Positions 1-64,000 of a stretch of DNA of 64,000 bases are shown here, piece after piece; position 1 is the stretch's first letter, and the number at the start of each line of letters is the position of its first letter. The notes beneath the pieces are model-generated. The model ran no database searches. It saw only the letters and a list, made by a program, of their open reading frames with translations, and was not told the origin of the DNA. Source of the DNA: Burkholderiales bacterium (GTDB taxonomy: Bacteria; Pseudomonadota; Gammaproteobacteria; Burkholderiales; Burkholderiaceae_C); assembly GCA_947453625.1 (NCBI GenBank), contig CANGHK010000010.1:1-64000 (forward strand), given 5' to 3'. Position numbers and translations under genes: made by a program.

Positions 1-2
1 CC

Positions 3-1205
3 GGCGCCGCGCTGATGCTGAGCCTGAGCATGGGCTTTCGCCAGAGCCTGGGCCTGTTCATGCCGGCCATCACCCGCGCGATCGGCAACCAGGGGCTGGG
101 CATCTCGGTGGCCGACTTCACGTTGGCGATTGCGGTGCAGAACCTGAGCTGGGGCTTGTTGCAGCCGCTGGCTGGCGCCTGGGCGGTGCGCAGCGGGTTC
201 CGGCCGATGATGGTGGCTGGCGCGGCGCTCTATGTGGCTGCGCTGCTGATGCTGGCCAGCGCACAGGGTTTTGCCGGCGTGGCCCTGGGCGCGGGGGTGA
301 TGATAGGCGCCTCGCTGGCCTGCACCGGCTCGGCGCTGGCGATGAGCGTGGCCACCCGGGCCGTCAGCCCGGCCGCGCGCAGCACCGTGCTGGGGATGGT
401 TTCGGCGGCCGGTTCGCTGGGCGCGATGGTGGCCGCGCCGCTGGGCCAACTGCTGTCCGACAGCCTGGGCTGGCGCGCCGGGGTGATGGGCTTTGCGGCG
501 CTGGCGCTGGCCATGTTGCCGGCGGCCTGGGTCGCGGGGCGGGCCGACAAGATCGCGCTGCCCGTGGCCGTGGCTGGAACGGCCGATCGGTCGACCGCGC
601 GCCAGGCCTTGCGCCAGGCCGTCCGTACCGGGCCCTTCGTGGTGATGTCGGTGGCCTACTTCGTCTGCGGCATGCAGTTGGTGTTCATCACCACCCACTT
701 GCCGTCCTATCTGGCCCTGTGCGGCCTCGACCCGATGCTGGGCGCGCAGGCGCTGGGCGTGATCGGCGGCTTCAACGTGCTGGGCAGCCTGTTTTTCGGC
801 TGGGCCGGCGGGCGCTGTAACAAGCTGGTGCTGCTGGGCTTGATCTATTTGCTGCGCTCGGTGGTGCTGACGGGCTATTTCGTCGCCGCGCCGACACCGA
901 CGTCCACGCTGGTGTTTGCCGCGCTGATGGGATTCCTGTGGCTGGGCGTGGTGCCGCTGGTGGCGGGCTCGGTGGCCGAGATGTTCGGCGTGCGCTGGCA
1001 GGCCATGATCCAGGGCCTGGCCTTCTTCGGCCACCAACTCGGCAGCTTCACCGGGGCCTTTGGCGGCGGCGTGCTGTACGACTGGCTGGGCTCGTACGAA
1101 CTGGCCTGGCGCTTCGGCGTCGGCCTGGGGTTGTTGGCCGGCGTGGTGCAGATCGTCGTGGCGCTGGTCCGGCCGCCCGGCGGCATGCGCTGGGTGTCCG
1201 GCTGA
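3..1205 (+). CDS. MFS transporter, 5' end outside window
   Basis: Major facilitator superfamily transporter of the inner membrane; substrate unknown. The frame is open to the window edge, and the residues just before the first ATG (position 15) already look like the first transmembrane helix, so the true start lies upstream. About 400 residues are visible, almost entirely hydrophobic helices (SLGLFMPAITRAIG, then WGLLQPLAGAW, a basic RSGFRP loop, and a second half beginning near residue 200 with FVVMSVAYFVCGMQ). This fits the 12-helix fold and is close to the usual family length of about 400. It ends 200 bp before a convergent toxin-antitoxin remnant. Family call is firm; the transported compound cannot be read from sequence. 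Confidence 0.85.
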   Translation, partial: GAALMLSLSMGFRQSLGLFMPAITRAIGNQGLGISVADFTLAIAVQNLSWGLLQPLAGAWAVRSGFRPMMVAGAALYVAALLMLASAQGFAGVALGAGVMIGASLACTGSALAMSVATRAVSPAARSTVLGMVSAAGSLGAMVAAPLGQLLSDSLGWRAGVMGFAALALAMLPAAWVAGRADKIALPVAVAGTADRSTARQALRQAVRTGPFVVMSVAYFVCGMQLVFITTHLPSYLALCGLDPMLGAQALGVIGGFNVLGSLFFGWAGGRCNKLVLLGLIYLLRSVVLTGYFVAAPTPTSTLVFAALMGFLWLGVVPLVAGSVAEMFGVRWQAMIQGLAFFGHQLGSFTGAFGGGVLYDWLGSYELAWRFGVGLGLLAGVVQIVVALVRPPGGMRWVSG

Positions 1206-1339
1206 CGCGGGCTGCCCCCTGCAGCGTATCGAGCGCCGGCTTCGGGCTGCGGTGGTCGGGACCTCAGCCTGCGCTGCATCCGCAACATGCCCAGACCGGC
1301 CAGCAGCGCCAGGAACCCGGCGAGCGTTCGGTCCCAGCG

Positions 1340-1414
1340 CCACATGGCCTCCGTGGCCCACCGTGGCGTATGCATGCGGTACGCCGTGACCGGGCCCAGC
1401 TCGGTCAGGATCAT
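1340..1414 (-). pseudogene. 5' stub of a RES-domain toxin gene
   Basis: The frame starts with an ATG that overlaps the antitoxin stop (ATGA). Its first 20 or so residues contain GPVTAYRMHTPRWAT, which matches the conserved N-terminus of RES-family toxins, the NAD+-degrading partners of Xre/MbcA antitoxins. The next expected block, the glycine-rich GAGA..HGGRxN motif, is missing. After about residue 22 the frame runs into unrelated sequence (WDRTLAGFLALLAGLG followed by arginines) and an unconvincing low-complexity tail. The gene is therefore truncated and should be inactive. Assignment rests on a short match read by eye. Confidence 0.55.
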
Positions 1415-1818
1415 CCCGCCGCGCCAGCCTCGATGGACGCCACATACCGCAGCAGGTCATCGGTTCGGCCTTCCGAGACCAGCCGTTCATCCGTCTTGTA
1501 GTCGAGCAAGGTCAGCGGCTCATTGCGGTACCAGAACAGCGCCTTGTTCAAGTCGCCGTTCAGGTCGGTCGCGGCCTTGATGACGCGCAGGGCTTCGCGC
1601 AGGTAGTCCTGGACTCCTCGGGAGCCTGGCGCACGGCTGATCGTGTTGCGGTGCACATGCGCCTGTTCGGCCAGCGTCTGCAGGTCGATGTGCATGGCTT
1701 GGCTGAAGCGCTTGGGCGACAGCACCGGCGCGGGCGTGTCGGTCTCCCGAAGGAACTCGACGAAGTGCTGGAATGTTCGGCCGAGAACTGGCGGGTCTAT
1801 GACTGCTTCGCTTGCCAA
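1411..1818 (-). CDS. Xre/MbcA/ParS-type antitoxin (DUF2384-like)
   Basis: A 135-residue antitoxin of the type paired with RES toxins. The N-terminal half has a helix-turn-helix-like stretch (LAEQAHVHRNTISRAPGS, roughly residues 48-67). The C-terminal third has the family pattern LNKALFWYRNEPLTLLDYKT followed by EGRTDDLLRYV, which normally caps the toxin active site. The start is taken as TTG at 1818 because GGAG lies six bases before it. The toxin gene expected to follow with an ATGA overlap is present only as a 5' stub, so this looks like an orphan antitoxin. By analogy it may still bind DNA and repress its own promoter. Confidence 0.7.
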   Translation of the reverse strand: MASEAVIDPPVLGRTFQHFVEFLRETDTPAPVLSPKRFSQAMHIDLQTLAEQAHVHRNTISRAPGSRGVQDYLREALRVIKAATDLNGDLNKALFWYRNEPLTLLDYKTDERLVSEGRTDDLLRYVASIEAGAAG

Positions 1819-2039
1819 GACGTTCTCCTCTGTCGGTATGCACTAATCGTGCATCATTGTTGACCTGTTCGCGCACCAGAAGCGGGTTTCTTCAAGTTGC
1901 CTTCCAATGCTGATTGATCTGCCCAGCCGAGCAGATGCAGCCCTGCCCATAGGCCAACATCCGCTGCGCGTATCGATATGACCCGAGCCGATGTGCCGTC
2001 CTTCAACGCGCGCCAGCGCCGGCCGAATCGGGTGCGGAG

Positions 2040-2804
2040 TCAGGTGCGCAGCGTCAACCCGCCGTCGGCCACCAGGCCATGGCCGGTGATGAAGTCGGCC
2101 TCGTCGCTGGCCAGCAGCAGCACCGCGCGTGCCATGTCTATCGGCTGGCCCAGCCGGCGCAGCGCGGCTTTCTTGGCCCACACCGCGCGCACCTTCTCGT
2201 CCTCGAAGCTGGCCGCCGTCATGCCGGTGTGGATCGCGCCCGGCAGCAGGTAGTTCACCGTGATGCCCCACTTGCCCAGCTCGAGTGCCAGGGTCTTGCT
2301 CAGGCCGGCCACCGCGTGCTTGGACGCGGCATAGGCCGACAGGCCGATGTCGGTGCGCTCGGCCATCACCGAGGCGGTGTTGATGATGCGGGCCCGGCCG
2401 GTGAGGGCGGCGCGCTCGCGCAAGGCCGGAATCGCCGCCCGGCAGAGCCGGAACACCGCCCGCGCGTTGACCGCGAAAGTGTCGTCCCACTGGGCGTCGG
2501 TGGTGGCCTCGCCCAGCGCGTTGGCGGCCACGCCGGCGTTGTTGAACAGGATGTCGAGCCCGCCGCCCTCGCGCAGCGCGGCAGCGACGATGGCCTCGGG
2601 CGCGCCCTCGGCCGTCACGTCCTGGGCCAGCGCGACGATGCGCGCCTGGCCGGCATGGGCGGTAACGATGGCGCTGGCCGGCCGGTCGACCGCGATCACC
2701 AGCGCGCCCTCGTCGGCAAAGAGTCGTGCGGTGGCCTGGCCTATGCCCGAGGCCGCGCCGGTGACGATGGCGACCTTGCCGGCAAGACGTTGATGAGAAA
2801 CCAT
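2040..2804 (-). CDS. SDR family oxidoreductase
   Basis: Classical short-chain dehydrogenase/reductase of 254 residues, a cytoplasmic NAD(P)-dependent alcohol or ketone oxidoreductase. The nucleotide-binding motif TGAASGIG is at residues 15-22, NNAG at 88-91, and the catalytic Ser145, Tyr158 and Lys162 (YAASK) are all present. An acidic residue (D40) ends the second beta strand, which favours NAD over NADP. The C-terminus ends in the usual GHGLVADGG block. It stands alone between the antitoxin gene and vapBC, so no pathway is indicated by neighbours. Substrate unknown. Confidence 0.9.
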   Translation of the reverse strand: MVSHQRLAGKVAIVTGAASGIGQATARLFADEGALVIAVDRPASAIVTAHAGQARIVALAQDVTAEGAPEAIVAAALREGGGLDILFNNAGVAANALGEATTDAQWDDTFAVNARAVFRLCRAAIPALRERAALTGRARIINTASVMAERTDIGLSAYAASKHAVAGLSKTLALELGKWGITVNYLLPGAIHTGMTAASFEDEKVRAVWAKKAALRRLGQPIDMARAVLLLASDEADFITGHGLVADGGLTLRT

Positions 2805-2973
2805 GGGTGCATGCTCCTGTTGATCGGCCAGTGTGCCGCGTCACGGCGCCGCCCGCCAGAGCACAGACCCGGCCCTCGTGGCGGCAACTCGGCCCGCTGC
2901 GCGTGGCCCACCCGGGTGAACCTGCGCCGCGCTGGGGTGATTGAGACCACATTTTCAGTATTTTCTGTAGACT

Positions 2974-2987
2974 GTGACCATATTCAC
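2974..2987. promoter_or_regulatory. Candidate operator before vapBC
   Basis: An inverted repeat, GTGA-N6-TCAC, lies 16 bp before the vapB ATG in an AT-rich stretch that stands out from its surroundings. A possible -10 (TAGACT, 2968-2973) abuts it. The half-sites resemble CRP/FNR-type sites, but vapBC operons are normally repressed by their own complex, so either reading is possible. Weak evidence. Confidence 0.3.
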
Positions 2988-3003
2988 TGCCGAGCCTGCC
3001 GCC

Positions 3004-3309
3004 ATGGAAATTTCGATCCGCGAACTCAAGGCCAACCCGGCACGGGCCATCGCGTTGGCGCAGCAGGGCCAGCGGGTGCAGATCACCTCGCACCGCAAGG
3101 TGGTGGCCGAGTTGGTGATGCCACGCACAGAGGTCGAGGCCACCGCAGCGTCGGCCGACGACCTGGCGATGGCGCGTCTGCTGGCGTCCGGGTTGGTGGC
3201 CGAGCTGGCGACGCTGCCTTTCAAATTGCCCAAGCCGATACGGCTGCGGCCCTCGCCGGATGGCAAGACCATGAGCGACCTGGTGATCGAGGGCAGGGGG
3301 CCGGGTTGA
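3004..3309 (+). CDS. vapB: Type II antitoxin, Phd/YefM or VapB type
   Basis: A 101-residue antitoxin partner of the PIN toxin that follows. The N-terminus MEISIRELKANPARAIALA and the later VQITSHRKVVAELVMP match the Phd/YefM fold, which forms a DNA-binding dimer. The C-terminal half (residues about 45-101) is the region expected to thread into the toxin. The start is placed at ATG 3004; an upstream frame extension to 2974 overlaps the putative operator and lacks family similarity. Its stop overlaps the toxin TTG start by two bases, so the pair is translationally coupled. Antitoxin and toxin both look intact. Confidence 0.8.
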   Translation: MEISIRELKANPARAIALAQQGQRVQITSHRKVVAELVMPRTEVEATAASADDLAMARLLASGLVAELATLPFKLPKPIRLRPSPDGKTMSDLVIEGRGPG

Positions 3310-3737
3310 TCCTCTACCTTGACACCTCGGCGCTGGTCAAGTTGTTCCTGGATGAATTGCACAGCGACTCGGTGCGTCGCTGGGCCAGTGACGCGGCAAA
3401 TGTCATGGTCAGCCAACTGAGCTGGACAGAAATGTGCGCTGCACTCGCGCTGAAAAAGCGCACCGGACAAATCACGGCCGCCCAAGTCAGTGTCACCCTC
3501 GCTGCACTGCACCAGGACTGGCCGCGCTACCAACGTCTGGCCACCGATGTCGCACTGTTCGCCGAGGCGGGTGCGCTGGCGCTGCGCCTGGACCTGCGGG
3601 CCTGCGACAGCGTGCAACTGGCCAGCGCGTGGCGGGTGTTCGGGCTCACAGGCCCGGCACTGGTGTTCTGCAGTTTCGACCGTAAGCTCAATACCGCTGC
3701 TCATGCCCTCGGCCTGCCGGTGATCACCGCGGGCTGA
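3306..3737 (+). CDS. vapC: PIN-domain ribonuclease toxin VapC
   Basis: A 143-residue PIN-domain endoribonuclease, the toxin of a type II toxin-antitoxin module. The acidic active-site residues are visible in order: LYLDTSALVK near the N-terminus, SWTEMCAAL in the middle, RACDSVQLA about residue 100 and CSFDRKL near residue 122. Length is typical of VapC (about 130-145). The start is TTG at 3306, giving a TTGA overlap with the antitoxin stop; no ATG or GTG gives a better start. Cleaves RNA when not held by the antitoxin; the specific target (tRNA or rRNA) cannot be told from sequence. Confidence 0.85.
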   Translation: MILYLDTSALVKLFLDELHSDSVRRWASDAANVMVSQLSWTEMCAALALKKRTGQITAAQVSVTLAALHQDWPRYQRLATDVALFAEAGALALRLDLRACDSVQLASAWRVFGLTGPALVFCSFDRKLNTAAHALGLPVITAG

Positions 3738-3911
3738 AGGTCCGCGCCATCCCAGGAAACCAGCCCAGGAAGCCAGACCGATCGGAAGCCCTTGCCGCCA
3801 AGATCACCCTTGTCACCCGCGGTGCCGACCCCAGGTCTGAACCCCTGCCGCGCTTCATCCTTGGCAAGTCCTTGATACGCTGTCAATCTCTCTCGAAAAG
3901 CGACCCGCCCC

Positions 3912-3983
3912 ATGCAAATCCCCCAGAACCGCTTCAAGGCCGCGCTGCGTGCCGGCCAGCCGCAGATCCAGAGACCGCGATGA
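3912..3983 (+). pseudogene. 5' stub of an HpcH/HpaI-family aldolase gene
   Basis: A 23-codon frame begins MQIPQNRFKAALRAGQPQI, which closely matches the N-terminus of HpcH/HpaI aldolases (E. coli HpaI begins with a similar NSFKAALKAGRPQI block before GLW). Here the expected GLWLGL continuation is replaced by QRPR and a stop at 3981-3983. The stop overlaps the ATG of the acyl-CoA dehydrogenase that follows (ATGA). The rest of the aldolase, normally about 250 residues, is absent. It looks like a deletion that joined the aldolase 5' end, and probably its promoter, to the next gene. Confidence 0.6.
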
Positions 3984-5110
3984 GCCCGACGACAATCGAA
4001 TCCTTGCTGCTCGAGCGCACCGCCGCACTGGCGCGCGACCAGGTGGCCCCGCAGGCCGCGCGCTGGGAGCATGAGCGCCGGATCGGCCATGAGGCGCTGG
4101 CCGCGGCAGTCGAGATCGGCCTGACTCGGCTGCAGGTGCCGGTCGCTTTCGGCGGGCTGGACCTGTCCTTCGGCTGCAAGGCGCGCGTGGCCGAACTGCT
4201 GGCCGGCGCCGACTTCGGTTTCACGATGTCGCTGATCAACACCCAGAACGTCGCGGCGCTGCTGGCGCGCAAGGCCAAGCCCGAGGTCGCCGCCCGCTAC
4301 CTGCCCGACCTGATCGCGGCCCGCCGGCTGGGCTGCACCGCGCTGACCGAGCCCGGCGCGGGGTCGGATTTCTCGGCCATCACCACGCTGGCCACGCGCT
4401 GCAACAGTGGCTGGCGCATCAGCGGTGCCAAGGCCTGGATCACCAACGCGGCGCAGGCCGATGTGGTGGTGCTCTATGCCCAGACCGAGCCCGGCGCGGG
4501 CGCGCGCGGCATCGCCGGCTTCGTCATTGACGGCCGGCGTGAAGGTTTTGAGCGCGACCCGGCGTATGCGCTGGGCGGCCAGCACACGATTGGCACCGGC
4601 GGCTTCAGGCTGGACGGCTACCTGGCCCATGACGACGAACTGCTTTACCCGCCCGGGGCGGCGTTCAAGGCGGCGATGGCCTCGATCAACGGCGCGCGCA
4701 CCTACATCGCGGCGATGTGCTGCGGCATGGTCGGCGAGGCGCTGCGCGTGGCGAGCGTCTACGGCGAGCAGCGCCGCAGCTTCGGCAGGGCGCTGGCCGA
4801 GCATCAGGGCTGGCGTTGGCGTTTGGCCGAAGCCGCCAGCGAGCTGGCCGCCTGCCGGCTGATGGTCGCGCTGGCCGCAGGCCAGATCGACGCCGGCCAG
4901 GACGCCCAACTCGCCGCCGCCCAGGCCAAGCTGCTGGCCACGCGCCTGGCCGAGCGCCAGATCCCGGCGCTGGCGCAGGCGATGGGCGCCGAAGGCCTGC
5001 GCGAGCACCACCCCTTCGCCCGCCACGCGATGGGTGCGCGGGTGGCCGGCTTCGTCGACGGCTCGACCGAGATGCTGTTGGAGCGCATCAGCTCGGTGAT
5101 TCGGCCCTGA
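3980..5110 (+). CDS. Acyl-CoA dehydrogenase family protein
   Basis: FAD-dependent acyl-CoA dehydrogenase of 376 residues, which introduces an alpha,beta double bond into an acyl-CoA. Visible blocks are CTALTEPGAGSDFSAI (flavin and substrate contact, about residue 120), the middle beta domain around WITNAAQADVVVLYAQTEPG, and RRSFGRALAEHQGWRW in the C-terminal helical domain. Near the C-terminus the usual YEGT is VDGSTEML, with Asp where the catalytic Glu usually sits. The ATG at 3980 is chosen; the frame extends upstream to 3872 but that part overlaps the aldolase stub. It precedes the lipid-transport operon by 24 bp, perhaps without functional connection. Confidence 0.85.
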   Translation: MSPTTIESLLLERTAALARDQVAPQAARWEHERRIGHEALAAAVEIGLTRLQVPVAFGGLDLSFGCKARVAELLAGADFGFTMSLINTQNVAALLARKAKPEVAARYLPDLIAARRLGCTALTEPGAGSDFSAITTLATRCNSGWRISGAKAWITNAAQADVVVLYAQTEPGAGARGIAGFVIDGRREGFERDPAYALGGQHTIGTGGFRLDGYLAHDDELLYPPGAAFKAAMASINGARTYIAAMCCGMVGEALRVASVYGEQRRSFGRALAEHQGWRWRLAEAASELAACRLMVALAAGQIDAGQDAQLAAAQAKLLATRLAERQIPALAQAMGAEGLREHHPFARHAMGARVAGFVDGSTEMLLERISSVIRP

Positions 5111-5134
5111 CATCGGGCCGGCCACGGCAGTCCC

Positions 5135-6250
5135 ATGCAACACAGCCAACACAGCCCCTGGTTCACTGCCGACCTGCACGACGGCCAAGCCCGGCTGCGG
5201 CTGGCGGGCGCCTGGCGCCTGGCGAGCCTGGCCGAGATCGAGCGCGGCTTGGTGCAACTGGCGCAGCCCACGCTGGTCGACGGCAGCGCGCTGACCGAAC
5301 TCGACAGTGCGGCCGCGCTGGTGTTGCTGCGGGCGCTGGCGGACGCCGATGCGTCGGGCCTGCGCTGGACCGGTTTCAGCGAGGTCAACGCGCGCATCCT
5401 GGGCCAGGTCCGCGCCCACCTGGCGGCGTTGGCGCCGCTTGCGGCCGAACCCCTGCCCAGCCTGCTGGCGCGCATCGGCCAGCAGACCGCGGGGCTGGGT
5501 GATCTGCTGCACGGCCACCTGAACTTCCTGGGCCAGGCCGCGGCCGCGTTCGGCGAGGTGCTGGCGCACCCGCGCCGGCTGCGGCTGCGCGAGACCACGG
5601 TGCAGCTCGAACAGACCGGGCTGAACGCTGTTCCCGTCGTCTCGCTGGTCACGCTGCTGATCGGCGTCGTCATCACATACCTGCTCGGGCTGCAGGCCGA
5701 GCAGTACGGCGCCAACATCTTCGTCGTCGACGGCGTGGGCATAGGCGCGACCCGCGAGTTCGCGCCCATCATCGTCGCGGTCATCGTCGCCGGCCGGTCC
5801 GGGGCGGCTTTCACGGCGCAACTCGGGTCGATGCGGCTGACCGAGGAGACCGACGCGATCCGCACGCTGGGCTTGTCGACGGCGCAGGTGCTGGTTTTGC
5901 CGCGGGTGCTGGCGCTGATGCTGGCCTTGCCGCTGCTGGTGTTCGTCGGCGACGTGATGAGCCTGCTCGGCGCGATGGCGATCGCCGGGCCGATGCTCGA
6001 CATCACGCCGGTCGCGTTCCTGCTGCGGCTGCGCGAGGAGTTGGCGCTGCGCCATGTGGCGGTCGGCCTGGTCAAGGCGCCGGTGTTCGCGCTGGTGATC
6101 GCGGTCATCGGCGTCCGCATGGGCATGACGGTCGGGCGCGACACCCGCGCGCTCGGTGCGGCCACCACCTCGACCGTGGTGCAGAGCATCGTCGCGGTGA
6201 TCCTGCTCGATGCGGGCTTCGCCGTGTTGATGCAGGCGCTGGACCTGTGA
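5135..6250 (+). CDS. mlaE: MlaE-like ABC lipid transporter permease with N-terminal STAS domain
   Basis: Inner-membrane permease of an MCE-type lipid ABC transporter, 371 residues. Roughly residues 10-90 form a STAS-like domain (LRLAGAWRLASLAEIERGL, then ALTELDSAAALVLL), the part that is a separate protein, MlaB, in E. coli. Residues about 120-371 are the MlaE fold, with the typical NAVPVVSLVTLLIGVVITYL helix and the conserved EFAPIIVAVIVAGRSGAAF block. It is followed by the ATPase gene with a GTGA overlap. By analogy with Mla it moves phospholipid between the inner membrane and the periplasmic MCE protein; direction is not shown by sequence. Confidence 0.88.
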   Translation: MQHSQHSPWFTADLHDGQARLRLAGAWRLASLAEIERGLVQLAQPTLVDGSALTELDSAAALVLLRALADADASGLRWTGFSEVNARILGQVRAHLAALAPLAAEPLPSLLARIGQQTAGLGDLLHGHLNFLGQAAAAFGEVLAHPRRLRLRETTVQLEQTGLNAVPVVSLVTLLIGVVITYLLGLQAEQYGANIFVVDGVGIGATREFAPIIVAVIVAGRSGAAFTAQLGSMRLTEETDAIRTLGLSTAQVLVLPRVLALMLALPLLVFVGDVMSLLGAMAIAGPMLDITPVAFLLRLREELALRHVAVGLVKAPVFALVIAVIGVRMGMTVGRDTRALGAATTSTVVQSIVAVILLDAGFAVLMQALDL

Positions 6251-7050
6251 CCACCCTGGGCATGGGCCAGGACGGTGCGCCAGCGCCGCCGGTGATCGAG
6301 GTCGAGGGCATCGTCACCCGCTTCGGCGCGCAGACGGTGCACGACGGCGTGGCGTTCAGTGTCGCCCGCGGCACGCTGGTGGCGCTGATCGGCGGCAGCG
6401 GCAGCGGCAAGTCGGTGCTGCTGCGCGAGATGATCGGCCTGCAGCGGCCCAACGCCGGCCAGGTGCGCCTGCTCGGCACCAGCCTGTGGGACGCCGAGCC
6501 GGCCGACTTGAAGCGGGTGCGCCGGCGCTTCGGCATGATGTTCCAGGACGGCGCGCTGTTCTCGTCGCTGACCGTGGCGCAGAACATCGCCGTGCCGCTG
6601 CACGAACACACCCAGCTCGGCGACTCCACGATCGACGCGCTGGTCGCGCTGCGCTTGCTGCAGGCCGGGCTGCCGGTGTCCGTCGGCGCCAAGAAGCCGA
6701 GTGAGCTGTCGGGTGGCATGCGCAAGCGCGCGGCCATCGCGCGCGCGATCGCGCTCGAGCCCGAAATCCTGTTCCTCGACGAACCGACCTCGGGTCTGGA
6801 CCCGATCACCGCGCGTGCCTTCGACCGCTTGGTGCGATCGCTGGTCGACGACCTCGGCATCACCGTGTTCCTCGTCACCCACGACCTCGACACGCTGCTG
6901 GGCGTGGTCGACCGGGTGATCGTGCTGGCCGACGGCCGGGTGCTGGCCGACGGCACGGTCCAGGCGGTGAGGGCGGTCGACCAACCCTGGTTGCGCGAAT
7001 ACTTCTCGGTGCGCCCGAGCGCCCGCTTAGACTCGATCCATGGAAGCTGA
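6247..7050 (+). CDS. mlaF: MlaF-like ABC transporter ATP-binding protein
   Basis: Cytoplasmic ATPase (267 residues) powering the MCE transporter. Walker A is GGSGSGKSVLL (about residues 50-60), the signature is ELSGGMRKRAAIARA (about 155), Walker B is ILFLDEPTSGLDP (about 176), and the switch His is in LVTHDLDTL. Start GTG at 6247 overlaps the permease stop (GTGA). The gene end overlaps the MCE gene start by 11 bp. The SGGMRKR form of the signature is characteristic of MlaF-type ATPases. Operon position between permease and MCE protein supports the role. Confidence 0.92.
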   Translation: MTTLGMGQDGAPAPPVIEVEGIVTRFGAQTVHDGVAFSVARGTLVALIGGSGSGKSVLLREMIGLQRPNAGQVRLLGTSLWDAEPADLKRVRRRFGMMFQDGALFSSLTVAQNIAVPLHEHTQLGDSTIDALVALRLLQAGLPVSVGAKKPSELSGGMRKRAAIARAIALEPEILFLDEPTSGLDPITARAFDRLVRSLVDDLGITVFLVTHDLDTLLGVVDRVIVLADGRVLADGTVQAVRAVDQPWLREYFSVRPSARLDSIHGS

Positions 7051-8071
7051 AGCGCGCTACACCTGGGTCGGCGCCGCCGTGCTGGCCTTGCTGGCCGCGC
7101 TGGTGGCGTCGGTGCTGTGGCTGCGCAACATCGGCAGCCAGGACAGCTTCATCCGCTACGCCATCCACTTCGAGCAGCAGGCGCTCGACGGCCTGGAGGT
7201 CGGCGCCGCCGTCACGCTGCGCGGCATCCGCATCGGCCGCGTCGAGGACTACCGGCTGAGCAGCAAGAACCTCAACCGGGTGCGGGTACAGGTCCGGATC
7301 GACCGCCGCGCGGCGCTGCATGCCAACACCGTGGCGGTGGTGACGCGCAACATCGTCACCGGCATCGCCGCCATCACGCTGGTCAACGGCGACCCGCCCG
7401 GCGATCTGCTGATGGCCGTGCCCGAAGGCGAGACCTTGCCGGTGATAGGCGAGGGCCGCTCGGACCTGCAGGAGATCGCCGGCCGCGTCAACAAGCTCGG
7501 CGAGATAGCCATGACTGGCTTGGCCAACCTGAACCTACTGCTCTCGGCCGAGAACCGCGACGCCTTGATGACCACGGTGCGCAACCTGCGCGACCTGAGC
7601 GCCGGCATCAATCAGCGACTGGCGCTGCTGGACGTCGCGCTGATTGGCGTGGGCCAGGCCGCGGGCGACGTCGGTCAGGCGGCCAGGACGGCAGGTGCTG
7701 CGGCCAGCGACGCGGCGGTCGCGTTGACGGCGCTGAGCGGTGCGGGCGCACGTCTGGCGACAGTCGCTGAGGGCGGCGGCAAGCGGCTCGACTCGACGCT
7801 GGACGAGACCGAGCGCACCCTGGCCGAGGCCAGGCGCGCCTTCGCCCGCATCGCCGACGCCAGCGACACCTTGCAGCAGCAAGTGCGCGTCAGCGCGGGC
7901 CGTCTCGAGCGCTCGGCCGCCAACATCGACGACCAGCTGAGCGGCGCGATCACCGAATTGCGGCTCAGCGTCGAGGTCGGCACGCGGCTGATGGACCGCT
8001 TGCGCGAGCCGCGCGCCGCGCTGCTGGGGCCGGGTCCGGCGCAATTGGGGCCAGGGGAGAAGCCACCTTGA
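7040..8071 (+). CDS. mlaD: MCE/MlaD family lipid-binding protein
   Basis: A 343-residue MCE protein, anchored in the inner membrane by one N-terminal helix (residues about 9-27, VGAAVLALLAALVASVLWL) and otherwise periplasmic. The MCE domain spans about residues 35-115, including GLEVGAAVTLRGIRIGRVEDYRL. The long C-terminal part (about 150-335) is Ala-rich helix with regular hydrophobic spacing, expected to form an oligomeric helical barrel or needle. It is longer than E. coli MlaD (about 180), so closer to the extended MCE type. Overlaps the ATPase gene at its start and the lipoprotein gene at its end. Confidence 0.88.
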   Translation: MEAEARYTWVGAAVLALLAALVASVLWLRNIGSQDSFIRYAIHFEQQALDGLEVGAAVTLRGIRIGRVEDYRLSSKNLNRVRVQVRIDRRAALHANTVAVVTRNIVTGIAAITLVNGDPPGDLLMAVPEGETLPVIGEGRSDLQEIAGRVNKLGEIAMTGLANLNLLLSAENRDALMTTVRNLRDLSAGINQRLALLDVALIGVGQAAGDVGQAARTAGAAASDAAVALTALSGAGARLATVAEGGGKRLDSTLDETERTLAEARRAFARIADASDTLQQQVRVSAGRLERSAANIDDQLSGAITELRLSVEVGTRLMDRLREPRAALLGPGPAQLGPGEKPP

Positions 8072-8718
8072 ATGTTTCGCGACAGCGCTGGCTGAAGCGG
8101 GCTGCGCTGGGCCTGGGCCTGGTGATGGCCGCTGCACTGGCCGGCTGCATCTCGGTGGGCGGTGCTGGCGCGGCGCCGACCCATTACCTGCTGCACGATA
8201 CGGCTACCGGCGTGACGCGGCGCGCGCAAGCACTGGTGCCGGCGCTGCTGATCCAGTCGGTGCCAGGCGACGCGTCGGCCGACACGGCGTCCATCGCGTA
8301 TTCGCGCCGCGCCGATGAATTTGCCTTCTACCAGCTGGCGACCTGGACCGAACGTCCGGTGCGTCAACTGCCGCGCCTGCTGGCGCGCCGAATCGAGGCG
8401 CGCGGGGTGGCCGGCGCCGTCGGCCTGCTGGGCGACCCGCTGGCCAGCGACTGGCTGCTGGCTGTGGCGATAGACAGCCTGTACCACGATGTCGCCGCGC
8501 CGCCGGGTGTGGCGCGTTTCGCGCTGAGCGCCGAGCTGTTCGACCGCCGCAGCCGCACGCGCGTCGCGCGCCGGCAGTTCACGGTCGAATTGCCGACCGC
8601 GCGGGCCGACTCGGCCGCCGCGGCGGCCGCGCTGTCGGCGGCGCTCACGCTCGGCTTCGACGCGCTGCTGCCCTGGTTGGAGGACGCGCTGCAAGCCGCC
8701 GTGGCGGCGCGTCCCTGA
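8068..8718 (+). CDS. ABC-type transport auxiliary lipoprotein (PqiC-like)
   Basis: A 216-residue lipoprotein with a signal peptide and lipobox LAGC (mature Cys at about residue 27), predicted to sit in the outer membrane. The mature part begins near THYLLHDTATG and fits the ABC_trans_aux/PqiC family, which pairs with MCE transporters. The start is TTG at 8068, making a TTGA overlap with the mlaD stop; the nearby ATG at 8072 is out of frame. It completes a permease-ATPase-MCE-lipoprotein operon; no MlaC-like periplasmic carrier gene follows. Likely the outer-membrane docking partner of the MCE protein. Confidence 0.8.
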   Translation: MNVSRQRWLKRAALGLGLVMAAALAGCISVGGAGAAPTHYLLHDTATGVTRRAQALVPALLIQSVPGDASADTASIAYSRRADEFAFYQLATWTERPVRQLPRLLARRIEARGVAGAVGLLGDPLASDWLLAVAIDSLYHDVAAPPGVARFALSAELFDRRSRTRVARRQFTVELPTARADSAAAAAALSAALTLGFDALLPWLEDALQAAVAARP

Positions 8719-8772
8719 GGGCCGAGGCGCTGGCCGCCCCGGTCCGGACAAGCACAGGTCGCGCCCCGTCGT

Positions 8773-9945
8773 TCAGGCCAGCGCCAGCTTGGCCTCGACC
8801 GCCCGCGCGAAGAACGCGGCCCCCAGCGGTAGCGCGCGGTCGTTGAAGTCGTAGGCCGGGTTGTGCACCTCGCAACCCCCCTCGGCCAGGCCGTTGCCGA
8901 TGTTCAGGTAACAGCCCGGCACTTTTTCCAGCATGAAGGAGAAGTCTTCCGAGGCCATGATCAGCGGCGGGTTGCGGTCGACCTTGTCCTGGCCCACCAG
9001 TTCGCCGCAGATGCGCGCGGCGAACTCGGCCTCGGCGGGGTTGTTCACCGTGGGGGCGAACAGCACGCGGAAGTCGACTTCGGCCGTGGCACCGAAAGCC
9101 GCGGCGGTGTTCTCCGCCACGCGCTTCATGTTGCGCTCCACCAGTTGCATCACCTCGCTCGAGAAGGCCCGCACGGTGCCGCCCAGCTCGGCGGTCTGCG
9201 GGATCACGTTGTAGGCGTCGCCGGCATGGATGCGCGTCACCGACAGCACGGCGGTGTCGACCGGCGCGACATTGCGCGAGACGATGCTCTGCAGCGTCAC
9301 CGCGATCTGGGCCGCGACCAATGCGGCGTCGACGCTGGTCTCGGGCCGCGCGCCATGGGCGCCCTTGCCGGTGACCCGGATGTCGAAGAAGGCACCGCCG
9401 GCCATCATCGGCCCGGCGCGCACCGCGAAGCGACCGATGTCCAGGCTGGGCCGGTTGTGCATGCCGAAGACGGCCTGGCAGGGGAAACGGTCGAACAGTC
9501 CGTCCTCGATCATTGCGCTCGCGCCGCCCAGGCCTTCCTCGGCGGGCTGGAAGATGAAGTTCACCACGCCATCGAAGCGCCGGGTGGCCGCCAGGTAGCG
9601 CGCCGCGCCGAGCAGCATTGCGGTGTGGCCGTCGTGGCCGCAGGCGTGCATCACACCCTTGTTGACCGAGCAATGGCCGAAGCGGTTGACCTCGAGGATG
9701 GGTAGCGCGTCCATGTCGGCACGCAGGCCGACCGTGCGCCCGCTCCGGCCCGCGCGCAACACGCCGACGACACCGGTGCGGCCGACACCGCGGTGCACCT
9801 CGTCAAAGCCGAAGGCCTCGAGCTTGGCCGCCACCAGGCCGGCGGTGCGGTTTTCCTGGAAGCCGAGTTCCGGGTGGGCGTGGATGTCCTGCCGCCAGGC
9901 AGTCATCTCGGCGTGCAGCGGGGCGAGCAGTTCGGAAGTGGACAT
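8773..9945 (-). CDS. M20 family amidohydrolase (hippurate hydrolase type)
   Basis: A 390-residue cytoplasmic metallo-amidohydrolase of the M20/aminoacylase group that hydrolyses N-acyl amino acids or similar amides. Metal-binding blocks are intact: ADMDALP (about residue 77), CGHDGHTAMLL (C102, H104), FQPAEEGLGG (E136, E137), GMHNRPS, and EDFSFMLEKVPG towards the C-terminus. Start ATG at 9945; the longer upstream frame overlaps the divergent transporter gene and lacks similarity. It is divergent from, and 135 bp away from, a peptide-type ABC importer, which suggests that the importer supplies its substrate. Confidence 0.9.
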   Translation of the reverse strand: MSTSELLAPLHAEMTAWRQDIHAHPELGFQENRTAGLVAAKLEAFGFDEVHRGVGRTGVVGVLRAGRSGRTVGLRADMDALPILEVNRFGHCSVNKGVMHACGHDGHTAMLLGAARYLAATRRFDGVVNFIFQPAEEGLGGASAMIEDGLFDRFPCQAVFGMHNRPSLDIGRFAVRAGPMMAGGAFFDIRVTGKGAHGARPETSVDAALVAAQIAVTLQSIVSRNVAPVDTAVLSVTRIHAGDAYNVIPQTAELGGTVRAFSSEVMQLVERNMKRVAENTAAAFGATAEVDFRVLFAPTVNNPAEAEFAARICGELVGQDKVDRNPPLIMASEDFSFMLEKVPGCYLNIGNGLAEGGCEVHNPAYDFNDRALPLGAAFFARAVEAKLALA

Positions 9946-10080
9946 GGCAGGGTGGCGTGCAGTGGTGGGGAGTCCATTCTGGATGAAGAGGCCATCGGTG
10001 ACGCTGGGCGGTCTGACACGGCATGAATTCAGTGTGGCGCGAAGCTTGCTTTGCTCGCTTGTCGACTCAAGAAGGAACCC

Positions 10081-11745
10081 ATGCACCCGATCCGCCGCCT
10101 CACGCTCCCCGTCAACCCGCTGATCTTGGCCGCCACCACCACGCTGGCGTTGCTGGCCAGCCCCGCCGCCCAGGCGCAGGAAAAAGTGCTGCGCATCGCG
10201 ATGACCGCGGCCGACATCCCGCGCACGCTCGGCCAGCCCGACCAGGGTTTCGAGGGCAACCGCTTCACCGGCATCCCGATGTTCGACGCGCTGACGCATT
10301 GGGACCTGTCCAAGGCCGACGCCCCCAGCGTGCTGATCCCCGGCCTGGCGCTGAGTTGGGCGGTCGACGCCAAGGACAAAACCAAGTGGATCTTCAAGCT
10401 GCGGCCGGGTGTGAAGTTCCACGACGGGTCGGCGTTGACCGCGGATTCCGTCGTCTGGAACGTGCGCAAGGTGCTGGACAAGGACGCACCGCAGTTCGAC
10501 GCCAGCCAGGTGGGTGTCACCGCGTCGCGCATGCCCACGCTGCGCAGCGCGCGCAAGGTCGACGACCTGACGGTGGAGCTGACCACCAGCGAGCCCGACG
10601 CCTTTCTGCCGATCAACCTGAGCAACCTGTTCATGGCCTCGCCGGCGCATTGGCAGAAGAAGTTTGATTCGGCGGCCGGTGCCACGCCCGCCGAGAAGGC
10701 CAAGTCCGCCTGGGCGGCGTTCGCCGCCGACGCCTCGGGCTCGGGCCCGTTCAAGATGGCGCGCTTCGTCGCGCGTGAGCGCCTGGAACTGGTGCCGAAC
10801 AAGACTTATTGGGACCCGAAGCGAACGCCCAAGATCGACCGCGTCGTGCTGCTGCCCATGCCCGAGGCCAATGCCCGCACCGCGGCGATCATGTCCGGCC
10901 AGGTGGACTGGATCGAGGCGCCGTCACCCGACGCGGTGGCCGCTATCCAGGGCCGCGGCCACAAGATCTATTTCAACCAGCAGCCCCATGTCTGGCCCTG
11001 GCAGCTGTCGTTTGCCGAGGGCTCGCCCTGGCTCGACAAGCGCGTGCGTCAGGCCGCCAACCTGTGCGTCGACCGCACCGGCCTGCTCAAGCTGTTGGGC
11101 GGCATGATGGGCGTGCCCAAGGGCACCGTGCCGCCCAGCCACCCCTGGTGGGGCAACCCGAAGTTCGACATCAAGTACGACCCGGTCGCCGGCAAGGCGC
11201 TGATGGCCGAGGCTGGCCACAGCCCGGCCAAGCCGCTCAAGGTCAAGGTGCAGATCTCGGCCTCGGGCTCGGGCCAGATGCAGCCGCTGCCGATGAACGA
11301 GTTCGTGCAGCAAAGCCTGAAAGCCTGCGGCTTCGACGTCCAGTTCGACGTGATCGAGTGGAACACCTTGTTCACCAACTGGCGCAAGGGCGCGAAAGAC
11401 CCGTCGGCCAACGGCGCCAACGCGATCAACGTCAGCTTTGCGGCGATGGACCCGTTCTTCGCGATGGTGCGCTTTTCCAGCACCAAGACCTTTCCGCCGG
11501 TCTCCAACAACTGGGGCTATTACGGCAACGCCGAGGTCGACAAGCTGATCGCCGACGCCCGCACCAGCTTCGACGACAAGTCGCGCGACGCCGCGCTGGC
11601 CAGGCTGCATGCGCGCATCGTCGACGACGCGGCGTTTGTCTGGATCGCCCACGACGTCGGCCCGCGCGCGATCGCCGCCAAGGTCCACGGCGTGGTGCAG
11701 CCGCGCAGCTGGTTCATCGACATCGCGACGATGACGCTCGACTGA
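10081..11745 (+). CDS. Peptide-type ABC transporter substrate-binding protein (family 5)
   Basis: Periplasmic solute-binding protein of 554 residues for a dipeptide/oligopeptide-type importer. A Sec signal peptide is clear (basic start, LAATTTLALLAS core, cleavage after AQA near residue 34). The mature region contains FDALTHWDLSK, the family block WIFKLRPGVKFHDGSALTADSVVWN (quoted in part) and the C-terminal VWIAHDVGPRAI. Start ATG at 10081 follows AAGGAA. It is the first gene of an SBP-permease-permease-ATPase-ATPase set and diverges from the M20 amidohydrolase. The ligand is unknown; amidated or acylated amino acids are a reasonable guess from that neighbour. Confidence 0.9.
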   Translation: MHPIRRLTLPVNPLILAATTTLALLASPAAQAQEKVLRIAMTAADIPRTLGQPDQGFEGNRFTGIPMFDALTHWDLSKADAPSVLIPGLALSWAVDAKDKTKWIFKLRPGVKFHDGSALTADSVVWNVRKVLDKDAPQFDASQVGVTASRMPTLRSARKVDDLTVELTTSEPDAFLPINLSNLFMASPAHWQKKFDSAAGATPAEKAKSAWAAFAADASGSGPFKMARFVARERLELVPNKTYWDPKRTPKIDRVVLLPMPEANARTAAIMSGQVDWIEAPSPDAVAAIQGRGHKIYFNQQPHVWPWQLSFAEGSPWLDKRVRQAANLCVDRTGLLKLLGGMMGVPKGTVPPSHPWWGNPKFDIKYDPVAGKALMAEAGHSPAKPLKVKVQISASGSGQMQPLPMNEFVQQSLKACGFDVQFDVIEWNTLFTNWRKGAKDPSANGANAINVSFAAMDPFFAMVRFSSTKTFPPVSNNWGYYGNAEVDKLIADARTSFDDKSRDAALARLHARIVDDAAFVWIAHDVGPRAIAAKVHGVVQPRSWFIDIATMTLD

Positions 11746-11751
11746 AATGAA

Positions 11752-11790
11752 TCCCCCCGAAGCGCCTTCGGCGCCTCCCTCCAGGGGGCA
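11752..11790 (+). repeat. Dispersed palindromic repeat, copy 1
   Basis: A REP-like element with a GCGCC-TTC-GGCGC hairpin followed by a C-run/G-run arm, 6 bp after the stop of the binding-protein gene. A near-identical copy in the opposite orientation lies at 23065-23102. Such hairpins between genes can stabilise or end the upstream mRNA. Here it could let the abundant binding protein be made in excess over the permeases. Confidence 0.7.
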
Positions 11791-11890
11791 CGACGCCAGT
11801 GGCCCGGCGAAGCCGGTTCCACGGCGTCCGCTTGCTTGCTTTCGATTCCTGCGGCGCTTGTGGCGGTTGCCACCGTTGAAAACTGAATCC

Positions 11891-12844
11891 ATGCTGATCA
11901 CCCTGTTTCGCCGCATCGGCTATGCACTGCCGATCATGCTGGGTGTGGCGCTGCTTTGTTTTGCGCTGGTGCATCTGGCGCCGGGTGATCCGCTGGTGTC
12001 CATCCTGCCGCCCGACGCGTCGGCCGAGCTGGCGGCGCAGCTCAAGACCTTGTATGGCTTCGACCGGCCCTATCCCGAGCAGTTCGCGGCCTGGGTCTGG
12101 CGCGCGCTGCGCGGCGATCTGGGCACCAGCATCGCCAGCGGCCGGCCGGTGGCGCCCGAGGTACTGACAGCAGTCGGCCACACGCTGCGGCTGGCGCTGC
12201 TGGCCACCTTGATCGGCTTTGTGCTGGGCAGCTTGTTCGGCTTCGTCGGCGGCTTCTTCCAGCGCGCCTGGCCAGACCGGCTGGCCTCGATGCTGGCAGT
12301 GCTGGGCGTCAGCGTGCCGCATTACTGGCTGGGCATGGTGATGGTGATCGTGTTCTCGGCCATCCTGGGCTGGCTGCCGGCCACCGGCGGCGGGCCAGAC
12401 GGCGCGGGTGACTGGGCCTGGGACTGGAACCACTTCCAGTACATGCTGATGCCGGCGCTGACGATGAGCGTGATCCCGATGGGCATCATCGCCCGCACCG
12501 TGCGCGCGCTGGTGGGCGAGATCCTGGCGCAGGAGTTCATCGTCGGCCTGCGCGCCAAGGGGCTGACCCCTGTCGGCGTCTTCGCCCATGTGCTGAAGAA
12601 CGTCGCCCCCACCGCGCTGGCGGTGATGGGCTTGCAACTGGGCTACCTGCTGGGTGGATCGATCCTGATCGAAACCGTGTTTTCCTGGCCCGGCACCGGC
12701 ATGCTGCTGAACTCGGCGATCTTCCAGCGCGACCTGCCACTGCTGCAAGGCACCATCCTGGTGCTGGCGATGTTCTTTGTGGTGCTCAACCTGGTCGTGG
12801 ACCTGGTCCAGGCCCTGCTCGACCCCCGCATCACCAGATCATGA
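11891..12844 (+). CDS. Peptide-type ABC transporter permease (DppB-like)
   Basis: A 317-residue inner-membrane permease. The N-terminus MLITLFRRIGYALPIMLGV is the standard first helix, followed by FALVHLAPGDP, the conserved FDRPYPEQF periplasmic region and the EAA-type loop (about residues 205-230, RALVGEILAQEFIVGLRAKG). Six helices are expected. The ATG at 11891 is chosen because the in-frame extension back to 11747 is formed by the palindromic repeat. Its stop overlaps the next permease start (ATGA). Forms the membrane pore with the DppC-like partner. Confidence 0.9.
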   Translation: MLITLFRRIGYALPIMLGVALLCFALVHLAPGDPLVSILPPDASAELAAQLKTLYGFDRPYPEQFAAWVWRALRGDLGTSIASGRPVAPEVLTAVGHTLRLALLATLIGFVLGSLFGFVGGFFQRAWPDRLASMLAVLGVSVPHYWLGMVMVIVFSAILGWLPATGGGPDGAGDWAWDWNHFQYMLMPALTMSVIPMGIIARTVRALVGEILAQEFIVGLRAKGLTPVGVFAHVLKNVAPTALAVMGLQLGYLLGGSILIETVFSWPGTGMLLNSAIFQRDLPLLQGTILVLAMFFVVLNLVVDLVQALLDPRITRS

Positions 12845-13755
12845 GCCCGGCGACTCTCGCGATGAACCACTCTTCTTCTTTGCCGCTGGCCGGCAACCCG
12901 GTCGCGCCGCTGCGCTCCCCCGGTTACTGGCAAGGCGTGTTGACCCGGCTGCGCGGTGACCGGGTGGCGATGGGTGCCGGCCTGGTCGTGCTGGGCTTGC
13001 TGGCGATGGCGCTGTTCGGCCCCTGGCTGGCGCCGTCCGATCCTATCCTGGGCTCGGTGATGAAGCGCCTGCAGGCCATAGGCAGCCCGGGCTACCCGCT
13101 GGGCAGCGACGAACTGGGCCGCGACATGCTGTCGCGGCTGATCGTCGGCGCCAGGCTCAGTCTGTTCATGGGCCTGACGCCGGTGCTCTGCGCCTTCGTG
13201 ATCGGCTCGCTGATCGGCATCGTCGCGGGCTTTGCCGGCGGCTGGGTCAACACGCTGATCATGCGCAGCGTCGACGTGCTCTACGCCTTTCCGTCGGTGC
13301 TGCTGGCGATCGCGCTGTCGGGCACGCTGGGCGCGGGCATCTTCAACTCGCTGCTGTCGCTGACCATCGTCTTCGTGCCTCAGATCGCCCGCGTCGCCGA
13401 GGCCGTCACCGCCCAGGCGAGGGGCCGCGACTATGTCGAGGCGGCGCGCGCCTCGGGCGCCAGCGCCTTCACCATCGTTCGGGTGCATGTGCTGGGCAAC
13501 GTGCTGGGGCCTATCTTCGTCTACGCCACCAGCCTGATCGCGGTCTCGCTGATCCTGGCCTCGGGCCTGAGCTTTCTCGGCCTGGGCGTCAAGCCGCCCG
13601 AGCCCGAATGGGGGCTGATGCTCAACACCTTGCGCACGGCGATCTACGTCCAACCTGGGGTGGCGGCGCTGCCCGGGGCGATGATCTTCATCACCTCGAT
13701 CGCCTTCAACCTGCTGTCGGACGGGCTGCGCTCGGCGATGGAGAACAAGGCATGA
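12841..13755 (+). CDS. Peptide-type ABC transporter permease (DppC-like)
   Basis: A 304-residue inner-membrane permease, partner of the DppB-like protein. Recognisable parts are the N-terminal cytoplasmic tail, LGSDELGRDMLSRLIVGARLSL (in part), the EAA loop ARGRDYVEAARASGASAF (about residues 195-212) and the end block GLSFLGLGVKPPEPEWG. Start ATG at 12841 overlaps the upstream stop; ATG 12862 is an alternative that would shorten the tail by seven residues. The stop overlaps the next ATPase start (ATGA). Length and motifs are normal for the family. Confidence 0.9.
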   Translation: MSPATLAMNHSSSLPLAGNPVAPLRSPGYWQGVLTRLRGDRVAMGAGLVVLGLLAMALFGPWLAPSDPILGSVMKRLQAIGSPGYPLGSDELGRDMLSRLIVGARLSLFMGLTPVLCAFVIGSLIGIVAGFAGGWVNTLIMRSVDVLYAFPSVLLAIALSGTLGAGIFNSLLSLTIVFVPQIARVAEAVTAQARGRDYVEAARASGASAFTIVRVHVLGNVLGPIFVYATSLIAVSLILASGLSFLGLGVKPPEPEWGLMLNTLRTAIYVQPGVAALPGAMIFITSIAFNLLSDGLRSAMENKA

Positions 13756-14789
13756 ACAAGACCATGGACGTCGGCGGCCCGGCCCAGCCGCTGCTGACCG
13801 TGCGTGGCCTGCGCAAGCACTTTCCGCTGAAGAAAGCCTTGTTCGGCCGCGCCGGCGAGACGGTGCGCGCGGTCGACGACATTGACTTCACCGTGCGCAA
13901 GGGCGAGACCCTGGGCGTGGTGGGCGAGTCGGGCTGCGGCAAGAGCACCACCGCGCGCCTGCTGATGCAACTGATCGCGCCCAGCGCCGGCGAGCTGATG
14001 TTTGACGGCCGCACGGTGGGCGGGCGCGACCTGCCGCTGAAAGACTTCCGGCGCCAGGTGCAGATGGTGTTCCAGGACAGTTACGCCTCGCTCAACCCGC
14101 GGCTGACCATCGAGGACTCGATCGCTTTTGGCCCGATGGTGCATGGCTTGTCGCGGCGCGACGCACTGGCGCGCGCCCATGGCCTGCTCGACCGCGTCGG
14201 CCTGGCCCCAGTGCGCTTTGCCGGACGCTACCCGCACGAGTTGTCGGGCGGCCAGCGCCAGCGCATCAACATCGCCCGCGCGCTGGCGCTGCAACCGCGC
14301 CTGCTGATCCTGGACGAGGCGGTGTCGGCGCTGGACAAGAGCGTCGAGGCCCAGGTGCTGAACCTGCTGCTCGACCTGAAAGCCGACTTCGGCCTGACCT
14401 ATGTCTTCATCAGCCACGACCTGCAGGTGGTGCGCTACTTGAGCGACCGGGTGATGGTGATGTACCTCGGCCAGGTGGCCGAACTGGGCCCGGCCGAGGC
14501 GCTGTTCGACCAGCCGCTACACCCTTACACCCGCGCGCTGCTGTCGGCCCAGCCGGCGATCGACCCCGACCACCGCACCGAGTGCGCGCCCTTGGCAGGC
14601 GATCCGCCGAACCCGATCAACCCGCCCGCGGGTTGCCGCTTCCACCCGCGCTGCGGGATGGCCGCGTCGGTATGCACCCAGCGTGCGCCGCGGCCGGTGC
14701 CGGGCGGTGCCGGACACGCCGCCGCCTGCCTGGTGCAGGAGCCGGGCAGTGGCCACCCGCTGGCGGCGCCGCTGGCGGTGGCGGCATGA
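13752..14789 (+). CDS. Peptide-type ABC transporter ATP-binding protein (DppF-like)
   Basis: A 345-residue ATPase of the importer. Walker [15 protein letters not shown] is at about residues 58-71, the signature [16 protein letters not shown] at about 161, Walker B LLILDEAVSALDKSVEAQ at about 183, and the switch His in FISHDLQVV. The C-terminal oligopeptide extension is present (NPPAGCRFHPRC). The Walker B follow-on is LDEAVSALDKS rather than the common [10 protein letters not shown], which is tolerated in the family. ATGA overlaps tie it to both neighbours. Confidence 0.92.
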   Translation: MNKTMDVGGPAQPLLTVRGLRKHFPLKKALFGRAGETVRAVDDIDFTVRKGETLGVVGESGCGKSTTARLLMQLIAPSAGELMFDGRTVGGRDLPLKDFRRQVQMVFQDSYASLNPRLTIEDSIAFGPMVHGLSRRDALARAHGLLDRVGLAPVRFAGRYPHELSGGQRQRINIARALALQPRLLILDEAVSALDKSVEAQVLNLLLDLKADFGLTYVFISHDLQVVRYLSDRVMVMYLGQVAELGPAEALFDQPLHPYTRALLSAQPAIDPDHRTECAPLAGDPPNPINPPAGCRFHPRCGMAASVCTQRAPRPVPGGAGHAAACLVQEPGSGHPLAAPLAVAA

Positions 14790-15856
14790 GCGACATGAAC
14801 GACATGAACGACCTACCCGACAGCACCGAGCCGCCGCTGGTCGAGATCCAGGACCTGCGCGTGCAGTTCACTGGCGGCAAGCGTCCGGTGCAGGCCGTCA
14901 ACGGCGTCAGCCTGCAACTGCGGCGCGGCGAGGTGCTGGCGCTGATCGGCGAGTCGGGCTCGGGCAAGAGCGTCACGCTGCGCACGCTGCTGCGCCTGCA
15001 TGCCGAGCGCAGCACCCGCATCACTGGCAGGGTGCAGGTGGCAGGCCACGACGTGCTGGGCCTGGGCCCGCGCGCGCTGGCCGACTTTCGCGGCAAGGTG
15101 GCGTCGATGATCTTCCAGGAACCGCTGCTGGCGCTCGACCCGGTCTACACGGTGGGCGCGCAGATCACCGAGGCGATCCGCCGCCACGAGCCGGCAAGCG
15201 CGACCGAGGCCAGTCAACGCGCGCTGGCGCTGTTCGAGCGCGTGCGCATCCCCAGCCCCGAGCGGCGCCTGGCGGCTTATCCGCATGAGCTGAGCGGCGG
15301 CATGCGCCAGCGCGCGATGATCGCGCTGGCGCTGGCCTGCCGGCCGCAACTGCTGCTGGCCGACGAACCGACCACCGCGCTGGACGCGACGGTGCAGATC
15401 CAGGTGCTGCTGCTGCTGCGCGAACTGCAGCGTGAGCTGGGCCTGGCGGTGATCTTCGTCACCCACGACATCGGCGCGGCGGTGGAGGTGGCCGACCGCA
15501 TCGCGGTGATGTATGCCGGCCGCATCGTCGAGGAGGGCACGGTGCGCGAGCTGATCCGCAGCCCCCGCCATCCCTACACCCAGGCGCTGCTGCGCAGCCG
15601 GGCCCAGGGCACGCTGGGCAGTTTCGCGCTGACGGGCCAGCGCCTGGTGACGATCGCCGGCAGCCCGCCCGACCTGGCCGCGCTGCCGCCCGGTTGCGCC
15701 TTCGCCGAGCGTTGCCCGCTGGCGGCCGAGGCTTGTCGCCAACGTCAGCCCGACGCGGTGGACATCTCGCCCGGGCACCGGGTTCGCTGCCTGCGGGTGG
15801 CCGAAACCGCCTCGGCCAGCCCGCCGACGGCGACGCTTCAGGCTTGCACTGAGTAG
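14786..15856 (+). CDS. Peptide-type ABC transporter ATP-binding protein (DppD-like)
   Basis: A 356-residue ATPase, partner of the DppF-like subunit. Walker [16 protein letters not shown], signature ELSGGMRQRAMIALAL, Walker [17 protein letters not shown] and FVTHDIGAAVEV are all intact. The C-terminal PPGCAFAERCPLA box marks the oligopeptide-transport subfamily. The N-terminus has a short MSDMNDMNDLPDS repeat of no obvious function. Last gene of the importer operon; its 3' end overlaps the convergent SDR gene by 19 bp with no room for a terminator. Confidence 0.92.
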   Translation: MSDMNDMNDLPDSTEPPLVEIQDLRVQFTGGKRPVQAVNGVSLQLRRGEVLALIGESGSGKSVTLRTLLRLHAERSTRITGRVQVAGHDVLGLGPRALADFRGKVASMIFQEPLLALDPVYTVGAQITEAIRRHEPASATEASQRALALFERVRIPSPERRLAAYPHELSGGMRQRAMIALALACRPQLLLADEPTTALDATVQIQVLLLLRELQRELGLAVIFVTHDIGAAVEVADRIAVMYAGRIVEEGTVRELIRSPRHPYTQALLRSRAQGTLGSFALTGQRLVTIAGSPPDLAALPPGCAFAERCPLAAEACRQRQPDAVDISPGHRVRCLRVAETASASPPTATLQACTE

Positions 15857-16593
15857 CCGCCGTCGACCGGAATCGCCGTGCCGGTGACGAAGTCCGACGC
15901 CGCGCTGGCCAGGAATACCGCGACGCCGCCCAGGTCGTCCGGCCGGCCCCAGCGCGCTGCCGGCGTGCGCTGCAGCACCCGGTCGTGCAAGCCGTCGACA
16001 TCGACCCGCGCCCGTTTCGTCAGGTCGGTGTCTATCCAGCCCGGCAGCACCGCGTTGACCTGTATCTGGTCGGCCGCCCAGGCGGTGGCGGTGGCGCGCG
16101 TGAACTGCACGATGCCGCCCTTGCTCGCGCTGTAGGCCGGCGCGAACGAGGCGCCGAAGATCGAGGTCATCGAGCCGATGTTGATCACCTTGCCGCCGCG
16201 CAGCTTCAGGTGCGGATAGGCGGCCCGGCTGCACAGGAAGGCGCTGGTCAGGTTGCTGTCCATCACCTGGTGCCACTCGGCCAGGCTCAGGTCCTGCACG
16301 GGCTTGCGGATATTGATGCCGGCGTTGTTGACCAGGATGTCGATGCGGCCGAAGTCGGCCGCCACCTGGGCCATCAAGCCGGCCACCGCAGCCTCGTCGC
16401 AGACATCGACCGCATAAGTCCGCACGCTGCCCCCGGCCTCGGCCAACTGGCGCTTCGCCGCCGCCAGCTTGTCGGGGTTGCGGCCCACCACCGCGACCGC
16501 GGCACCGGCGCGCGCCAGCGCTTGCGCCATCGCCAGGCCTATGCCGCCGTTGCCGCCGGTCACCAGCGCCACCTTGTCGTGCAGATTGAACAT
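15838..16593 (-). CDS. SDR family oxidoreductase (gluconate-5-dehydrogenase-like)
   Basis: Short-chain dehydrogenase of 251 residues. TGGNGGIG near residues 12-19, NNAGI around 90, the INIGSM serine and YSASK (catalytic Tyr and Lys) are all present, and the end VTGTAIPVDGGYSVQA is typical. The overall pattern resembles gluconate 5-dehydrogenase or 3-oxoacyl reductase relatives. It is the last gene of a minus-strand unit of acyl-CoA enzymes, 58 bp after the thiolase, so a hydroxyacyl or ring-hydroxyl oxidation is plausible. Substrate not determinable. Confidence 0.88.
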   Translation of the reverse strand: MFNLHDKVALVTGGNGGIGLAMAQALARAGAAVAVVGRNPDKLAAAKRQLAEAGGSVRTYAVDVCDEAAVAGLMAQVAADFGRIDILVNNAGINIRKPVQDLSLAEWHQVMDSNLTSAFLCSRAAYPHLKLRGGKVINIGSMTSIFGASFAPAYSASKGGIVQFTRATATAWAADQIQVNAVLPGWIDTDLTKRARVDVDGLHDRVLQRTPAARWGRPDDLGGVAVFLASAASDFVTGTAIPVDGGYSVQA

Positions 16594-16651
16594 GAACGCC
16601 TCGTTCAGGCTGGGGTCGGTAAACGGGACGGTGCGGCCCCGGGCAGCGGTC

Positions 16652-17830
16652 TCAGCAGACTTCGAAAAGCCCGGCCGCGCCCTGGCCGCCGCCTATGCAC
16701 ATCGTCACCACGACGTATTTGGCGCCGCGCCGCTTGCCTTCGATCAGCGCGTGGCCGGTCAGGCGCGAGCCGGAAACGCCGTAGGGGTGACCGACGGCGA
16801 TCGCGCCGCCGTTCACGTTGAGCAGTTCGTCGGGGATGCCCAGCTTGTCGCGGCTGTAGATCACCTGGCAGGCAAAGGCCTCGTTCAACTCCCACAAGCC
16901 GATGTCGCTGACCTTCAGGCCGGCGCGCTGCAGCAAGCGCGGCACCGCGAACACCGGGCCTATGCCCATCTCGTCGGGCTCGCAGCCGGCCACCGCGAAG
17001 CCGCGGAAGATGCCCAGCGGCTGGATGCCGCGCTGCTCGGCCAGCTTGCCGTTCATCACCACGCAGGCCGATGCGCCGTCGGAGAACTGGCTGGCGTTTC
17101 CGGCGGTGACCATGCCGCCCGGCAGCGCCGAGCGCAGGCCGCTCACCGCTTCCAGCGTGGTGTCGCCGCGAATGCCCTCGTCGGTGCTGATGGTCACCTC
17201 CTTGCGGGTGATGCGGCCGGTGGCTTTGTCGACCACGCCCATGATGGTGGTCATTGCCACGATCTCGTCGGCGAACTTGCCCGCCGCCTGCGCCGCAAAC
17301 GCCCGTTGCTGGCTCCGCACGCCGTACTCGTCCTGGGCCAGCTTGGGGATGCCGTAGCGCTTGATCACCTGCTCGGCGGTCTGCAGCATGTTCCAGTACA
17401 GCTCGGGCTTGTGCTCCATCAGCCAGGGGTCGACCCGCATGTGCTTGTTGGCCTCGTTCTGCACGCAGGAGATGCTCTCGACACCGCCGGCCACGATGGC
17501 CGGACAACCTTCGGTCATCACCCGTTGCGCAGCCAGCGCAATGCTCTGCAGGCCGGACGAGCAGAAACGGTTGATGGTCAGGCCGCCGGTGGTCACCGGC
17601 AGGCCGGCGCGCAGCGCGATGGCGCGTGCGACGTTGCCGCCGGTCGTGCCCTCGCCGAAGGTGCCGCCCATGATGCAGTCTTCGATCTCGGCCGGATCCA
17701 GGCCCGAGCGCGCCACCGCGTGCTGCACGGCGTGGCCGCCCAGCGTCGCGCCATACGTCATGTTGAAAGCGCCCTTCCAGCTTTTGGCCAGGCCGGTGCG
17801 GGCGGTTGAAACAATCACTGCGTCGATCAT
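16652..17830 (-). CDS. Thiolase (acetyl-CoA acyltransferase)
   Basis: A 392-residue thiolase, cleaving 3-ketoacyl-CoA with CoA in beta-oxidation. The nucleophilic Cys is in [14 protein letters not shown] (about residue 90), the His in [15 protein letters not shown] (about 348), and the second Cys in [14 protein letters not shown] (about 380). Length is typical. Start ATG at 17830; the in-frame extension upstream runs into the FadB-like gene. It follows that gene by 17 bp, the usual arrangement of a beta-oxidation fadBA pair, here supplied with its own ligase and dehydrogenases. Confidence 0.93.
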
Positions 17831-17847
17831 GGTGTGTGCTTTCCGGA

Positions 17848-19938
17848 TCAGTTGAAGGTCTTGCCGTCTTCGGCCAGGCGCACCAGCAGCGGTGCCGGCT
17901 GCCAAGAGGCATCGGCGCCCGGCTCGGCGGCAAAGCGGCGCAGCGCGCGCACCACATTGGGCAGGCCGACGGTGTCGGCATACAGCATCGGCCCGCCGCG
18001 GTGCAGCGGGAAGCCGTAGCCGTTGAGGTAGCAGACGTCCAGATCGGAAGCGCGTGCGGCGATGCCTTCCTCCAGGATGCGCGCGCCTTCGTTGACCAGC
18101 GCGAAGATGCCGCGCTCGACCACCTCGTTGTCGCTGATCTTGCGCGGCGTGATGCCGTTGGCCGCCCGGTAGTCGGTGATCATGGCTTCAGTCACGGGAT
18201 CGGGAATCGGGTCGCGCTTGCCGGCCTCGTAGCGGTAGTAGCCCGAGCCCGTCTTCTGGCCGTAGCGGCCTGCCTCGGCCAGCTTGTCGGCCACGCTGGG
18301 CTTCATCTCGACGCCGGCTTCGGCCGCCTTGCGCTTGCGCGTGGCCCAGCCGATGTCCAGGCCGGCCAGGTCGCCCATGCGGAACGGGCCCATCGCCATG
18401 CCGAACTTCTGCAGCGCGCCGTCGATCTGCTGTGGCAGCGCACCGGCGTTGAGCAGGCCTTGCGCGGCCGCGCCGTAGCGCGCCAGCATGCGGTTGCCGA
18501 TGAAGCCGTCGCACACGCCCGAGACCACCGCGATCTTCTTGATCTTCTTGGCGATCGCCATGCTGGTGGCCAGCACGTCGGGCGCGGTCTTGGCGCCGCG
18601 CACCACCTCCAGCAACCGCATCACGTTGGCCGGGCTGAAGAAGTGCAGGCCGACCACGTCTTGCGGGCGCTTCGTGAATCCGGCGATGGTGTCGATGTTG
18701 AGGTAGCTGGTGTTGGACGCCAGGATCGCGCCGGGCTTGCAGACGGCGTCCAGCGTCTCGAACACCGTCTGCTTGACGTCCATGTTCTCGAACACGGCCT
18801 CGATCACCAGGTCGACGTCCTTGAATCCGTCGTAGCCCAGCGTGCCGGTCACCATCGCCATGCGCTGCTCGACCTGCTCGGGCTTCAACTTGCCCTTCTT
18901 CATCGAGTTTTCGTAGTTGCGGCGAATCGTGGCCAGGCCCTTGTCCAGCGCCTCCTGCTTCATCTCGAGCAGCACCACCGGGATGCCGGCGTTCAGGAAG
19001 TTCATCGTGATGCCGCCGCCCATGGTGCCGGCGCCGATCACGCCGACGCTGGCGACGCTGCGCAGCGCCGTGTCGGCCGGCAGGTTGGGGATCTTGGCGG
19101 CCGCACGCTCGGCCAGGAAAGCATGGCGCAGCGCCTTCGACTCGGGGCTGGCCATCAGCGACAGGAAACCCTCGCGCTCGGCGGCCACGCCTTGCTCGAA
19201 CGATTGACCGTAGGACGCGGCCACCGCCTCCAGGCACTTCAGCGGCGCGGGGAAGTTCTTGCTCATCGCGCCGACCATGTTGCGGGCGAACTGCAGGAAG
19301 GCCTCGCCCTGCGGGTCCTTGACTTTCAGGTCGCGGGCGCGGCGCAGCGGCAGATTCTTCGCGATGACGTCCTCGGCGAATGCGATCGCGCCGGCCACCA
19401 GGTCACCGTCGACCACCTTGTCGACCAGAGGCGTGCCGGCGAACTTGGCGGCGGCCATCGGCGCGCCACTGACGATCATGTTGAGTGCGGCCTCCAGGCC
19501 GATCAGCCGCGGCAGGCGCTGCGTACCACCGGCGCCGGGCAGCAGGCCGATCTTCACTTCAGGCAGGCCGAGCTGGGCATCGGCCAGCGCGACGCGGAAA
19601 TGGCAACCCATCGCCAGTTCCAGACCGCCGCCCAGGCATTGGCCGGCGATTGCGCCTATCACCGGCTTGGGGCTGTCTTCCAGCATCGCGATCACGACGC
19701 GCAGGTTGGGCTCTTTCGCGCCCTTGGGCGTGCCGAACTCGGTGACGTCGGCGCCGGCCGAGAACGCGCGCGTGGTGCCGGTCAGCACGATGGCCTTGAC
19801 GGCCGGGTCGGCGTTGGCCACGTCCAGCGCGTCGGCGATGCCGACCCGCAGGTCGTAGCCCAGGCTGTTGACCGGCGGGCGGTCCATGCGGAGCACGGCC
19901 ACGCTGCCGTGGTTGCTGATGCTGACGGTATTGCTCAT
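17848..19938 (-). CDS. Enoyl-CoA hydratase / 3-hydroxyacyl-CoA dehydrogenase fusion (FadB/FadJ-like)
   Basis: A 696-residue bifunctional beta-oxidation enzyme. Residues about 1-200 are the crotonase fold, with [10 protein letters not shown] (oxyanion hole), GLELAMGC (E107) and [19 protein letters not shown] (E127). Residues about 297-480 are the NAD-binding 3-hydroxyacyl-CoA dehydrogenase domain ([13 protein letters not shown]; then [18 protein letters not shown] with the catalytic His), followed by two C-terminal helical domains. It hydrates enoyl-CoA and oxidises the product to 3-ketoacyl-CoA for the adjacent thiolase. Start ATG 19938; the longer frame upstream overlaps the ligase gene. Confidence 0.93.
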
Positions 19939-19988
19939 GGTGAACCTCTCTGGAGGGGGATTGCAGTAATCGGTGGGGGCGGCCGGGT

Positions 19989-21752
19989 TCAGGCCGCGGC
20001 CTCGAACAAGGCTTTGAGCGTTTTCTTGACCAGCTTGCCGGTGGGGTTGCGCGGCAGCGGATCGGACTGTATGACGATGCGCACCGGCACCTTGAAGCCC
20101 GCGAGCTGGCTGCGCACGAAGGCGCGCAACTCGTCGGGGCTGGCGACGGCGCCCGGCTTCAAGCTGACCAGCGCTACCGGCTCCTCGCCCAGCGTCGGGT
20201 GGGCCTGGCCGATCACGCCGGCGTCCATCACCGCCGGATGGCGGTAGAGCACGGCCTCGACCTCGGCGCAGTAGATGTTCTCGCCGCCGCGGATCAGCAT
20301 GTCTTTCTTGCGGTCGACGATGAACAGGAATCCTTCGTCGTCGAGCCGGCCCAGGTCGCCGGTGCGCAGCCAGCCGTCGATGAAGGTCTTGGCCGTCTCC
20401 TCGGGCTTGTTCCAGTAGCGCTTGACGACGTTGGGGCCGCGCACCCACAGCTCGCCAACCTGGCCGGTGGGCAAGGCCAGTCCGTCGTCGTCGGTGATCT
20501 TCATCTCGGCCACCGGCATCGCCGGGCCGGCGCTGTCGGGGCGGTGGACATAGTCCTCGGCGCCATGGTGGGTAAAGGTGCCCGAGGTCTCGGTCATGCC
20601 CCAGCCCATGCCGGGCTGGGCCTTGGGGAAGGCCTCGCCTATGCGTTGCACCAGCGCGGCCGAGGCCGGCGCGCCGCCGTAAGCCACCGACTCCAGGCTG
20701 CTGAGGTCGTAGTGGGCGCGTGCCGGGTGCTCGATCAGCTGCCAGGCGATGGTGGGCACGCCGCCGGCCGAGGTGACGCGCTCGGCCTGGATCAGCGCCA
20801 TCGCGGTCTCGGGCTCCCAGCGCCGCATCAACACCAGCTTGGTGCCCGACTGCAGGGCGCCGAACAGGATCACCTGGCAGCCGGTGGTGTGGAAGAACGG
20901 GATCGCCAGCAGCAGCGCGCGCGGGTTGGCGCGGGCCGCAGCCGGGTCGGGCACGGCCTCGCCGCGCCGCACGAAGTTGCGCGTGACCGAGAACGCGCCC
21001 GCCATCAGCGTGCTGCCGCTGCAGCGGTGGGTGCCCAGCGCGCCCTTGGCCGCACCGGTGGTGCCCGAGGTGTAGAGCAGCGTGGCGTCGTCGTCGGGCG
21101 TCAGTTCGACCGCGGGTAGCGGGCGGTCGGGCAGGTCGGCCCAGGTGGCTGTCGGGCCGAGCAGGGATGCCCAGGCGATGGCGCGGGCGTCCCCCAGCGG
21201 AGGGGCTATCGGATCCGTCGCGCGGGCCACGATCACCTGCCGCAGCTCGGGCAGTTCACCCAGCAGCGGCTGCAGTCTGGCCCAGCGCTCGCCGTCGACC
21301 ACCGCCACCTTGGCGCCGGAATCCGCCAGGCAGTAAGCCAGCTCGGGCCCGGTGCCCCAGGCGTTGATCGGGGTGGTGATGGCGCCCAGCAAGACCGTGG
21401 CCAGCACGGCCACCGGCCACTCGGGCAGGTTGCGCATCGCCACCGCCACCCGGTCGCCCTTGACCACGCCCATCGCGGCCAGGCGCTCGGCCATCAGCAG
21501 CGTGGCGCGGGCAAACCCCTCGAAGCTGGCGCGCTCGTCCTCGTAGACCAGGAAGGTGTTGGGGCCGAAATTGGCCCGGCCGTGAAGAAAGACATCGCGC
21601 ACCGTTGGCGGGGCGTTCTTCCAGACCCGCATGGCGCGGCCGTCGACCAGTGCCTCGGCGGTCTCGAAGGGTGAACCCGGCGCGGTCAGCGCGGCATGGG
21701 CCTGGGCCAGGCTCAGCGCCGGCCAGGGTTTTGAAGCCGTCACATCGCTCAT
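19989..21752 (-). CDS. AMP-dependent acyl-CoA synthetase/ligase
   Basis: A 587-residue acid-CoA ligase that activates a carboxylic acid with ATP and CoA. The P-loop-like LLYTSGTTGAAKGALGTH is near residue 230, the hinge block WLRTGDLGRLDDEGFLFIVDR near 465, the RGGENIYCAEVEAVL block near 488, and the catalytic Lys in NPTGKLVKKTL near the C-terminus. It sits between the acyl-CoA dehydrogenase genes and the FadB-like gene, so it probably feeds this beta-oxidation unit. Chain length or ring structure of the substrate is not evident. Confidence 0.92.
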   Translation of the reverse strand: MSDVTASKPWPALSLAQAHAALTAPGSPFETAEALVDGRAMRVWKNAPPTVRDVFLHGRANFGPNTFLVYEDERASFEGFARATLLMAERLAAMGVVKGDRVAVAMRNLPEWPVAVLATVLLGAITTPINAWGTGPELAYCLADSGAKVAVVDGERWARLQPLLGELPELRQVIVARATDPIAPPLGDARAIAWASLLGPTATWADLPDRPLPAVELTPDDDATLLYTSGTTGAAKGALGTHRCSGSTLMAGAFSVTRNFVRRGEAVPDPAAARANPRALLLAIPFFHTTGCQVILFGALQSGTKLVLMRRWEPETAMALIQAERVTSAGGVPTIAWQLIEHPARAHYDLSSLESVAYGGAPASAALVQRIGEAFPKAQPGMGWGMTETSGTFTHHGAEDYVHRPDSAGPAMPVAEMKITDDDGLALPTGQVGELWVRGPNVVKRYWNKPEETAKTFIDGWLRTGDLGRLDDEGFLFIVDRKKDMLIRGGENIYCAEVEAVLYRHPAVMDAGVIGQAHPTLGEEPVALVSLKPGAVASPDELRAFVRSQLAGFKVPVRIVIQSDPLPRNPTGKLVKKTLKALFEAAA

Positions 21753-21770
21753 GGTGTCTCGGCCGCAATC

Positions 21771-22895
21771 TCAGTAAGCCCGCCGCCGCGCCAGCGCGTC
21801 GAGGTGGAAGTTGGCATCGCCCCAGAGCTCTTGCAGCACCCGGGCGCGCTTCATGAAGAAGCCGATCTCGAACGCATCGGTCATGCCCATGCCGCCGTGC
21901 ATCTGCACCGCTTCCTGCACCGCCAGCGTGGCAGTTCGGCCGGCGCGGGCCTTGGCCAGCGCCACCGCGGCACCGGCCTGGTGCGGGTCGGTGTCGAGCG
22001 ATTGCTGGGCCCGGATCAGCGCGGCGCGGCTGATTTCCAGCTCGCTGTAGAGGTGGGCGGCGCGGTGTTGCAGGGCCTGGAATTCGCCGATCTGCTTGCC
22101 GAACTGGCGCCGGTCCTTCAGGTACTGCACGGTGCGGTCGAAAACCTCGTCGGCCAGGCCCAGCAACTCGGCGGCCGCCGCGGTGCGCCCGACGTCCAGC
22201 GCGGCCTGCAAGGCCGGGCCGCCGGCCTCGGGCGTGCCGAGCAGCGCGTCCCCAGCCACCCGCACGCCCTGCAACTGCAGCCGCGCGGCGTTGTGGGCGT
22301 CGACCATCACCGTGCGCTCAACCGTCAGGCCGGCGGCGCCGGGCTCGACCAGGAACAAGCCGGTCTTACCGTCGGGCAAGCTGGCCGCGACGATCAGCAG
22401 GTCGGCCACATGGCCGTCCAGCACCAGGGACTTCGCGCCGTCCAGAAGCCAGCCGTCGCCGTCACGGCGGGCCTGGGTCTTGAAACCCTGTGGCTTGTGC
22501 TTGGCCGCCTCGTCCACCGCCAGCGTGGCGATCGCCTGCCCGCTGGCCAGCAGCGGCAGCCAGAGCTGCTGCTGCGCGGCGCTGCCGGCCTGGCGCAAGG
22601 CGGTGACGGCGACTAGGCCCGAGGCCAGCAGCGGCGAAGCGCACAGCTGGTGGCCGATCTGCTCCATCACCACGCCGGCCTCGACATGGCCCAGGCCCAG
22701 GCCGCCTTGCGACTCGGGCACCAGCACCCCCGTGAAACCCATCTCGGCAAACTGCCGCCACAGGTCGCGCGAGAAGCCCAGGGCATCGGCGCTGTCGCGC
22801 AGCGCGCGCAACTGCGAGACCGGCGCCTGTTCGGCCAGGAAGTCGCGCGCGCTGTCGCGCAACATGGTTTGTTCTTCGGTCAGGATCAGTGGCAT
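21771..22895 (-). CDS. Acyl-CoA dehydrogenase, partner subunit type
   Basis: A 374-residue acyl-CoA dehydrogenase fold protein. The N-terminal domain (LTEEQTMLRDSARDFLAEQ), a short middle domain and the helical C-terminal domain (RRQFGKQIGEFQALQH; VQMHGGMGMTDAFEIG) are recognisable. The usual YEGT or TSE segment bearing the catalytic Glu is absent; the end reads ELWGDANFHLDALARR. In heteromeric acyl-CoA dehydrogenases of steroid and cyclic-acid catabolism, one subunit often lacks this residue. The adjacent upstream gene encodes a complete one, so I infer a two-subunit enzyme. Confidence 0.85.
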   Translation of the reverse strand: MPLILTEEQTMLRDSARDFLAEQAPVSQLRALRDSADALGFSRDLWRQFAEMGFTGVLVPESQGGLGLGHVEAGVVMEQIGHQLCASPLLASGLVAVTALRQAGSAAQQQLWLPLLASGQAIATLAVDEAAKHKPQGFKTQARRDGDGWLLDGAKSLVLDGHVADLLIVAASLPDGKTGLFLVEPGAAGLTVERTVMVDAHNAARLQLQGVRVAGDALLGTPEAGGPALQAALDVGRTAAAAELLGLADEVFDRTVQYLKDRRQFGKQIGEFQALQHRAAHLYSELEISRAALIRAQQSLDTDPHQAGAAVALAKARAGRTATLAVQEAVQMHGGMGMTDAFEIGFFMKRARVLQELWGDANFHLDALARRRAY

Positions 22896-23064
22896 CGGTT
22901 CAACCTCGTCAATTCGTGGGCAATCGCCTCACTGCAGCAGCCAAGCAAACGCCGCAGATCCGGCTTCGCCGGTCGGCTGGCGTGCCTTGCAGGCCGCGCC
23001 GGGCCTGATGGCCCGGCTCCTCGCCAGGCACCGCCGGTCCACTGGACCTGCGGTGTCCGGGCTC

Positions 23065-23102
23065 TGCCCCCTTGAGGGGGAGCGCCGAAGGCGCTTCGGG
23101 GG
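23065..23102 (-). repeat. Dispersed palindromic repeat, copy 2
   Basis: Inverted copy of the element at 11752-11790, with the same GCGCC-TTC-GGCGC hairpin and C-run/G-run arms. It lies between the two acyl-CoA dehydrogenase genes, just after the stop of the upstream one (23107). The surrounding gap (22896-23106) also contains a GGCTTCGCCGG-type palindrome near 22970, which likewise has a counterpart beside copy 1 (GGCGAAGCCGG near 11805), so the repeat unit may be longer than the core. Confidence 0.7.
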
Positions 23103-23106
23103 TGGG

Positions 23107-24309
23107 TCATGATCCCGGCAGTTCCAGGATGCGCTTGGCGATGATGTTGAGCTGGACCTCGCTGGTGCCGCCCTCTATCGAATTGGCTTTGGTGCGCAGC
23201 CAGCTGCGGGCGCGGTCGCCCTGGTGGGAGCGCTCGCTGTCCCATTCCAGCGCGTCGGCGCCGCCCACGGCCATCATCAATTCCCAGCGCCGCTTGTTCA
23301 GCTCGGCACCGTAGTACTTGAGCATCGACGACATCGCCGGGTGGCCTTGCCTGGCCCGGCCCAGGTCGCCGGCGCGCTCCATCGCCAGCCTGAACGCGGC
23401 CTCGTCGCATTCGAACTCGGCGATCTGCGCGCGCAGCATCGGATCGTCCAGCCGGCCGCTGGCGTCCAGCCCGAGCGCGGCAGCGGCCTGCTGTCCCAGC
23501 GGCTTGGCGGCCTCGCGGTCGCCTATGCTGCCTATCATCTCGCGCTCATGCGCCAGCAGGTGCTTGGCCACATCCCAGCCGCCGCCTTGCTGGCCGACCA
23601 GGTTGCGCTTGTCGACGCGCACGTCGTCGAAGAAGGTCTCGCAGAACGGGCTCTTGCCCGAAATCAGCTGGATGGGCTTGGTGCTGACGCCCGGGCTGGC
23701 CATGTCGAACAGCACGAAGCTGATGCCGGTGTGCTTCTTGGCCGCGTCGGTGCGCACCAGGCAGAAGATCCAGTCGGCCTGGTCGGCATAAGAGGTCCAG
23801 ATCTTCTGGCCGTTGACGATGAAGTGGTCGCCGCGGTCCTCGGCCCGGGTCGCCAGCGAGGCCAGGTCGGACCCCGCGTTCGGCTCGCTATAGCCCTGGC
23901 ACCAGCGGATCTCGCCGCGGGCGATTTTCGGCAGGTGCTCGAGCTTCTGCGCCTCGCTGCCGAACTTCAGCAGTGCCGGCCCCAGCATCCAGATGCCGAA
24001 GCTCTGCAGCGGAGGGCGGCAGCGCAGCGACCGCATCTCCTGGGCCAGGATCTTGGCCTGCTCGCCGCTCAGGCCGCCGCCCCCATAGTCGCGCGGCCAG
24101 GTCGGCACCGTCCAGCCGCGCTCGGCCATCGTGGCCAGCCACTGGCGCTGCGCGGGCGAGCTGAACTGGGCCTTGCGCCCGCCCCAGCAGGCGTCTTCCT
24201 CGCGCGTCATCGGCGTGCGCATCTCGGCCGGGCAATGTGCCTCCAGCCAGGATCGGGTCTCGGCGCGGAAGGCGTCGAGCTCAGTCGGGGTGTCGGTGAG
24301 GGTGGCCAT
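23107..24309 (-). CDS. Acyl-CoA dehydrogenase, catalytic-type subunit
   Basis: A 400-residue FAD acyl-CoA dehydrogenase. Visible blocks are WCQGYSEPNAGSDLASLATRA (in part; flavin and substrate contacts, about residue 130), NGQKIWTSYADQADW, and the end block IEGGTSEVQLNIIAKRIL, which carries the catalytic-type Glu. Start ATG at 24309; the in-frame extension upstream lacks similarity. It is the first gene of a six-gene minus-strand unit and is preceded by the conserved upstream element at 24430-24516. With the next gene it probably forms a heteromeric dehydrogenase. Confidence 0.9.
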   Translation of the reverse strand: MATLTDTPTELDAFRAETRSWLEAHCPAEMRTPMTREEDACWGGRKAQFSSPAQRQWLATMAERGWTVPTWPRDYGGGGLSGEQAKILAQEMRSLRCRPPLQSFGIWMLGPALLKFGSEAQKLEHLPKIARGEIRWCQGYSEPNAGSDLASLATRAEDRGDHFIVNGQKIWTSYADQADWIFCLVRTDAAKKHTGISFVLFDMASPGVSTKPIQLISGKSPFCETFFDDVRVDKRNLVGQQGGGWDVAKHLLAHEREMIGSIGDREAAKPLGQQAAAALGLDASGRLDDPMLRAQIAEFECDEAAFRLAMERAGDLGRARQGHPAMSSMLKYYGAELNKRRWELMMAVGGADALEWDSERSHQGDRARSWLRTKANSIEGGTSEVQLNIIAKRILELPGS

Positions 24310-24429
24310 GCGGTGCTCCAGGGGGTTGGCGCGGGGGCGGGTCTTGACGGGCTGGTCCCGCGCGCCGGACAAGCAGGCGATCGCGGCCTGTCCGGCGCCG
24401 CGCAAGGGTAGCAGACAGCCCCCGGCTCC

Positions 24430-24516
24430 TGCAAACCCTGTTTTCTAAAGTTTGCCTGGCCGGTGAGATTTGCTTCGTAGGCCTAGCGAAATCGAGAGCG
24501 TACCTGGCCTTCTATT
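24430..24516. promoter_or_regulatory. Shared upstream element, copy A
   Basis: A stretch of about 87 bp, 121 bp before the first acyl-CoA dehydrogenase start, aligns with 27633-27720 with one gap and roughly three quarters identity by eye. The best-kept blocks are TGCAAACCCT-TTTTCTAAA at one end and GAGAGCGTACCTG-CCTTCTATT at the other. It is AT-rich relative to its surroundings and non-coding. Probably a promoter/operator region recognised by one regulator at both units. Confidence 0.5.
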
Positions 24517-24544
24517 CGGCCGACTTCGGTCGCCCTCGTGGCGT

Positions 24545-25705
24545 TCAGTAGACCTCGAACAGCCCGGCCCCGCCCATGCCCCCGCCTATGCACATCGACA
24601 CCACGACATGCTTGGCGCCGCGCCGCCGGCCCTCCATCAGCACATGGCCGGCCAGCCGCGCGCCGGTCATGCCGAAGGGGTGGCCGATCGCGATCGAGCC
24701 GCCGTTGACGTTGTACTTGGCCGGGTCTATGCCCAGTTTGTCGCGCGAGTACAGACACTGGCTGGCAAAAGCCTCGTTCAGTTCCCACAAGTCGATGTCG
24801 TCGACCGTCAGGCCGTGGCGCGAAAGCAGGCGCGGAATCGCGAACACCGGACCTATGCCCATCTCGTCAGGCTCGCAGCCGGCCACCGCCCAGCCTTTGA
24901 AGGCCCCCAGCGGCTTGAGCCCGCGGCGCTCGGCCTCGCGTGCTTCCATCAACACCACCGCCGCGCCGCCGTCGGACAACTGGCTGGCATTGCCCGCGGT
25001 GACGAACTTGCCCGCGCCCCTGACCGGCTCCAGCCTGGCCAGGCCGGCCAGCGTGGTGTCGGGCCGGTTGCACTCGTCGCGGTCGACCACCACGTCGACC
25101 AGCGACTCGGCCTTGGTGACCTTGTCGACCACCTTCATCCGGGTCTTGACCGAAATGATCTCGTCCTTGAACTTGCCCGCCGCCTGGGCCGCGGCCATAC
25201 GGCGCTGCGACTCCAGCGAGTACTCGTCCTGATACTCACGGCTGAGGCCGTAGCGCTCGGCGACGATGTCGGCGGTCTCGATCATCGGCATCCAGATCGC
25301 CGGATGGCGGTCGGTCAGTTGCTCGTCACGGCCGCCGCCACCACCGCCCTGAAAGGTGATCGAGTCGACGCCACAGCCCACGACGATGCTCGCGCCTTCC
25401 TCAACGATGTGGTGGGCCGCGGCCGCGATCGCGTTCAGGCCCGATGAGCAGGCGCGGTTCAGCGTCATGCCTGCGGTGGTGACGGGCAGCCCGGCCAGCA
25501 GGCCCGCGGCCCGGGCCACGTTGCCCGACGCGGCCACGCAGCCGGCGATCACGTCCTCGACCTCGGCCGGGTCGACGCCAGAGCGCTGCACCGCATGCTC
25601 GATGGCATGGCCGAGTATGGTCATGTTGGCGGTGTTGTTGAAGCCGCCGCGGCCGGCCTTGGCCAGGCCGGTGCGCGCGTAGGAGACGATGACAGCTTGT
25701 CGCAT
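24545..25705 (-). CDS. Thiolase (acetyl-CoA acyltransferase)
   Basis: A 386-residue thiolase, second in the window. Catalytic Cys in [14 protein letters not shown] (about residue 87), His in [15 protein letters not shown] (about 342) and Cys in [14 protein letters not shown] near the end are intact. It resembles the thiolase at 16652 but is clearly a different paralogue. Start ATG at 25705. It is the last gene of the GST-reductase-thiolase unit, about 95 bp after the reductase gene. Probably cleaves a 3-ketoacyl-CoA intermediate of the same pathway served by the neighbouring unit. Confidence 0.92.
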
Positions 25706-25800
25706 GGTGATGTCCTTTGGGTGGGATTCAGACTGGAAGGAAGGAGACGGGAAGGGCTGGTGTGTCGGACGGTGCGTAGGCTGGTGCGTCGGACAATGCG

Positions 25801-26877
25801 TCAAACGCCGGGTTTGAAGCCGGCGCGCCGTCGGGGCTCGACCCCGGCCACGCTCAGCAAGGACTCGACGCAGTCGCGCAAGGAGGTGTCTAGCGGCCTG
25901 AAGACGATGCCGGTGAGCGCCCTGATGCGGTCGTTGCGCAGGTCACAGCCGGCCCAGATCGCGCGCATCTCGGCCTCGCGGGCGCGTATGCGGTCCGGAA
26001 AATCGTCGCTCACCACCGGCGTGTCGTGGCCGATTTCGGGCAGCAGGCGGGCGATGTCGGCGCACAAGTCCTCGACCCGGCGAGCGTCGGTCGACCAGGC
26101 CAGGTAACGCTCGCCGTTCTTGACCCGCGTGCTCTCGAGCAAGCCGATGTGGCAGTCGGCGTCGTCGCGCACGTCCACCGTCATCCAGGGCCGGTAGACC
26201 GCAGTCTGCGGGCATTGGCCCATCAGCATGCCCTCGATCAGGTGCTGCCAGGGGCCCATGTCCTTTTGGTGCGCCGACTGTATCGGTCCGACGTTGTCGC
26301 CCGGGCAGCAGGTGATCGCGTCCCAGGTGCCACTGTTTGCGGCGGCGTCGGTGAAGCATTGCTCGGCCAGCAGTTTGCCCATCGAATAGCCCTGGCCGCG
26401 CTCGGGTGTTCGCTTGGGATTGTCCAGGTCCGGGTAGCGGTCCTCGTCGAGCACCGGGCGCCGCACCAGTTCCTGCAAGTCCATCTCAGAGATCACCGCG
26501 GCGATGCTGGAGGTGACGACCACCCGGCGCACCGAACCCGAGTCGTCCAGGCTGGCGATCACCTGCGCGCAGACGCGCCTGATGCGGTCCTGGTCCCGGT
26601 AGTCGCTGAGGTGCGACAGGTGGACCACGCCCTGGCAGCCCTTGAAGACGGTGTCGAAGCAGCCCGGCTGGTCGAGGTCGGCCGCATGCAGCGTCAGCCG
26701 GCCCGAGGCGAACCCCGGCATGGCTTTCAGAAAACCCGTCCGGGCCGGGTCGGCGGGGTCGCGTACGCAGGCGCGCACCCGGTAGCCCCGGTCGAGCAGG
26801 CCGCGCACCACCCAGCCCCCGACGAATCCGGCCGCGCCGGTGACGGCGACCGTGCTGCCGCTTGAAACCGCTGCCAT
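25801..26877 (-). CDS. NAD-dependent epimerase/dehydratase-like reductase (extended SDR)
   Basis: A 358-residue extended short-chain dehydrogenase. The N-terminal [19 protein letters not shown] is the GxxGxxG cofactor site, and [10 protein letters not shown] (about residue 165) gives the YxxxK catalytic pair. The overall pattern ([17 protein letters not shown] after the first strand; [11 protein letters not shown] before the active site) resembles dihydroflavonol-4-reductase and cinnamoyl-CoA-reductase relatives. It lies between GST and thiolase genes on the same strand. A carbonyl or hydroxyl of an acyl-CoA or ring intermediate is a possible substrate; this is inference only. Confidence 0.85.
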
Positions 26878-26949
26878 CTCAGGACTCCTTTCAGGCCGCT
26901 GCGGCCTGGTGTGCCGGGCAGGCCCCGGCTGGCCGACCTGCCACCCGGG

Positions 26950-27561
26950 TCAGAGGCTGAAGGCCTGCTGGAAGCCTGGGCGCTGGGTGATGTGGTCCCA
27001 ATAGCGCTGGATGTTGGGAGTGAAGGCTTCGGTGATCTCGAGCGACTGCGCCAGCACCAGCACATAGATGATGCAGATGTCGGCGATCGTGAAGCGGTTG
27101 GCGCAAAGGTATTGGCGGTCCGCGGTGGCCTCCTCGACACAGCGCAGACGGGCCAGAAACCAGCGCCGGTAGTCGTTGGCGACCTGCGGGTTGCGCCGTT
27201 CCTCGGGCTCGAGCCGGGTGTAGCGCAGCACCAGCGTCTGCGGGAAGGTCAGCGTGGCGTCGCTGCGGTGCAACCAGTTCAGGTAGGCGCCGTAGTCGGG
27301 CTCCTCGACCCGCACTGCCAGGTCGGTCGGGCCGTAGCGATCGACCAGGTACTGGCAGATGCCGGCCGACTCGGTCATGTTGACGTCGTCATCGACCAGG
27401 CAGGGGATGGTGCCCAACGGGTTGACCTTGAGGTAGTCCCGGGTGGTGATCCGCGGCGGGAAGGGCATCGTGATCAACTCGTGCGGCAGGCCCATCTCGA
27501 TCAGGGTCCAGAGCGGACGCATAGAGCGCGCGCGCGTGCAATGAAAAAGTTGGATTGTCAT
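26950..27561 (-). CDS. Glutathione S-transferase family protein
   Basis: A 203-residue cytosolic GST-fold protein. The N-terminal thioredoxin-like domain (residues 1-80) has IQLFHCTRARSMRPLW, the cis-proline block NPLGTIPCLVDDD and ESAGICQYLVDRY, which bind glutathione. The helical C-terminal domain contains ANRFTIADICIIYVL. Start ATG at 27561. It is the first gene of a three-gene unit and follows the conserved element at 27633-27720. Bacterial GSTs in such clusters often act on CoA-pathway or aromatic intermediates, but the substrate is not visible here. Confidence 0.9.
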   Translation of the reverse strand: MTIQLFHCTRARSMRPLWTLIEMGLPHELITMPFPPRITTRDYLKVNPLGTIPCLVDDDVNMTESAGICQYLVDRYGPTDLAVRVEEPDYGAYLNWLHRSDATLTFPQTLVLRYTRLEPEERRNPQVANDYRRWFLARLRCVEEATADRQYLCANRFTIADICIIYVLVLAQSLEITEAFTPNIQRYWDHITQRPGFQQAFSL

Positions 27562-27632
27562 GGTGTCGCCGTCCTGGAGCACAGGCCGCCTTTGTCTCGA
27601 CCGGGGGCGAAGCCACCCTGAACTGCTGATTG

Positions 27633-27720
27633 TGCAAACCCTATTTTCTAAAATATGCCACCCAGGTGACATGGGCTTTGTACGAATAGGGAAAACGAGA
27701 GCGTACCTGACCTTCTATTT
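27633..27720. promoter_or_regulatory. Shared upstream element, copy B
   Basis: The match to 24430-24516, here 72 bp before the GST start and 157 bp before the divergent permease start, in a 315 bp gap. It contains a short inverted repeat, TATTTT-CT-AAAATA (27642-27655), and the block GAGAGCGTACCTGACC. The rest of the gap shows no gene. It could control both the GST unit and the divergent ABC importer. Confidence 0.5.
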
Positions 27721-27876
27721 CATAGCATCATGCGGCCGGAACAGGCGCCGTCCAGCGGCGCCAACAAGGAGACCCATGCGCTTGTCCGCTTCACGGTGGC
27801 AGCCACCGTCCGGTGACTGTGACCACCTTCACGGCCTGGGCCGTGCTCACGGTTTCTGCGCCTGGGCTGGCGTCTG

Positions 27877-28833
27877 ATGCGCGGCTATGTGTTGCGCCGC
27901 CTGCTGGCGCTGCTGCCCACGCTGGTGCTGGCCAGCATCATCGTCTTCGTCACCGTGCGGCTGATTCCGGGCGACGTGATCGACTTGATGCTGAGCCAGA
28001 ACGATGTCTCGGCCGACAAGAAGAGCCGAGACGACATCATCGCCGCGCTGGGTTTCGACAAGCCGATGTGGCAGCAATACCTGCGCTGGGTGTCGGCCAT
28101 CGTCCTCCATGGCGATCTCGGCAACTCGTTGTGGCAGGGCACGCCGGTCACCGAGCACCTGCGCGCCCGACTGCCGGTGACCTTCGAACTGGGCTTCATC
28201 GCGATGATGGTCGGCCTGGTCATCGCGCTGCCGATAGGCATCTACTCGGCGGTTCGGCAAGACACCGCGGGTGACTACATTGCCCGCAGCTTCTCCATCC
28301 TGCTGCTGGCCGTGCCCAGTTTCTGGCTCGGCACGATGGTGGTGGTGTTCCCATCGATCTGGTGGGGCTGGTCGCCGTCGGTCGACTATGTGGCCTTCTT
28401 CAAGTCACCCAGTGACAACCTGTCGCAGATGCTGCTGCCGGGCATCGTGCTGGGCGCGGCGCTGTCGGCGATCACGATGCGCATGACCCGCACGATGATG
28501 CTCGAGGTGCTGCGCCAGGATTACATCCGCACCGCCTGGGCCAAGGGCCTGGGCGAGCGGCTGGTGATCGTTCGCCACGCGCTGCGCAACGCGATGATCC
28601 CGGTGGTCACGCTGGTCGGGCTGCAGGCGCCGCTGCTGATCGGCGGGGCCGTCATCATCGAGCAGATCTTCGTCATTCCCGGCATGGGGCTGCTGCTGCT
28701 CGATGCGGTGCAGCAGCGCGACTACCCCATCATCACCGGCGTCTTCCTGGTGGTGGGCGTGGCGGTGATGTTGATCAACCTTCTGGTCGACTTGAGCTAC
28801 GGCTTTCTGGACCCCAAAGTGAGGATGCGCTGA
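27877..28833 (+). CDS. Peptide-type ABC transporter permease (DppB-like), second importer
   Basis: A 318-residue inner-membrane permease beginning MRGYVLRRLLALLPTLVLA, the classic DppB first helix, followed by VTVRLIPGDVIDLML. The EAA loop is EVLRQDYIRTAWAKG (about residues 210-225), and GAVIIEQIFVIPGMG near residue 265 is a family block. Start ATG at 27877. It heads a permease-permease-SBP-ATPase-ATPase operon, different in order from the first importer, so the two are not a recent tandem duplication. Confidence 0.9.
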   Translation: MRGYVLRRLLALLPTLVLASIIVFVTVRLIPGDVIDLMLSQNDVSADKKSRDDIIAALGFDKPMWQQYLRWVSAIVLHGDLGNSLWQGTPVTEHLRARLPVTFELGFIAMMVGLVIALPIGIYSAVRQDTAGDYIARSFSILLLAVPSFWLGTMVVVFPSIWWGWSPSVDYVAFFKSPSDNLSQMLLPGIVLGAALSAITMRMTRTMMLEVLRQDYIRTAWAKGLGERLVIVRHALRNAMIPVVTLVGLQAPLLIGGAVIIEQIFVIPGMGLLLLDAVQQRDYPIITGVFLVVGVAVMLINLLVDLSYGFLDPKVRMR

Positions 28834-28885
28834 TGAGCCCCAGTGCTTTCCTGCTGCGCCCACCGATCTCGGGCCTGCGGGGCTC

Positions 28886-28903
28886 GCCGTACGGGTGTAC
28901 GGC
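28886..28903. repeat. Perfect hairpin between permease genes
   Basis: GCCGTAC-GGGT-GTACGGC, seven paired bases with a four-base loop, inside the 124 bp gap (28834-28957) between the two permease genes. The gap is long for an otherwise tightly packed operon and looks like an inserted small repeat. It might process or attenuate the mRNA; no function is shown. Confidence 0.4.
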
Positions 28904-28957
28904 TCCGCTCCTCGACCCGACCTCGGCGCGCTCGCGACGGAAATCCCAGGAGCTCTC

Positions 28958-29839
28958 ATGAGTGCTGTTCTTCCTTTGAATGCCGCCAAGCCAGTGAGCC
29001 ACAGCTTCTGGGCCCGCTTGTTGCGCGACAAGCCGCTGGGCGCGGTCGGCGGGGTCGTGCTGCTCGCGTTTGTGGTGGTCGGCGTTTTCGCCGACTTCAT
29101 CGCGCCCTACGATTTCAACGAGATCGCGCCCATAGACCGAATGCAGTCGCCCAACCTGGCGCATTGGTTCGGCACCGACAACCTGGGCCGCGACGTTCTG
29201 TCGCGCTGCATCTACGGCGCCCAGTTGTCGGTGATCATCGGCTGCTCGGCCGCCGCGCTGGCCACGTTGATCTCGGCGCTGCTCGGCATCGTCAGCGGCT
29301 ATTTCGGCGGCAAGATCGACATGGGCCTGCAGCGCGTGGTCGACGCCTGGATGAGCTTTCCCGAACTGATCGTGCTGATCGTGGTGGTCTCGGTGCTCGG
29401 CCCGGGCATGCCGCAGATCATCTTCACGCTCGGCCTGCTGCTCGGCATAGGCGGTTCACGTATCGTTCGCTCGGCGGTGGTGTCGGTGCGCGAGCACATG
29501 TATGTGCACGCGGCGCAATCGACCGGTGCGTCCTGGCCGCGCATCCTGTGGAAGCATGTGCTGCCCAACGTGATGCCGCCCATCATCGTGCTGTTCACCA
29601 CCCGCGTCGGCTCGGTGATCCTGGCGGAGTCGGGGCTGTCGTTCCTGGGCCTGGGCGTGCCGCCGCCGTCGCCCACCTGGGGCTCGATGCTGTCGGGCAG
29701 CGGCCGCACCTACATGTTCCAGGGTCCCTGGCTGGCGCTGGCGCCTGGGCTGTGCCTGACCGCGGTGGTATACGCCACCAATGTGTTTGGCGACGCGCTG
29801 CGCGATCTGCTCGATCCGCGCATGCGGGGCAGCCGTTGA
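28958..29839 (+). CDS. Peptide-type ABC transporter permease (DppC-like), second importer
   Basis: A 293-residue inner-membrane permease. FGTDNLGRDVLSRCIYGAQLS (in part) near residue 70, the EAA loop VREHMYVHAAQSTGAS near 185 and SGLSFLGLGVPPPSPTWG near 228 identify the DppC type. Start ATG at 28958 follows AGGAG-like sequence; the in-frame extension to 28895 is formed by the intergenic hairpin. It pairs with the permease encoded just upstream to form the channel of the second importer. Confidence 0.9.
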   Translation: MSAVLPLNAAKPVSHSFWARLLRDKPLGAVGGVVLLAFVVVGVFADFIAPYDFNEIAPIDRMQSPNLAHWFGTDNLGRDVLSRCIYGAQLSVIIGCSAAALATLISALLGIVSGYFGGKIDMGLQRVVDAWMSFPELIVLIVVVSVLGPGMPQIIFTLGLLLGIGGSRIVRSAVVSVREHMYVHAAQSTGASWPRILWKHVLPNVMPPIIVLFTTRVGSVILAESGLSFLGLGVPPPSPTWGSMLSGSGRTYMFQGPWLALAPGLCLTAVVYATNVFGDALRDLLDPRMRGSR

Positions 29840-29903
29840 CGCCTTGATTTCATTGATTTCGTTCGAAGACCGGCCCGACCGTGGCCCCATGAAGGAGACC
29901 CCC

Positions 29904-31616
29904 ATGGCATTCCTGAAGTCCACCCGCATCGCCGCCGCCGCCCTGCTGGCCTGTGCCGTCGTGTTGTCGGCCTCGGCGCAGACCGCGACGCCGGCCAAGG
30001 CCGAGAAGCCCCAGTACGGCGGCACATTGAGCATAGGCAATGTCTACTACACCGTGTCGCCGCTGTCTTTCGACGCCGCCGACTGGCCGTGGAAGCACAA
30101 CCAGGACACCGGGCTGACCTACGAGCAGCTGTTTTCCGCCGACCTGACCAAGGCCAAGCGCAACGGTGGGCCGTTCCCGTTCCAGTCCGACGCCTACCTG
30201 CCGCCGCAGGGCATACGCGGTGAGCTGGCCGAGAAGTGGGAACTCAAGCAAAACCCCTGGCGGCTGGAGGTGCAGTTGCGCAAGGGCGTGATGTTCCCGG
30301 CCAAGCAAGGCGTGATGGCCGCGCGTGAAATGACCGCTGAGGACGTGGTCTACAGCTACGACCGGCTCAACAAGAGCCCGAAGAAGATCTCGGGTTACTT
30401 CGACCATGTGGACAAGGTCGAGGCCACCGGCAAGTACAGCGTCGTCTTCACCTACAAGGGCTACAACGCCGAGTACGACTACCGCTTCGGCTGGGGCTAT
30501 TACTCGGCCATCATGCCCAAGGAGGTGGTGGCCGCCGGTGCGCAGGACTGGAAGAACGCCAACGGCACCGGACCTTTCCTGATGGACAACTACGTCCAGG
30601 GCAACTCCCTGACCTTCAAGAAGAATCCCGGCTACTGGGACAGCGAGACGATAGGCGGCGAGAAGTACAAGCTGCCGTTCGCCGACAGCATCACCTACCG
30701 CTTCATCAAGGACGAGGCCACGATGACCACGGCGCTGCGCACCGGCAAGGTTGACGTGCTCGAAGCCATACGCTGGAGCGACGCCGAATCGCTGAAGAAG
30801 CAGGTGCCCAAGCTGCAATGGAACAAATACCTGGCGATGGGCGGCATGTTCGTGGCGATGCGCACCGACACCAAGCCCTTCGACGACATCCGGGTGCGGC
30901 GCGCGCTGAACATGGCCGTCAACAAGCAGGAGATCATCAAGACCTACTGGGGCGGCAATGCCGAGATGCTGGGATTCCCCATGCATCCCACCTGGGTCGG
31001 CTACTACGAGCCGCTCGAGCAGATGCCCGACGCGGTCAAGGAGTTGTTCGTCTTCAACCCGGCCAAGGCCAAGGCACTGCTTGCCGAGGCCGGTTACCCC
31101 AACGGCTTCACCTTCAAGACCCAGACCACCTCGGCCTCCACCGACAACGACTTGCTGGCGATGGTCGCGGCCTACCTGGCCAAGGTGGGCGTGAAGATGG
31201 AGATCCAGGTGCTGGAGTACCCGGCCTATATGTCGGCGATGGGCACCAAGACCAACACGCCGGGCTACTTCATGTTCACCGGCGCGACCAACCCGACCAC
31301 CTCGCTGCGCAAGAACTTTCTGAAAGGCCAGTACTGGAACCCGTCGCAGTTCAACGAGCCCGAGTTCGACAAGAAGATGGCCGAGGTCTATGCCGAGCCC
31401 GATGAGCGGGTGCGCCAGATCAAGGCCAAGCTGATGACCCGCGAGATCCTGGAAAAAGCGCCCTACCTCTGGCTGCCCACGCAGTACGGATTCACCGCCT
31501 GGTGGCCCTGGGTCAAGAACTATGGCGGCGAGCTGCGCGGCGGCTCGGAGCGGCCGGCTCCCATCCATGCGCGGATCTGGGTCGATCAGGAGTTGAAGAA
31601 AAAGATGGGTTTCTGA
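29904..31616 (+). CDS. Peptide-type ABC transporter substrate-binding protein (family 5), second importer
   Basis: A 570-residue periplasmic binding protein. The signal peptide is MAFLKSTRIAAAALLACAVV with cleavage after SAQ or nearby (about residue 25). The mature protein has YGGTLSIGNVYY near its start, WRLEVQLRKGVMFPAKQG (family entry block), VRRALNMAVNKQEIIKTYWGG and PTQYGFTAWWPWV near the end. ATG 29904 is preferred because AAGGAG lies seven bases before it; an ATG at 29889 is closer to no ribosome site. Ligand unknown; it is larger than the first binding protein and only distantly similar. Confidence 0.9.
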   Translation: MAFLKSTRIAAAALLACAVVLSASAQTATPAKAEKPQYGGTLSIGNVYYTVSPLSFDAADWPWKHNQDTGLTYEQLFSADLTKAKRNGGPFPFQSDAYLPPQGIRGELAEKWELKQNPWRLEVQLRKGVMFPAKQGVMAAREMTAEDVVYSYDRLNKSPKKISGYFDHVDKVEATGKYSVVFTYKGYNAEYDYRFGWGYYSAIMPKEVVAAGAQDWKNANGTGPFLMDNYVQGNSLTFKKNPGYWDSETIGGEKYKLPFADSITYRFIKDEATMTTALRTGKVDVLEAIRWSDAESLKKQVPKLQWNKYLAMGGMFVAMRTDTKPFDDIRVRRALNMAVNKQEIIKTYWGGNAEMLGFPMHPTWVGYYEPLEQMPDAVKELFVFNPAKAKALLAEAGYPNGFTFKTQTTSASTDNDLLAMVAAYLAKVGVKMEIQVLEYPAYMSAMGTKTNTPGYFMFTGATNPTTSLRKNFLKGQYWNPSQFNEPEFDKKMAEVYAEPDERVRQIKAKLMTREILEKAPYLWLPTQYGFTAWWPWVKNYGGELRGGSERPAPIHARIWVDQELKKKMGF

Positions 31617-31646
31617 ACCCGCCACCCGACGACGCGAGACCAGCCC

Positions 31647-32624
31647 TTGACCGCTTCCCTGCTTGAAGTCCGCGGCCTGACGACCCGCTTCCGAACCGAA
31701 CGCGGCGAACTGACCGCCGTCGACGATGTCTCGTTCAGCGTCGGCGCGGGCCAGACGCTGGCCATCGTCGGCGAGTCGGGATCGGGCAAGAGCGTCACCG
31801 CGATGTCGCTGATGCGGCTGATCCCCAACCCGCCGGGTCGCATCACCGACGGCGAGATCCTGTTCGAGGGCCAGGACTTGCTCAAGCTGAGCGAGGCGCA
31901 GATGCGCGCCATCCGTGGCGACCGCATCGCGATGATCTTCCAGGAGCCGATGAGTTCGCTCAACCCGGCGCTGACCGTCGGGATGCAGATCGCCGAGCCG
32001 CTGAACGTGCACCGCGGCAAGCCCTGGCGCGAGGCCTTCGAACTGGCCAAGGGCTTGCTCGGCAAGGTGCGCATCCCGGACGCCGCCAGCCGCTTGCAGA
32101 CCTACCCGCACCAGTACTCGGGCGGCATGCGCCAGCGCACGATGATCGCGATGGCGCTGGCCTGCAGCCCCAAGCTGATCATTGCCGACGAGCCGACCAC
32201 TGCGCTCGACGTCACGGTGCAGGCGCAGATCCTCGACCTGCTGAAGGCGCTGACCGCCGAGACCGGTGCCGCGCTGATCCTGATCACCCACGACCTGGGC
32301 GTGGTGGCGCGCTACGCCGACCATGTGGCGGTGATGTATGGCGGGCGCATCGTCGAGCAGGCCGCCGCGGGCGAACTGTACGCCAACCCGCGCCATCCCT
32401 ACACCCGCGGCCTGCTGGCCTCGATCCCGCGGCTGGACGGTGCCACCGGCACGCGCTTGGTGCCCATCGCCGGCCAGCCGCCCGACCTGGCCCGCCTGCC
32501 CGCCGGCTGCGCCTTCGCGCCGCGCTGCGCACAGGCCGACGCCACCTGCACCGCGCAGCGCCCGCCGCTGCGCGAGGTGATCCCTCTGCACCTGAGCGCC
32601 TGTCACCACGATGCCGCAGCCTGA
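31647..32624 (+). CDS. Peptide-type ABC transporter ATP-binding protein (DppD-like), second importer
   Basis: A 325-residue ATPase with Walker [16 protein letters not shown] (about residue 38), signature [15 protein letters not shown] (about 152), Walker [17 protein letters not shown] and [12 protein letters not shown]. The C-terminal [16 protein letters not shown] box is present. The start appears to be TTG at 31647, 30 bp after the binding-protein stop; no ATG fits the N-terminus. Its end overlaps the next ATPase gene by 14 bp. Supplies energy for the second importer together with the DppF-like subunit. Confidence 0.9.
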
Positions 32625-33681
32625 AACCCCCGCCATGGCCACTGTCACCCCCCCCAAGCCGCCCGCCGGCGCAGACCTGCTGCGCGTCGATGACCTGCGG
32701 GTGCACTTTCCGCTGCCCGGCGCCGGCCTGTTCCGCAAGTCGGTCGGTGCGGTCAAGGCGGTCGACGGTGTGTCGTTCACGCTGGCCGCCGGCGAGACAC
32801 TGGGCCTGGTCGGCGAGTCCGGCTGCGGCAAGAGCACCACCGGCCTGGCCGTGCTGCGCATGCAGCCGGTGACCACCGGCCAGATCTGGTTCGAGGGCGT
32901 GGACATCACCCAGCAGCAGGCGCGCACCGGCACCTTCCGCCGCCGCATGCAGATGGTCTACCAGGACCCCTACGGCTCGCTGAACCCGCGCATGAAGGTG
33001 CGCGACCTGGTCGGCGAGCCGCTGCAGGTGCACGGGATGGCCGACAACGCCAGCGCCTACCAGGACCGGGTCGCCGCGCTGCTCAAGACGGTGGGCCTGC
33101 TGCCCGACATGGCCGACCGCTACCCGCATGAGTTCTCGGGTGGCCAGCGCCAGCGCATAGGCATCGCCCGCGCGCTGGCACTCGAACCCAGCCTGATCAT
33201 CTGCGATGAGCCGGTGTCGGCGCTGGACGTGTCTATCCAGGCCCAGGTGGTCAACGTGCTGCAGGACTTGCAGGAGCGGCTCGGTCTGGCCTACCTGTTC
33301 ATCGCCCACGACCTGGCCGTGGTGCGCCACCTCAGCCACCGGATCGCGGTGATGTACCTGGGCCGCATCGTCGAGATCGCGCCGCGCGACGCGCTCTACC
33401 GTGAGCCGCTGCACCCCTACACCGAGGCCTTGCTGTCGGCGGTGCCTGTGGCTGACCCTGCAGTCGAGAAGACCCGCAAGCGCATCGTCGTCCAGGGCGA
33501 GGTGCCGAGCGCGCTGAACCCGCCGCCGGGCTGCCGCTTCCACACCCGCTGCGCTGTGGCGATGGCGCGCTGCCGCAGCGAGGACCCGCCGCTGCAGGAC
33601 ATGGGCGGCGGCCGGGCGGTGGCCTGCCATCTGCATGTCGGGGATATTCGTGCCGGCGCGGGCGCCGCCCTGGCCGCTTGA
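32611..33681 (+). CDS. Peptide-type ABC transporter ATP-binding protein (DppF-like), second importer
   Basis: A 356-residue ATPase. Walker [16 protein letters not shown] (about residue 68), signature [15 protein letters not shown] (about 172), Walker [17 protein letters not shown] and [12 protein letters not shown] are intact, and the C-terminal [19 protein letters not shown] box is present. ATG 32611 is taken as start, with 32635 as an alternative. Last gene of the second importer. A remnant of an M20 amidohydrolase gene lies some 400 bp downstream on the other strand, recalling the intact M20 gene next to the first importer. Confidence 0.92.
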
Positions 33682-34084
33682 CGGGTAGGCCGCCACCGCG
33701 GCGCTGTCGGTCCGCGCAGCCGTTTGGCAGCGCGCGCCGGGTCGTCGTCGTGACCGCCGTTGGCGGCGTTCAGTCGCTCGCTGGCGTTCAGCGGTGAGCG
33801 CTGTGGTGCAGTTGCTGTAGCAGGGCCTGCAAGCCAACGCGGCCGACCGCTACCCGCTGCAGGGTCATGTCCCAGACCGAGCCCGTGCCAGATCGCCAGG
33901 CCGCGGGCAGTCCATGGCGGGCCCAGGTTCGCACCAGCGCAAGCCACAATCCCGCCACCCGCGAGGCGACGGCGTGGCGCGTCAGGCCTTGCTCTATCGG
34001 TCGGGCGGCTATGGCCGTACCCGCGGTGTGGCGGGGGTTCAACGAGGCGATGCGTCCTGGAAGACCAGCTGGATCTGGCCACGA
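33682..34084. other. Non-coding or decayed stretch
   Basis: About 400 bp with no gene I can support. A minus-strand frame of 84 codons (33788-34042) has protein-like composition but no family that I recognise, and may be part of the same decayed region as the M20 remnant beside it. No terminator with a T-run is evident after the importer operon. Confidence 0.4.
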
Positions 34085-34184
34085 TCAAGATGATGTGCAG
34101 CGTGCCCGAGAAGTCGCCTTGCACGGCCAACTGGTGCGCCGCAGCCAGCAGCATCGCCGAATGCCCATCGTGCATGCTGTCCAA
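34085..34184 (-). pseudogene. Remnant of an M20 amidohydrolase gene
   Basis: A minus-strand segment of about 33 codons reads SMHDGHSAMLLAAAHQLA and then QGDFSGTLHII, matching the metal-binding HDGH block and following strand of M20 amidohydrolases such as the intact gene at 8773 (HDGHTAMLLGAA). The cysteine normally two residues before HDGH is lost (SMHDGH), and the FQPAEE block that should follow is replaced by unrelated sequence. No other part of the roughly 390-codon gene is recognisable nearby. The rest of the gap up to 34433 shows nothing else. Confidence 0.6.
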
Positions 34185-34433
34185 CCCCGGCCGACCTGAG
34201 CGACGAGACGGTCGGCGAGCGGGTCAACTGCTGCGCTGCCAGCAACTGGAGCAGCCGCCGGTCGAGGCGGGCAAGGTCTGAAGTCAGGCAGCGCGCTCGC
34301 GGCGCGCACAGGCGGGACCCCGTATGAATTATCGATTTGCGCGATGTTTTGCAGCCTGCTGGCCGCTTGCCCACGCACAATCCGACTGCACGGCAGATCC
34401 TGTCGACGCGTCACTCAATCAAGGAGAATGTCT

Positions 34434-34826
34434 ATGACCATCCTCGTCGCTTACGCACCGCGGCCCGAAGGGCAGGCCGCACTGGACAAGGGCATTGAAA
34501 TCGCCGCCCGCCGCCGCGAGCACTTGATGGTGGTCAATGCCAGCCCCGGGGGCACCCGCGAGGACGCTTCGTTTGCCGATGTCCAGGACTTCGAGCGCGT
34601 GCAGAAGGTGCTCGCCGACTCGGGTCTGAGCACCGAATTCAAGCAGTTTGTTCGTGGCAAGAGCGCCGTCGAGGAGATCGAGGCCCTGGTCGAAACGCTG
34701 CCGATCTCCTTGCTGATCATCGGCCTGAGGAAGCGCACCGCAGTGGGCAAGCTCATCATGGGCAGCGTGGCGCAAGAACTCTTGATGTCGGTTCCCTGCC
34801 CGGTATTGGCCGTCAAGGCAGGCTGA
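34434..34826 (+). CDS. Universal stress protein family (UspA-like)
   Basis: A 130-residue single-domain Usp protein, a cytoplasmic alpha/beta nucleotide-binding fold linked to stress tolerance. It starts MTILVAYAPRPEGQAALDKG, and the C-terminal ATP-binding pattern is visible as LLIIGLRKRTAVGKLIMGSVAQELLM (in part) followed by PCPVLAVKAG, corresponding to the G-2x-G-9x-G(S/T) motif. ATG 34434 is chosen over 34428 because AAGGAG ends seven bases before it. Gene stands alone on the plus strand beside the convergent defence operon. Length is slightly below the usual 140-150. Confidence 0.88.
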   Translation: MTILVAYAPRPEGQAALDKGIEIAARRREHLMVVNASPGGTREDASFADVQDFERVQKVLADSGLSTEFKQFVRGKSAVEEIEALVETLPISLLIIGLRKRTAVGKLIMGSVAQELLMSVPCPVLAVKAG

Positions 34827-34962
34827 TCCGGGCTCGGCAGGGCCGCCAATTCGCCGTCACCCTGGGGAGCCAGGCCCTGGAACTGTGGTCGGTGCAGGCG
34901 TCGCCACTCGCTGGGGGGACGGTGAACAGCGGGTTTGGAACAGGCGGGCAGCCCCGGCGCCG

Positions 34963-35505
34963 TCAGCCCGGTTTCGCCATCTTCTTCTTCGACTCGCTGA
35001 AGAAGGTCTCGAGCGCGCTGGTGAACTGGTGGAAGGCGTCGCTGCCGCCCGCCAGCAGCCCCGACGTCAGCAGGATGTCGACCCCGCGCAGGAACTCGGG
35101 GTCGCCTTGGGTGGGGTCGACCACGGTGGCCAGCAGGCCGACGCCTGCCGCACAGACCACGACCGACAGCGAAAAACCGACCAGCAGCGCCAGTCTCTTG
35201 GTCTCGGTCTGGTAGGCGCTGAGCGCCCTGGCGCCGGCCAACCGGGTCGCGGCGTCGGCCGGGTCCTTGGACAGGCTCTCGATCTGCTGCTTCAGGTCCT
35301 CGGCGCCGGCCTGGCGCCAGATCGAGATCACGATCTCGGTGGCCCGCTCTATCAGCAGCACGATCACGAAGATGCCGCCCAGCGCGCCGCTGACCGACTG
35401 CAGGCTCAGTTCGGGGCGGATGGGCGCGGTCTGCGGATGCGCCGCGTAGAACAGAGTCAGGGCGGTCAGGGTCAGTATCAGCAGGGCTTTGCCGAAGTTG
35501 GGCAT
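34963..35505 (-). CDS. Small multi-pass membrane protein, likely RADAR accessory
   Basis: A 180-residue membrane protein of no family that I can name with certainty. Hydrophobic segments lie at about 5-22, 41-63 and 105-129, with a weaker one at 140-160. Between the second and third is a charged, helical stretch (about 64-104, AEDLKQQIESLSKD) likely in the cytoplasm. The C-terminus is basic (SESKKKMAKPG). The block GVDILLTSGLLAGGSDAFHQ resembles sequences in other small phage-defence or holin-like membrane proteins, from memory. Its ATG, preceded by GGAG, lies within the last 28 bp of the rdrB-like gene, so the two are coupled. RADAR operons often carry a small membrane gene (Csx27-like rdrC or SLATT rdrD); this one fills that position, but homology to either is not established. 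Confidence 0.7.
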   Translation of the reverse strand: MPNFGKALLILTLTALTLFYAAHPQTAPIRPELSLQSVSGALGGIFVIVLLIERATEIVISIWRQAGAEDLKQQIESLSKDPADAATRLAGARALSAYQTETKRLALLVGFSLSVVVCAAGVGLLATVVDPTQGDPEFLRGVDILLTSGLLAGGSDAFHQFTSALETFFSESKKKMAKPG

Positions 35506-38345
35506 CTCGGATCTCCGGGGTTGGGGCTGAAGGCAGGCAGACATGGCGGGCGCGGCCTGTCGGCGCGCGGCAGCGACAGAAAGCGCGACAGGTCGCAGAC
35601 CAGCCTGTCGGCCATGGCTTGCGCGCCGGGCTTCCAGGCACGGGTGAAGCGAGCGTCCATGCCGGTACGGCGGATCGCGTCCAGCCAGTCCTGCACCACG
35701 CGCTCGGGGTAGCCCGCAGCCACCGCCGCCTGGTGCAGCAGGCTGTACTCGCGCAGCAACTGGGTGCCGAAGGTCAGCGGATCGTCCGAGCCGAGTGCAA
35801 TCATCACCGGCGGCGCATCGCCGGCCTCGCGCTGCGGCGGAAACAGCCGCAGTATGGGATGGTGGCGCAGGTCCAGCAGGTCGCCGATCAGCAGGTTGCT
35901 CGAGGGGTTGACCTCGACCACGATGCCGCTCTGCGCGATGCCGCGCCGCAGCGCCCGCTGCACCGCGTTCAGCGCCGCCACCTCGCCGGCATGGATGGGC
36001 AGGTCGATCAGGGTCTGGCCACGCCGGAACACCGCGCCGTCGCTGAGGTGGCCGAGCAAGATCTTGCTGACTGCGACCGGGGCGTGGACTTGCCGGCCTG
36101 GCTGGCGCCAGTCGCGGATGCGGCGCGCCGCAGCCTGGAAGCTGTCGAAGCCGCCGTCGACCTGCGGTCTGGCGGTGAAGGGCGGCAGCATGAAGCGGTG
36201 CAGGAGGTGGTGGGCCTCGGCGAGTTGCTCGACCGGATAGCCTTGCCCGCCGTGGACCAGGTCAGACACCGCGCGCAACTGGTTCAGCACCACCTCGACC
36301 CTGCCCGGAGGGGCTTCTGCGGCGAACTCGGGCTTGATCTTGTAGCGGCTGTAGAGCCGCCACTCCCAGACCAGGTCCCATAGCCGCTCCTCGGCCGGCA
36401 TCAGTATCGTGCCCACCGATTCGGCCCAGCCCTGCGGCTCCACCCCCAGCGCCACCGCATGGCCCAGCCGGCCCGCGCTGTAGCCCATCACATAGTGCAG
36501 TTGCTCATCGATGTGCCGCAGGCCTTCCATCAGGTGGCGGAAGTCCTCGCCGACATGCGCGGTCAATCGCAGCGGTGGCCCGGCGCCGGGCCGGACCGAG
36601 GCCCGCGCCGCGGCATCGGTGACATGGCGGAACAGCGGTGCCAGCACCCAGGTCGGCACCGCCAGTTCGTCGTCCGCCACGTCCAGCCCGCGCACCAGCC
36701 ACAGGCTGGACGGGACGGCCTGTATCAGTTCGGCCAACGCGCGGGCCTTGACGCATTGCTCGGCGAAGTAGCTGGCGTAGCGCCCATGTTGCACGTCGAG
36801 CGCGCCCTTGTCGGGCTGGGCATGGGTGGACGACCAGAAGGCCGGCGGCAGGCCACCAGCCCAGGCCGATGCGGCGTCGCGCGACTTGACGAAGTGGAAG
36901 AGCACGCCGAACTCGGGCTCGAAGGTCGGCCCGGCGCTGCCGGCCAGCACCCGCTGCCAGGACTGCAGCATGCCCAGCAGTCCCTCGGCGATGACCATGG
37001 CGCTGTCGTCGGCACTGGTGCGCAGTTCCAGCGCCTTGATGCCGTGGCCCGAGCCGGCCGACAGCCCATCGACGCTGTAGCAGACCTCGGGCAGGATGGG
37101 CTGCAGCGGTGCCCGCAGCTTGCCGATGCGGCGGTAGAAGCGGGTGAACCACTGCAGTCCGCCGGTCAGCGGCCGCTGCACCAGGGCCCGGTAGACCTGG
37201 CAGCGCACCCTTGCAGCCTGCCAGAACAGCCGGGCGAATGCCGGGTCGCCCCGGCCTTGCGGGTCGGCCTCGCCGGCGAACATATGAGCCATCGCGTGCT
37301 GCAGCAGCCAACGCTCGCCGACATTGCGGCCCCGCAGGCCCAGCCTGACCGCGATTGGATCACAGCGCTCGAACGCGTCCTGCACGCTGGTCAGCGGCCA
37401 GTCGCCCAGCCTCAGCGCACCGGGGTGGATGTCGGCGTAGAGGTCGCGCAGCGGTGCCAGCGCCGGCAGCCGGCTGGCATCGCCGCGGGTCAGTGCGGCC
37501 AGCGTATCGACCAGGGTCTCGCGGCGCCTGGGCGTCCAGGCCGGATGGCGTTGTGTTGCCGGGTCGGCGCCCAGGTACTCGCGCTGCAGGAACCGCTGGA
37601 GATCCGGCCCGCCGCGGATCAGGTGCTCGGCCAGCGCGCAGCGCGCCACCGCCGCGGCCAGCAGCCAGCGCAGCAACTGCCGGCCATCGCCCAGCGGCGC
37701 GCCCGGGCTGTGCAGCGCGTCGTCGGCCAGGTCGGGGCTGGCGATCGCCGCCAGCGCCGAGGCCCAGAGCAGCGGGAAGTCCATGCCGGCGCCGACATGC
37801 TGGTGGATTTCGGCCACGCCCGAATCGAGCAGGTGGCGTATCAGCAGCGGTGGGTCCAGGTCGACGCTGCTCGGTGGCGGGTCGACATCCAGCGCGCACA
37901 GCAGCAGGTCTTCCGGCATCGTCAGCATCAGCCAGCGGTAATGCGCGGCGGCGTCCAGCGCCGACAGGTCGCTGCTGTCCTCGATCTCGGTCATGCCCGC
38001 CCGCGACACCAGGTGGCTGCTGGCCAGCGTGCGCAGGTAGCGGTGCATGGGCACCTTGGTGGCGTCGCCGGCCCGGCTGGCAGCGGCGCCGAACCAGCCA
38101 CGGTCGCGCGCCGACACCAGCCGGTCCAGCGACCAGCCGGTGTGCTGGGCGAACTGGGCCTCGCAGGCGCGCCAGAGCTGGGCGGTCGGGCTGTTGGCGG
38201 CCAGACCGGGGTCGAGCACCCGCAGGCCGCTGCCGAACGCGGCTTCGCCGGCCAGCGGGTAGGCCGCGATCTCGGCGCGCAGATAGGCTTCCGGGATACG
38301 GCGTGGCGCCGCCGTGGTGTTGCCAGGGGTCTCGGCGCGCGGCAT
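35478..38345 (-). CDS. rdrB: RADAR adenosine deaminase RdrB-like protein
   Basis: A 955-residue protein with the adenosine/AMP deaminase active site spread over a much enlarged scaffold, as in RdrB of RADAR anti-phage systems. The motifs occur in order: EIHQHVGAGM (zinc ligands H181 and H183), LTAHVGEDF (ligand H597, catalytic E600), GRLGHAVALG (H629), VVEVNPSSNLLIGD (E811-N817) and ALGSDDPLTFG (D854, D855). Housekeeping adenosine deaminases are about 330-500 residues; the 400-residue insertion between the first and second motifs is characteristic of the RdrB type. Family knowledge: RdrB forms a large shell with RdrA and deaminates adenosine in RNA or ATP during infection. Start ATG 38345, 32 bp after the ATPase gene. 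Confidence 0.85.
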   Translation of the reverse strand: MPRAETPGNTTAAPRRIPEAYLRAEIAAYPLAGEAAFGSGLRVLDPGLAANSPTAQLWRACEAQFAQHTGWSLDRLVSARDRGWFGAAASRAGDATKVPMHRYLRTLASSHLVSRAGMTEIEDSSDLSALDAAAHYRWLMLTMPEDLLLCALDVDPPPSSVDLDPPLLIRHLLDSGVAEIHQHVGAGMDFPLLWASALAAIASPDLADDALHSPGAPLGDGRQLLRWLLAAAVARCALAEHLIRGGPDLQRFLQREYLGADPATQRHPAWTPRRRETLVDTLAALTRGDASRLPALAPLRDLYADIHPGALRLGDWPLTSVQDAFERCDPIAVRLGLRGRNVGERWLLQHAMAHMFAGEADPQGRGDPAFARLFWQAARVRCQVYRALVQRPLTGGLQWFTRFYRRIGKLRAPLQPILPEVCYSVDGLSAGSGHGIKALELRTSADDSAMVIAEGLLGMLQSWQRVLAGSAGPTFEPEFGVLFHFVKSRDAASAWAGGLPPAFWSSTHAQPDKGALDVQHGRYASYFAEQCVKARALAELIQAVPSSLWLVRGLDVADDELAVPTWVLAPLFRHVTDAAARASVRPGAGPPLRLTAHVGEDFRHLMEGLRHIDEQLHYVMGYSAGRLGHAVALGVEPQGWAESVGTILMPAEERLWDLVWEWRLYSRYKIKPEFAAEAPPGRVEVVLNQLRAVSDLVHGGQGYPVEQLAEAHHLLHRFMLPPFTARPQVDGGFDSFQAAARRIRDWRQPGRQVHAPVAVSKILLGHLSDGAVFRRGQTLIDLPIHAGEVAALNAVQRALRRGIAQSGIVVEVNPSSNLLIGDLLDLRHHPILRLFPPQREAGDAPPVMIALGSDDPLTFGTQLLREYSLLHQAAVAAGYPERVVQDWLDAIRRTGMDARFTRAWKPGAQAMADRLVCDLSRFLSLPRADRPRPPCLPAFSPNPGDPRCPTSAKPC

Positions 38346-38377
38346 CGCTCGGTCTCGCGGGGGCCAAGCCGGCTGCG

Positions 38378-40852
38378 CTACAGCGCCGCGCGCAGGCGGC
38401 CGTAAGCCCAGTCCTGCAGCCGCTCGCGCGAGGTCGCCGGCAGCGCGGCGAAGTCGGGCAGCGCCCGTGCCAGGCGCTGGTCCAGGTCGGCGATCAGGAA
38501 GCCCTTGTGCTGCCGCCAGTGCCGCACCAGCGCATTGTCGGCGTGCGATGCCAGCCAATCCAGCAGACGCGACGGCCGTGCCGCGTCTGCCCCCAGTCCC
38601 GGCACGCACAGCGTCGTGAACAGCAGCGGCAGCTGCCTCTCCAGCCAGTCCAGCATCGCCGCGCTGTCGACATGCAGCCGGTCCGCTATCGGCTGTGAGC
38701 GCTCGGACTGCAAGCGGGCGTGCAGTGCGGCGGCCCGGTCCAGCGGCCCGGCCTGGCCTGGCCCGCCGCCCGGTGCGCAGTCCGCTGCGCCGTCCGGCCG
38801 GGTCAGCTCGAAGGTGTCGAGGGCGCAGCCTATCCAGGCCAGCGCCAGCGCGTCGGGTGTGTTCGGCGCCGGATCCTGGCCCGTCGGCGCGACCCGGTCC
38901 AGCCCGGCGCAGGCCTCCCAGCGCCGCCACAGGATGTCCTGGGTCACGAAGGTCGAGAACGCCGGTGCAGGCCAGCTCTGCCGCAGTTCGCGCTCATCGA
39001 GGACGGTCGTTGCGGGCAGCAGCAGCCGGTGCACGCCGGCGACCAGTGGCGCGTCCAGTGTCGCCATGCCGATCACCGCCAGATCAGGCGCGAAGATCAG
39101 CAGGTCGTAGAGCAGGGTCAGCCAGGCGGAGACCAGTTCGGGCAGGTCCGGCGCGGCGGCATCGGGCTCGTGGCGCTCGACCAGGGCCAGCGACAGCAGC
39201 ATGTCGCGGTTGCGCCAGGCCTGCAGCGACGAGGCCACGGTCAGGCCAGCGTCTCCCGCTGGCTCGGCGTCCAGGCTGACCTGGGACGACAGCGACACCG
39301 GGTAGCGCAGCTGCAAGGCCAGCCGGTCGAACTGCAGCAGCGTGGCGCCGCGGCTGTCACGTCGCAGGATCTCTTCCTGCAGCCGCTGGCTCAGCGCGCT
39401 CGACATCGCGCTGCCGGCCGTGACCTGTCGCAGCATGGTGCGCACCAGCTTGACCGCGTCGTCGTCGCTGGCTGGCGCAGGTCCGCCGGCCGTTTGGGCG
39501 GCAGCCCGGGCGGTCGCATCGCGCGCCGCGCTGCCGGCCGCTCGCTGTGCCAACTGCCACAGGTCCAGCACGCTGCGCGCCGGCAGGCACAGCGCCTTGG
39601 TTGCGGCCCGCGACAGCGGCCAGGGGCTGGCGGAGCACTTGGCCGTCAGGTCGAACAGGTCGATCAGGTGCATCGCGCCCGGTGTTTCGACCTGACCGCG
39701 CTGGGCGATGAAGCTGTCCAGCCTGATCCGGCCCAGCAATGTGCGCAAGCTGTCGCGCTGGCCGGCGGCCACCGGTGGATGAAAGGCCAGCGTCTCCTCC
39801 GGCCTGAGCGCATGGACCTCGACCCGGTGGCTGGGTGGCCAGACCTTCTGCGCCGCCGCCGCGCCCTGGCGGCGGGCCATCGCCAGCGTCTCGTCCTCGC
39901 CGGTCTGTCCGGTCTTGCCGCGGGCATCGGGCCCGCCCTGGCTCTGGATCAGCTCTTTCCAGTAGGCTCGCTCGAGGAAGGTCTCGACCTCGGACCGGTC
40001 GCCCGCCATCACCAGCCACAGGCAGGGATGGGCGACCATCTGCGCCAGTTTGACGATGGACTTGAGGTGGTCGGTGCTGCGGTCGATGTTGTCGATAGGC
40101 AGCACGATGGCGCAGCCGGCGTCGCGGCCATGCCAGCGGTCCAGTCTTTTCGACATCGTGTCCATCGCGTGCTTGAACCGGCCGCGGAAGCTGGAGTAGA
40201 TGTCGGCAGCGGCGCGTTGCCGGTTGGCTTTGTTGCGGGTGTCGTTTTCCTGCACTTCCTCCCACATCAGCGTCGCATCGCTGACCAGTTCGTCGAGTTG
40301 CCTGCGGGCGTCGGTATCGCTCTCCTCGAAGATCGACGCCGTCGACGGCAGGGTCTGTCCAGCCGGGTCGAGTGCGCCGCGCACTCGGGTCAGCAGCGTG
40401 GTCAGCAGGTTGGCGGTCGGCGGCAGCGGTTCGAGGTCCAGCGGGTCCAGCCAGACGATGTGCTGGCTGTCCCTGAGCTGCCCGGCCCAGCGCTGGGCCG
40501 CCTCGTCCAGCGGGCCGGGTTCGGCGCCGCGGACGCGGAAATAGCCCGCGTCGTTGCTGTGCTCGACCGCCTGTCTGGCGGTCAGCAGCACGGTGGTCTT
40601 GCCGGTGCCTCGGGCGCCGTAGACCAGGAAGCTGTTGCCAAGCTCGGCCGGGGGGTGGCTGGCGGCCAGGGCGTCGCGCGCGGCCTCGGCGCCGGCCAGA
40701 CGCAGCAGCAGGTCGTGCACTGCGCGGCGAACCGGCGGCACCATGTCGCCCCAGCCCATCGCATGGGCATCGGGTCTTGGCGTGAACTGGGGCGCTGGCG
40801 GGGGCATGGCTTTGGCCTGGCTCGGTTGGCGCTGGTGCGGGCGCCGGGCCAT
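38378..40852 (-). CDS. rdrA: RADAR ATPase RdrA-like protein
   Basis: An 824-residue P-loop ATPase. Walker A is YGARGTGKTTVLL (about residues 78-90), Walker B is CAIVLPIDNIDRS (247-259), and a sensor-like Asn/Asp-containing strand LWLVMAGDRSEVE follows at 278-290. The remaining 500 residues are helical, Ala/Leu/Arg-rich and without a recognised domain, as in RdrA. It is the first gene of a three-gene minus-strand operon with the adenosine deaminase and a membrane protein. Three starts are possible (TTG 40891, ATG 40852, ATG 40807); none has a strong ribosome site. Family knowledge: RdrA rings associate with RdrB and are needed for phage-triggered activity. Confidence 0.8.
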   Translation of the reverse strand: MARRPHQRQPSQAKAMPPPAPQFTPRPDAHAMGWGDMVPPVRRAVHDLLLRLAGAEAARDALAASHPPAELGNSFLVYGARGTGKTTVLLTARQAVEHSNDAGYFRVRGAEPGPLDEAAQRWAGQLRDSQHIVWLDPLDLEPLPPTANLLTTLLTRVRGALDPAGQTLPSTASIFEESDTDARRQLDELVSDATLMWEEVQENDTRNKANRQRAAADIYSSFRGRFKHAMDTMSKRLDRWHGRDAGCAIVLPIDNIDRSTDHLKSIVKLAQMVAHPCLWLVMAGDRSEVETFLERAYWKELIQSQGGPDARGKTGQTGEDETLAMARRQGAAAAQKVWPPSHRVEVHALRPEETLAFHPPVAAGQRDSLRTLLGRIRLDSFIAQRGQVETPGAMHLIDLFDLTAKCSASPWPLSRAATKALCLPARSVLDLWQLAQRAAGSAARDATARAAAQTAGGPAPASDDDAVKLVRTMLRQVTAGSAMSSALSQRLQEEILRRDSRGATLLQFDRLALQLRYPVSLSSQVSLDAEPAGDAGLTVASSLQAWRNRDMLLSLALVERHEPDAAAPDLPELVSAWLTLLYDLLIFAPDLAVIGMATLDAPLVAGVHRLLLPATTVLDERELRQSWPAPAFSTFVTQDILWRRWEACAGLDRVAPTGQDPAPNTPDALALAWIGCALDTFELTRPDGAADCAPGGGPGQAGPLDRAAALHARLQSERSQPIADRLHVDSAAMLDWLERQLPLLFTTLCVPGLGADAARPSRLLDWLASHADNALVRHWRQHKGFLIADLDQRLARALPDFAALPATSRERLQDWAYGRLRAAL

Positions 40853-40952
40853 GCTAGGCGGGTTCGCCGCTGCGCCATTGCGTACGCTCAAGCGCGCCAG
40901 CCCGGCGCGCCGACTCAGCCCGGGCCACGGAGGGCTGGTGCCTTCGTAGGCG

Positions 40953-42524
40953 TCAGTGCACGCCGCGTTCCTTGCCGGCCCAGTAGGGCTCGCGCAGGAT
41001 GCGCTTGAGCAACTTGCCGGTGGGGTTGCGCGGCAGGGCGTCGACGAAGTCCACCGACTTGGGGCACTTGAAGTGAGCCAGGCGCTCGCGCAGGAAGTCG
41101 ATCAGTTCGCGCTCGGTCACCGCGCTGTCCGGCCGGCGCACGACGCAGGCCTTGACGCTCTCGCCCCAGACCGCGTCGGGCACGCCGATCACCGCGCCGT
41201 CGGCCACGCCGGGGTGTTGCATCAGCGCGTTCTCGATCTCGGCCGGATAGATGTTCTCGCCACCCGAGATGATCATGTCCTTGATGCGGTCGTTGATGTA
41301 GAGGTAACCGCCATCCAGGTAACCGCCATCACCGCTGCGGAACCACCCGCCGCGCGGGTTGCGGCCTTCCGGGAACGCTGCCGCGGTGGCTTCGGGGTTG
41401 CCCCAGTAGCCGATCATGTTGCCGGGCGACTCGATCAGCACCTCGCCAGTCTGGCCATCGGGCAGGTCGGTCAGCGTGCCGGGCTCGACCACCCGCACCC
41501 GCGCTCCAGGCACTGCCTGGCCTGCCGAGCGCAGCAGCCTGGCCTTGGGGCCGCTGGTCTGGTGGTCCTCGGGCATCAGGAAGGTGGCTGAGCCGGCAAT
41601 CTCGGTCAGGCCGTAGACCTGCATGAAGCCGCAGCCGAAGGCGGCCATCGCGTCGGTCAGCACCCGGTCGCTGATCGGCGAGCCGCCGTAGGAGATCAGC
41701 TTGAGCGTGCGGTAGTCGCCTTCCTTGACTTTGGGCGACTGCAGCATGAACAGGATCATCGCCGGCACCAGGAAGGTGTGGGTGATGCCATGTCGGCCGA
41801 TCGCCTCGATGAAGCCGCCGGGGTCGAAGTCGGGGTAGGACGATCCGGTGGCGCCGATGTAGAGCGAGAACAGCCCCATGTTGGCGCCGGCGATGTGGAA
41901 GGTGGGCAGGGCATTGCCGACCACGCTGTCCGCGCCCACCTGCCAGACAGTGACGCCGAGTTGGCAGTTGAAGACCAGCCCGGCATGCGACAACACCACG
42001 CCCTTGGGCAGGCCAGTGGTGCCCGAGGAGTAGAGCTGCAGCATCGGGTCTTCGGGCCGCGCCGCCACCGGCGTCATGGCGTCGGACGCCGCGGCGTACC
42101 AGTCGTGGAAGCCGGGCAGCCCGTCTTGCGCGCCGTCGGTGACCACCACCTGCAACAGCTGTGGCATGCCGGCGCGGTCGACCAGCGGCAGGAAGCCGCG
42201 GTCGGCCAGCATCAGCCTGGCGCCGCCGTTGTCGACGATGTAGCGCACCTCGGCCGGCGCCAGCCGCCAGTTCACCGGCATGCACACCGCACCCAACTTG
42301 GTTGCGGCCAGGGTCAGCAGCGTGGCCTCGACATGGAATTTGGTCAGCGTCGCCACCCGGTCACCGGGGCCTATGCCCAGCGCGGCCAGGCTGTTGGCGA
42401 TGCGGTTGGTGTCGTGCTCGACGTCGGCGAAGGTCCAGCACCGGTCGCCGCAGCGGTAGGCCAGCGCCGTCGGCCGGGTGCGTGCCTGGTGTTGGACGAT
42501 CTCGATGAAGGTCTGTCCAGGCAT
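40953..42524 (-). CDS. AMP-dependent acyl-CoA synthetase/ligase
   Basis: A 523-residue acid-CoA ligase. LQLYSSGTTGLPKGVVLSH (about residue 165), the YGLTEIAGS block (about 300), GDGGYLDGGYLYINDRIKDM (about 400) and ISGGENIYPAEIENAL are present, and the C-terminal catalytic Lys is in NPTGKLLKRIL. A 15 bp tandem duplication (near 41306-41335) encodes the GGYLDGGYL part but keeps the frame. Start ATG 42524, 17 bp after the LivK-like gene, so the two are probably co-transcribed; the binding protein may capture the acid that this ligase activates. Confidence 0.92.
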   Translation of the reverse strand: MPGQTFIEIVQHQARTRPTALAYRCGDRCWTFADVEHDTNRIANSLAALGIGPGDRVATLTKFHVEATLLTLAATKLGAVCMPVNWRLAPAEVRYIVDNGGARLMLADRGFLPLVDRAGMPQLLQVVVTDGAQDGLPGFHDWYAAASDAMTPVAARPEDPMLQLYSSGTTGLPKGVVLSHAGLVFNCQLGVTVWQVGADSVVGNALPTFHIAGANMGLFSLYIGATGSSYPDFDPGGFIEAIGRHGITHTFLVPAMILFMLQSPKVKEGDYRTLKLISYGGSPISDRVLTDAMAAFGCGFMQVYGLTEIAGSATFLMPEDHQTSGPKARLLRSAGQAVPGARVRVVEPGTLTDLPDGQTGEVLIESPGNMIGYWGNPEATAAAFPEGRNPRGGWFRSGDGGYLDGGYLYINDRIKDMIISGGENIYPAEIENALMQHPGVADGAVIGVPDAVWGESVKACVVRRPDSAVTERELIDFLRERLAHFKCPKSVDFVDALPRNPTGKLLKRILREPYWAGKERGVH

Positions 42525-42541
42525 CGGCGAGCTCTCCTTGG

Positions 42542-43753
42542 TCACAGGCTGGCCCCGTCGATGATGTGGCCGAAGCGCTCCCAGGCCTTGCCGTTCCAGC
42601 GCTGCAACTGCATCTGAGTCAGCGGGTGGTGGTTGGTCGGGCTGGTGTTGACCTTGATGCCTGGCAGCAGCATCGGGTTCTCCAGGCCCTTCAGGTTGTT
42701 GACCTGGGCCATCACGTTGGCTCGGCTGAAGTTGCCGTTGCACTGCTCGAGCACCCGGTGCATCACCATCGCGGTCATGTAGCCGTAGGCGTTGTAGCTC
42801 TCGTTGGGGTTGCCCTCGGGGTAGTACTTGGCCATGAAGCTCTTGTAGCCCTTGATGGCCGGGTCGTCGACCAGCGCCGGGTCGCTCGGGTCCTTGGTGT
42901 AGACCGAGGTGATCACGCCTACCGATCGTTCGACGCCGGCCGGGACTATCGTCGAGGTGATCGAGGCCACGCCGCTGGGCACGAAGTGCATCGCCTTCCA
43001 GCCCAGGTCGGACGCCTTGCGGATCACCATCGCGCCGAACTTGCCGGTCACGCCCGAGATCAGCACGTCGGCGCCGCTGGCCTGCAGCGCAATCAGCTGC
43101 GAGTCGATGGTCGGGTCGGTCACTTCGTAGGACGCGGCCTTGACCAGGTTGTCGTACTGGGCGCCCAGCACGTCGCGGGCGCCGGCCACGAAGTCTCGGC
43201 CCAGGTCGTCGTTCTGGTAGAGCAGCGCGAACTTGGCTTTGGGATTTTGCTGCTGCGCGTACTTGACGAAGATCTGCGCCTCGATGCGCGCGCTGGGGGC
43301 GAACGGGATGGTCCAGGGGTAGTTCTTGGTGTCGCCCCATTTGTCGCCGTTGACCGACAGGAACAGGTGGGGCACGCCCAGCCCGTTGACATACTTGACG
43401 ATGCCCGAGTTGGGCCCGGTGCCGAGTTGCGAGAACAGGAAGGCCACCTCGTCCTGCTCGATCAGCCGGCGCGTCTGCTCCAGCGTCTTGGCCGGATTGA
43501 AGCCGTCGTCGTAGATGATGTAGTTGATCTTGCGCCCGGCGATGCCGCCTTGCTCGTTGACCATCTTGAAGTAGGCCTGCTGCGCCTTGTTTATCGTGCC
43601 CAGCGCCGACACCGGGCCGCTGAGCGAGGTGGTGGTGCCGATCTTCAATTCGGTGGCGCTGACGCCCGGATTGGCTTGGGCGCGAGCGACCATGGGCGCG
43701 AGGCAGCTCGCGGCGATGGCGGTCAGCAGAACTCGTCTGTCGAGGTATGGCAT
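42542..43753 (-). CDS. Branched-chain-amino-acid-type (LivK-like) substrate-binding protein
   Basis: A 403-residue periplasmic binding protein with a signal peptide (MPYLDRRVLLTAIAASCLAP, cleavage after ARA near residue 24). The mature start ELKIGTTTSLSGPVSALG and the GGIAGRKINYIIYDDGFNPAKT block (in part) identify the Leu/Ile/Val-binding (Peripla_BP_6) family. Start ATG 43753 is preceded by AGGAGA. No matching permease or ATPase genes are in the window, so it is an orphan component here or works with a transporter elsewhere. Relatives next to CoA ligases often bind aromatic acids, which fits the following gene. Confidence 0.9.
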   Translation of the reverse strand: MPYLDRRVLLTAIAASCLAPMVARAQANPGVSATELKIGTTTSLSGPVSALGTINKAQQAYFKMVNEQGGIAGRKINYIIYDDGFNPAKTLEQTRRLIEQDEVAFLFSQLGTGPNSGIVKYVNGLGVPHLFLSVNGDKWGDTKNYPWTIPFAPSARIEAQIFVKYAQQQNPKAKFALLYQNDDLGRDFVAGARDVLGAQYDNLVKAASYEVTDPTIDSQLIALQASGADVLISGVTGKFGAMVIRKASDLGWKAMHFVPSGVASITSTIVPAGVERSVGVITSVYTKDPSDPALVDDPAIKGYKSFMAKYYPEGNPNESYNAYGYMTAMVMHRVLEQCNGNFSRANVMAQVNNLKGLENPMLLPGIKVNTSPTNHHPLTQMQLQRWNGKAWERFGHIIDGASL

Positions 43754-44083
43754 GCCTGTCTCCTGGTTCGGTGGGTTGTCGTGATAGGTCTTCTGGAACA
43801 GCGGTGAGTCAAGTCGTGCTGCACTGTGCTCGCCCCACAGCGCCCAACCCGGACAGTCATGCTCGATGGCCTGACTGTCTGGCAGCAAGACCACATCGCT
43901 GCGCGGCGCCCTCGGGTGCGATCGGCTGCACTCGGAACGTTGGTTGAATGAGCGGCGCGGTCGGCGCCACGCTCGCGTCCCGCGGGGATGTCGCTGAGCC
44001 TCAAGTTACCGCTGATACCGCGGAGCGTCTTGTGGAATGTGGCTGCGCTGCGGTCGACGGTCTCGGGTTCATCCATCAGGCCC

Positions 44084-44329
44084 TGCCCGGACGACGCCAA
44101 CCTTGGCCGGTACGACCCCAAGGCGCCGGCTTCACCGCAGTTCCGCAATCCGGTGCATTGCGTGGAGCGCACCCACGACCACGGCGTGCACAGCATCGCG
44201 GCCGACTCGGCCGGCAAACTCCACACGTCTGAAGCCTGCGAAGGCAAGCGTGTCCAGCGCTTCGTCAACAAGGGCGTGGGCAAGGTGGTCGCCGGCGCCC
44301 AAGGCGTGGTCTGGCCGAAGGCGAATTGA
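44084..44329 (+). pseudogene. Remnant of a beta-propeller (NHL-like) protein with internal deletion
   Basis: In one plus-strand frame (open from 43988) are PDDANLGRYDPKAPASPQFR, NPVHCVE and then GVHSIAADSAGKLHTSE with GKRVQRFVNKG. Intact six-bladed propeller proteins have both blocks, the first near the N-terminus and the second near the C-terminus, with most of the propeller in between. Here they are joined after only about six residues (RTHDH). The frame is kept but the fold cannot be. No export signal or start region is recognisable upstream, and the gap from 43754 to 43987 shows nothing else. Confidence 0.55.
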
Positions 44330-44388
44330 ATCGGCGGTCGGGTGCAGACGGATCCCGTTGCGCCGGATCGGCCACTGCAAGCCCGCGC

Positions 44389-44409
44389 CGCGGCGGTTTT
44401 CAACCGCCG
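44389..44409. terminator. Perfect hairpin after FAH gene
   Basis: GCGGCGGTT-TTC-AACCGCCGC, nine paired bases with a three-base loop, 9 bp beyond the stop of the FAH-family gene on the minus strand. There is no following T-run, so it may be a stem-only terminator or mRNA-stabilising hairpin. Confidence 0.4.
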
Positions 44410-44417
44410 CTGGCGAA

Positions 44418-45443
44418 TCAGCTCAGCACAAACTCGAGATTGCCGAGTTTTTCAATCCGGGTGACGAGTTTGTCGCCCGGTTTGAGCCACACCTGCTTGT
44501 CCTTGGCATAGCCGGCGATGACGCCTTCGGGCGTCCCGGTAAAGATGATGTCGCCGGGCTCTAGCGTGAAGATCTTCGAGGTGTAGCTGATGATCTGCGC
44601 GCAATTGAACACCATGTCGTTGGTGTTGGACGACTGGCGAACACCGCCGTTGACCAGGCATTCGATCTTCAGCGCGTTGGGGTCGCCCACCAGATCGGAG
44701 GTCACAATATAGGGCCCGATCGGGCCAAAGCCGTCGTTGGTCTTGCCTATCATCCACTGGCTGCTTCGCGACTGCAGGTCGCGCGCGGTGAAGTCGTTGC
44801 CGGTGGCGTAGCCCATCACATACGACAGCGCATCGGCTTCGCTGACATTGGCGGCCCGGCGACCCATCACGATGACGAGTTCGGCCTCGTAGTCGAACTG
44901 CTCGGCGGCGACCGCGGATACCCGCACCGTGCCCCGGTGGGCATTCAAGGTGTTGTTGAACTTGTTGAACAGGATCGGCAACTTCGGGATCGGATTGTTG
45001 GTTTCGCGCGCATGGCGGGCGTAGTTCAGGCCGACGCAGACGATCTTCTCGGGCCGGGTGATCGCCGGTGCGTAGTCGATCTTAGACTCGTCGACAAACA
45101 GCTCGGCTTGCCCGGTGGCGAGTGCGCGCGCCACCAGCGCGCCCAGCCCCTGATCACCACCTTGAATGACATCGTCGGTGGTTCTCGGCGCCGCCAGCTT
45201 GTAGCTTGCGGCGGCCTTGGCCACGTCGAGTATGCCCCGGGCGGTCTTTACCCCCAGCACGGCGGCGTCGCCCTGACGCATGTTGAGCAGCGTCATGCCG
45301 CGCGCCATCACGGGCGAGGCGGGGCGCTCAGCTGACCCCGACGGCACGATCTGGGCAGTGGCAGCTTGCGGCACGGCAATCACTGTGGCCGCGCTCGCCG
45401 CCACGGTGGTCTTGATAAAGCCTCTGCGCGAATCTTGCATCAC
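44418..45443 (-). CDS. Fumarylacetoacetate hydrolase family protein with Tat signal
   Basis: A 341-residue FAH-fold enzyme. Metal-binding and catalytic blocks are visible: VGLNYARHARETNNPIPKLP (about residue 127), DYEAELVIVMGRRA (about 175) and GYATGNDFTARDLQ (about 205), then GDIIFTGTPEGV. Unusually, it begins with MMQDSRRGFIKTTVAASAA, a twin-arginine signal, followed by a hydrophobic stretch and ATAQ cleavage site near residue 31. Most FAH-family enzymes (hydrolases, decarboxylases or isomerases of 2-oxo acids) are cytoplasmic. Export in folded form with bound metal would explain the Tat signal. Start 45443, or the second ATG three bases on. Confidence 0.85.
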   Translation of the reverse strand: MMQDSRRGFIKTTVAASAATVIAVPQAATAQIVPSGSAERPASPVMARGMTLLNMRQGDAAVLGVKTARGILDVAKAAASYKLAAPRTTDDVIQGGDQGLGALVARALATGQAELFVDESKIDYAPAITRPEKIVCVGLNYARHARETNNPIPKLPILFNKFNNTLNAHRGTVRVSAVAAEQFDYEAELVIVMGRRAANVSEADALSYVMGYATGNDFTARDLQSRSSQWMIGKTNDGFGPIGPYIVTSDLVGDPNALKIECLVNGGVRQSSNTNDMVFNCAQIISYTSKIFTLEPGDIIFTGTPEGVIAGYAKDKQVWLKPGDKLVTRIEKLGNLEFVLS

Positions 45444-45594
45444 CGGTCCTTTGTGGTTGTGAAATGCGCGCCCGGTTGAAAGGCCGGTCTGCGCTCTGGC
45501 GGGACGGGCCGCCTGCCGCCGTCACCCCATCCGCGGCCAATGTCCGAGATGCGCATGCCGGTGTCAATCGGCGTTTGACCGCAGCCGCCCTGCC

Positions 45595-46299
45595 TCACGG
45601 TGCCCGGTAATCGGGGATGGCCATCCAGTGGGTGGCCCAGGGCTTGTCGCGCAGCGCACCGCTTCGCGAACCGGTTTCGGCGCGCGTGATGCTGGGCCCC
45701 GCGCCGATGTCCTCGACCTGCCCGTAGAGCACGGTGCGGTGCTCGGGCTCGGGCAGGCTGACGGGTGTCCAGGCCAGTCCAGGCGCTGCAGCCGAGCCCA
45801 GGTCCAGGGCTTGCTGGGACGGTACAGGTCCCCGCGCCGGGGTTGGCGCGGGGGTGATGCCGGTGCCGGTCCGGATGGCTTGCGCCGCCAGCAGGTCGCA
45901 GCGCTCGTTGTGCGCATGCCCGGAGTGGCCCTTGACCCACTGCGTGCGCAGCCGGCGCTGGTCGGCGATGGCATAGAGCTGTTTCCAGAGCGAGAGATTG
46001 GCGACGGTTTCGCCTTTGGAATTCCGGAAGCCCTTGCTCTCCCAGCCCCGGCGCCACTCGGTCAGCCCCTTCAGCGTGTACTGCGAGTCCGAGACCAGCA
46101 GCACCTCGGCGCCGACCGGCGTCATCGCCATGCCGTGCAGCGCCGCGCTGAGCTCGGCGATCTGGTTCGTGCCGTGGCCGAGGAAGCCCGAGCCCTCGAT
46201 CGCGGCGCCGCCGTCGGGCGGGAGGACGACCGCGCCCCAGGCGCTGGGGCCGGGGTTGCCCTGGCAGCCGCCATCGGTGAAACAGGTCCAGATAGCCAT
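45595..46299 (-). CDS. rnhA: Ribonuclease HI with C-terminal extension
   Basis: Endonuclease cutting the RNA strand of RNA-DNA hybrids, 234 residues. The catalytic acids D9 (CFTDGGCQGNPG), E49 (QIAELSAAL), D71 (LVSDSQYTLKGL) and D135 (NERCDLLA), and the active-site-loop His in KGHSGH, are all present. The RNase H domain ends near residue 145. About 90 further residues (TGITPAPTPARGP onward) form an unrelated Pro/Ala-rich tail with LYGQVEDIGAG near the end. Usual length is about 150, so the tail is an oddity. Stands alone, 152 bp after the FAH gene start region. Confidence 0.88.
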   Translation of the reverse strand: MAIWTCFTDGGCQGNPGPSAWGAVVLPPDGGAAIEGSGFLGHGTNQIAELSAALHGMAMTPVGAEVLLVSDSQYTLKGLTEWRRGWESKGFRNSKGETVANLSLWKQLYAIADQRRLRTQWVKGHSGHAHNERCDLLAAQAIRTGTGITPAPTPARGPVPSQQALDLGSAAAPGLAWTPVSLPEPEHRTVLYGQVEDIGAGPSITRAETGSRSGALRDKPWATHWMAIPDYRAP

Positions 46300-46460
46300 T
46301 GCAGGTTCTCGTTGATTTTTCGGATTGGCATGGGTGCGTGTGCCCCGTCCAGGTGGGCGGCGGCTTCACGCGCGGTGCTCAGGACGGGCGGGGAGAATTC
46401 GCCGCCTGCGCCGGCGGGCTTTGCCGGGCGGCGATTGTGGCGCAGGCCCGGCCTTGCGGC

Positions 46461-47579
46461 TCACATCAAGGCCACGCCCTTGACCTGAGCGAACAGCGCG
46501 TCGCCGGGTTGCAGCGCCAGCGCCTCGCAGCTGCGGCGCGTGATGCGTGCCAGCAGCCGTATCGGCGCCGGGTTGCCGCTGTCTCTGTCGCTGGCCATGC
46601 CGCCCCCGTCCGCGCTGCCGGGGCCCAACCGCAGCCGCAGCAGCGCGGTGCTGTGGTCGGCCTGTATCGCCTCCAGCACCACCGGCAGCACGTTGAGCAC
46701 GCTTGTCGCTGTGGGCTCGACCCGGGTGACGCTGACGTCGCGCGCCAGCACCCGCGCGCGCACCGGCTCGCCCGGCGCGGCGGCGGTCTCGCCCACCCAC
46801 AGCGTGCCGCCGGCAAAGCACACCCTGGTCAGCCCGTAGTGCCGGTCATGCTGTTCGACGCGGGCTGTGATCACCACGCCGGCATCGTCCTGGCGCGCCA
46901 GCGGCAGGTCGGTGCGCGCCAGCAACTCGGCCAGCGGCCCGGCAGCCTGCACCCGGCCGGCGTCCATCAACACCAGGTGGTCGGCCAGCCGCGCCACCTC
47001 GTCCATCGCGTGGGTGACATAGACGATGGGCAGCGCCAGTTCGAGGTGTAGGCGCTCGAGGTAGGGCAGGATCTCGGCCTTGCGCGGCGCGTCCAGCGCG
47101 GCCAGCGGCTCGTCCATCAGCAGCAGGCGCGGCGCGGTGGTCAGCGCGCGGGCGATCGCCACGCGCTGGCGTTCGCCGCCCGACAAGCTGGCCGGGCGCC
47201 GCGCCATCAGCGGCGCGATGCCGAGCAGGTCGACCACAGCATCGAGCGCGAAGGCTTGCGCCGCCTCGCCGCTGCGGCGCCGGCCATAGGCCAGGTTGGC
47301 CCGCACGTCGAGGTGCGGAAACAGCGCCGCCTCCTGGATCACATAGCCCAGCGGGCGTTGGTGCGTCGGCAGCCATTGCCCGGTCGCATCGTCCTGCCAG
47401 ACCAGGTCGCCGAGCGCGACCCGACCCGCCGCGCGCTCCAACCCGGCCAGCGCGCGCAGCAGCGTGGTCTTGCCGCAACCCGAGGGGCCGAACAGCGCGG
47501 TGATGCCGCGCTCGGGCAACTGCAGCGCGACGTCGAGCGTGAAGTCGCGGCGCGCCAGCTTCAGCGTGGCGTCTATCAC
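46461..47579 (-). CDS. modC: Molybdate ABC transporter ATP-binding protein ModC
   Basis: A 372-residue ATPase of the molybdate importer. Walker A FGPSGCGKTTLLRALAG (about residue 32), signature SLSGGERQRVAIARAL (about 132), Walker B LLLMDEPLAALDAPRK (about 155) and YVTHAMDEVARL are intact. Residues about 235-372 include the molybdate-binding TOBE-type domain (VLEAIQADHSTALLRLRL). Starts with GTG at 47579, overlapping the modB stop (GTGA). Family: couples ATP hydrolysis to uptake of molybdate for molybdenum cofactor. Confidence 0.92.
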   Translation of the reverse strand: MIDATLKLARRDFTLDVALQLPERGITALFGPSGCGKTTLLRALAGLERAAGRVALGDLVWQDDATGQWLPTHQRPLGYVIQEAALFPHLDVRANLAYGRRRSGEAAQAFALDAVVDLLGIAPLMARRPASLSGGERQRVAIARALTTAPRLLLMDEPLAALDAPRKAEILPYLERLHLELALPIVYVTHAMDEVARLADHLVLMDAGRVQAAGPLAELLARTDLPLARQDDAGVVITARVEQHDRHYGLTRVCFAGGTLWVGETAAAPGEPVRARVLARDVSVTRVEPTATSVLNVLPVVLEAIQADHSTALLRLRLGPGSADGGGMASDRDSGNPAPIRLLARITRRSCEALALQPGDALFAQVKGVALM

Positions 47580-48262
47580 CGGGACGGCCCTGTCGCGTCG
47601 CGCGGCGGCCGGTTGGCAACGTACAGCGTCACCAGCACCACCAGCGCGAACACCAGCATGCCGGCGGCCAGCCGGTGGGCCTCGGCAAACTCGCTCGCCT
47701 CGACATGCTCGTAGACCGCCACCGACAGCACCCGGGTCTGGCCGGCGATGTTGCCGCCAATCATCAGCACCACGCCGAACTCACCCACGGTGTGGGCAAA
47801 GCCCAGCACGCTGGCGGTGACGAAGCCGGGCCGCGCCAGCGGCAGGGCGACGCTGAAAAAACGGTCCAGCGGCGAGGCGCGCAGCGTGGCCGCGGCCTCC
47901 AGCAGACGCTCGGGGATGGCCTCGAAGGCCTGCTGCAGCGGTTGCACGACGAAGGGCAGCGAGTAGATCACCGAGGCCACCACCAGGCCGGCGAAGGTGA
48001 AGGGCAGCCGGCCCAGCCCCAGCCACTGGGTGAACTGGCCGACAGCGCCTTGCGGGCCCATCAGCAGCAGCAGGTAGAAGCCCAGTACCGAGGGCGGCAG
48101 CACCAGCGGCATCGCCACCAGCGCGGCCGCCACCGGCTTGAACGCCGAGCGCGTGCGCGCCAGCCACCAGGCCAGCGGCGCGCCCAGCAGCAGCAGCAGC
48201 AGCGTGCTCAAGCCCGCCAGTTCGGCGGTCAGGCGCAGCGTGGTCCAGGTGGCGGGCGACAT
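47576..48262 (-). CDS. modB: Molybdate ABC transporter permease ModB
   Basis: A 228-residue inner-membrane permease with about five helices (starting LRLTAELAGLSTLLLLLLGAPLAWWLARTR, in part). The EAA-type loop is EAAATLRASPLDRFFSVALPLARPG (about residues 140-165), followed by the ModB-typical GFAHTVGEFGVVLMIGGN block. Length is typical. Located between modA and modC on the same strand, 19 bp after modA. Forms the channel for molybdate. Confidence 0.92.
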   Translation of the reverse strand: MSPATWTTLRLTAELAGLSTLLLLLLGAPLAWWLARTRSAFKPVAAALVAMPLVLPPSVLGFYLLLLMGPQGAVGQFTQWLGLGRLPFTFAGLVVASVIYSLPFVVQPLQQAFEAIPERLLEAAATLRASPLDRFFSVALPLARPGFVTASVLGFAHTVGEFGVVLMIGGNIAGQTRVLSVAVYEHVEASEFAEAHRLAAGMLVFALVVLVTLYVANRPPRDATGPSR

Positions 48263-48281
48263 CGAGGCTGCAACGCCCGCT

Positions 48282-49046
48282 TCACAGGCCGTAGCCGTAC
48301 TGCTGGATCAGCGCCCGGGCGGCAGGGCTCTTCAGGTAGGCCAGCAGCGCGGTGGCGGCCGCACTTTTCTCGCCCGGCTTGAGCAGCACCGCGTCCTGGC
48401 GGATCGCGCCGTACAAGTTGGCCGGTACGCGCCAGTACGAACCCGTCACCGGTTGGCCCGGCACGGCCACCTGCGACAAGGCGACGAAACCGAGCTCGGC
48501 ATTGCCGGTGGCGATGAACTGGTAGGCCTGGCCTATGCTTTCTGCCATCACCTGCCTGGGCGCCAGCGCGTCGGTCAGACCGCGGGCCTGTATCACCTCG
48601 GCGGCGGCGCGGCCGTAGGGCGCCAGCTTGGGGTTGGCTATCGCCAGCCTGGCGAACCGGCTTGAGGCCAGCACCGCGCCCCGGTCGTCGACCAAGCCGG
48701 GCTGGGCGCTCCACAGCACCAGCACGCCGATGGCGTAGCTGAAGTTGCTGCCCGCCACCGCATGGCCTTCGCTGATCAGTTTCTTCGGCGTCGCGTCGTC
48801 GGCGGCGAGCAGCACCTCGAAGGGCGCGCCGGCGACGATCTGGCTGTAGAGCTTGCCGGTCGATCCGACCGAGATGCTCAGCGTGTGACCGCTGGCGGTG
48901 CTGAAGCCTTCGGCGATCCGGGCCAGCGGACCGGCAAAGTTGGCAGCCACCGCCACCTTCACCTGGTCGGCCTGCGCCGTGGCCGGCAGCATCCAGGCGG
49001 CGGCGCTGGCACAGAGCAGGGCCAGACGGCGGGTTCCAGGGGGCAT
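48282..49046 (-). CDS. modA: Molybdate-binding periplasmic protein ModA
   Basis: A 254-residue periplasmic binding protein with a signal peptide (LALLCASAAAWMLPATAQA, cleavage after QA near residue 26). The mature part begins QVKVAVAANFAGPLARIAEGF and contains GSTGKLYSQIVAGAPFEVLLAADD (in part) and ELGFVALSQV, the oxyanion-binding pattern of ModA. First gene of modABC. The 114 bp upstream to the enoyl-CoA hydratase gene shows no clear ModE site. Confidence 0.92.
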   Translation of the reverse strand: MPPGTRRLALLCASAAAWMLPATAQADQVKVAVAANFAGPLARIAEGFSTASGHTLSISVGSTGKLYSQIVAGAPFEVLLAADDATPKKLISEGHAVAGSNFSYAIGVLVLWSAQPGLVDDRGAVLASSRFARLAIANPKLAPYGRAAAEVIQARGLTDALAPRQVMAESIGQAYQFIATGNAELGFVALSQVAVPGQPVTGSYWRVPANLYGAIRQDAVLLKPGEKSAAATALLAYLKSPAARALIQQYGYGL

Positions 49047-49160
49047 GGCGGGGTTCAGGGTGGCGAGCGCTTGGACAGACCCCGCGCAGTATCGCGCCGA
49101 GCCGGCGTCGGTCTGCCTGGCTGGCTGGCAGATCGGCGAACAGCCCGACGGACTCCCTGG

Positions 49161-49973
49161 CTAGCGCCCCGTCCAGCGCGGCGCGCGCTTTTCGATGAAG
49201 GCGCGTGGGCCTTCCTTGAAATCGTCGCTGGCCATCACCCGCGTCTGGGCCTGCGTCGACAGCGCCTGCAACTCGGCATCGGTGCAGTCCAGCGCGTGGC
49301 GGGCCACGCCCAGGCTTTCGCGCACGGCGATAGGTGCGTTGACGGTGATGCGCGCGGCCAAGGCGCGCGCTTCGTCGAGCAGGTGTTCGGGCTCGGCCAG
49401 CCGGTTGACCATGCCGTACTGCAGCGCGCGCTCGGCCGAGAGGGGCTCGCCGGTCAGGATCATCTCCAACGCCACCGCCTGCGGCAGCGCGCGCGGCAGC
49501 CGGTACAGACCGCCGGCAGAGGCGACCAGCCCGCGCTTGACCTCGGGCAGGCCGAAGCGTGACTGCGGCACGGCCACGATCAGGTCACAGGCCAGCGCGA
49601 TCTCGCAGCCGCCGGCCAGCGCCGGGCCGTTGACGGCGGCGATCCATGGCTTGCTGCGGGTGGCATGGACGAAGCCGGCAAAGCCGCTGCGCTCGGTGCG
49701 CAGCGCCGCGCCCTGGCCGTTGGACAGCGCCTTCAGGTCGGCGCCGGCGCTGAAGGCCTCATGGCCGGTACCGGTCAGGATCACGACCCACACATCGGCG
49801 TCGGCCTCGCTCTGGTCTATGGCCGCCTGCAGCCCGCTGGCGACGTCGCCGTTGACCGCGTTGCGGGCCTGCGGCCGGTTCAGCGTGACGAGCATCACAT
49901 GGTCGGGCAGGCGTTCGATCAGCACCGCCGGGGAAGACAGGTCGGACTTCAGGTCGGATATCAGGGCGGACAT
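49161..49973 (-). CDS. Enoyl-CoA hydratase/isomerase family protein
   Basis: A 270-residue crotonase-fold enzyme. The oxyanion-hole blocks are EAFSAGADLKAL (about residue 74) and NGPALAGGCEIALACDLIVA (about 115), with the Glu of SRFGLPEVKRGLVASAGGLYRLPR following, where hydratases carry a catalytic acid. C-terminal KEGPRAFIEKRAPRWTGR is typical. It is on the minus strand, divergent from alanine dehydrogenase across a 222 bp gap, and upstream of modABC without obvious link. Probable role in hydration of enoyl-CoA in acid catabolism. Confidence 0.9.
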   Translation of the reverse strand: MSALISDLKSDLSSPAVLIERLPDHVMLVTLNRPQARNAVNGDVASGLQAAIDQSEADADVWVVILTGTGHEAFSAGADLKALSNGQGAALRTERSGFAGFVHATRSKPWIAAVNGPALAGGCEIALACDLIVAVPQSRFGLPEVKRGLVASAGGLYRLPRALPQAVALEMILTGEPLSAERALQYGMVNRLAEPEHLLDEARALAARITVNAPIAVRESLGVARHALDCTDAELQALSTQAQTRVMASDDFKEGPRAFIEKRAPRWTGR

Positions 49974-50028
49974 TCAGCGACTCCAGAGTAAGGGTGGGCG
50001 CATCCTAGTCGCCCCCAGTCGCCGGCGC

Positions 50029-50050
50029 CCATCGTCGGATCGGACGATGG
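50029..50050. promoter_or_regulatory. Inverted repeat in divergent promoter region
   Basis: CCATCGTC-GGATCG-GACGATGG, eight perfectly paired bases around a six-base centre, in the gap between the divergent enoyl-CoA hydratase and alanine dehydrogenase genes. It could be an operator for a dimeric regulator (alanine dehydrogenase is often under Lrp/AsnC control) or an mRNA hairpin. No regulator gene adjoins. Confidence 0.4.
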
Positions 50051-50195
50051 ATGGGCGGCCAGGTCAGGGCGCCGGCGAGACGGTCTGGTGTCGACGGTCA
50101 AATCTTTCTGCCAATCAAACCAGGCTGTTGATCCAGGTGGCTCAGTCTGCGCGCGCCTGTTCTCACAATGGCCGACTGCCCAACCGGAGACTCCC

Positions 50196-51311
50196 ATGCG
50201 CATCGCCGTTCCCAAGGAAATCAAGAACCACGAATACCGCGTCGGGCTGACGCCGGCTGCGGCGCATGAACTGGTGGCGCGCGGCCACGAGGTCTGGGTG
50301 CAGACCGGCGCTGGCGCGGCGATCGGCCTGGACGATGGCCAGTACCTGGCCGCCGGTGCGCGCATCGCCGCCGACGCTGCCGAGGCCTTCGCCCGCGGCG
50401 AAATGGTCGTCAAGGTCAAGGAGCCGCAGCCGGCCGAGATCGCGATGCTGCGCGAAGCCCAGTTGCTCTACACCTACCTGCACCTGGCGCCCGACCCCGG
50501 GCAGACCGCCGCGCTGGTGCGCAGCGGCGCGGTCTGCATCGCTTACGAGACCGTCACCGGCCCTGGTGGCGGCCTGCCGCTGCTCGCGCCGATGAGCGAG
50601 GTGGCCGGTCGCATGGCGGTGCAGGCCGGCGCCGCCCACCTGGAGAAAAGCAAGGGTGGCATGGGCATCCTGCTGGGCGGCGTGCCGGGCGTGGCGCCGG
50701 CAAGGGTGACGATTCTTGGCGCCGGTGTCGTCGGCAGCAATGCGCTGCAGATGGCGGTCGGCCTGGGCGCGCAGGTCGTGGTGCTCGACCTCAGCGTCGA
50801 CCGGTTGCGCCAGCTCGACCTGATTTTCGGCAACCGCATCACGACGCTGTTCTCCACCACCCATGCGGTCGAGGAGGCGGTGCTGGCGGCCGACCTGGTG
50901 ATCGGTGGCGTGCTGATCCCCGGCGCGTCGGCGCCCAAACTGGTGACGCGCGCGATGGTCGGCCGGATGAAGCGCGGCGCGGTGGTGGTGGACGTGGCGA
51001 TCGACCAGGGAGGTTGTTTCGAGACCTCGCATGCCACCACCCATGCCGACCCGACCTACGAGGTCGACGGCGTGGTGCATTACTGTGTGGCCAACATGCC
51101 CGGCGCGGTGGCGCGCACCTCGACCTTCGCGCTGGGCAATGCCACGCTGGTCCATGCGCTGGCGCTGGCCGACAAGGGCTGGCGCGGCGCGCTGCGCGAC
51201 AACCCGCACCTGCGCGCTGGTCTGAACGTGGCCCTGGGCCAGGTCACTTGCGAGCCCGTGGCGCGCCAGCAGGGCCTGGCCTACACGCCGGCCGAGCGCC
51301 TGATCGGCTGA
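50196..51311 (+). CDS. ald: Alanine dehydrogenase
   Basis: A 371-residue NAD-dependent enzyme converting L-alanine to pyruvate and ammonia. The N-terminus [20 protein letters not shown] is diagnostic; [13 protein letters not shown] carries the substrate Lys, [15 protein letters not shown] the catalytic His (about residue 96), and [21 protein letters not shown] (in part; about residue 170) the NAD site. Length matches the family. Start ATG 50196; the in-frame extension upstream crosses the probable promoter. It may recover carbon and nitrogen from peptides brought in by the two importers. Confidence 0.95.
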
Positions 51312-51478
51312 GCCGCGGCGGGCGGCGGCCGGGCGCTGACCCGGCACAGCTCGGCCTGCGTCGCCGCAACCCCGAGTCACGCCGGCGACACTGTCTGCGG
51401 GTTAACCTGCGGTGTTGTTGGCGCTGGCGTGTCACCCAGGTGTTAGCCGGCAGGCCTTGCGGGCGACACACTGCCGGC

Positions 51479-52489
51479 ATGAATCGCGAACCGGTAACTG
51501 CCCTGTCCCACCCTGGTGATGCCACGCCCCCAGCCCTGGCATCGATCGAAGCCGTCACCGCCGCGCTGGCCGGCGTCGGCTACATCGCCTCGCGCCAGGT
51601 GGCCACCGCGCTCTACCTGGCCCACCACCTGCGCAAGCCGGTGCTGATCGAGGGGCCGGCCGGGGTCGGCAAGACCGATCTGGCGGTCTCGGCCGCGCGC
51701 TGCCTGGGCCATGCGCTGCTGCGGCTGCAGTGTTACGAGGGGCTGGACGAGAGCCGCGCACTCTACGAGTGGAAGTACGGCAAGCAGCTGCTCTACACCC
51801 AGATCCTGAAGGAGAAGATCGGCCAGCTGGTCGACAGCGCCGACAGCCTGCCGAGCGCGTTCGCCAAGCTGGCCGGCTTCCAGGACTTGTTCTTCTCGCG
51901 TGACTTCCTGCAACCGCGGCCGCTGCTGCAGGCGATGGAACAGCCCGGCGGCAGCGTGTTGCTGATCGACGAGGTCGACAAGTCCGAGGAGTCTTTCGAG
52001 GCCTTGCTGCTGGAGGTGCTGGCCGACTACCAGATCACGATTCCGGAGATCGGCACCATCCGGGCCCAGGTGCCGCCGCTGGTGATCCTGACCTCCAACA
52101 ACAGCCGCGAGTTGGGCGACGCGATCAAGCGCCGCTGCCTGCACCTGCACATCGGCTTCCCCGAGCCCGACTTCGAGCACAGCGTGCTGCGCGCCCGGGT
52201 GCCGGGCATCGCCGAGCAATTGCGGCTGCAGCTGGTGGCCTTCGTGCAGTCGCTGCGCCAGCAGAACATCCGCAAGCCGCCGTCGATTGCCGAGACCCTG
52301 GACTGGGCCCGCACGCTGCTGCTGCTGCATGCCCAGGCGCTGGACGAGACACTGGTGCACGACACGCTGAACGTGCTGCTCAAGCGCGAGAGCGACATCC
52401 AGCAGGTGCGGCCTCAACTGGCCAAGCTGACCCAGCAGGCCCTTGCGGCGGCGGTTGTGGCGCCGATGTTGGCGATCACGCCGGCCTGA
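51479..52489 (+). CDS. MoxR-family AAA+ ATPase (CoxD-like)
   Basis: A 336-residue AAA+ chaperone. Walker A is [17 protein letters not shown] (about residue 58), Walker [21 protein letters not shown] (about 160), sensor 1 [19 protein letters not shown] (about 200). MoxR proteins work with a von Willebrand A partner to load metals or activate enzymes; here the partner gene follows directly (TGATG overlap). The pair resembles coxD/coxE of carbon monoxide dehydrogenase clusters. The modABC genes nearby make a molybdoenzyme target plausible, but no such enzyme is encoded in the window. Confidence 0.88.
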
Positions 52490-53862
52490 TGGACCAGACC
52501 CTGGTCGGCTTCGTGCGGGCGCTGCGGGCCGCCGGCACCCCGGCGTCAGTCGCCGAAGCGATAGACGCCGCGCGCGCCGTCGCCCTGGTGGGTTACGCCG
52601 ACCGCGAGCGCCTGAAGTCCACGCTGGCGCTGGTGCTGGCCAAGTCGGCCACCGACAAGGCGCTGCACGACCAGGTCTTCGACCGTTATTTCGGGTGGTC
52701 GGGTGAGACCGCGCGTCCCGCCGACCGCGACGCCGGCGCTGGCTTGCCCCAGCCCGCCGCCAGCGGGTCGGCGCTGGCGGCGCTGCTCGAGCTGGCGGCC
52801 GAGGGCCAGCAGCTGCAACTGGCGCTGGCGCTGGGCCGTGCTGCCCGCGCAGCCGGCGTCGACGAGATCCGCTTCGAGTCGCAGATCCCGTTCTTCACCC
52901 GCAGGCTGCTGGACGAACTGGGCACAGCACCGCTGGACGCAAGGCTGACCCAATTGCGCAGCGCCGAGGGTCAGTCCGAAGCGCAGGACGAAGTGCTGCC
53001 CGAAGCGCCGTCCGAACTGCAGCGCCTGACCGCGCTGCGCGACCGGCTGCGCCAGCAAGCGCGCGCGATCGTCGAGCAGCGCTTCGAGCTCTACGGCCGG
53101 CCCGCCACCGAGGCTTTCATGACCGGCGTGGTGGTCGAGCGTTCGCTCGGCCGGCTCAGCCCGCCCGACATGGCGCGCATGACGGCGGCGGTCTCGCGCA
53201 TGGCGCGCCGGCTGGCGGTGCGGCATTCGCGCCGGCGCCGGGTGCAGTTGCGCGGCCAGCTCGATTTCCGGCGCACGCTGCGCGCCGGCGCCGGTCACGA
53301 CGGCGTGCCCTTCGCGCTGCACTTCAAGCACCGCCGGCGCGACAAGCCCCGCTTCGTCGTGGTCTGCGATGTCTCGGGATCGGTCGCGGCGCATGTGCGC
53401 TTCCTGCTGCTGTTCCTCTACGCGCTGCAGGGCACGGTGGCCGACCTGCGCAGCTTCGCCTTCTCGCACCAGTTGCAGGACGTCGGGCCGGTGCTGGCCG
53501 CGCTGCCCTTCGACGACGCGATCGCGCTGATCCTGCGCGAGGTGGGGGGCGGTGCTACCGACTACGGCCGGGCCCTGGCCGACCTGGAGTCGCAGCACTG
53601 GGACTGCATAGACAAGCGCACCACGGTGCTGATCCTGGGCGACGGCCGGTCCAACCATGCCGACCCGCGGCTCGACTTGTTCGCCGAACTGGCCGAGCGC
53701 GCCAAGCGGGTGCTGTGGCTGTGCCCCGAGCCGCCGCGCCGCTGGGGCAGCGGCGACAGCTGCATGCTGCAGTACCGACCCTTCTGCACGACGGTCAGCC
53801 ACTGCGCCAGCGCGGCCGACCTGGAGCGCGCGGTCGACGACGCGCTGCTGGCCTACGGCTGA
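52489..53862 (+). CDS. VWA-domain protein, CoxE-like
   Basis: A 457-residue protein of the CoxE family. Residues about 1-250 are helical (LRAAGTPASVAEAIDAARAV near the start; FTRRLLDEL). The C-terminal von Willebrand A domain starts near residue 280 with FVVVCDVSGSVAAHVRFLLL, which keeps the DxSxS metal site, and includes LSFAFSHQL-like and GGGATDYGRALADL stretches. It overlaps the MoxR gene by one base. Together they are expected to remodel or insert metal into a partner enzyme. A Gly- and Thr-containing GGGATDYG supports an intact MIDAS site. Confidence 0.88.
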   Translation: MDQTLVGFVRALRAAGTPASVAEAIDAARAVALVGYADRERLKSTLALVLAKSATDKALHDQVFDRYFGWSGETARPADRDAGAGLPQPAASGSALAALLELAAEGQQLQLALALGRAARAAGVDEIRFESQIPFFTRRLLDELGTAPLDARLTQLRSAEGQSEAQDEVLPEAPSELQRLTALRDRLRQQARAIVEQRFELYGRPATEAFMTGVVVERSLGRLSPPDMARMTAAVSRMARRLAVRHSRRRRVQLRGQLDFRRTLRAGAGHDGVPFALHFKHRRRDKPRFVVVCDVSGSVAAHVRFLLLFLYALQGTVADLRSFAFSHQLQDVGPVLAALPFDDAIALILREVGGGATDYGRALADLESQHWDCIDKRTTVLILGDGRSNHADPRLDLFAELAERAKRVLWLCPEPPRRWGSGDSCMLQYRPFCTTVSHCASAADLERAVDDALLAYG

Positions 53863-53895
53863 ACCCGACGACGACTCAACCCCCAAGGAGACTGC

Positions 53896-54705
53896 ATGGA
53901 CACGAATTTCAACGACCTCTTCTCGATCAAGGGCAAGGTGGCCCTGGTCACCGGCGGCTCGCGCGGCATCGGCGAGATGATTGCCGCGGGCTTTCTGGCG
54001 CATGGCGCCAAGGTCTACATCTCGTCGCGCAAGGCCGAGGTCTGCGAAGCCACCGCCCGGCGCCTGGCCGAGACCAGCGGCGGCAGTTGCACCGCGCTGC
54101 CGGCCGACCTGTCGACGATGGCCGGCGTCGAGCAACTGGCCGCGGCGCTGGCCGAGCGCGAACCCCAGCTCGACATCCTGGTCAACAACGCCGGCGCGGC
54201 CTGGGGCGCGCCCATCGAGCAGTTTCCCGAGGTCGGCTGGGACAAGGTGATGGACACCAACGTCAAGGGCGTGTTCTTCCTGACCCAGAAGCTGCTGCCG
54301 CTGCTGCGCCGGGCCGCGGCCGGCCCCAGCCCGGCCCGGGTGATCAACATCGGCTCGATAGACGGCCTGAAGTCGGCCTCGTTCAACAGCTTTTCCTACG
54401 GCGCGTCCAAGGCCGCGGTGCACCACCTGACGCGCTTCCTGGCAGCACAGCTGACGCATGAGCGCATCCTGTTCAACGCCATCGCGCCCGGGCCTTACCC
54501 GACCTGGATGCTGTCGACCGGCGTCGGCCACGGCGGCCAGACCGAAGGCGTCGACTGGGCCAGCGTGACCCAGCGCAACCCCAGCCGGCGCGTCGGCAAG
54601 CCGCAGGACATCGCCGGCCTGGCCATCTTCCTGAGTTCACGCGCCGGCGAGTATGTCGTCGGCCAGACCATCGCCAGCGACGGCGGCGCCGTCGCTGCCT
54701 CCTGA
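53896..54705 (+). CDS. SDR family oxidoreductase
   Basis: A 269-residue short-chain dehydrogenase. TGGSRGIGEMIAAGF (about residues 19-33), NNAGAAWGAP (about 97), INIGSIDGL with the catalytic Ser, and YGASKAAVHHLTRFLA with the Tyr-Lys pair are present. Arg after TGGS (TGGSRGIG) favours NADP. Start ATG 53896 follows AAGGAG. It opens a run of plus-strand acyl-CoA genes, 33 bp after coxE-like, and ends 61 bp before an acyl-CoA dehydrogenase. Probably reduces or oxidises a CoA-pathway intermediate. Confidence 0.9.
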   Translation: MDTNFNDLFSIKGKVALVTGGSRGIGEMIAAGFLAHGAKVYISSRKAEVCEATARRLAETSGGSCTALPADLSTMAGVEQLAAALAEREPQLDILVNNAGAAWGAPIEQFPEVGWDKVMDTNVKGVFFLTQKLLPLLRRAAAGPSPARVINIGSIDGLKSASFNSFSYGASKAAVHHLTRFLAAQLTHERILFNAIAPGPYPTWMLSTGVGHGGQTEGVDWASVTQRNPSRRVGKPQDIAGLAIFLSSRAGEYVVGQTIASDGGAVAAS

Positions 54706-54766
54706 ACCTACCCCTACCCCGACCCCAACCCCGGCGCTCCGCCAAACACCCCCCGAGGAATCTCCC

Positions 54767-56095
<1,329 letters not shown>

Positions 56096-56105
56096 GCAAA
56101 GCGCG

Positions 56106-57086
56106 ATGGCTTACCCCTTTGTCGACGCCCCGGTGCTGTGCGGGCCGCTGCGCCAGCCGCGCCAGATGCTGGCCCATCAGGTCTACGACGGCCACAAGTC
56201 GATCCACGACGACGCGATGGCGGCCGGGCTGGGCCTGCGCGCCGGGCCGATCGAGGGGCCCACGCATTTCAGCCAGTTCGACCCGCTGCTGGCCCATGTC
56301 TTCGGCCAGGCCTGGTTCGAGACCGGCTGCCTGAGCGCGCATTACCAGACCATGGTGGTCGAGGGCGAGGAGGTGCGCGCCTTCGTCAGGCTGCCGGCGG
56401 CGGGTGAGCGCTTCACGCAGATCTGGGCCGAGAAGCGCGACGGCACGCCGGTGCTCACCGGCACCGCGTCGGTGGGTGGCCAGTCGGATCCGGCGGGGCA
56501 GGCGGGGCAGGGCGGCCCGCTCAGCGAGATCGGCCAGCGCATCGCCAAGCTGCGTCCGCCCGGGCCGTTGGTGATCAACCGCGACCTGCGGGTCGGCCAG
56601 CTGGGCGCGGGCAACCCGGAGCGGGTGCGCATGGGCTTCGATCAGCACATGGGCCCGCATTACCCGTTCACGCTGGCCGACAAGCTGGCGCTGATCACCG
56701 AGCCCTGCGCCTGGTACACGCCCGAGGGCGGTGCCGCATCGCCCTGGGGCCGGGCTATCCTGCCGATCGAGATGATCAGCGTGTTGCTGGGCAGTTCGAT
56801 GGACGCGGCGGGATTTCGCGGCCGCGGTCCGGCGGTGGGGCTGTTCGCCGGGCAGGAGATCCGGCTGGTCCAGGGTCCGCTGCTCGTCGACCAGCCTTAT
56901 GAGTTGGAGCGCGAGATCGTTGCGCTGAGCGAGAGTGCGCGCACCGAGTCGGTCTGGGTGCGCACCCGCGTCTTCGACGCCGAGAGCCGGGCGCTGGTGG
57001 CCGAGATGGTGCTCAACAGCGCGACGCTGAAGGCGTCTTACGCGCCCTACGACGCCGAGGCGCGTGAACTGGGCCGCGCGGCATGA
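56106..57086 (+). CDS. Hotdog-fold (MaoC/FAS1-dehydratase-like) protein
   Basis: A 326-residue protein that I place only tentatively. Residues 1-130 contain ARQMLAHQVYDGHKSIHDD-like sequence (RQMLAHQVYDGHKSIHDDA) and GLRAGPIEGPTHFSQFDPLL, then LSAHYQTMVVEGEEVRAFVR, a pattern of hotdog-fold acyl-CoA hydratases in which a duplicated hotdog fills about 300 residues. The second half (about 195-300) has ALITEPCAWYTPEGG and ETVWVRTRVFDAES-type strands. Start ATG 56106, 10 bp after the dehydrogenase stop. In the operon it could hydrate an enoyl-CoA or act as a thioesterase. Function is inference from context. Confidence 0.5.
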   Translation: MAYPFVDAPVLCGPLRQPRQMLAHQVYDGHKSIHDDAMAAGLGLRAGPIEGPTHFSQFDPLLAHVFGQAWFETGCLSAHYQTMVVEGEEVRAFVRLPAAGERFTQIWAEKRDGTPVLTGTASVGGQSDPAGQAGQGGPLSEIGQRIAKLRPPGPLVINRDLRVGQLGAGNPERVRMGFDQHMGPHYPFTLADKLALITEPCAWYTPEGGAASPWGRAILPIEMISVLLGSSMDAAGFRGRGPAVGLFAGQEIRLVQGPLLVDQPYELEREIVALSESARTESVWVRTRVFDAESRALVAEMVLNSATLKASYAPYDAEARELGRAA

Positions 57087-58560
57087 GGCCTGGCGCGGGG
57101 TCGGGTTGGCGTTGGCAGTGACGGCCTCGGCCTCGGCGCAGTCGCCGGTGCGGGCGCTGCACGGTCGTTTCATCGACGGCCCGGTCACGCCCACGCTGCT
57201 GCGCTTCGCGCTGCCGCTGTTGCTGACCAACTTCCTCCACTCGTTGTCGGGCACCTGGGGAGCGATCTGGGTCGGCCAGGTGCTGGGGCCCAACGCGCTG
57301 ACGGCGGTGGCCACCGCTAACGTGATCCTGCTGATGATGATGGGCGCGGTGATGGGCATGGGCACCGCGGCGGCGGTGGCCATCGGCCAGTCGCTGGGCG
57401 CGGGCGACCTGCCGGCGGTCAAGCGCGTGGTGGGCAGCGCGGTCGGCTTCGTCATCGCCTTCTCGCTGCTGGTGGCCGCCGCCGTCTGGGCGCTGACGCC
57501 GTCCATCGTCGGCTGGATGGGCACGCCCGAGGCGGCGCGCGGCTTCACCATCACCCATTTGCGCTTCACCTGCCTGGCGATGCCCAGCATCTTCACCTAC
57601 CTGGTGATGATGATGATGATGCGCGGTGCCGGCGACGCGCACACGCCGTTCAAGTTCACGCTGCTGTGGATAGGCCTGTCGATGGTGCTGGGGCCGCTGC
57701 TGTTGACCGGCGCCTTCGGCTTCCCGCGGCTGGGCATCGCCGGCCTGGGCGTGGGCGGCCTGCTGGCCAACGCCACCGCGCTGGGCGCGCTGGTGGGCTA
57801 TGTCTATCTGCGCCGCTCGCCGATCGCGCTGCACGGCGAGGACATCCGCCACCTGCGGCCCGATCCGGTGCTGCTGCGCCTGCTGATCCAGCGCGGCGTG
57901 CCGATGGCGATGGAAACCCTGGTCGTGCAGGGTTCGTATTTCACGCTGCTGGCGCTGGTCAATCAGCATGGTGCGGCCACCGCCGCGGCCTATGCCGGCG
58001 CGGCCCAGCTCTGGAGCTATGTGCAGATGCCGGCCAATGCGCTGGCCGGGTCGATGTCGGCGATGGCCGCGATGAACATCGGCGCCGGCCGCTGGGACCG
58101 GGTCGACCGCATCGCCTGGCGCGGCTGCGCGCTGAGTTTCGGCATCTCGCTGGCGGCCACCGCGGCGATGTACGCACTGGGCGACCTGCCGCTGCGCCTG
58201 TTCATCCCCGCCGGCGGCGAGGTGCTGGCCACCGCCTGGCACATCAACCTGATCGCGCTCTGGGGCTGGATCGCGCTGTCGGCCAGCATGGGCTTGTTCG
58301 CGATCATGCGGGCCAATGGCGCGATGCTGCCGCCGATGCTGATCTTCGGCCTGACGATGTGGCTGCTGCGGGTGCCTTTTGCCGAGCTGCTGCAGCCGGT
58401 GCTGGGCGCCGACGCGATCTGGTGGAGCTTTCCGTTCGGCTCGGTCTGCGCCGCCGCGATGGCCCTGGCCTGGTACCGCCGCGGCAGCTGGCGCCAGGGG
58501 CGCTTGCTGCTGGCCGGGCTGAGCCCGGCGCCGGCCGAGGAAACCCATGTCGGCGAGTGA
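57064..58560 (+). CDS. MATE family efflux transporter
   Basis: Multidrug and toxic compound extrusion transporter of the inner membrane, up to 498 residues. Twelve helices are expected; LLTNFLHSLSGTWGAIWVGQVLG (in part) and NVILLMMMGAVMGMGTAAAVAIGQSLGAG (in part) in the first half, and AYAGAAQLWSYVQMPANALAGSMSAMAAMNIGAG (in part) in the second half, are typical. GTG 57064 overlaps the upstream gene by 23 bp; GTG 57118 or a later start is possible because the conserved part begins near GPVTPTLLRFALP. In a catabolic operon it may export a toxic acid or aldehyde. Confidence 0.88.
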   Translation: MNWAARHEAWRGVGLALAVTASASAQSPVRALHGRFIDGPVTPTLLRFALPLLLTNFLHSLSGTWGAIWVGQVLGPNALTAVATANVILLMMMGAVMGMGTAAAVAIGQSLGAGDLPAVKRVVGSAVGFVIAFSLLVAAAVWALTPSIVGWMGTPEAARGFTITHLRFTCLAMPSIFTYLVMMMMMRGAGDAHTPFKFTLLWIGLSMVLGPLLLTGAFGFPRLGIAGLGVGGLLANATALGALVGYVYLRRSPIALHGEDIRHLRPDPVLLRLLIQRGVPMAMETLVVQGSYFTLLALVNQHGAATAAAYAGAAQLWSYVQMPANALAGSMSAMAAMNIGAGRWDRVDRIAWRGCALSFGISLAATAAMYALGDLPLRLFIPAGGEVLATAWHINLIALWGWIALSASMGLFAIMRANGAMLPPMLIFGLTMWLLRVPFAELLQPVLGADAIWWSFPFGSVCAAAMALAWYRRGSWRQGRLLLAGLSPAPAEETHVGE

Positions 58561-58608
58561 GCGCCGATCACCCCCGCCCCTCACACCACCCCCATCCAGG
58601 AAGACCCC

Positions 58609-59631
58609 ATGACGATGACGACCCCGCCGAAAATCGGCAGCAACGCCTGGCTGGACCAGGCCCGTGAAGCGCCCATCGACCCCGATCGGCCCATCATCGA
58701 CCCGCACCACCACCTGTGGCACTCGGTGGGCGGGCGCGCCGGCTACCTGCTGGCCGACCTGTGGGCCGACACCGGCTCAGGCCACGACATCCGCAAGACC
58801 GTGTTCATCGAGTGCCGGGCCAGCTACCGCGAGGACGGCCCGCAGCATCTGAAGCCGATCGGCGAGACCGAATTCGTCGCCCGCATCGCGCGTGCCAGCC
58901 GCGAGGGCGGCGGCGGCGCGGTGATCGCCGGCATCGTCGGCCATGCCGACCTGCGCGGCGGCGCGCTGCTGGTCGAGGCGCTGCAGGCGCATCAGGACGC
59001 CGGCGACGGCCTGTTCCGCGGCATACGCCACTCCGGCGCCCGCGATCCGCACCCCGAAGCCTTGTTCATACCCGGCCGCGGCGCGGAAGGCCTGTACGCC
59101 GACGCCGATTTCCGCGCCGGCGTCGCGCTGCTGGGCGAGCGCGGCTACAGCTACGACACCTGGCATTACCACCACCAGAACCCGGCATTTGCCGACCTGG
59201 CGCGCGCCGTGCCGGGGACCACGATGGTGCTCGACCATTTCGGCACGCCGCTGGGCGTCGGGCCCTATGCCGGCCAGCGCGAAGCCATCTTCGATGCCTG
59301 GCTGCGCGACATCGAGGTGATCGCCCGCTGCCCCAACGTGGTGGCCAAGCTGGGCGGCCTGGCGATGCCCGACAACGGCTTCGGCTGGAACCTGCGCGAC
59401 CGCCCGGCCAGCTCCGATGAACTGGTCGACGCACAGGCGCGCTACTACCACCACGCCATAGCCTGCTTCGGCCCGTCGCGCTGCATGTTCGAGAGCAACT
59501 TCCCGGTCGACCGCTGGTCGCTGCCTTACGGCGTGTACTGGAACGCGATGAAGAAGATCGCCGCGCGCTACACCGAGGCAGAGCAGCAAGCCCTGTTCCA
59601 CGACACCGCGGCCAGGGTCTACCGGCTCTGA
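58609..59631 (+). CDS. Amidohydrolase-2 family metal-dependent hydrolase
   Basis: A 340-residue TIM-barrel hydrolase or decarboxylase of the amidohydrolase-2 (PF04909-type) family. The N-terminal metal motif is IIDPHHHLWHSVGG (about residue 30), FIECRASYREDGP follows, GIRHSGARDPH gives further polar residues, MVLDHFGTPLG (about 208) and SRCMFESNFPVDRWSLPYG (about 290, the conserved Asp/Glu end) complete the site. These enzymes act on lactones or decarboxylate aromatic and similar acids. It lies between the MATE and enoyl-CoA hydratase genes on one strand. Substrate unknown. Confidence 0.88.
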   Translation: MTMTTPPKIGSNAWLDQAREAPIDPDRPIIDPHHHLWHSVGGRAGYLLADLWADTGSGHDIRKTVFIECRASYREDGPQHLKPIGETEFVARIARASREGGGGAVIAGIVGHADLRGGALLVEALQAHQDAGDGLFRGIRHSGARDPHPEALFIPGRGAEGLYADADFRAGVALLGERGYSYDTWHYHHQNPAFADLARAVPGTTMVLDHFGTPLGVGPYAGQREAIFDAWLRDIEVIARCPNVVAKLGGLAMPDNGFGWNLRDRPASSDELVDAQARYYHHAIACFGPSRCMFESNFPVDRWSLPYGVYWNAMKKIAARYTEAEQQALFHDTAARVYRL

Positions 59632-59700
59632 CCTGCCAGGCGGCGTTGTCGACGTCGCCTAGCCAACCCGAAACCCACCGCTTCAACCCCGAGGATCAGC

Positions 59701-60513
59701 ATGGACCCCGCGCCGACAGAAACCCAGGAAGTCCTCTATGCCGTCGATGAGCAGATAGCGGTCATCACGCTCAACGCGCCGCAGCGGATGAACACCATCT
59801 CGCGCGCGATGCTCGACGAGCTGACCCGGGTGCTGATCCTGGCCAACGAAGACCCGTCCGTGCGCTGCGTGGTCCTGACCGGCAAGGGCCGCGCTTTTTG
59901 CGCCGGCCTGGATTTGCGCAGCAAGCGCGGTGAAGGCGGCGAAGGCGGCATCAGCACCGCCTCGTCGTCGACCACGCTGAACCTGCGCAACACCCCGCCG
60001 ACGGTTTTGCAGGCGATGGACAAGCCGACGGTCTGCGCCGTCAATGGCGGCGCCGCGGGCTACGGCATGGACACCGCGCTGGGCTGCGACATCCGCATCA
60101 TGGCCGAGTCGGCCAAGTTCGCGGCGGCCTTCGTCAAGCGCGGCGTCGTGCCGGAGTCGGGGGGAACCTGGCTGCTGCCGCGCATGATCGGCTGGGCCAA
60201 GGCCTCCGAGCTGCTGTTCACCGGCCGCACGCTGTCGGCACGCGAATGCCTGGACTGGGGCCTGACCAACCTGGTGGTGCCGGACGCCGAACTGATGGAC
60301 CGGGCGCTGGCCCTGGCGCGCGAGATCGCTGCCAATGCGCCACTGGCGGTGCAAGCCACCAAACGCATGATGCGCATGGGTCTGAACGAGAACTTCTCCG
60401 ACCATGTCCATCACGTCTACCTGCAGCTGCTGCCGCTGTTCGGGACGCAGGACATGGCCGAAGGCATCCAGGCTTTCGTCGAAAAACGCGAGCCCCAATT
60501 CAAGGGACGATGA
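59701..60513 (+). CDS. Enoyl-CoA hydratase/isomerase family protein
   Basis: A 270-residue crotonase. GRAFCAGLDLRSKRG (about residue 62) and VNGGAAGYGMDTALGCDIRI (about 108) form the oxyanion hole, and FVKRGVVPESGGTWLLPRMIG (in part) carries the Glu used in hydration. Insert EGGEGGISTASSS near residue 80 is a flexible Gly/Ser loop. It overlaps the CoA-ligase gene (ATGA), so the two probably form one step pair: ligase then hydratase, as in ferulate-type side-chain degradation. No vanillin dehydrogenase gene is nearby, so ferulate itself is not assured. Confidence 0.9.
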   Translation: MDPAPTETQEVLYAVDEQIAVITLNAPQRMNTISRAMLDELTRVLILANEDPSVRCVVLTGKGRAFCAGLDLRSKRGEGGEGGISTASSSTTLNLRNTPPTVLQAMDKPTVCAVNGGAAGYGMDTALGCDIRIMAESAKFAAAFVKRGVVPESGGTWLLPRMIGWAKASELLFTGRTLSARECLDWGLTNLVVPDAELMDRALALAREIAANAPLAVQATKRMMRMGLNENFSDHVHHVYLQLLPLFGTQDMAEGIQAFVEKREPQFKGR

Positions 60514-62411
60514 GCATGACTGGCGACATGAATGACCACATGAACGACAAGCAATCCGCCGCAGCCCAGCCGCCGGCTTTCCGCAAGATGGACTGGCTGG
60601 CGCGCGACATCGCGGTCGAGCGCCGCACCGACGGTGTCATCGTGCTCAAGTCGCGTTTCGCGCTGCAGGCCTACGAGAAACACATTCCGGCCTCGCTCGC
60701 CAAATGGGCGCGCGAGCGGCCCGACCACACCTGGCTGGCCCAGCGCAAGGGTGCGGACCGTCAATGGCACAAGCTGTCTTACAGCGCGGCCATGCACCAG
60801 GTCGATGGCCTGACCCAAGGCCTGCTCGACCTGGGCCTGGCGCCGGGCAGCGTGGTCGCGATCCTGTCGGGCAACTCGATAGAACATGCGCTGATGACGC
60901 AGGCGGCGATGCAGGCGCGCCTGCCGGTGGCGCCTATCTCGCCGGCCTACTCGCTGATGAGCCAGGACCACGCCAAGCTGAAATACCTGTTCGGCCTGGT
61001 CAAGCCCGCCGTGGTGCTGGTGCAGGACGGCGTGATGTTCGAGCGCGCGCTGCGGGCGCTGGGCCTGGACGGCGTCACGCTGGTGCATGTCGAGCGGCCA
61101 GCCGACGGCCTGCCCAGCATGGCCTTCGCCGACCTCGCGGCCACAAAGGTCACGCCCGACGTCGCCGCGTCGATTGACGCGATCACCCCCGACACCACAG
61201 GCAAGCTGCTGTTCACCTCGGGGTCGACCGGCATGCCCAAGGCCGTCATCAACACCCAGCGCATGATGTGTGCCAACGTGGCGATGGGCAGTCAGGTGCG
61301 GCGTCAGCCGGCGGGCCACGAGGCGGTCTACCTGGACTGGATGCCGTGGAACCACACGATGGGTGGCAATGCCTTGTTCAACGCCATGCTGACCGACGGT
61401 GGCACGCTCTACATCGATGATGGGCGGCCGACGCCCGGTCTGTTCGACGAGACCCTGCGCAACCTGCGCGAGGTCTCGCCCACCTATTACGCCAACGTGC
61501 CTGCGGGTTATGCCGCGCTGGCCGCGGCGATGGAAAAAGACGAGGCGCTGTGCCAGAGTTTCTTCAAGAACCTCGGCCTGATGGCTTACGGCGGGGCCAG
61601 GCTGCCCGATGATCTGTACGAACGCATGCAGGCGCTGGCGGTGAAGACCACCGGTGAACGCGTCGTCTTCTACACCGGCTGGGGCTCGACCGAGACCGCG
61701 CCGACATCGACCGGCACTTACTGGAACACCGAGCGGGTCGGCCTGATCGGGCTGCCGTTTCCAGGCGTCGAGCTGAAGATGGTGCCGGCCGGGCCGAAAT
61801 ACGAGCTGCGGCTGCGCGGCGTCAACGTCACGCCCGGCTACTTCGGCCGGCCCGACCTGACCCAAGCTGCTTTCGACGATGAAGGCTTCTACTGCATAGG
61901 CGACGCCGGCACCTTCGTCGACCCGGCCGACCCGTCGCAAGGCCTGAACTTCGCCGGTCGCGTGGCCGAGGAGTTCAAGCTGACGACCGGCACCTTCGTC
62001 CATGTCGGCGAACTGCGCACCGACGCGATCGCGGCGGCCACGCCGGTGCTGCTCGATGCGCTGGTCGCCGGACAGGACCGGCCCTTCGTCGGTCTGCTGG
62101 CCTGGCCAAACCTGCAGGCCTGCCGGCAGTTGCTGGACGACCCGGACGCGACCTTCGACCAGGTGGTCAAACATCCCGCGGTGCGCGACTGCGTGAAGGC
62201 CGGCCTGCAGGCGCACAACGCGGCGGCCGGCGGCGCCAGCAGCCGGCGCATCGCGCGCGTGCTGCTGATGACCGAGCCGCCGTCCATCGACGGCAACGAG
62301 CTCACCGACAAGGGCTATATCAACCAGCGCGCCGGGCTGGATCGCCGGTCAGCGCTGGTCGAGCGCCTGTACGCCGAGGCACCCGACGACGAGGTGATCG
62401 TCCTGCGCTAG
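60510..62411 (+). CDS. Feruloyl-CoA-synthase-like acid-CoA ligase
   Basis: A 633-residue AMP-forming ligase. KLLFTSGSTGMPKAVINTQ (about residue 230), the WMPWNHTMGGNALFN block (about 280) and YTGWGSTETAPTSTGTYWN (about 390) match feruloyl-CoA synthases, which are longer than ordinary ligases and have the TGWGSTETAP form. C-terminal GDAGTFVDPADPSQGLNFAGRVAEEFKL (in part) and NGNELTDKGYINQRA (close to IDGNELTDKGY) carry the end catalytic Lys. ATG 60510 overlaps the hydratase stop; ATG 60516 is an alternative. Activates a phenylpropenoid or similar acid with CoA. Confidence 0.85.
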   Translation: MSMTGDMNDHMNDKQSAAAQPPAFRKMDWLARDIAVERRTDGVIVLKSRFALQAYEKHIPASLAKWARERPDHTWLAQRKGADRQWHKLSYSAAMHQVDGLTQGLLDLGLAPGSVVAILSGNSIEHALMTQAAMQARLPVAPISPAYSLMSQDHAKLKYLFGLVKPAVVLVQDGVMFERALRALGLDGVTLVHVERPADGLPSMAFADLAATKVTPDVAASIDAITPDTTGKLLFTSGSTGMPKAVINTQRMMCANVAMGSQVRRQPAGHEAVYLDWMPWNHTMGGNALFNAMLTDGGTLYIDDGRPTPGLFDETLRNLREVSPTYYANVPAGYAALAAAMEKDEALCQSFFKNLGLMAYGGARLPDDLYERMQALAVKTTGERVVFYTGWGSTETAPTSTGTYWNTERVGLIGLPFPGVELKMVPAGPKYELRLRGVNVTPGYFGRPDLTQAAFDDEGFYCIGDAGTFVDPADPSQGLNFAGRVAEEFKLTTGTFVHVGELRTDAIAAATPVLLDALVAGQDRPFVGLLAWPNLQACRQLLDDPDATFDQVVKHPAVRDCVKAGLQAHNAAAGGASSRRIARVLLMTEPPSIDGNELTDKGYINQRAGLDRRSALVERLYAEAPDDEVIVLR

Positions 62412-62420
62412 CGACTGGCC

Positions 62421-62445
62421 CTGGCGGTGTTCATCAACCCGCCAG
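62421..62445. terminator. Candidate bidirectional hairpin between convergent genes
   Basis: CTGGCGG and CCGCCAG arms with an 11-base loop, 10 bp after the ligase stop and covering the last codons of the convergent Old Yellow Enzyme gene. No T-run. It may serve both genes; weak evidence. Confidence 0.3.
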
Positions 62446-63510
62446 CACCGGGTAGTCGGTATAGCCCGCGGCGCCAGGCGTGTAGAAAGTGGCCATGTCC
62501 GGGGCGTTCAGCGCGGCGTCGCGCCGCAGGCGGTCGACCAGGTCGGGGTTGCTGAGGAAGGGCCGGCCGAAGGCGATCAGGTCGGCCTGCTTGGCGACCA
62601 GCGCCTGCTCCGCGCTGGCGCGGTCGAAGCCGCCGGCCAGCATGAACGGCCCGTCGAAGGCGCTGCGCAACTCGGCTTTCAAGCCGGCGGGCACCGGCGG
62701 CGCCCCCATCGCCGAGTGGTCGAGCAGATGCAGGTACATCAGCCCCAGCGCCGACAGCGCGCGGGTCAGCGCCAGGTACTGGGCGTCGACATCGGCAAAC
62801 GCGCCGGTGCCGTTGAAGACGCCGTTCGGCGACAGCCGGATGCCGACCCGGTCGGCGCCGATGGCGTCGGCGGTGGCGCGGGCGACCTCGATGGCAAAGC
62901 GGTTCCGGCCCTCGATATTCCCGCCGTAGGCGTCGCCGCGCAGGTTGACGTTGGCGTTCAGGAACTGCTCGATCAGGTAGCCGTTGGCCGCGTGCAGCTC
63001 CACGCCGTCGAAGCCGGCGGCTATCGCCAGCCTGGCCGACTGCGCGAACTCCGCCACAGTCTGGGCGATGTCGTCCGTCGTCATCGCGCGCGGCGCGCTG
63101 TGTGGCTGCATGCCTTGCGTGTCGCTGTACATCTCGCCCGGGCAGGTCGGGTCGCTCGGCCCCAGCACCTGGGCGCCGGCCGGCAGGTTGGCGACATGGC
63201 TGACGCGGCCGGTATGCATCAGTTGCACGACGATCTTGCCGCCCTGGGCGTGCACCGCGTCGGTCACGAGCTTCCAGCCGCGCACCTGCGCGTCGTTGAA
63301 CAGCCCCGGAATGCGCGCATAACCCAGCCCGTTGACTGAGGGCGAGGTGCCCTCGGTGATGATCAGGCCGGCCGACGCGCGCTGGCCGTAGTACTCGGCC
63401 ATCAAGGCGTTGGGGGTGTTGGCGTCGACCGCCCGACTGCGCGTCATCGGCGCCATGACCACGCGGTTGGCCAGGGGCAGCGAGCGCAGGTGACAGGGTT
63501 CAAACAGCAT
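62434..63510 (-). CDS. Old Yellow Enzyme family alkene reductase (NADH:flavin oxidoreductase)
   Basis: A 358-residue FMN enzyme reducing activated C=C bonds of enones or nitro compounds. N-terminal RVVMAPMTRSRA (about residue 20), LMHTGRVSHVANLP (about 100), GFDGVELHAANGYLIEQFLN (about 170-190, with the active-site His-Asn pair and Tyr), then GGNIEGRNRFAIEV (about 205) and FGRPFLSNPDLVDRLRRD at the C-terminus match the family. Start ATG 63510. Convergent with the ligase gene; upstream lies oleate hydratase on the same strand. Probably detoxifies or reduces an enone intermediate. Confidence 0.93.
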   Translation of the reverse strand: MLFEPCHLRSLPLANRVVMAPMTRSRAVDANTPNALMAEYYGQRASAGLIITEGTSPSVNGLGYARIPGLFNDAQVRGWKLVTDAVHAQGGKIVVQLMHTGRVSHVANLPAGAQVLGPSDPTCPGEMYSDTQGMQPHSAPRAMTTDDIAQTVAEFAQSARLAIAAGFDGVELHAANGYLIEQFLNANVNLRGDAYGGNIEGRNRFAIEVARATADAIGADRVGIRLSPNGVFNGTGAFADVDAQYLALTRALSALGLMYLHLLDHSAMGAPPVPAGLKAELRSAFDGPFMLAGGFDRASAEQALVAKQADLIAFGRPFLSNPDLVDRLRRDAALNAPDMATFYTPGAAGYTDYPVLAG

Positions 63511-63658
63511 GGTGATGTCCTCGATCAAGATGGGGGGGTCGGTGGGGGCGCCTGGCCTGACGGCGGCGTGGCGGTAGGCGTTGAGGGCAGCATGGCCCTG
63601 CATTTCGCATGATAAATCCGCCCTCCGGCGGCGGCGCTTCGGCCGGCCGCGGGTGAGG

Positions 63659-64000
63659 CTAGCGCAGGATCCGCCTGAGCGCGTCGACCAGCGCATTGGG
63701 GTGGTCCAGTCCGGCGTAAGTGGGCGGGATGGCAGGGCCCGCGCCGAGCAGCGCGGCCACCGCCAGCCGGGCCGAATGGACCGAGTACTCGACGGTGTAG
63801 ACCACGTCGTCAGGGATCTCGCAATACTGGCCGATCAGCGCAAGGCGGGCCGTGCCGGGCGGGATCACCTGCGGCCGATCGCCCGCGGTGCGTGGCATGA
63901 ACTGGCTCGTCGTGTACGGCAGCAGGCAGGGAATGCAGCGCGCCGTCTCGAGCAGCGCCGGGATCTGGTCCTGTAAACCGAGCTGGGAGAAGACCTCGAT
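63659..64000 (-). CDS. ohyA: Oleate hydratase, C-terminal part, 5' end outside window
   Basis: The minus-strand frame is open to the window edge and gives the last 113 residues or so. LPYTTSQFMPRTAGDRPQVI (about residues 28-47 of the visible part), then LALIGQYCEIPDDVVYTVEY and SVHSARLAVAALLG are diagnostic of oleate hydratases (MCRA family), which add water to the cis-9 double bond of oleate to give 10-hydroxystearate. The protein is usually 550-650 residues, FAD-binding and membrane-associated. Its start lies beyond 64000. It is followed by a 148 bp gap and the Old Yellow Enzyme gene on the same strand. Confidence 0.85.
   Translation of the reverse strand: MEVFSQLGLQDQIPALLETARCIPCLLPYTTSQFMPRTAGDRPQVIPPGTARLALIGQYCEIPDDVVYTVEYSVHSARLAVAALLGAGPAIPPTYAGLDHPNALVDALRRILR

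What the first reader, a model, noticed from the sequence alone, without database searches (positions are those of the whole stretch)
34963..40852. RADAR-type anti-phage operon (rdrA, rdrB, membrane gene)
Seen: a large P-loop ATPase gene, a 955-codon gene with the full adenosine-deaminase motif set (HQH 181-183, AHVGE 597-600, GHA 629, NPSSN, SDDP 853-856) and a third small membrane gene, in one minus-strand operon. Known: this ATPase plus enlarged deaminase pair is the core of RADAR, in which giant RdrA/RdrB assemblies act on adenosine in RNA or on ATP during infection; small membrane genes are frequent companions. Inference: this is a complete three-gene RADAR locus in a GC-rich betaproteobacterium-like genome, with base composition like its neighbours, so either old or from a similar donor. 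It is wedged beside a decayed M20 gene and a stress gene.
Basis: partly seen in the sequence, partly recalled or inferred. Interest (0 to 1): 0.88.

Follow-up and report, generated by a model that had tools for sequence, protein, structure and literature searches.

The report
Divergent RADAR anti-phage operon
This stretch encodes a distant, unusual version of RADAR, a known bacterial anti-virus system that is thought to spoil the cell's ATP during phage attack, here with an altered motor protein and an extra membrane gene of unknown role.

Summary
In detail: three minus-strand genes (34963-40852) encode a P-loop ATPase (824 aa), an enlarged adenosine deaminase (955 aa) and a small membrane protein (180-193 aa). 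The deaminase is a RADAR RdrB: a 47-row family profile matches the solved RdrB at E 1e-142 and ordinary adenosine deaminases at 1.5e-10 at best; its zinc histidines and catalytic glutamate align with those of E. coli RdrB. The ATPase is a very divergent RdrA. It fails single-sequence searches, but its 30-row profile has RdrA as best PDB hit (E 3.8e-8), and profile-profile comparison with other RdrAs gives E 5e-15. The window RdrB lies in a large clade (38 of 59 tree rows) apart from the E. coli type. In its subclade 13 of 13 RdrAs examined carry Asp-Asn at Walker B; 17 of 17 cousins and 11 of 11 other RdrAs carry Asp-Asp. The third gene overlaps rdrB, but its family is not RADAR-specific and was found in none of 103 related loci. 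Likely mechanism: (d)ATP deamination to (d)ITP on infection (inferred). Side finding: four related RADAR operons carry HAM1 and SIR2 domains, suggesting that (d)ITP can act as an immune signal.

The parts
38378..40852 (-). rdrA-like gene: AAA+/P-loop ATPase, 824 aa
   Evidence: family profile matches RADAR RdrA; homologues upstream of rdrB in 13 of 15 close loci, the other two cut off by contig ends
40595..40618 (-). Walker A GARGTGKT (residues 79-86)
40082..40093 (-). Walker B DNID (residues 254-257); Asn255 stands where other RdrAs have the second Asp
35478..38345 (-). rdrB-like gene: enlarged adenosine deaminase, 955 aa
37797..37805 (-). zinc ligands H181-x-H183 (E. coli RdrB H152/H154)
36546..36557 (-). 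H597-V-G-E600: zinc ligand and catalytic Glu (E. coli RdrB H498/E501)
36459..36461 (-). H629 (E. coli RdrB H530)
35895..35915 (-). EVNPSSN motif, E811-N817
35781..35786 (-). D854-D855 (catalytic Asp pair of adenosine deaminases, role recalled)
34963..35505 (-). small hydrophobic protein with about three membrane segments by eye, 180 aa from ATG 35505 (193 aa from ATG 35544); 28-bp overlap with rdrB

Best explanation
The locus is a RADAR anti-phage operon of a divergent, apparently untested clade. RdrA (an AAA+ ATPase) senses infection and docks on RdrB, an enlarged, shell-forming adenosine deaminase. Once active, RdrB deaminates ATP and dATP to ITP and dITP, spoiling the nucleotide pool for phage replication and stopping the cell. 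The third gene encodes a small membrane protein probably translated together with rdrB, perhaps an accessory that tunes or executes the response at the membrane. Shown here: gene order and overlap, homology of both large proteins to RdrA and RdrB, conserved deaminase active site, extra length where RdrB has its insertions. Inferred: assembly, substrate, trigger, phage defence, and any role of the third gene. Asn at the Walker B position suggests that RdrA of this subclade binds ATP but hydrolyses it slowly or by another route (inference).
For: RdrB: PADLOC RdrB E 1.6e-37; NCBIfam RdrB 156.5 bits, more than the 114.6 bits of a Pantoea RdrB that matches the solved E. coli RdrB over 799 of 799 residues at 1675 bits; 47-row profile against PDB: RdrB 1e-142, next deaminase 1.5e-10; profile-profile with 11 other RdrBs E 1.2e-94 over 691 columns; catalytic H, H, H, E, H and D854, D855 in 47 of 47 rows. 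Spacing of catalytic residues leaves room for the three insertions: 180 residues before the first His (E. coli type 151), 414 between H183 and H597 (344), 225 between H629 and D854 (218). RdrA: profile-profile E 5e-15, probability 98.4; best PDB hit of the 30-row profile is RdrA 8hr7/8fnt, E 3.8e-8, ahead of ORC4 at 9.4e-4. Synteny: of 103 related loci 92 have 1.5 kb upstream of the rdrB frame; in 85 of these a member of the ATPase BLAST cluster ends next to it on the same strand; of the 7 misses 5 have it upstream but outside the distance allowed (split or over-long frames), one has it elsewhere in the locus and one has none (a looser P-loop pattern count gave 78 of 92). Biochemistry of RADAR: PMC9994260 (abstract, Results parts 1-3 of 4, passages).
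Against: The ATPase fails single-sequence tests: no PADLOC model, NCBIfam RdrA 13 bits (cut-off 600), no PDB hit by phmmer; the narrow 13-row profile reaches RdrA in the PDB only at E 0.53, behind ORC4 at 0.074. The deaminase is far below the NCBIfam cut-off of 800 bits, as an E. coli-type RdrB also is. Walker B is Asp-Asn, not Asp-Asp. No structure could be predicted, so shell and crown are not shown. I know of no phage or biochemical data for any member of this clade. Among the window neighbours given to Pfam none is a recognised defence gene; they were not run against PADLOC.
Confidence: 0.82

Rival explanations
1. An ATPase-deaminase pair that descends from the RADAR ancestor but acts as a signal generator: the (d)ITP made by RdrB is mainly a messenger that switches on an accessory effector (the membrane protein here), rather than a poison in itself.
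For: Four of 103 RADAR loci carry HAM1 plus SIR2 domains beside rdrA/rdrB: L051 as two genes, L118, L125 and L091 as one fused gene. In Kongming, dITP binds KomB and activates KomC to deplete NAD+ (PMC12948488, passages); a Vibrio record shows SIR2, a non-canonical purine NTP pyrophosphatase and an adenosine deaminase under one match. Membrane companions of different kinds follow rdrB in some other loci.
Against: No HAM1 or SIR2 match in the window. The third gene's family also occurs without RADAR. RdrB overexpression without phage gives ITP and toxicity in E. coli (PMC9994260, passage), so poison may suffice. HAM1-SIR2 pairs also stand without a deaminase beside them.
Confidence: 0.2
2. A housekeeping or catabolic adenosine/AMP deaminase with an unrelated regulatory ATPase.
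For: Pfam A_deaminase matches just above its cut-off (28.7 against 27 bits); metabolic neighbours (ABC transporter, acyl-CoA ligase).
Against: Housekeeping models score 34.8 bits or less against 156.5 for RdrB; PDB profile 1e-142 against 1.5e-10; ATPase homologous to RdrA; of 299 family genomes only its own has a full-length match.
Confidence: 0.03
3. The operon is a decayed, non-functional RADAR.
For: Walker B Asn255 and a decayed M20 gene next door.
Against: Both large frames are open, the catalytic deaminase residues are kept, and the Asn is shared by 13 of 13 subclade members examined, so it is an inherited feature, not decay in this genome.
Confidence: 0.04

Closest known systems
RADAR of E. 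coli type (RdrA-RdrB; solved structures 8fnt, 8fnv, 8fnw, 8hr7)
   Same: ATPase then deaminase gene in tandem; same zinc and catalytic residues; extra length at the same places; homologous AAA+ domain
   Different: Deaminase about 20% identical over the alignment to the Pantoea protein of this type; ATPase recognisable only by profile; Walker B Asp-Asn; third membrane gene; separate clade
SLATT- or Csx27-associated RADAR (rdrABC, rdrABCD; PMC7699616, passages)
   Same: a small membrane gene beside rdrAB
   Different: No SLATT model matched the third protein and no homologue of it lies in the 103 loci. Csx27 was tested only in so far as no Pfam, NCBIfam or PADLOC model gave a meaningful match
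Unannotated RADAR loci of Methylocaldum, Oxalobacteraceae, Corallococcus and others (L054-L068)
   Same: Closest relatives: 44-61% in RdrB, homologous RdrA, Asp-Asn Walker B in the 12 with a usable RdrA
   Different: Other membrane companions or none seen
Kongming (KomA, KomB, KomC)
   Same: Adenine deamination yielding an inosine nucleotide in phage defence (PMC12948488, passages)
   Different: No HAM1 or SIR2 gene in the window; KomA is not built like RdrB and has no RdrA partner (recalled, not tested)

Membership tests
RADAR | RdrB zinc His tetrad and catalytic Glu (E. coli H152, H154, H498, H530, E501) | tested here: met
   H181, H183, H597, H629, E600; 47 of 47 rows; E. coli residues from PMC9994260
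RADAR | Deaminase closer to RdrB than to housekeeping adenosine deaminases | tested here: met
RADAR | Three insertions in the deaminase core | tested here: met
   By sequence only: spacings of the catalytic residues exceed those of the E. coli type, 691 aligned columns with other RdrBs; the fold itself was not tested
RADAR | RdrA: AAA+ ATPase homologous to RdrA, encoded in tandem with rdrB | tested here: met
   but single-sequence models do not find it. An E. coli-type RADAR also misses the NCBIfam cut-offs (RdrB 114.6 of 800, RdrA 127.8 of 600)
RADAR | Walker A and Walker B of RdrA (E. coli G81 K82 T83; D221 D222) | tested here: inconclusive
   Walker A GARGTGKT kept; at Walker B the first Asp is kept, the second is Asn in 13 of 13 of this subclade examined
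RADAR | RdrA four-helix crown, heptamer; RdrB dodecamer; giant RdrA-RdrB complex | not testable with these tools
   Structure jobs failed and the tool was then off; the 169 residues between Walker A Lys85 and Walker B Asp254 leave room for a crown (139 in E. coli, residue numbers from PMC9994260)
RADAR | ATP to ITP conversion and protection from phage | not testable with these tools
   bench work needed
SLATT-associated RADAR subtype | SLATT gene in the operon | tested here: not met
   no Pfam match for the third protein at E 0.1 nor at E 1
Kongming | HAM1 (KomB) and SIR2 (KomC) genes beside the deaminase (assignment of the domains recalled) | tested here: not met
   No match at E 1 in six frames of the window to models built from four RADAR-linked HAM1 and three SIR2 domains

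The most novel reading that the evidence does not exclude
RADAR is not only a nucleotide poison but the signal-making half of a modular immune system: RdrB's ITP/dITP is read by an exchangeable operon-encoded effector, HAM1-SIR2 in four of the relatives and a small membrane protein in this window. In this subclade RdrA, with Asp-Asn at Walker B, is a slow or non-hydrolysing ATP switch that holds the complex on once triggered.
Probability: 0.18. Interest if true: 0.8.

Novelty: new variant of a known kind. Interest (0 to 1): 0.47.

Why it matters
Current library models miss the ATPase of this clade and score its deaminase far below their cut-offs, so RADAR is probably under-counted: one genome scan gave 355 stretches with similarity to this deaminase, of which I saw the best 80, and in 398 genomes of the phylum 11 hold a long frame that matches the RdrB model while one passes its cut-off. 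A clade with an altered Walker B and different accessory genes gives a natural test of which parts of RADAR are essential: hydrolysis by RdrA, and whether the inosine nucleotides are poison, messenger or both.

Tried and rejected
Housekeeping deaminase: rejected by score. Direct identification of the ATPase by single-sequence HMM or phmmer failed, and the narrow profile A5 was not enough against the PDB; the broader A3 profile and profile-profile comparison succeeded.

Carriage by phages or plasmids: no relative in viral contigs with the window protein as query, none in 50,697 phage records; 7 plasmid records hold only distant relatives, at most 58% of the query covered. A family-wide alignment found 6 viral contigs at 27-39% in the best segment; the two of them put in the tree lie outside the window's clade.

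Third gene: no match in plasmids, phages or viral contigs; 1 of 150 family genomes (itself) and 4 of 398 phylum genomes including itself, one of these a weak hit with an in-frame stop. Two homologues were read in context: no RADAR gene lies in the 17-kb stretches taken.

Empty site: of the same-genus genomes with an orthologue of the ligase at 80-92% I took stretches from 8 (a ninth, G697, was not taken). Homology stops at the RADAR-side end of the gene in 8 of 8 (in one only 264 bases more were to be seen); on its other side it stops in 6, runs on in one and is cut by the contig end in one, so no clean empty site was defined. Four other same-genus genomes were searched for RdrB itself; none has it.

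Defence-island test: PADLOC on 10 neighbours of relatives, hand-picked because they looked promising, so not a rate: 3 matched (PsyrT at L064, type III restriction enzyme at L075, TIR at L083). A test of the 107 neighbours listed was planned and not run. The promoter scan found no site. In one search the rows for the third gene and usp were computed out of frame and are not used. The downstream-gene table contains spurious ORFs in G+C-rich loci and is not used as a rate. The tree is a quick build with midpoint root and several long branches. I could not place the S. suis or C. rodentium proteins in it.

Literature: no paper in the open library held RADAR, phage, ITP and Ham1 together; of 17 papers with at least three of HAM1, SIR2, anti-phage and deaminase 8 were listed, and none of these 8 contains HAM1. 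Other searches. Subscription papers were not searched.
Full report
What is there. On the minus strand three genes run head to tail: an ATPase gene (38378-40852, 824 aa), a deaminase gene (35478-38345, 955 aa) 32 bp further on, and a small membrane gene (34963-35505 or -35544) whose likely start lies inside the end of the deaminase gene (28-bp overlap, GGAG 7 nt before the ATG). Composition is that of the neighbourhood: G+C 0.716 and 0.717 for the two large genes, third-position 0.886 and 0.888, window 0.692. The flanking genes given to Pfam are metabolic or general: ABC transporter parts, a universal stress protein, an AMP-binding ligase, a FAA hydrolase, thiolase and acyl-CoA dehydrogenase.

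The deaminase is an RdrB. PADLOC gives RdrB at 1.6e-37, NCBIfam RdrB 156.5 bits with housekeeping deaminases at 34.8 or less, and phmmer at E 0.1 finds in the PDB only the RADAR deaminase (2.8e-23). NCBIfam's cut-off of 800 bits is not met, but that cut-off also excludes a Pantoea RdrB (114.6 bits) that aligns end to end with the solved E. coli RdrB at 1675 bits, so it is not a fair membership test. With relatives added, a 47-row profile meets the solved RdrB at 1e-142 against 1.5e-10 for the best ordinary deaminase, and 11 RdrBs of other types at 1.2e-94 over 691 columns. The E. coli active-site residues H152, H154, H498, E501 and H530 (PMC9994260, Results part 3) correspond to H181, H183, H597, E600 and H629; these, with D854 and D855, are the same in 47 of 47 rows. 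The spacings of these residues leave room for the three insertions which in E. coli RdrB build the dodecameric shell (PMC9994260, Results part 2).

The ATPase is a very divergent RdrA. Alone it matches almost nothing: no PADLOC model, NCBIfam RdrA at E 0.026, no PDB chain at E 0.1. The genome scan changed this. It gave 80 loci (the best of 355), 15 of them with the deaminase at 44-61% identity. In 13 of these 15 a homologue of the window ATPase stands upstream; the other two loci are cut by the contig end. Over all 103 loci gathered, 92 have enough upstream sequence and 85 of these have a member of the same ATPase BLAST cluster next to rdrB. A 30-row profile of this ATPase family has RADAR RdrA as its best match in the PDB (3.8e-8; next ORC4, 9.4e-4); comparison of the 13-row close-clade profile with 11 other RdrAs gives E 5e-15 over 271 columns, from before Walker A to beyond sensor 1. 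Against this, the narrow 13-row profile alone reaches RdrA in the PDB only at E 0.53. PMC9994260 reports that the tested RdrAs share only 22-25% in the ATPase domain, so such distance is normal for the family.

Place in the family. In a quick 59-row tree (midpoint root) the window RdrB sits in a 38-row clade (support 100) from myxobacteria, Pseudomonadota, Thermodesulfobacteriota, planctomycetes, cyanobacteria-like bins and Fibrobacter, apart from the E. coli type (L009), the type that passes the NCBIfam cut-off (L010) and a mainly Bacillota clade; nearest are methylotrophs and an Oxalobacteraceae genome. Several branches are long, so the deep order is unsure. I know of no tested member of this clade; I could not place the S. 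suis and C. rodentium proteins.

A specific difference. At Walker B the E. coli protein has D221-D222. All 11 RdrAs of other types and all 17 more distant rows of A3 (16 of the 17 have their RdrB in the 38-row clade; L092 was not in the tree) have Asp-Asp at this place, but 13 of 13 rows of the window's own subclade, the window included, have Asp-Asn (the subclade has 16 members in the tree, three of them without a usable RdrA). In AAA+ proteins the second acidic residue activates water for hydrolysis (recalled), so I infer that this RdrA hydrolyses ATP slowly or otherwise; a further Asp (D257) is kept in all 13. The sensor-1 Asp is kept in only 4 of the 13, the window among them.

The third gene. 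It has about three hydrophobic segments and no Pfam, PADLOC or PHROGs match and only a chance-level NCBIfam match (E 0.084). Homologues at 29% identity were read in two of the phylum's genomes, one beside genes that look like hemH and adk (names by eye), neither with RADAR in the stretch taken, and none was found in the ORFs of 103 RADAR loci. Other RADAR loci carry other companions: SLATT_2 in L068, a record annotated SLATT in L008 (below the Pfam cut-off), VanZ in L007, DUF4231 in L126, and proteins of about 370-400 residues on the opposite strand in three Corallococcus loci. The overlap with rdrB argues for co-expression; a role in defence is inference.

How it probably works. By analogy with the studied systems (PMC9994260: purified E. 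coli RdrB turns ATP and dATP into ITP and dITP but shows no significant activity on AMP, adenosine or a hairpin RNA; both proteins are needed in vivo), infection triggers RdrA, RdrA docks on RdrB, and (d)ATP is converted to (d)ITP. Nothing here tests this for the window proteins.

A side finding that bears on mechanism. In Kongming dITP binds KomB and activates KomC, which depletes NAD+ (PMC12948488 and PMC12774641, passages); that KomB is a HAM1 protein and KomC a SIR2 protein is recalled, and fits a Vibrio record with SIR2, purine NTP pyrophosphatase and adenosine deaminase under one match. RADAR makes the same kind of nucleotide, so in these operons it may serve as the signal source. A Pantoea plasmid shows the pair without a deaminase beside it, so the pair is not tied to RADAR. 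I found no paper describing the RADAR combination in the two searches named. The window itself has neither gene.

Verdict. Ordinary in kind (RADAR), divergent in detail: a new variant of a known kind, membership well supported by sequence, mechanism inferred.

Noticed in passing
L051 5900-7254; L118 6762-8246; L125 9670-11136; L091 2590-3993: RADAR operons with HAM1 plus SIR2 (two genes in L051, one fused gene in the others), which suggests that RADAR-made (d)ITP can be a signal read by a NADase; 4 of 103 loci.
   Followed up: partly
L071 11297-13200: CRISPR-like array (29-nt repeats at 61-bp spacing, about 30 units in the stretch searched) some 390 bp downstream of a RADAR rdrB of the window's broad clade.
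   Followed up: partly
L058 and L059; L060 and L079; L067 and L082; L064 and L081: Two different RADAR-like deaminase loci of the window's broad clade in one myxobacterial genome or bin (Corallococcus, Myxococcus, Archangium, Zod_Metabat.575).
   Followed up: no
L064 11044-13137: Gene matching the PADLOC PsyrT model (924.5 bits) 236 bp downstream of an rdrB of the window's subclade.
   Followed up: no
window about 34080-34190, minus strand: Remnant of an M20-type amidohydrolase (MHDGHSAMLLAAAHQL; signature recalled) between the ABC transporter and usp genes, not reported by Pfam at E 0.001.
   Followed up: partly
398 genomes of the phylum: 11 genomes (the window's included) hold a frame of over 700 aa matching the NCBIfam RdrB model, but only 1 of 398 passes its cut-off, so annotation probably under-counts RADAR.
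   Followed up: partly
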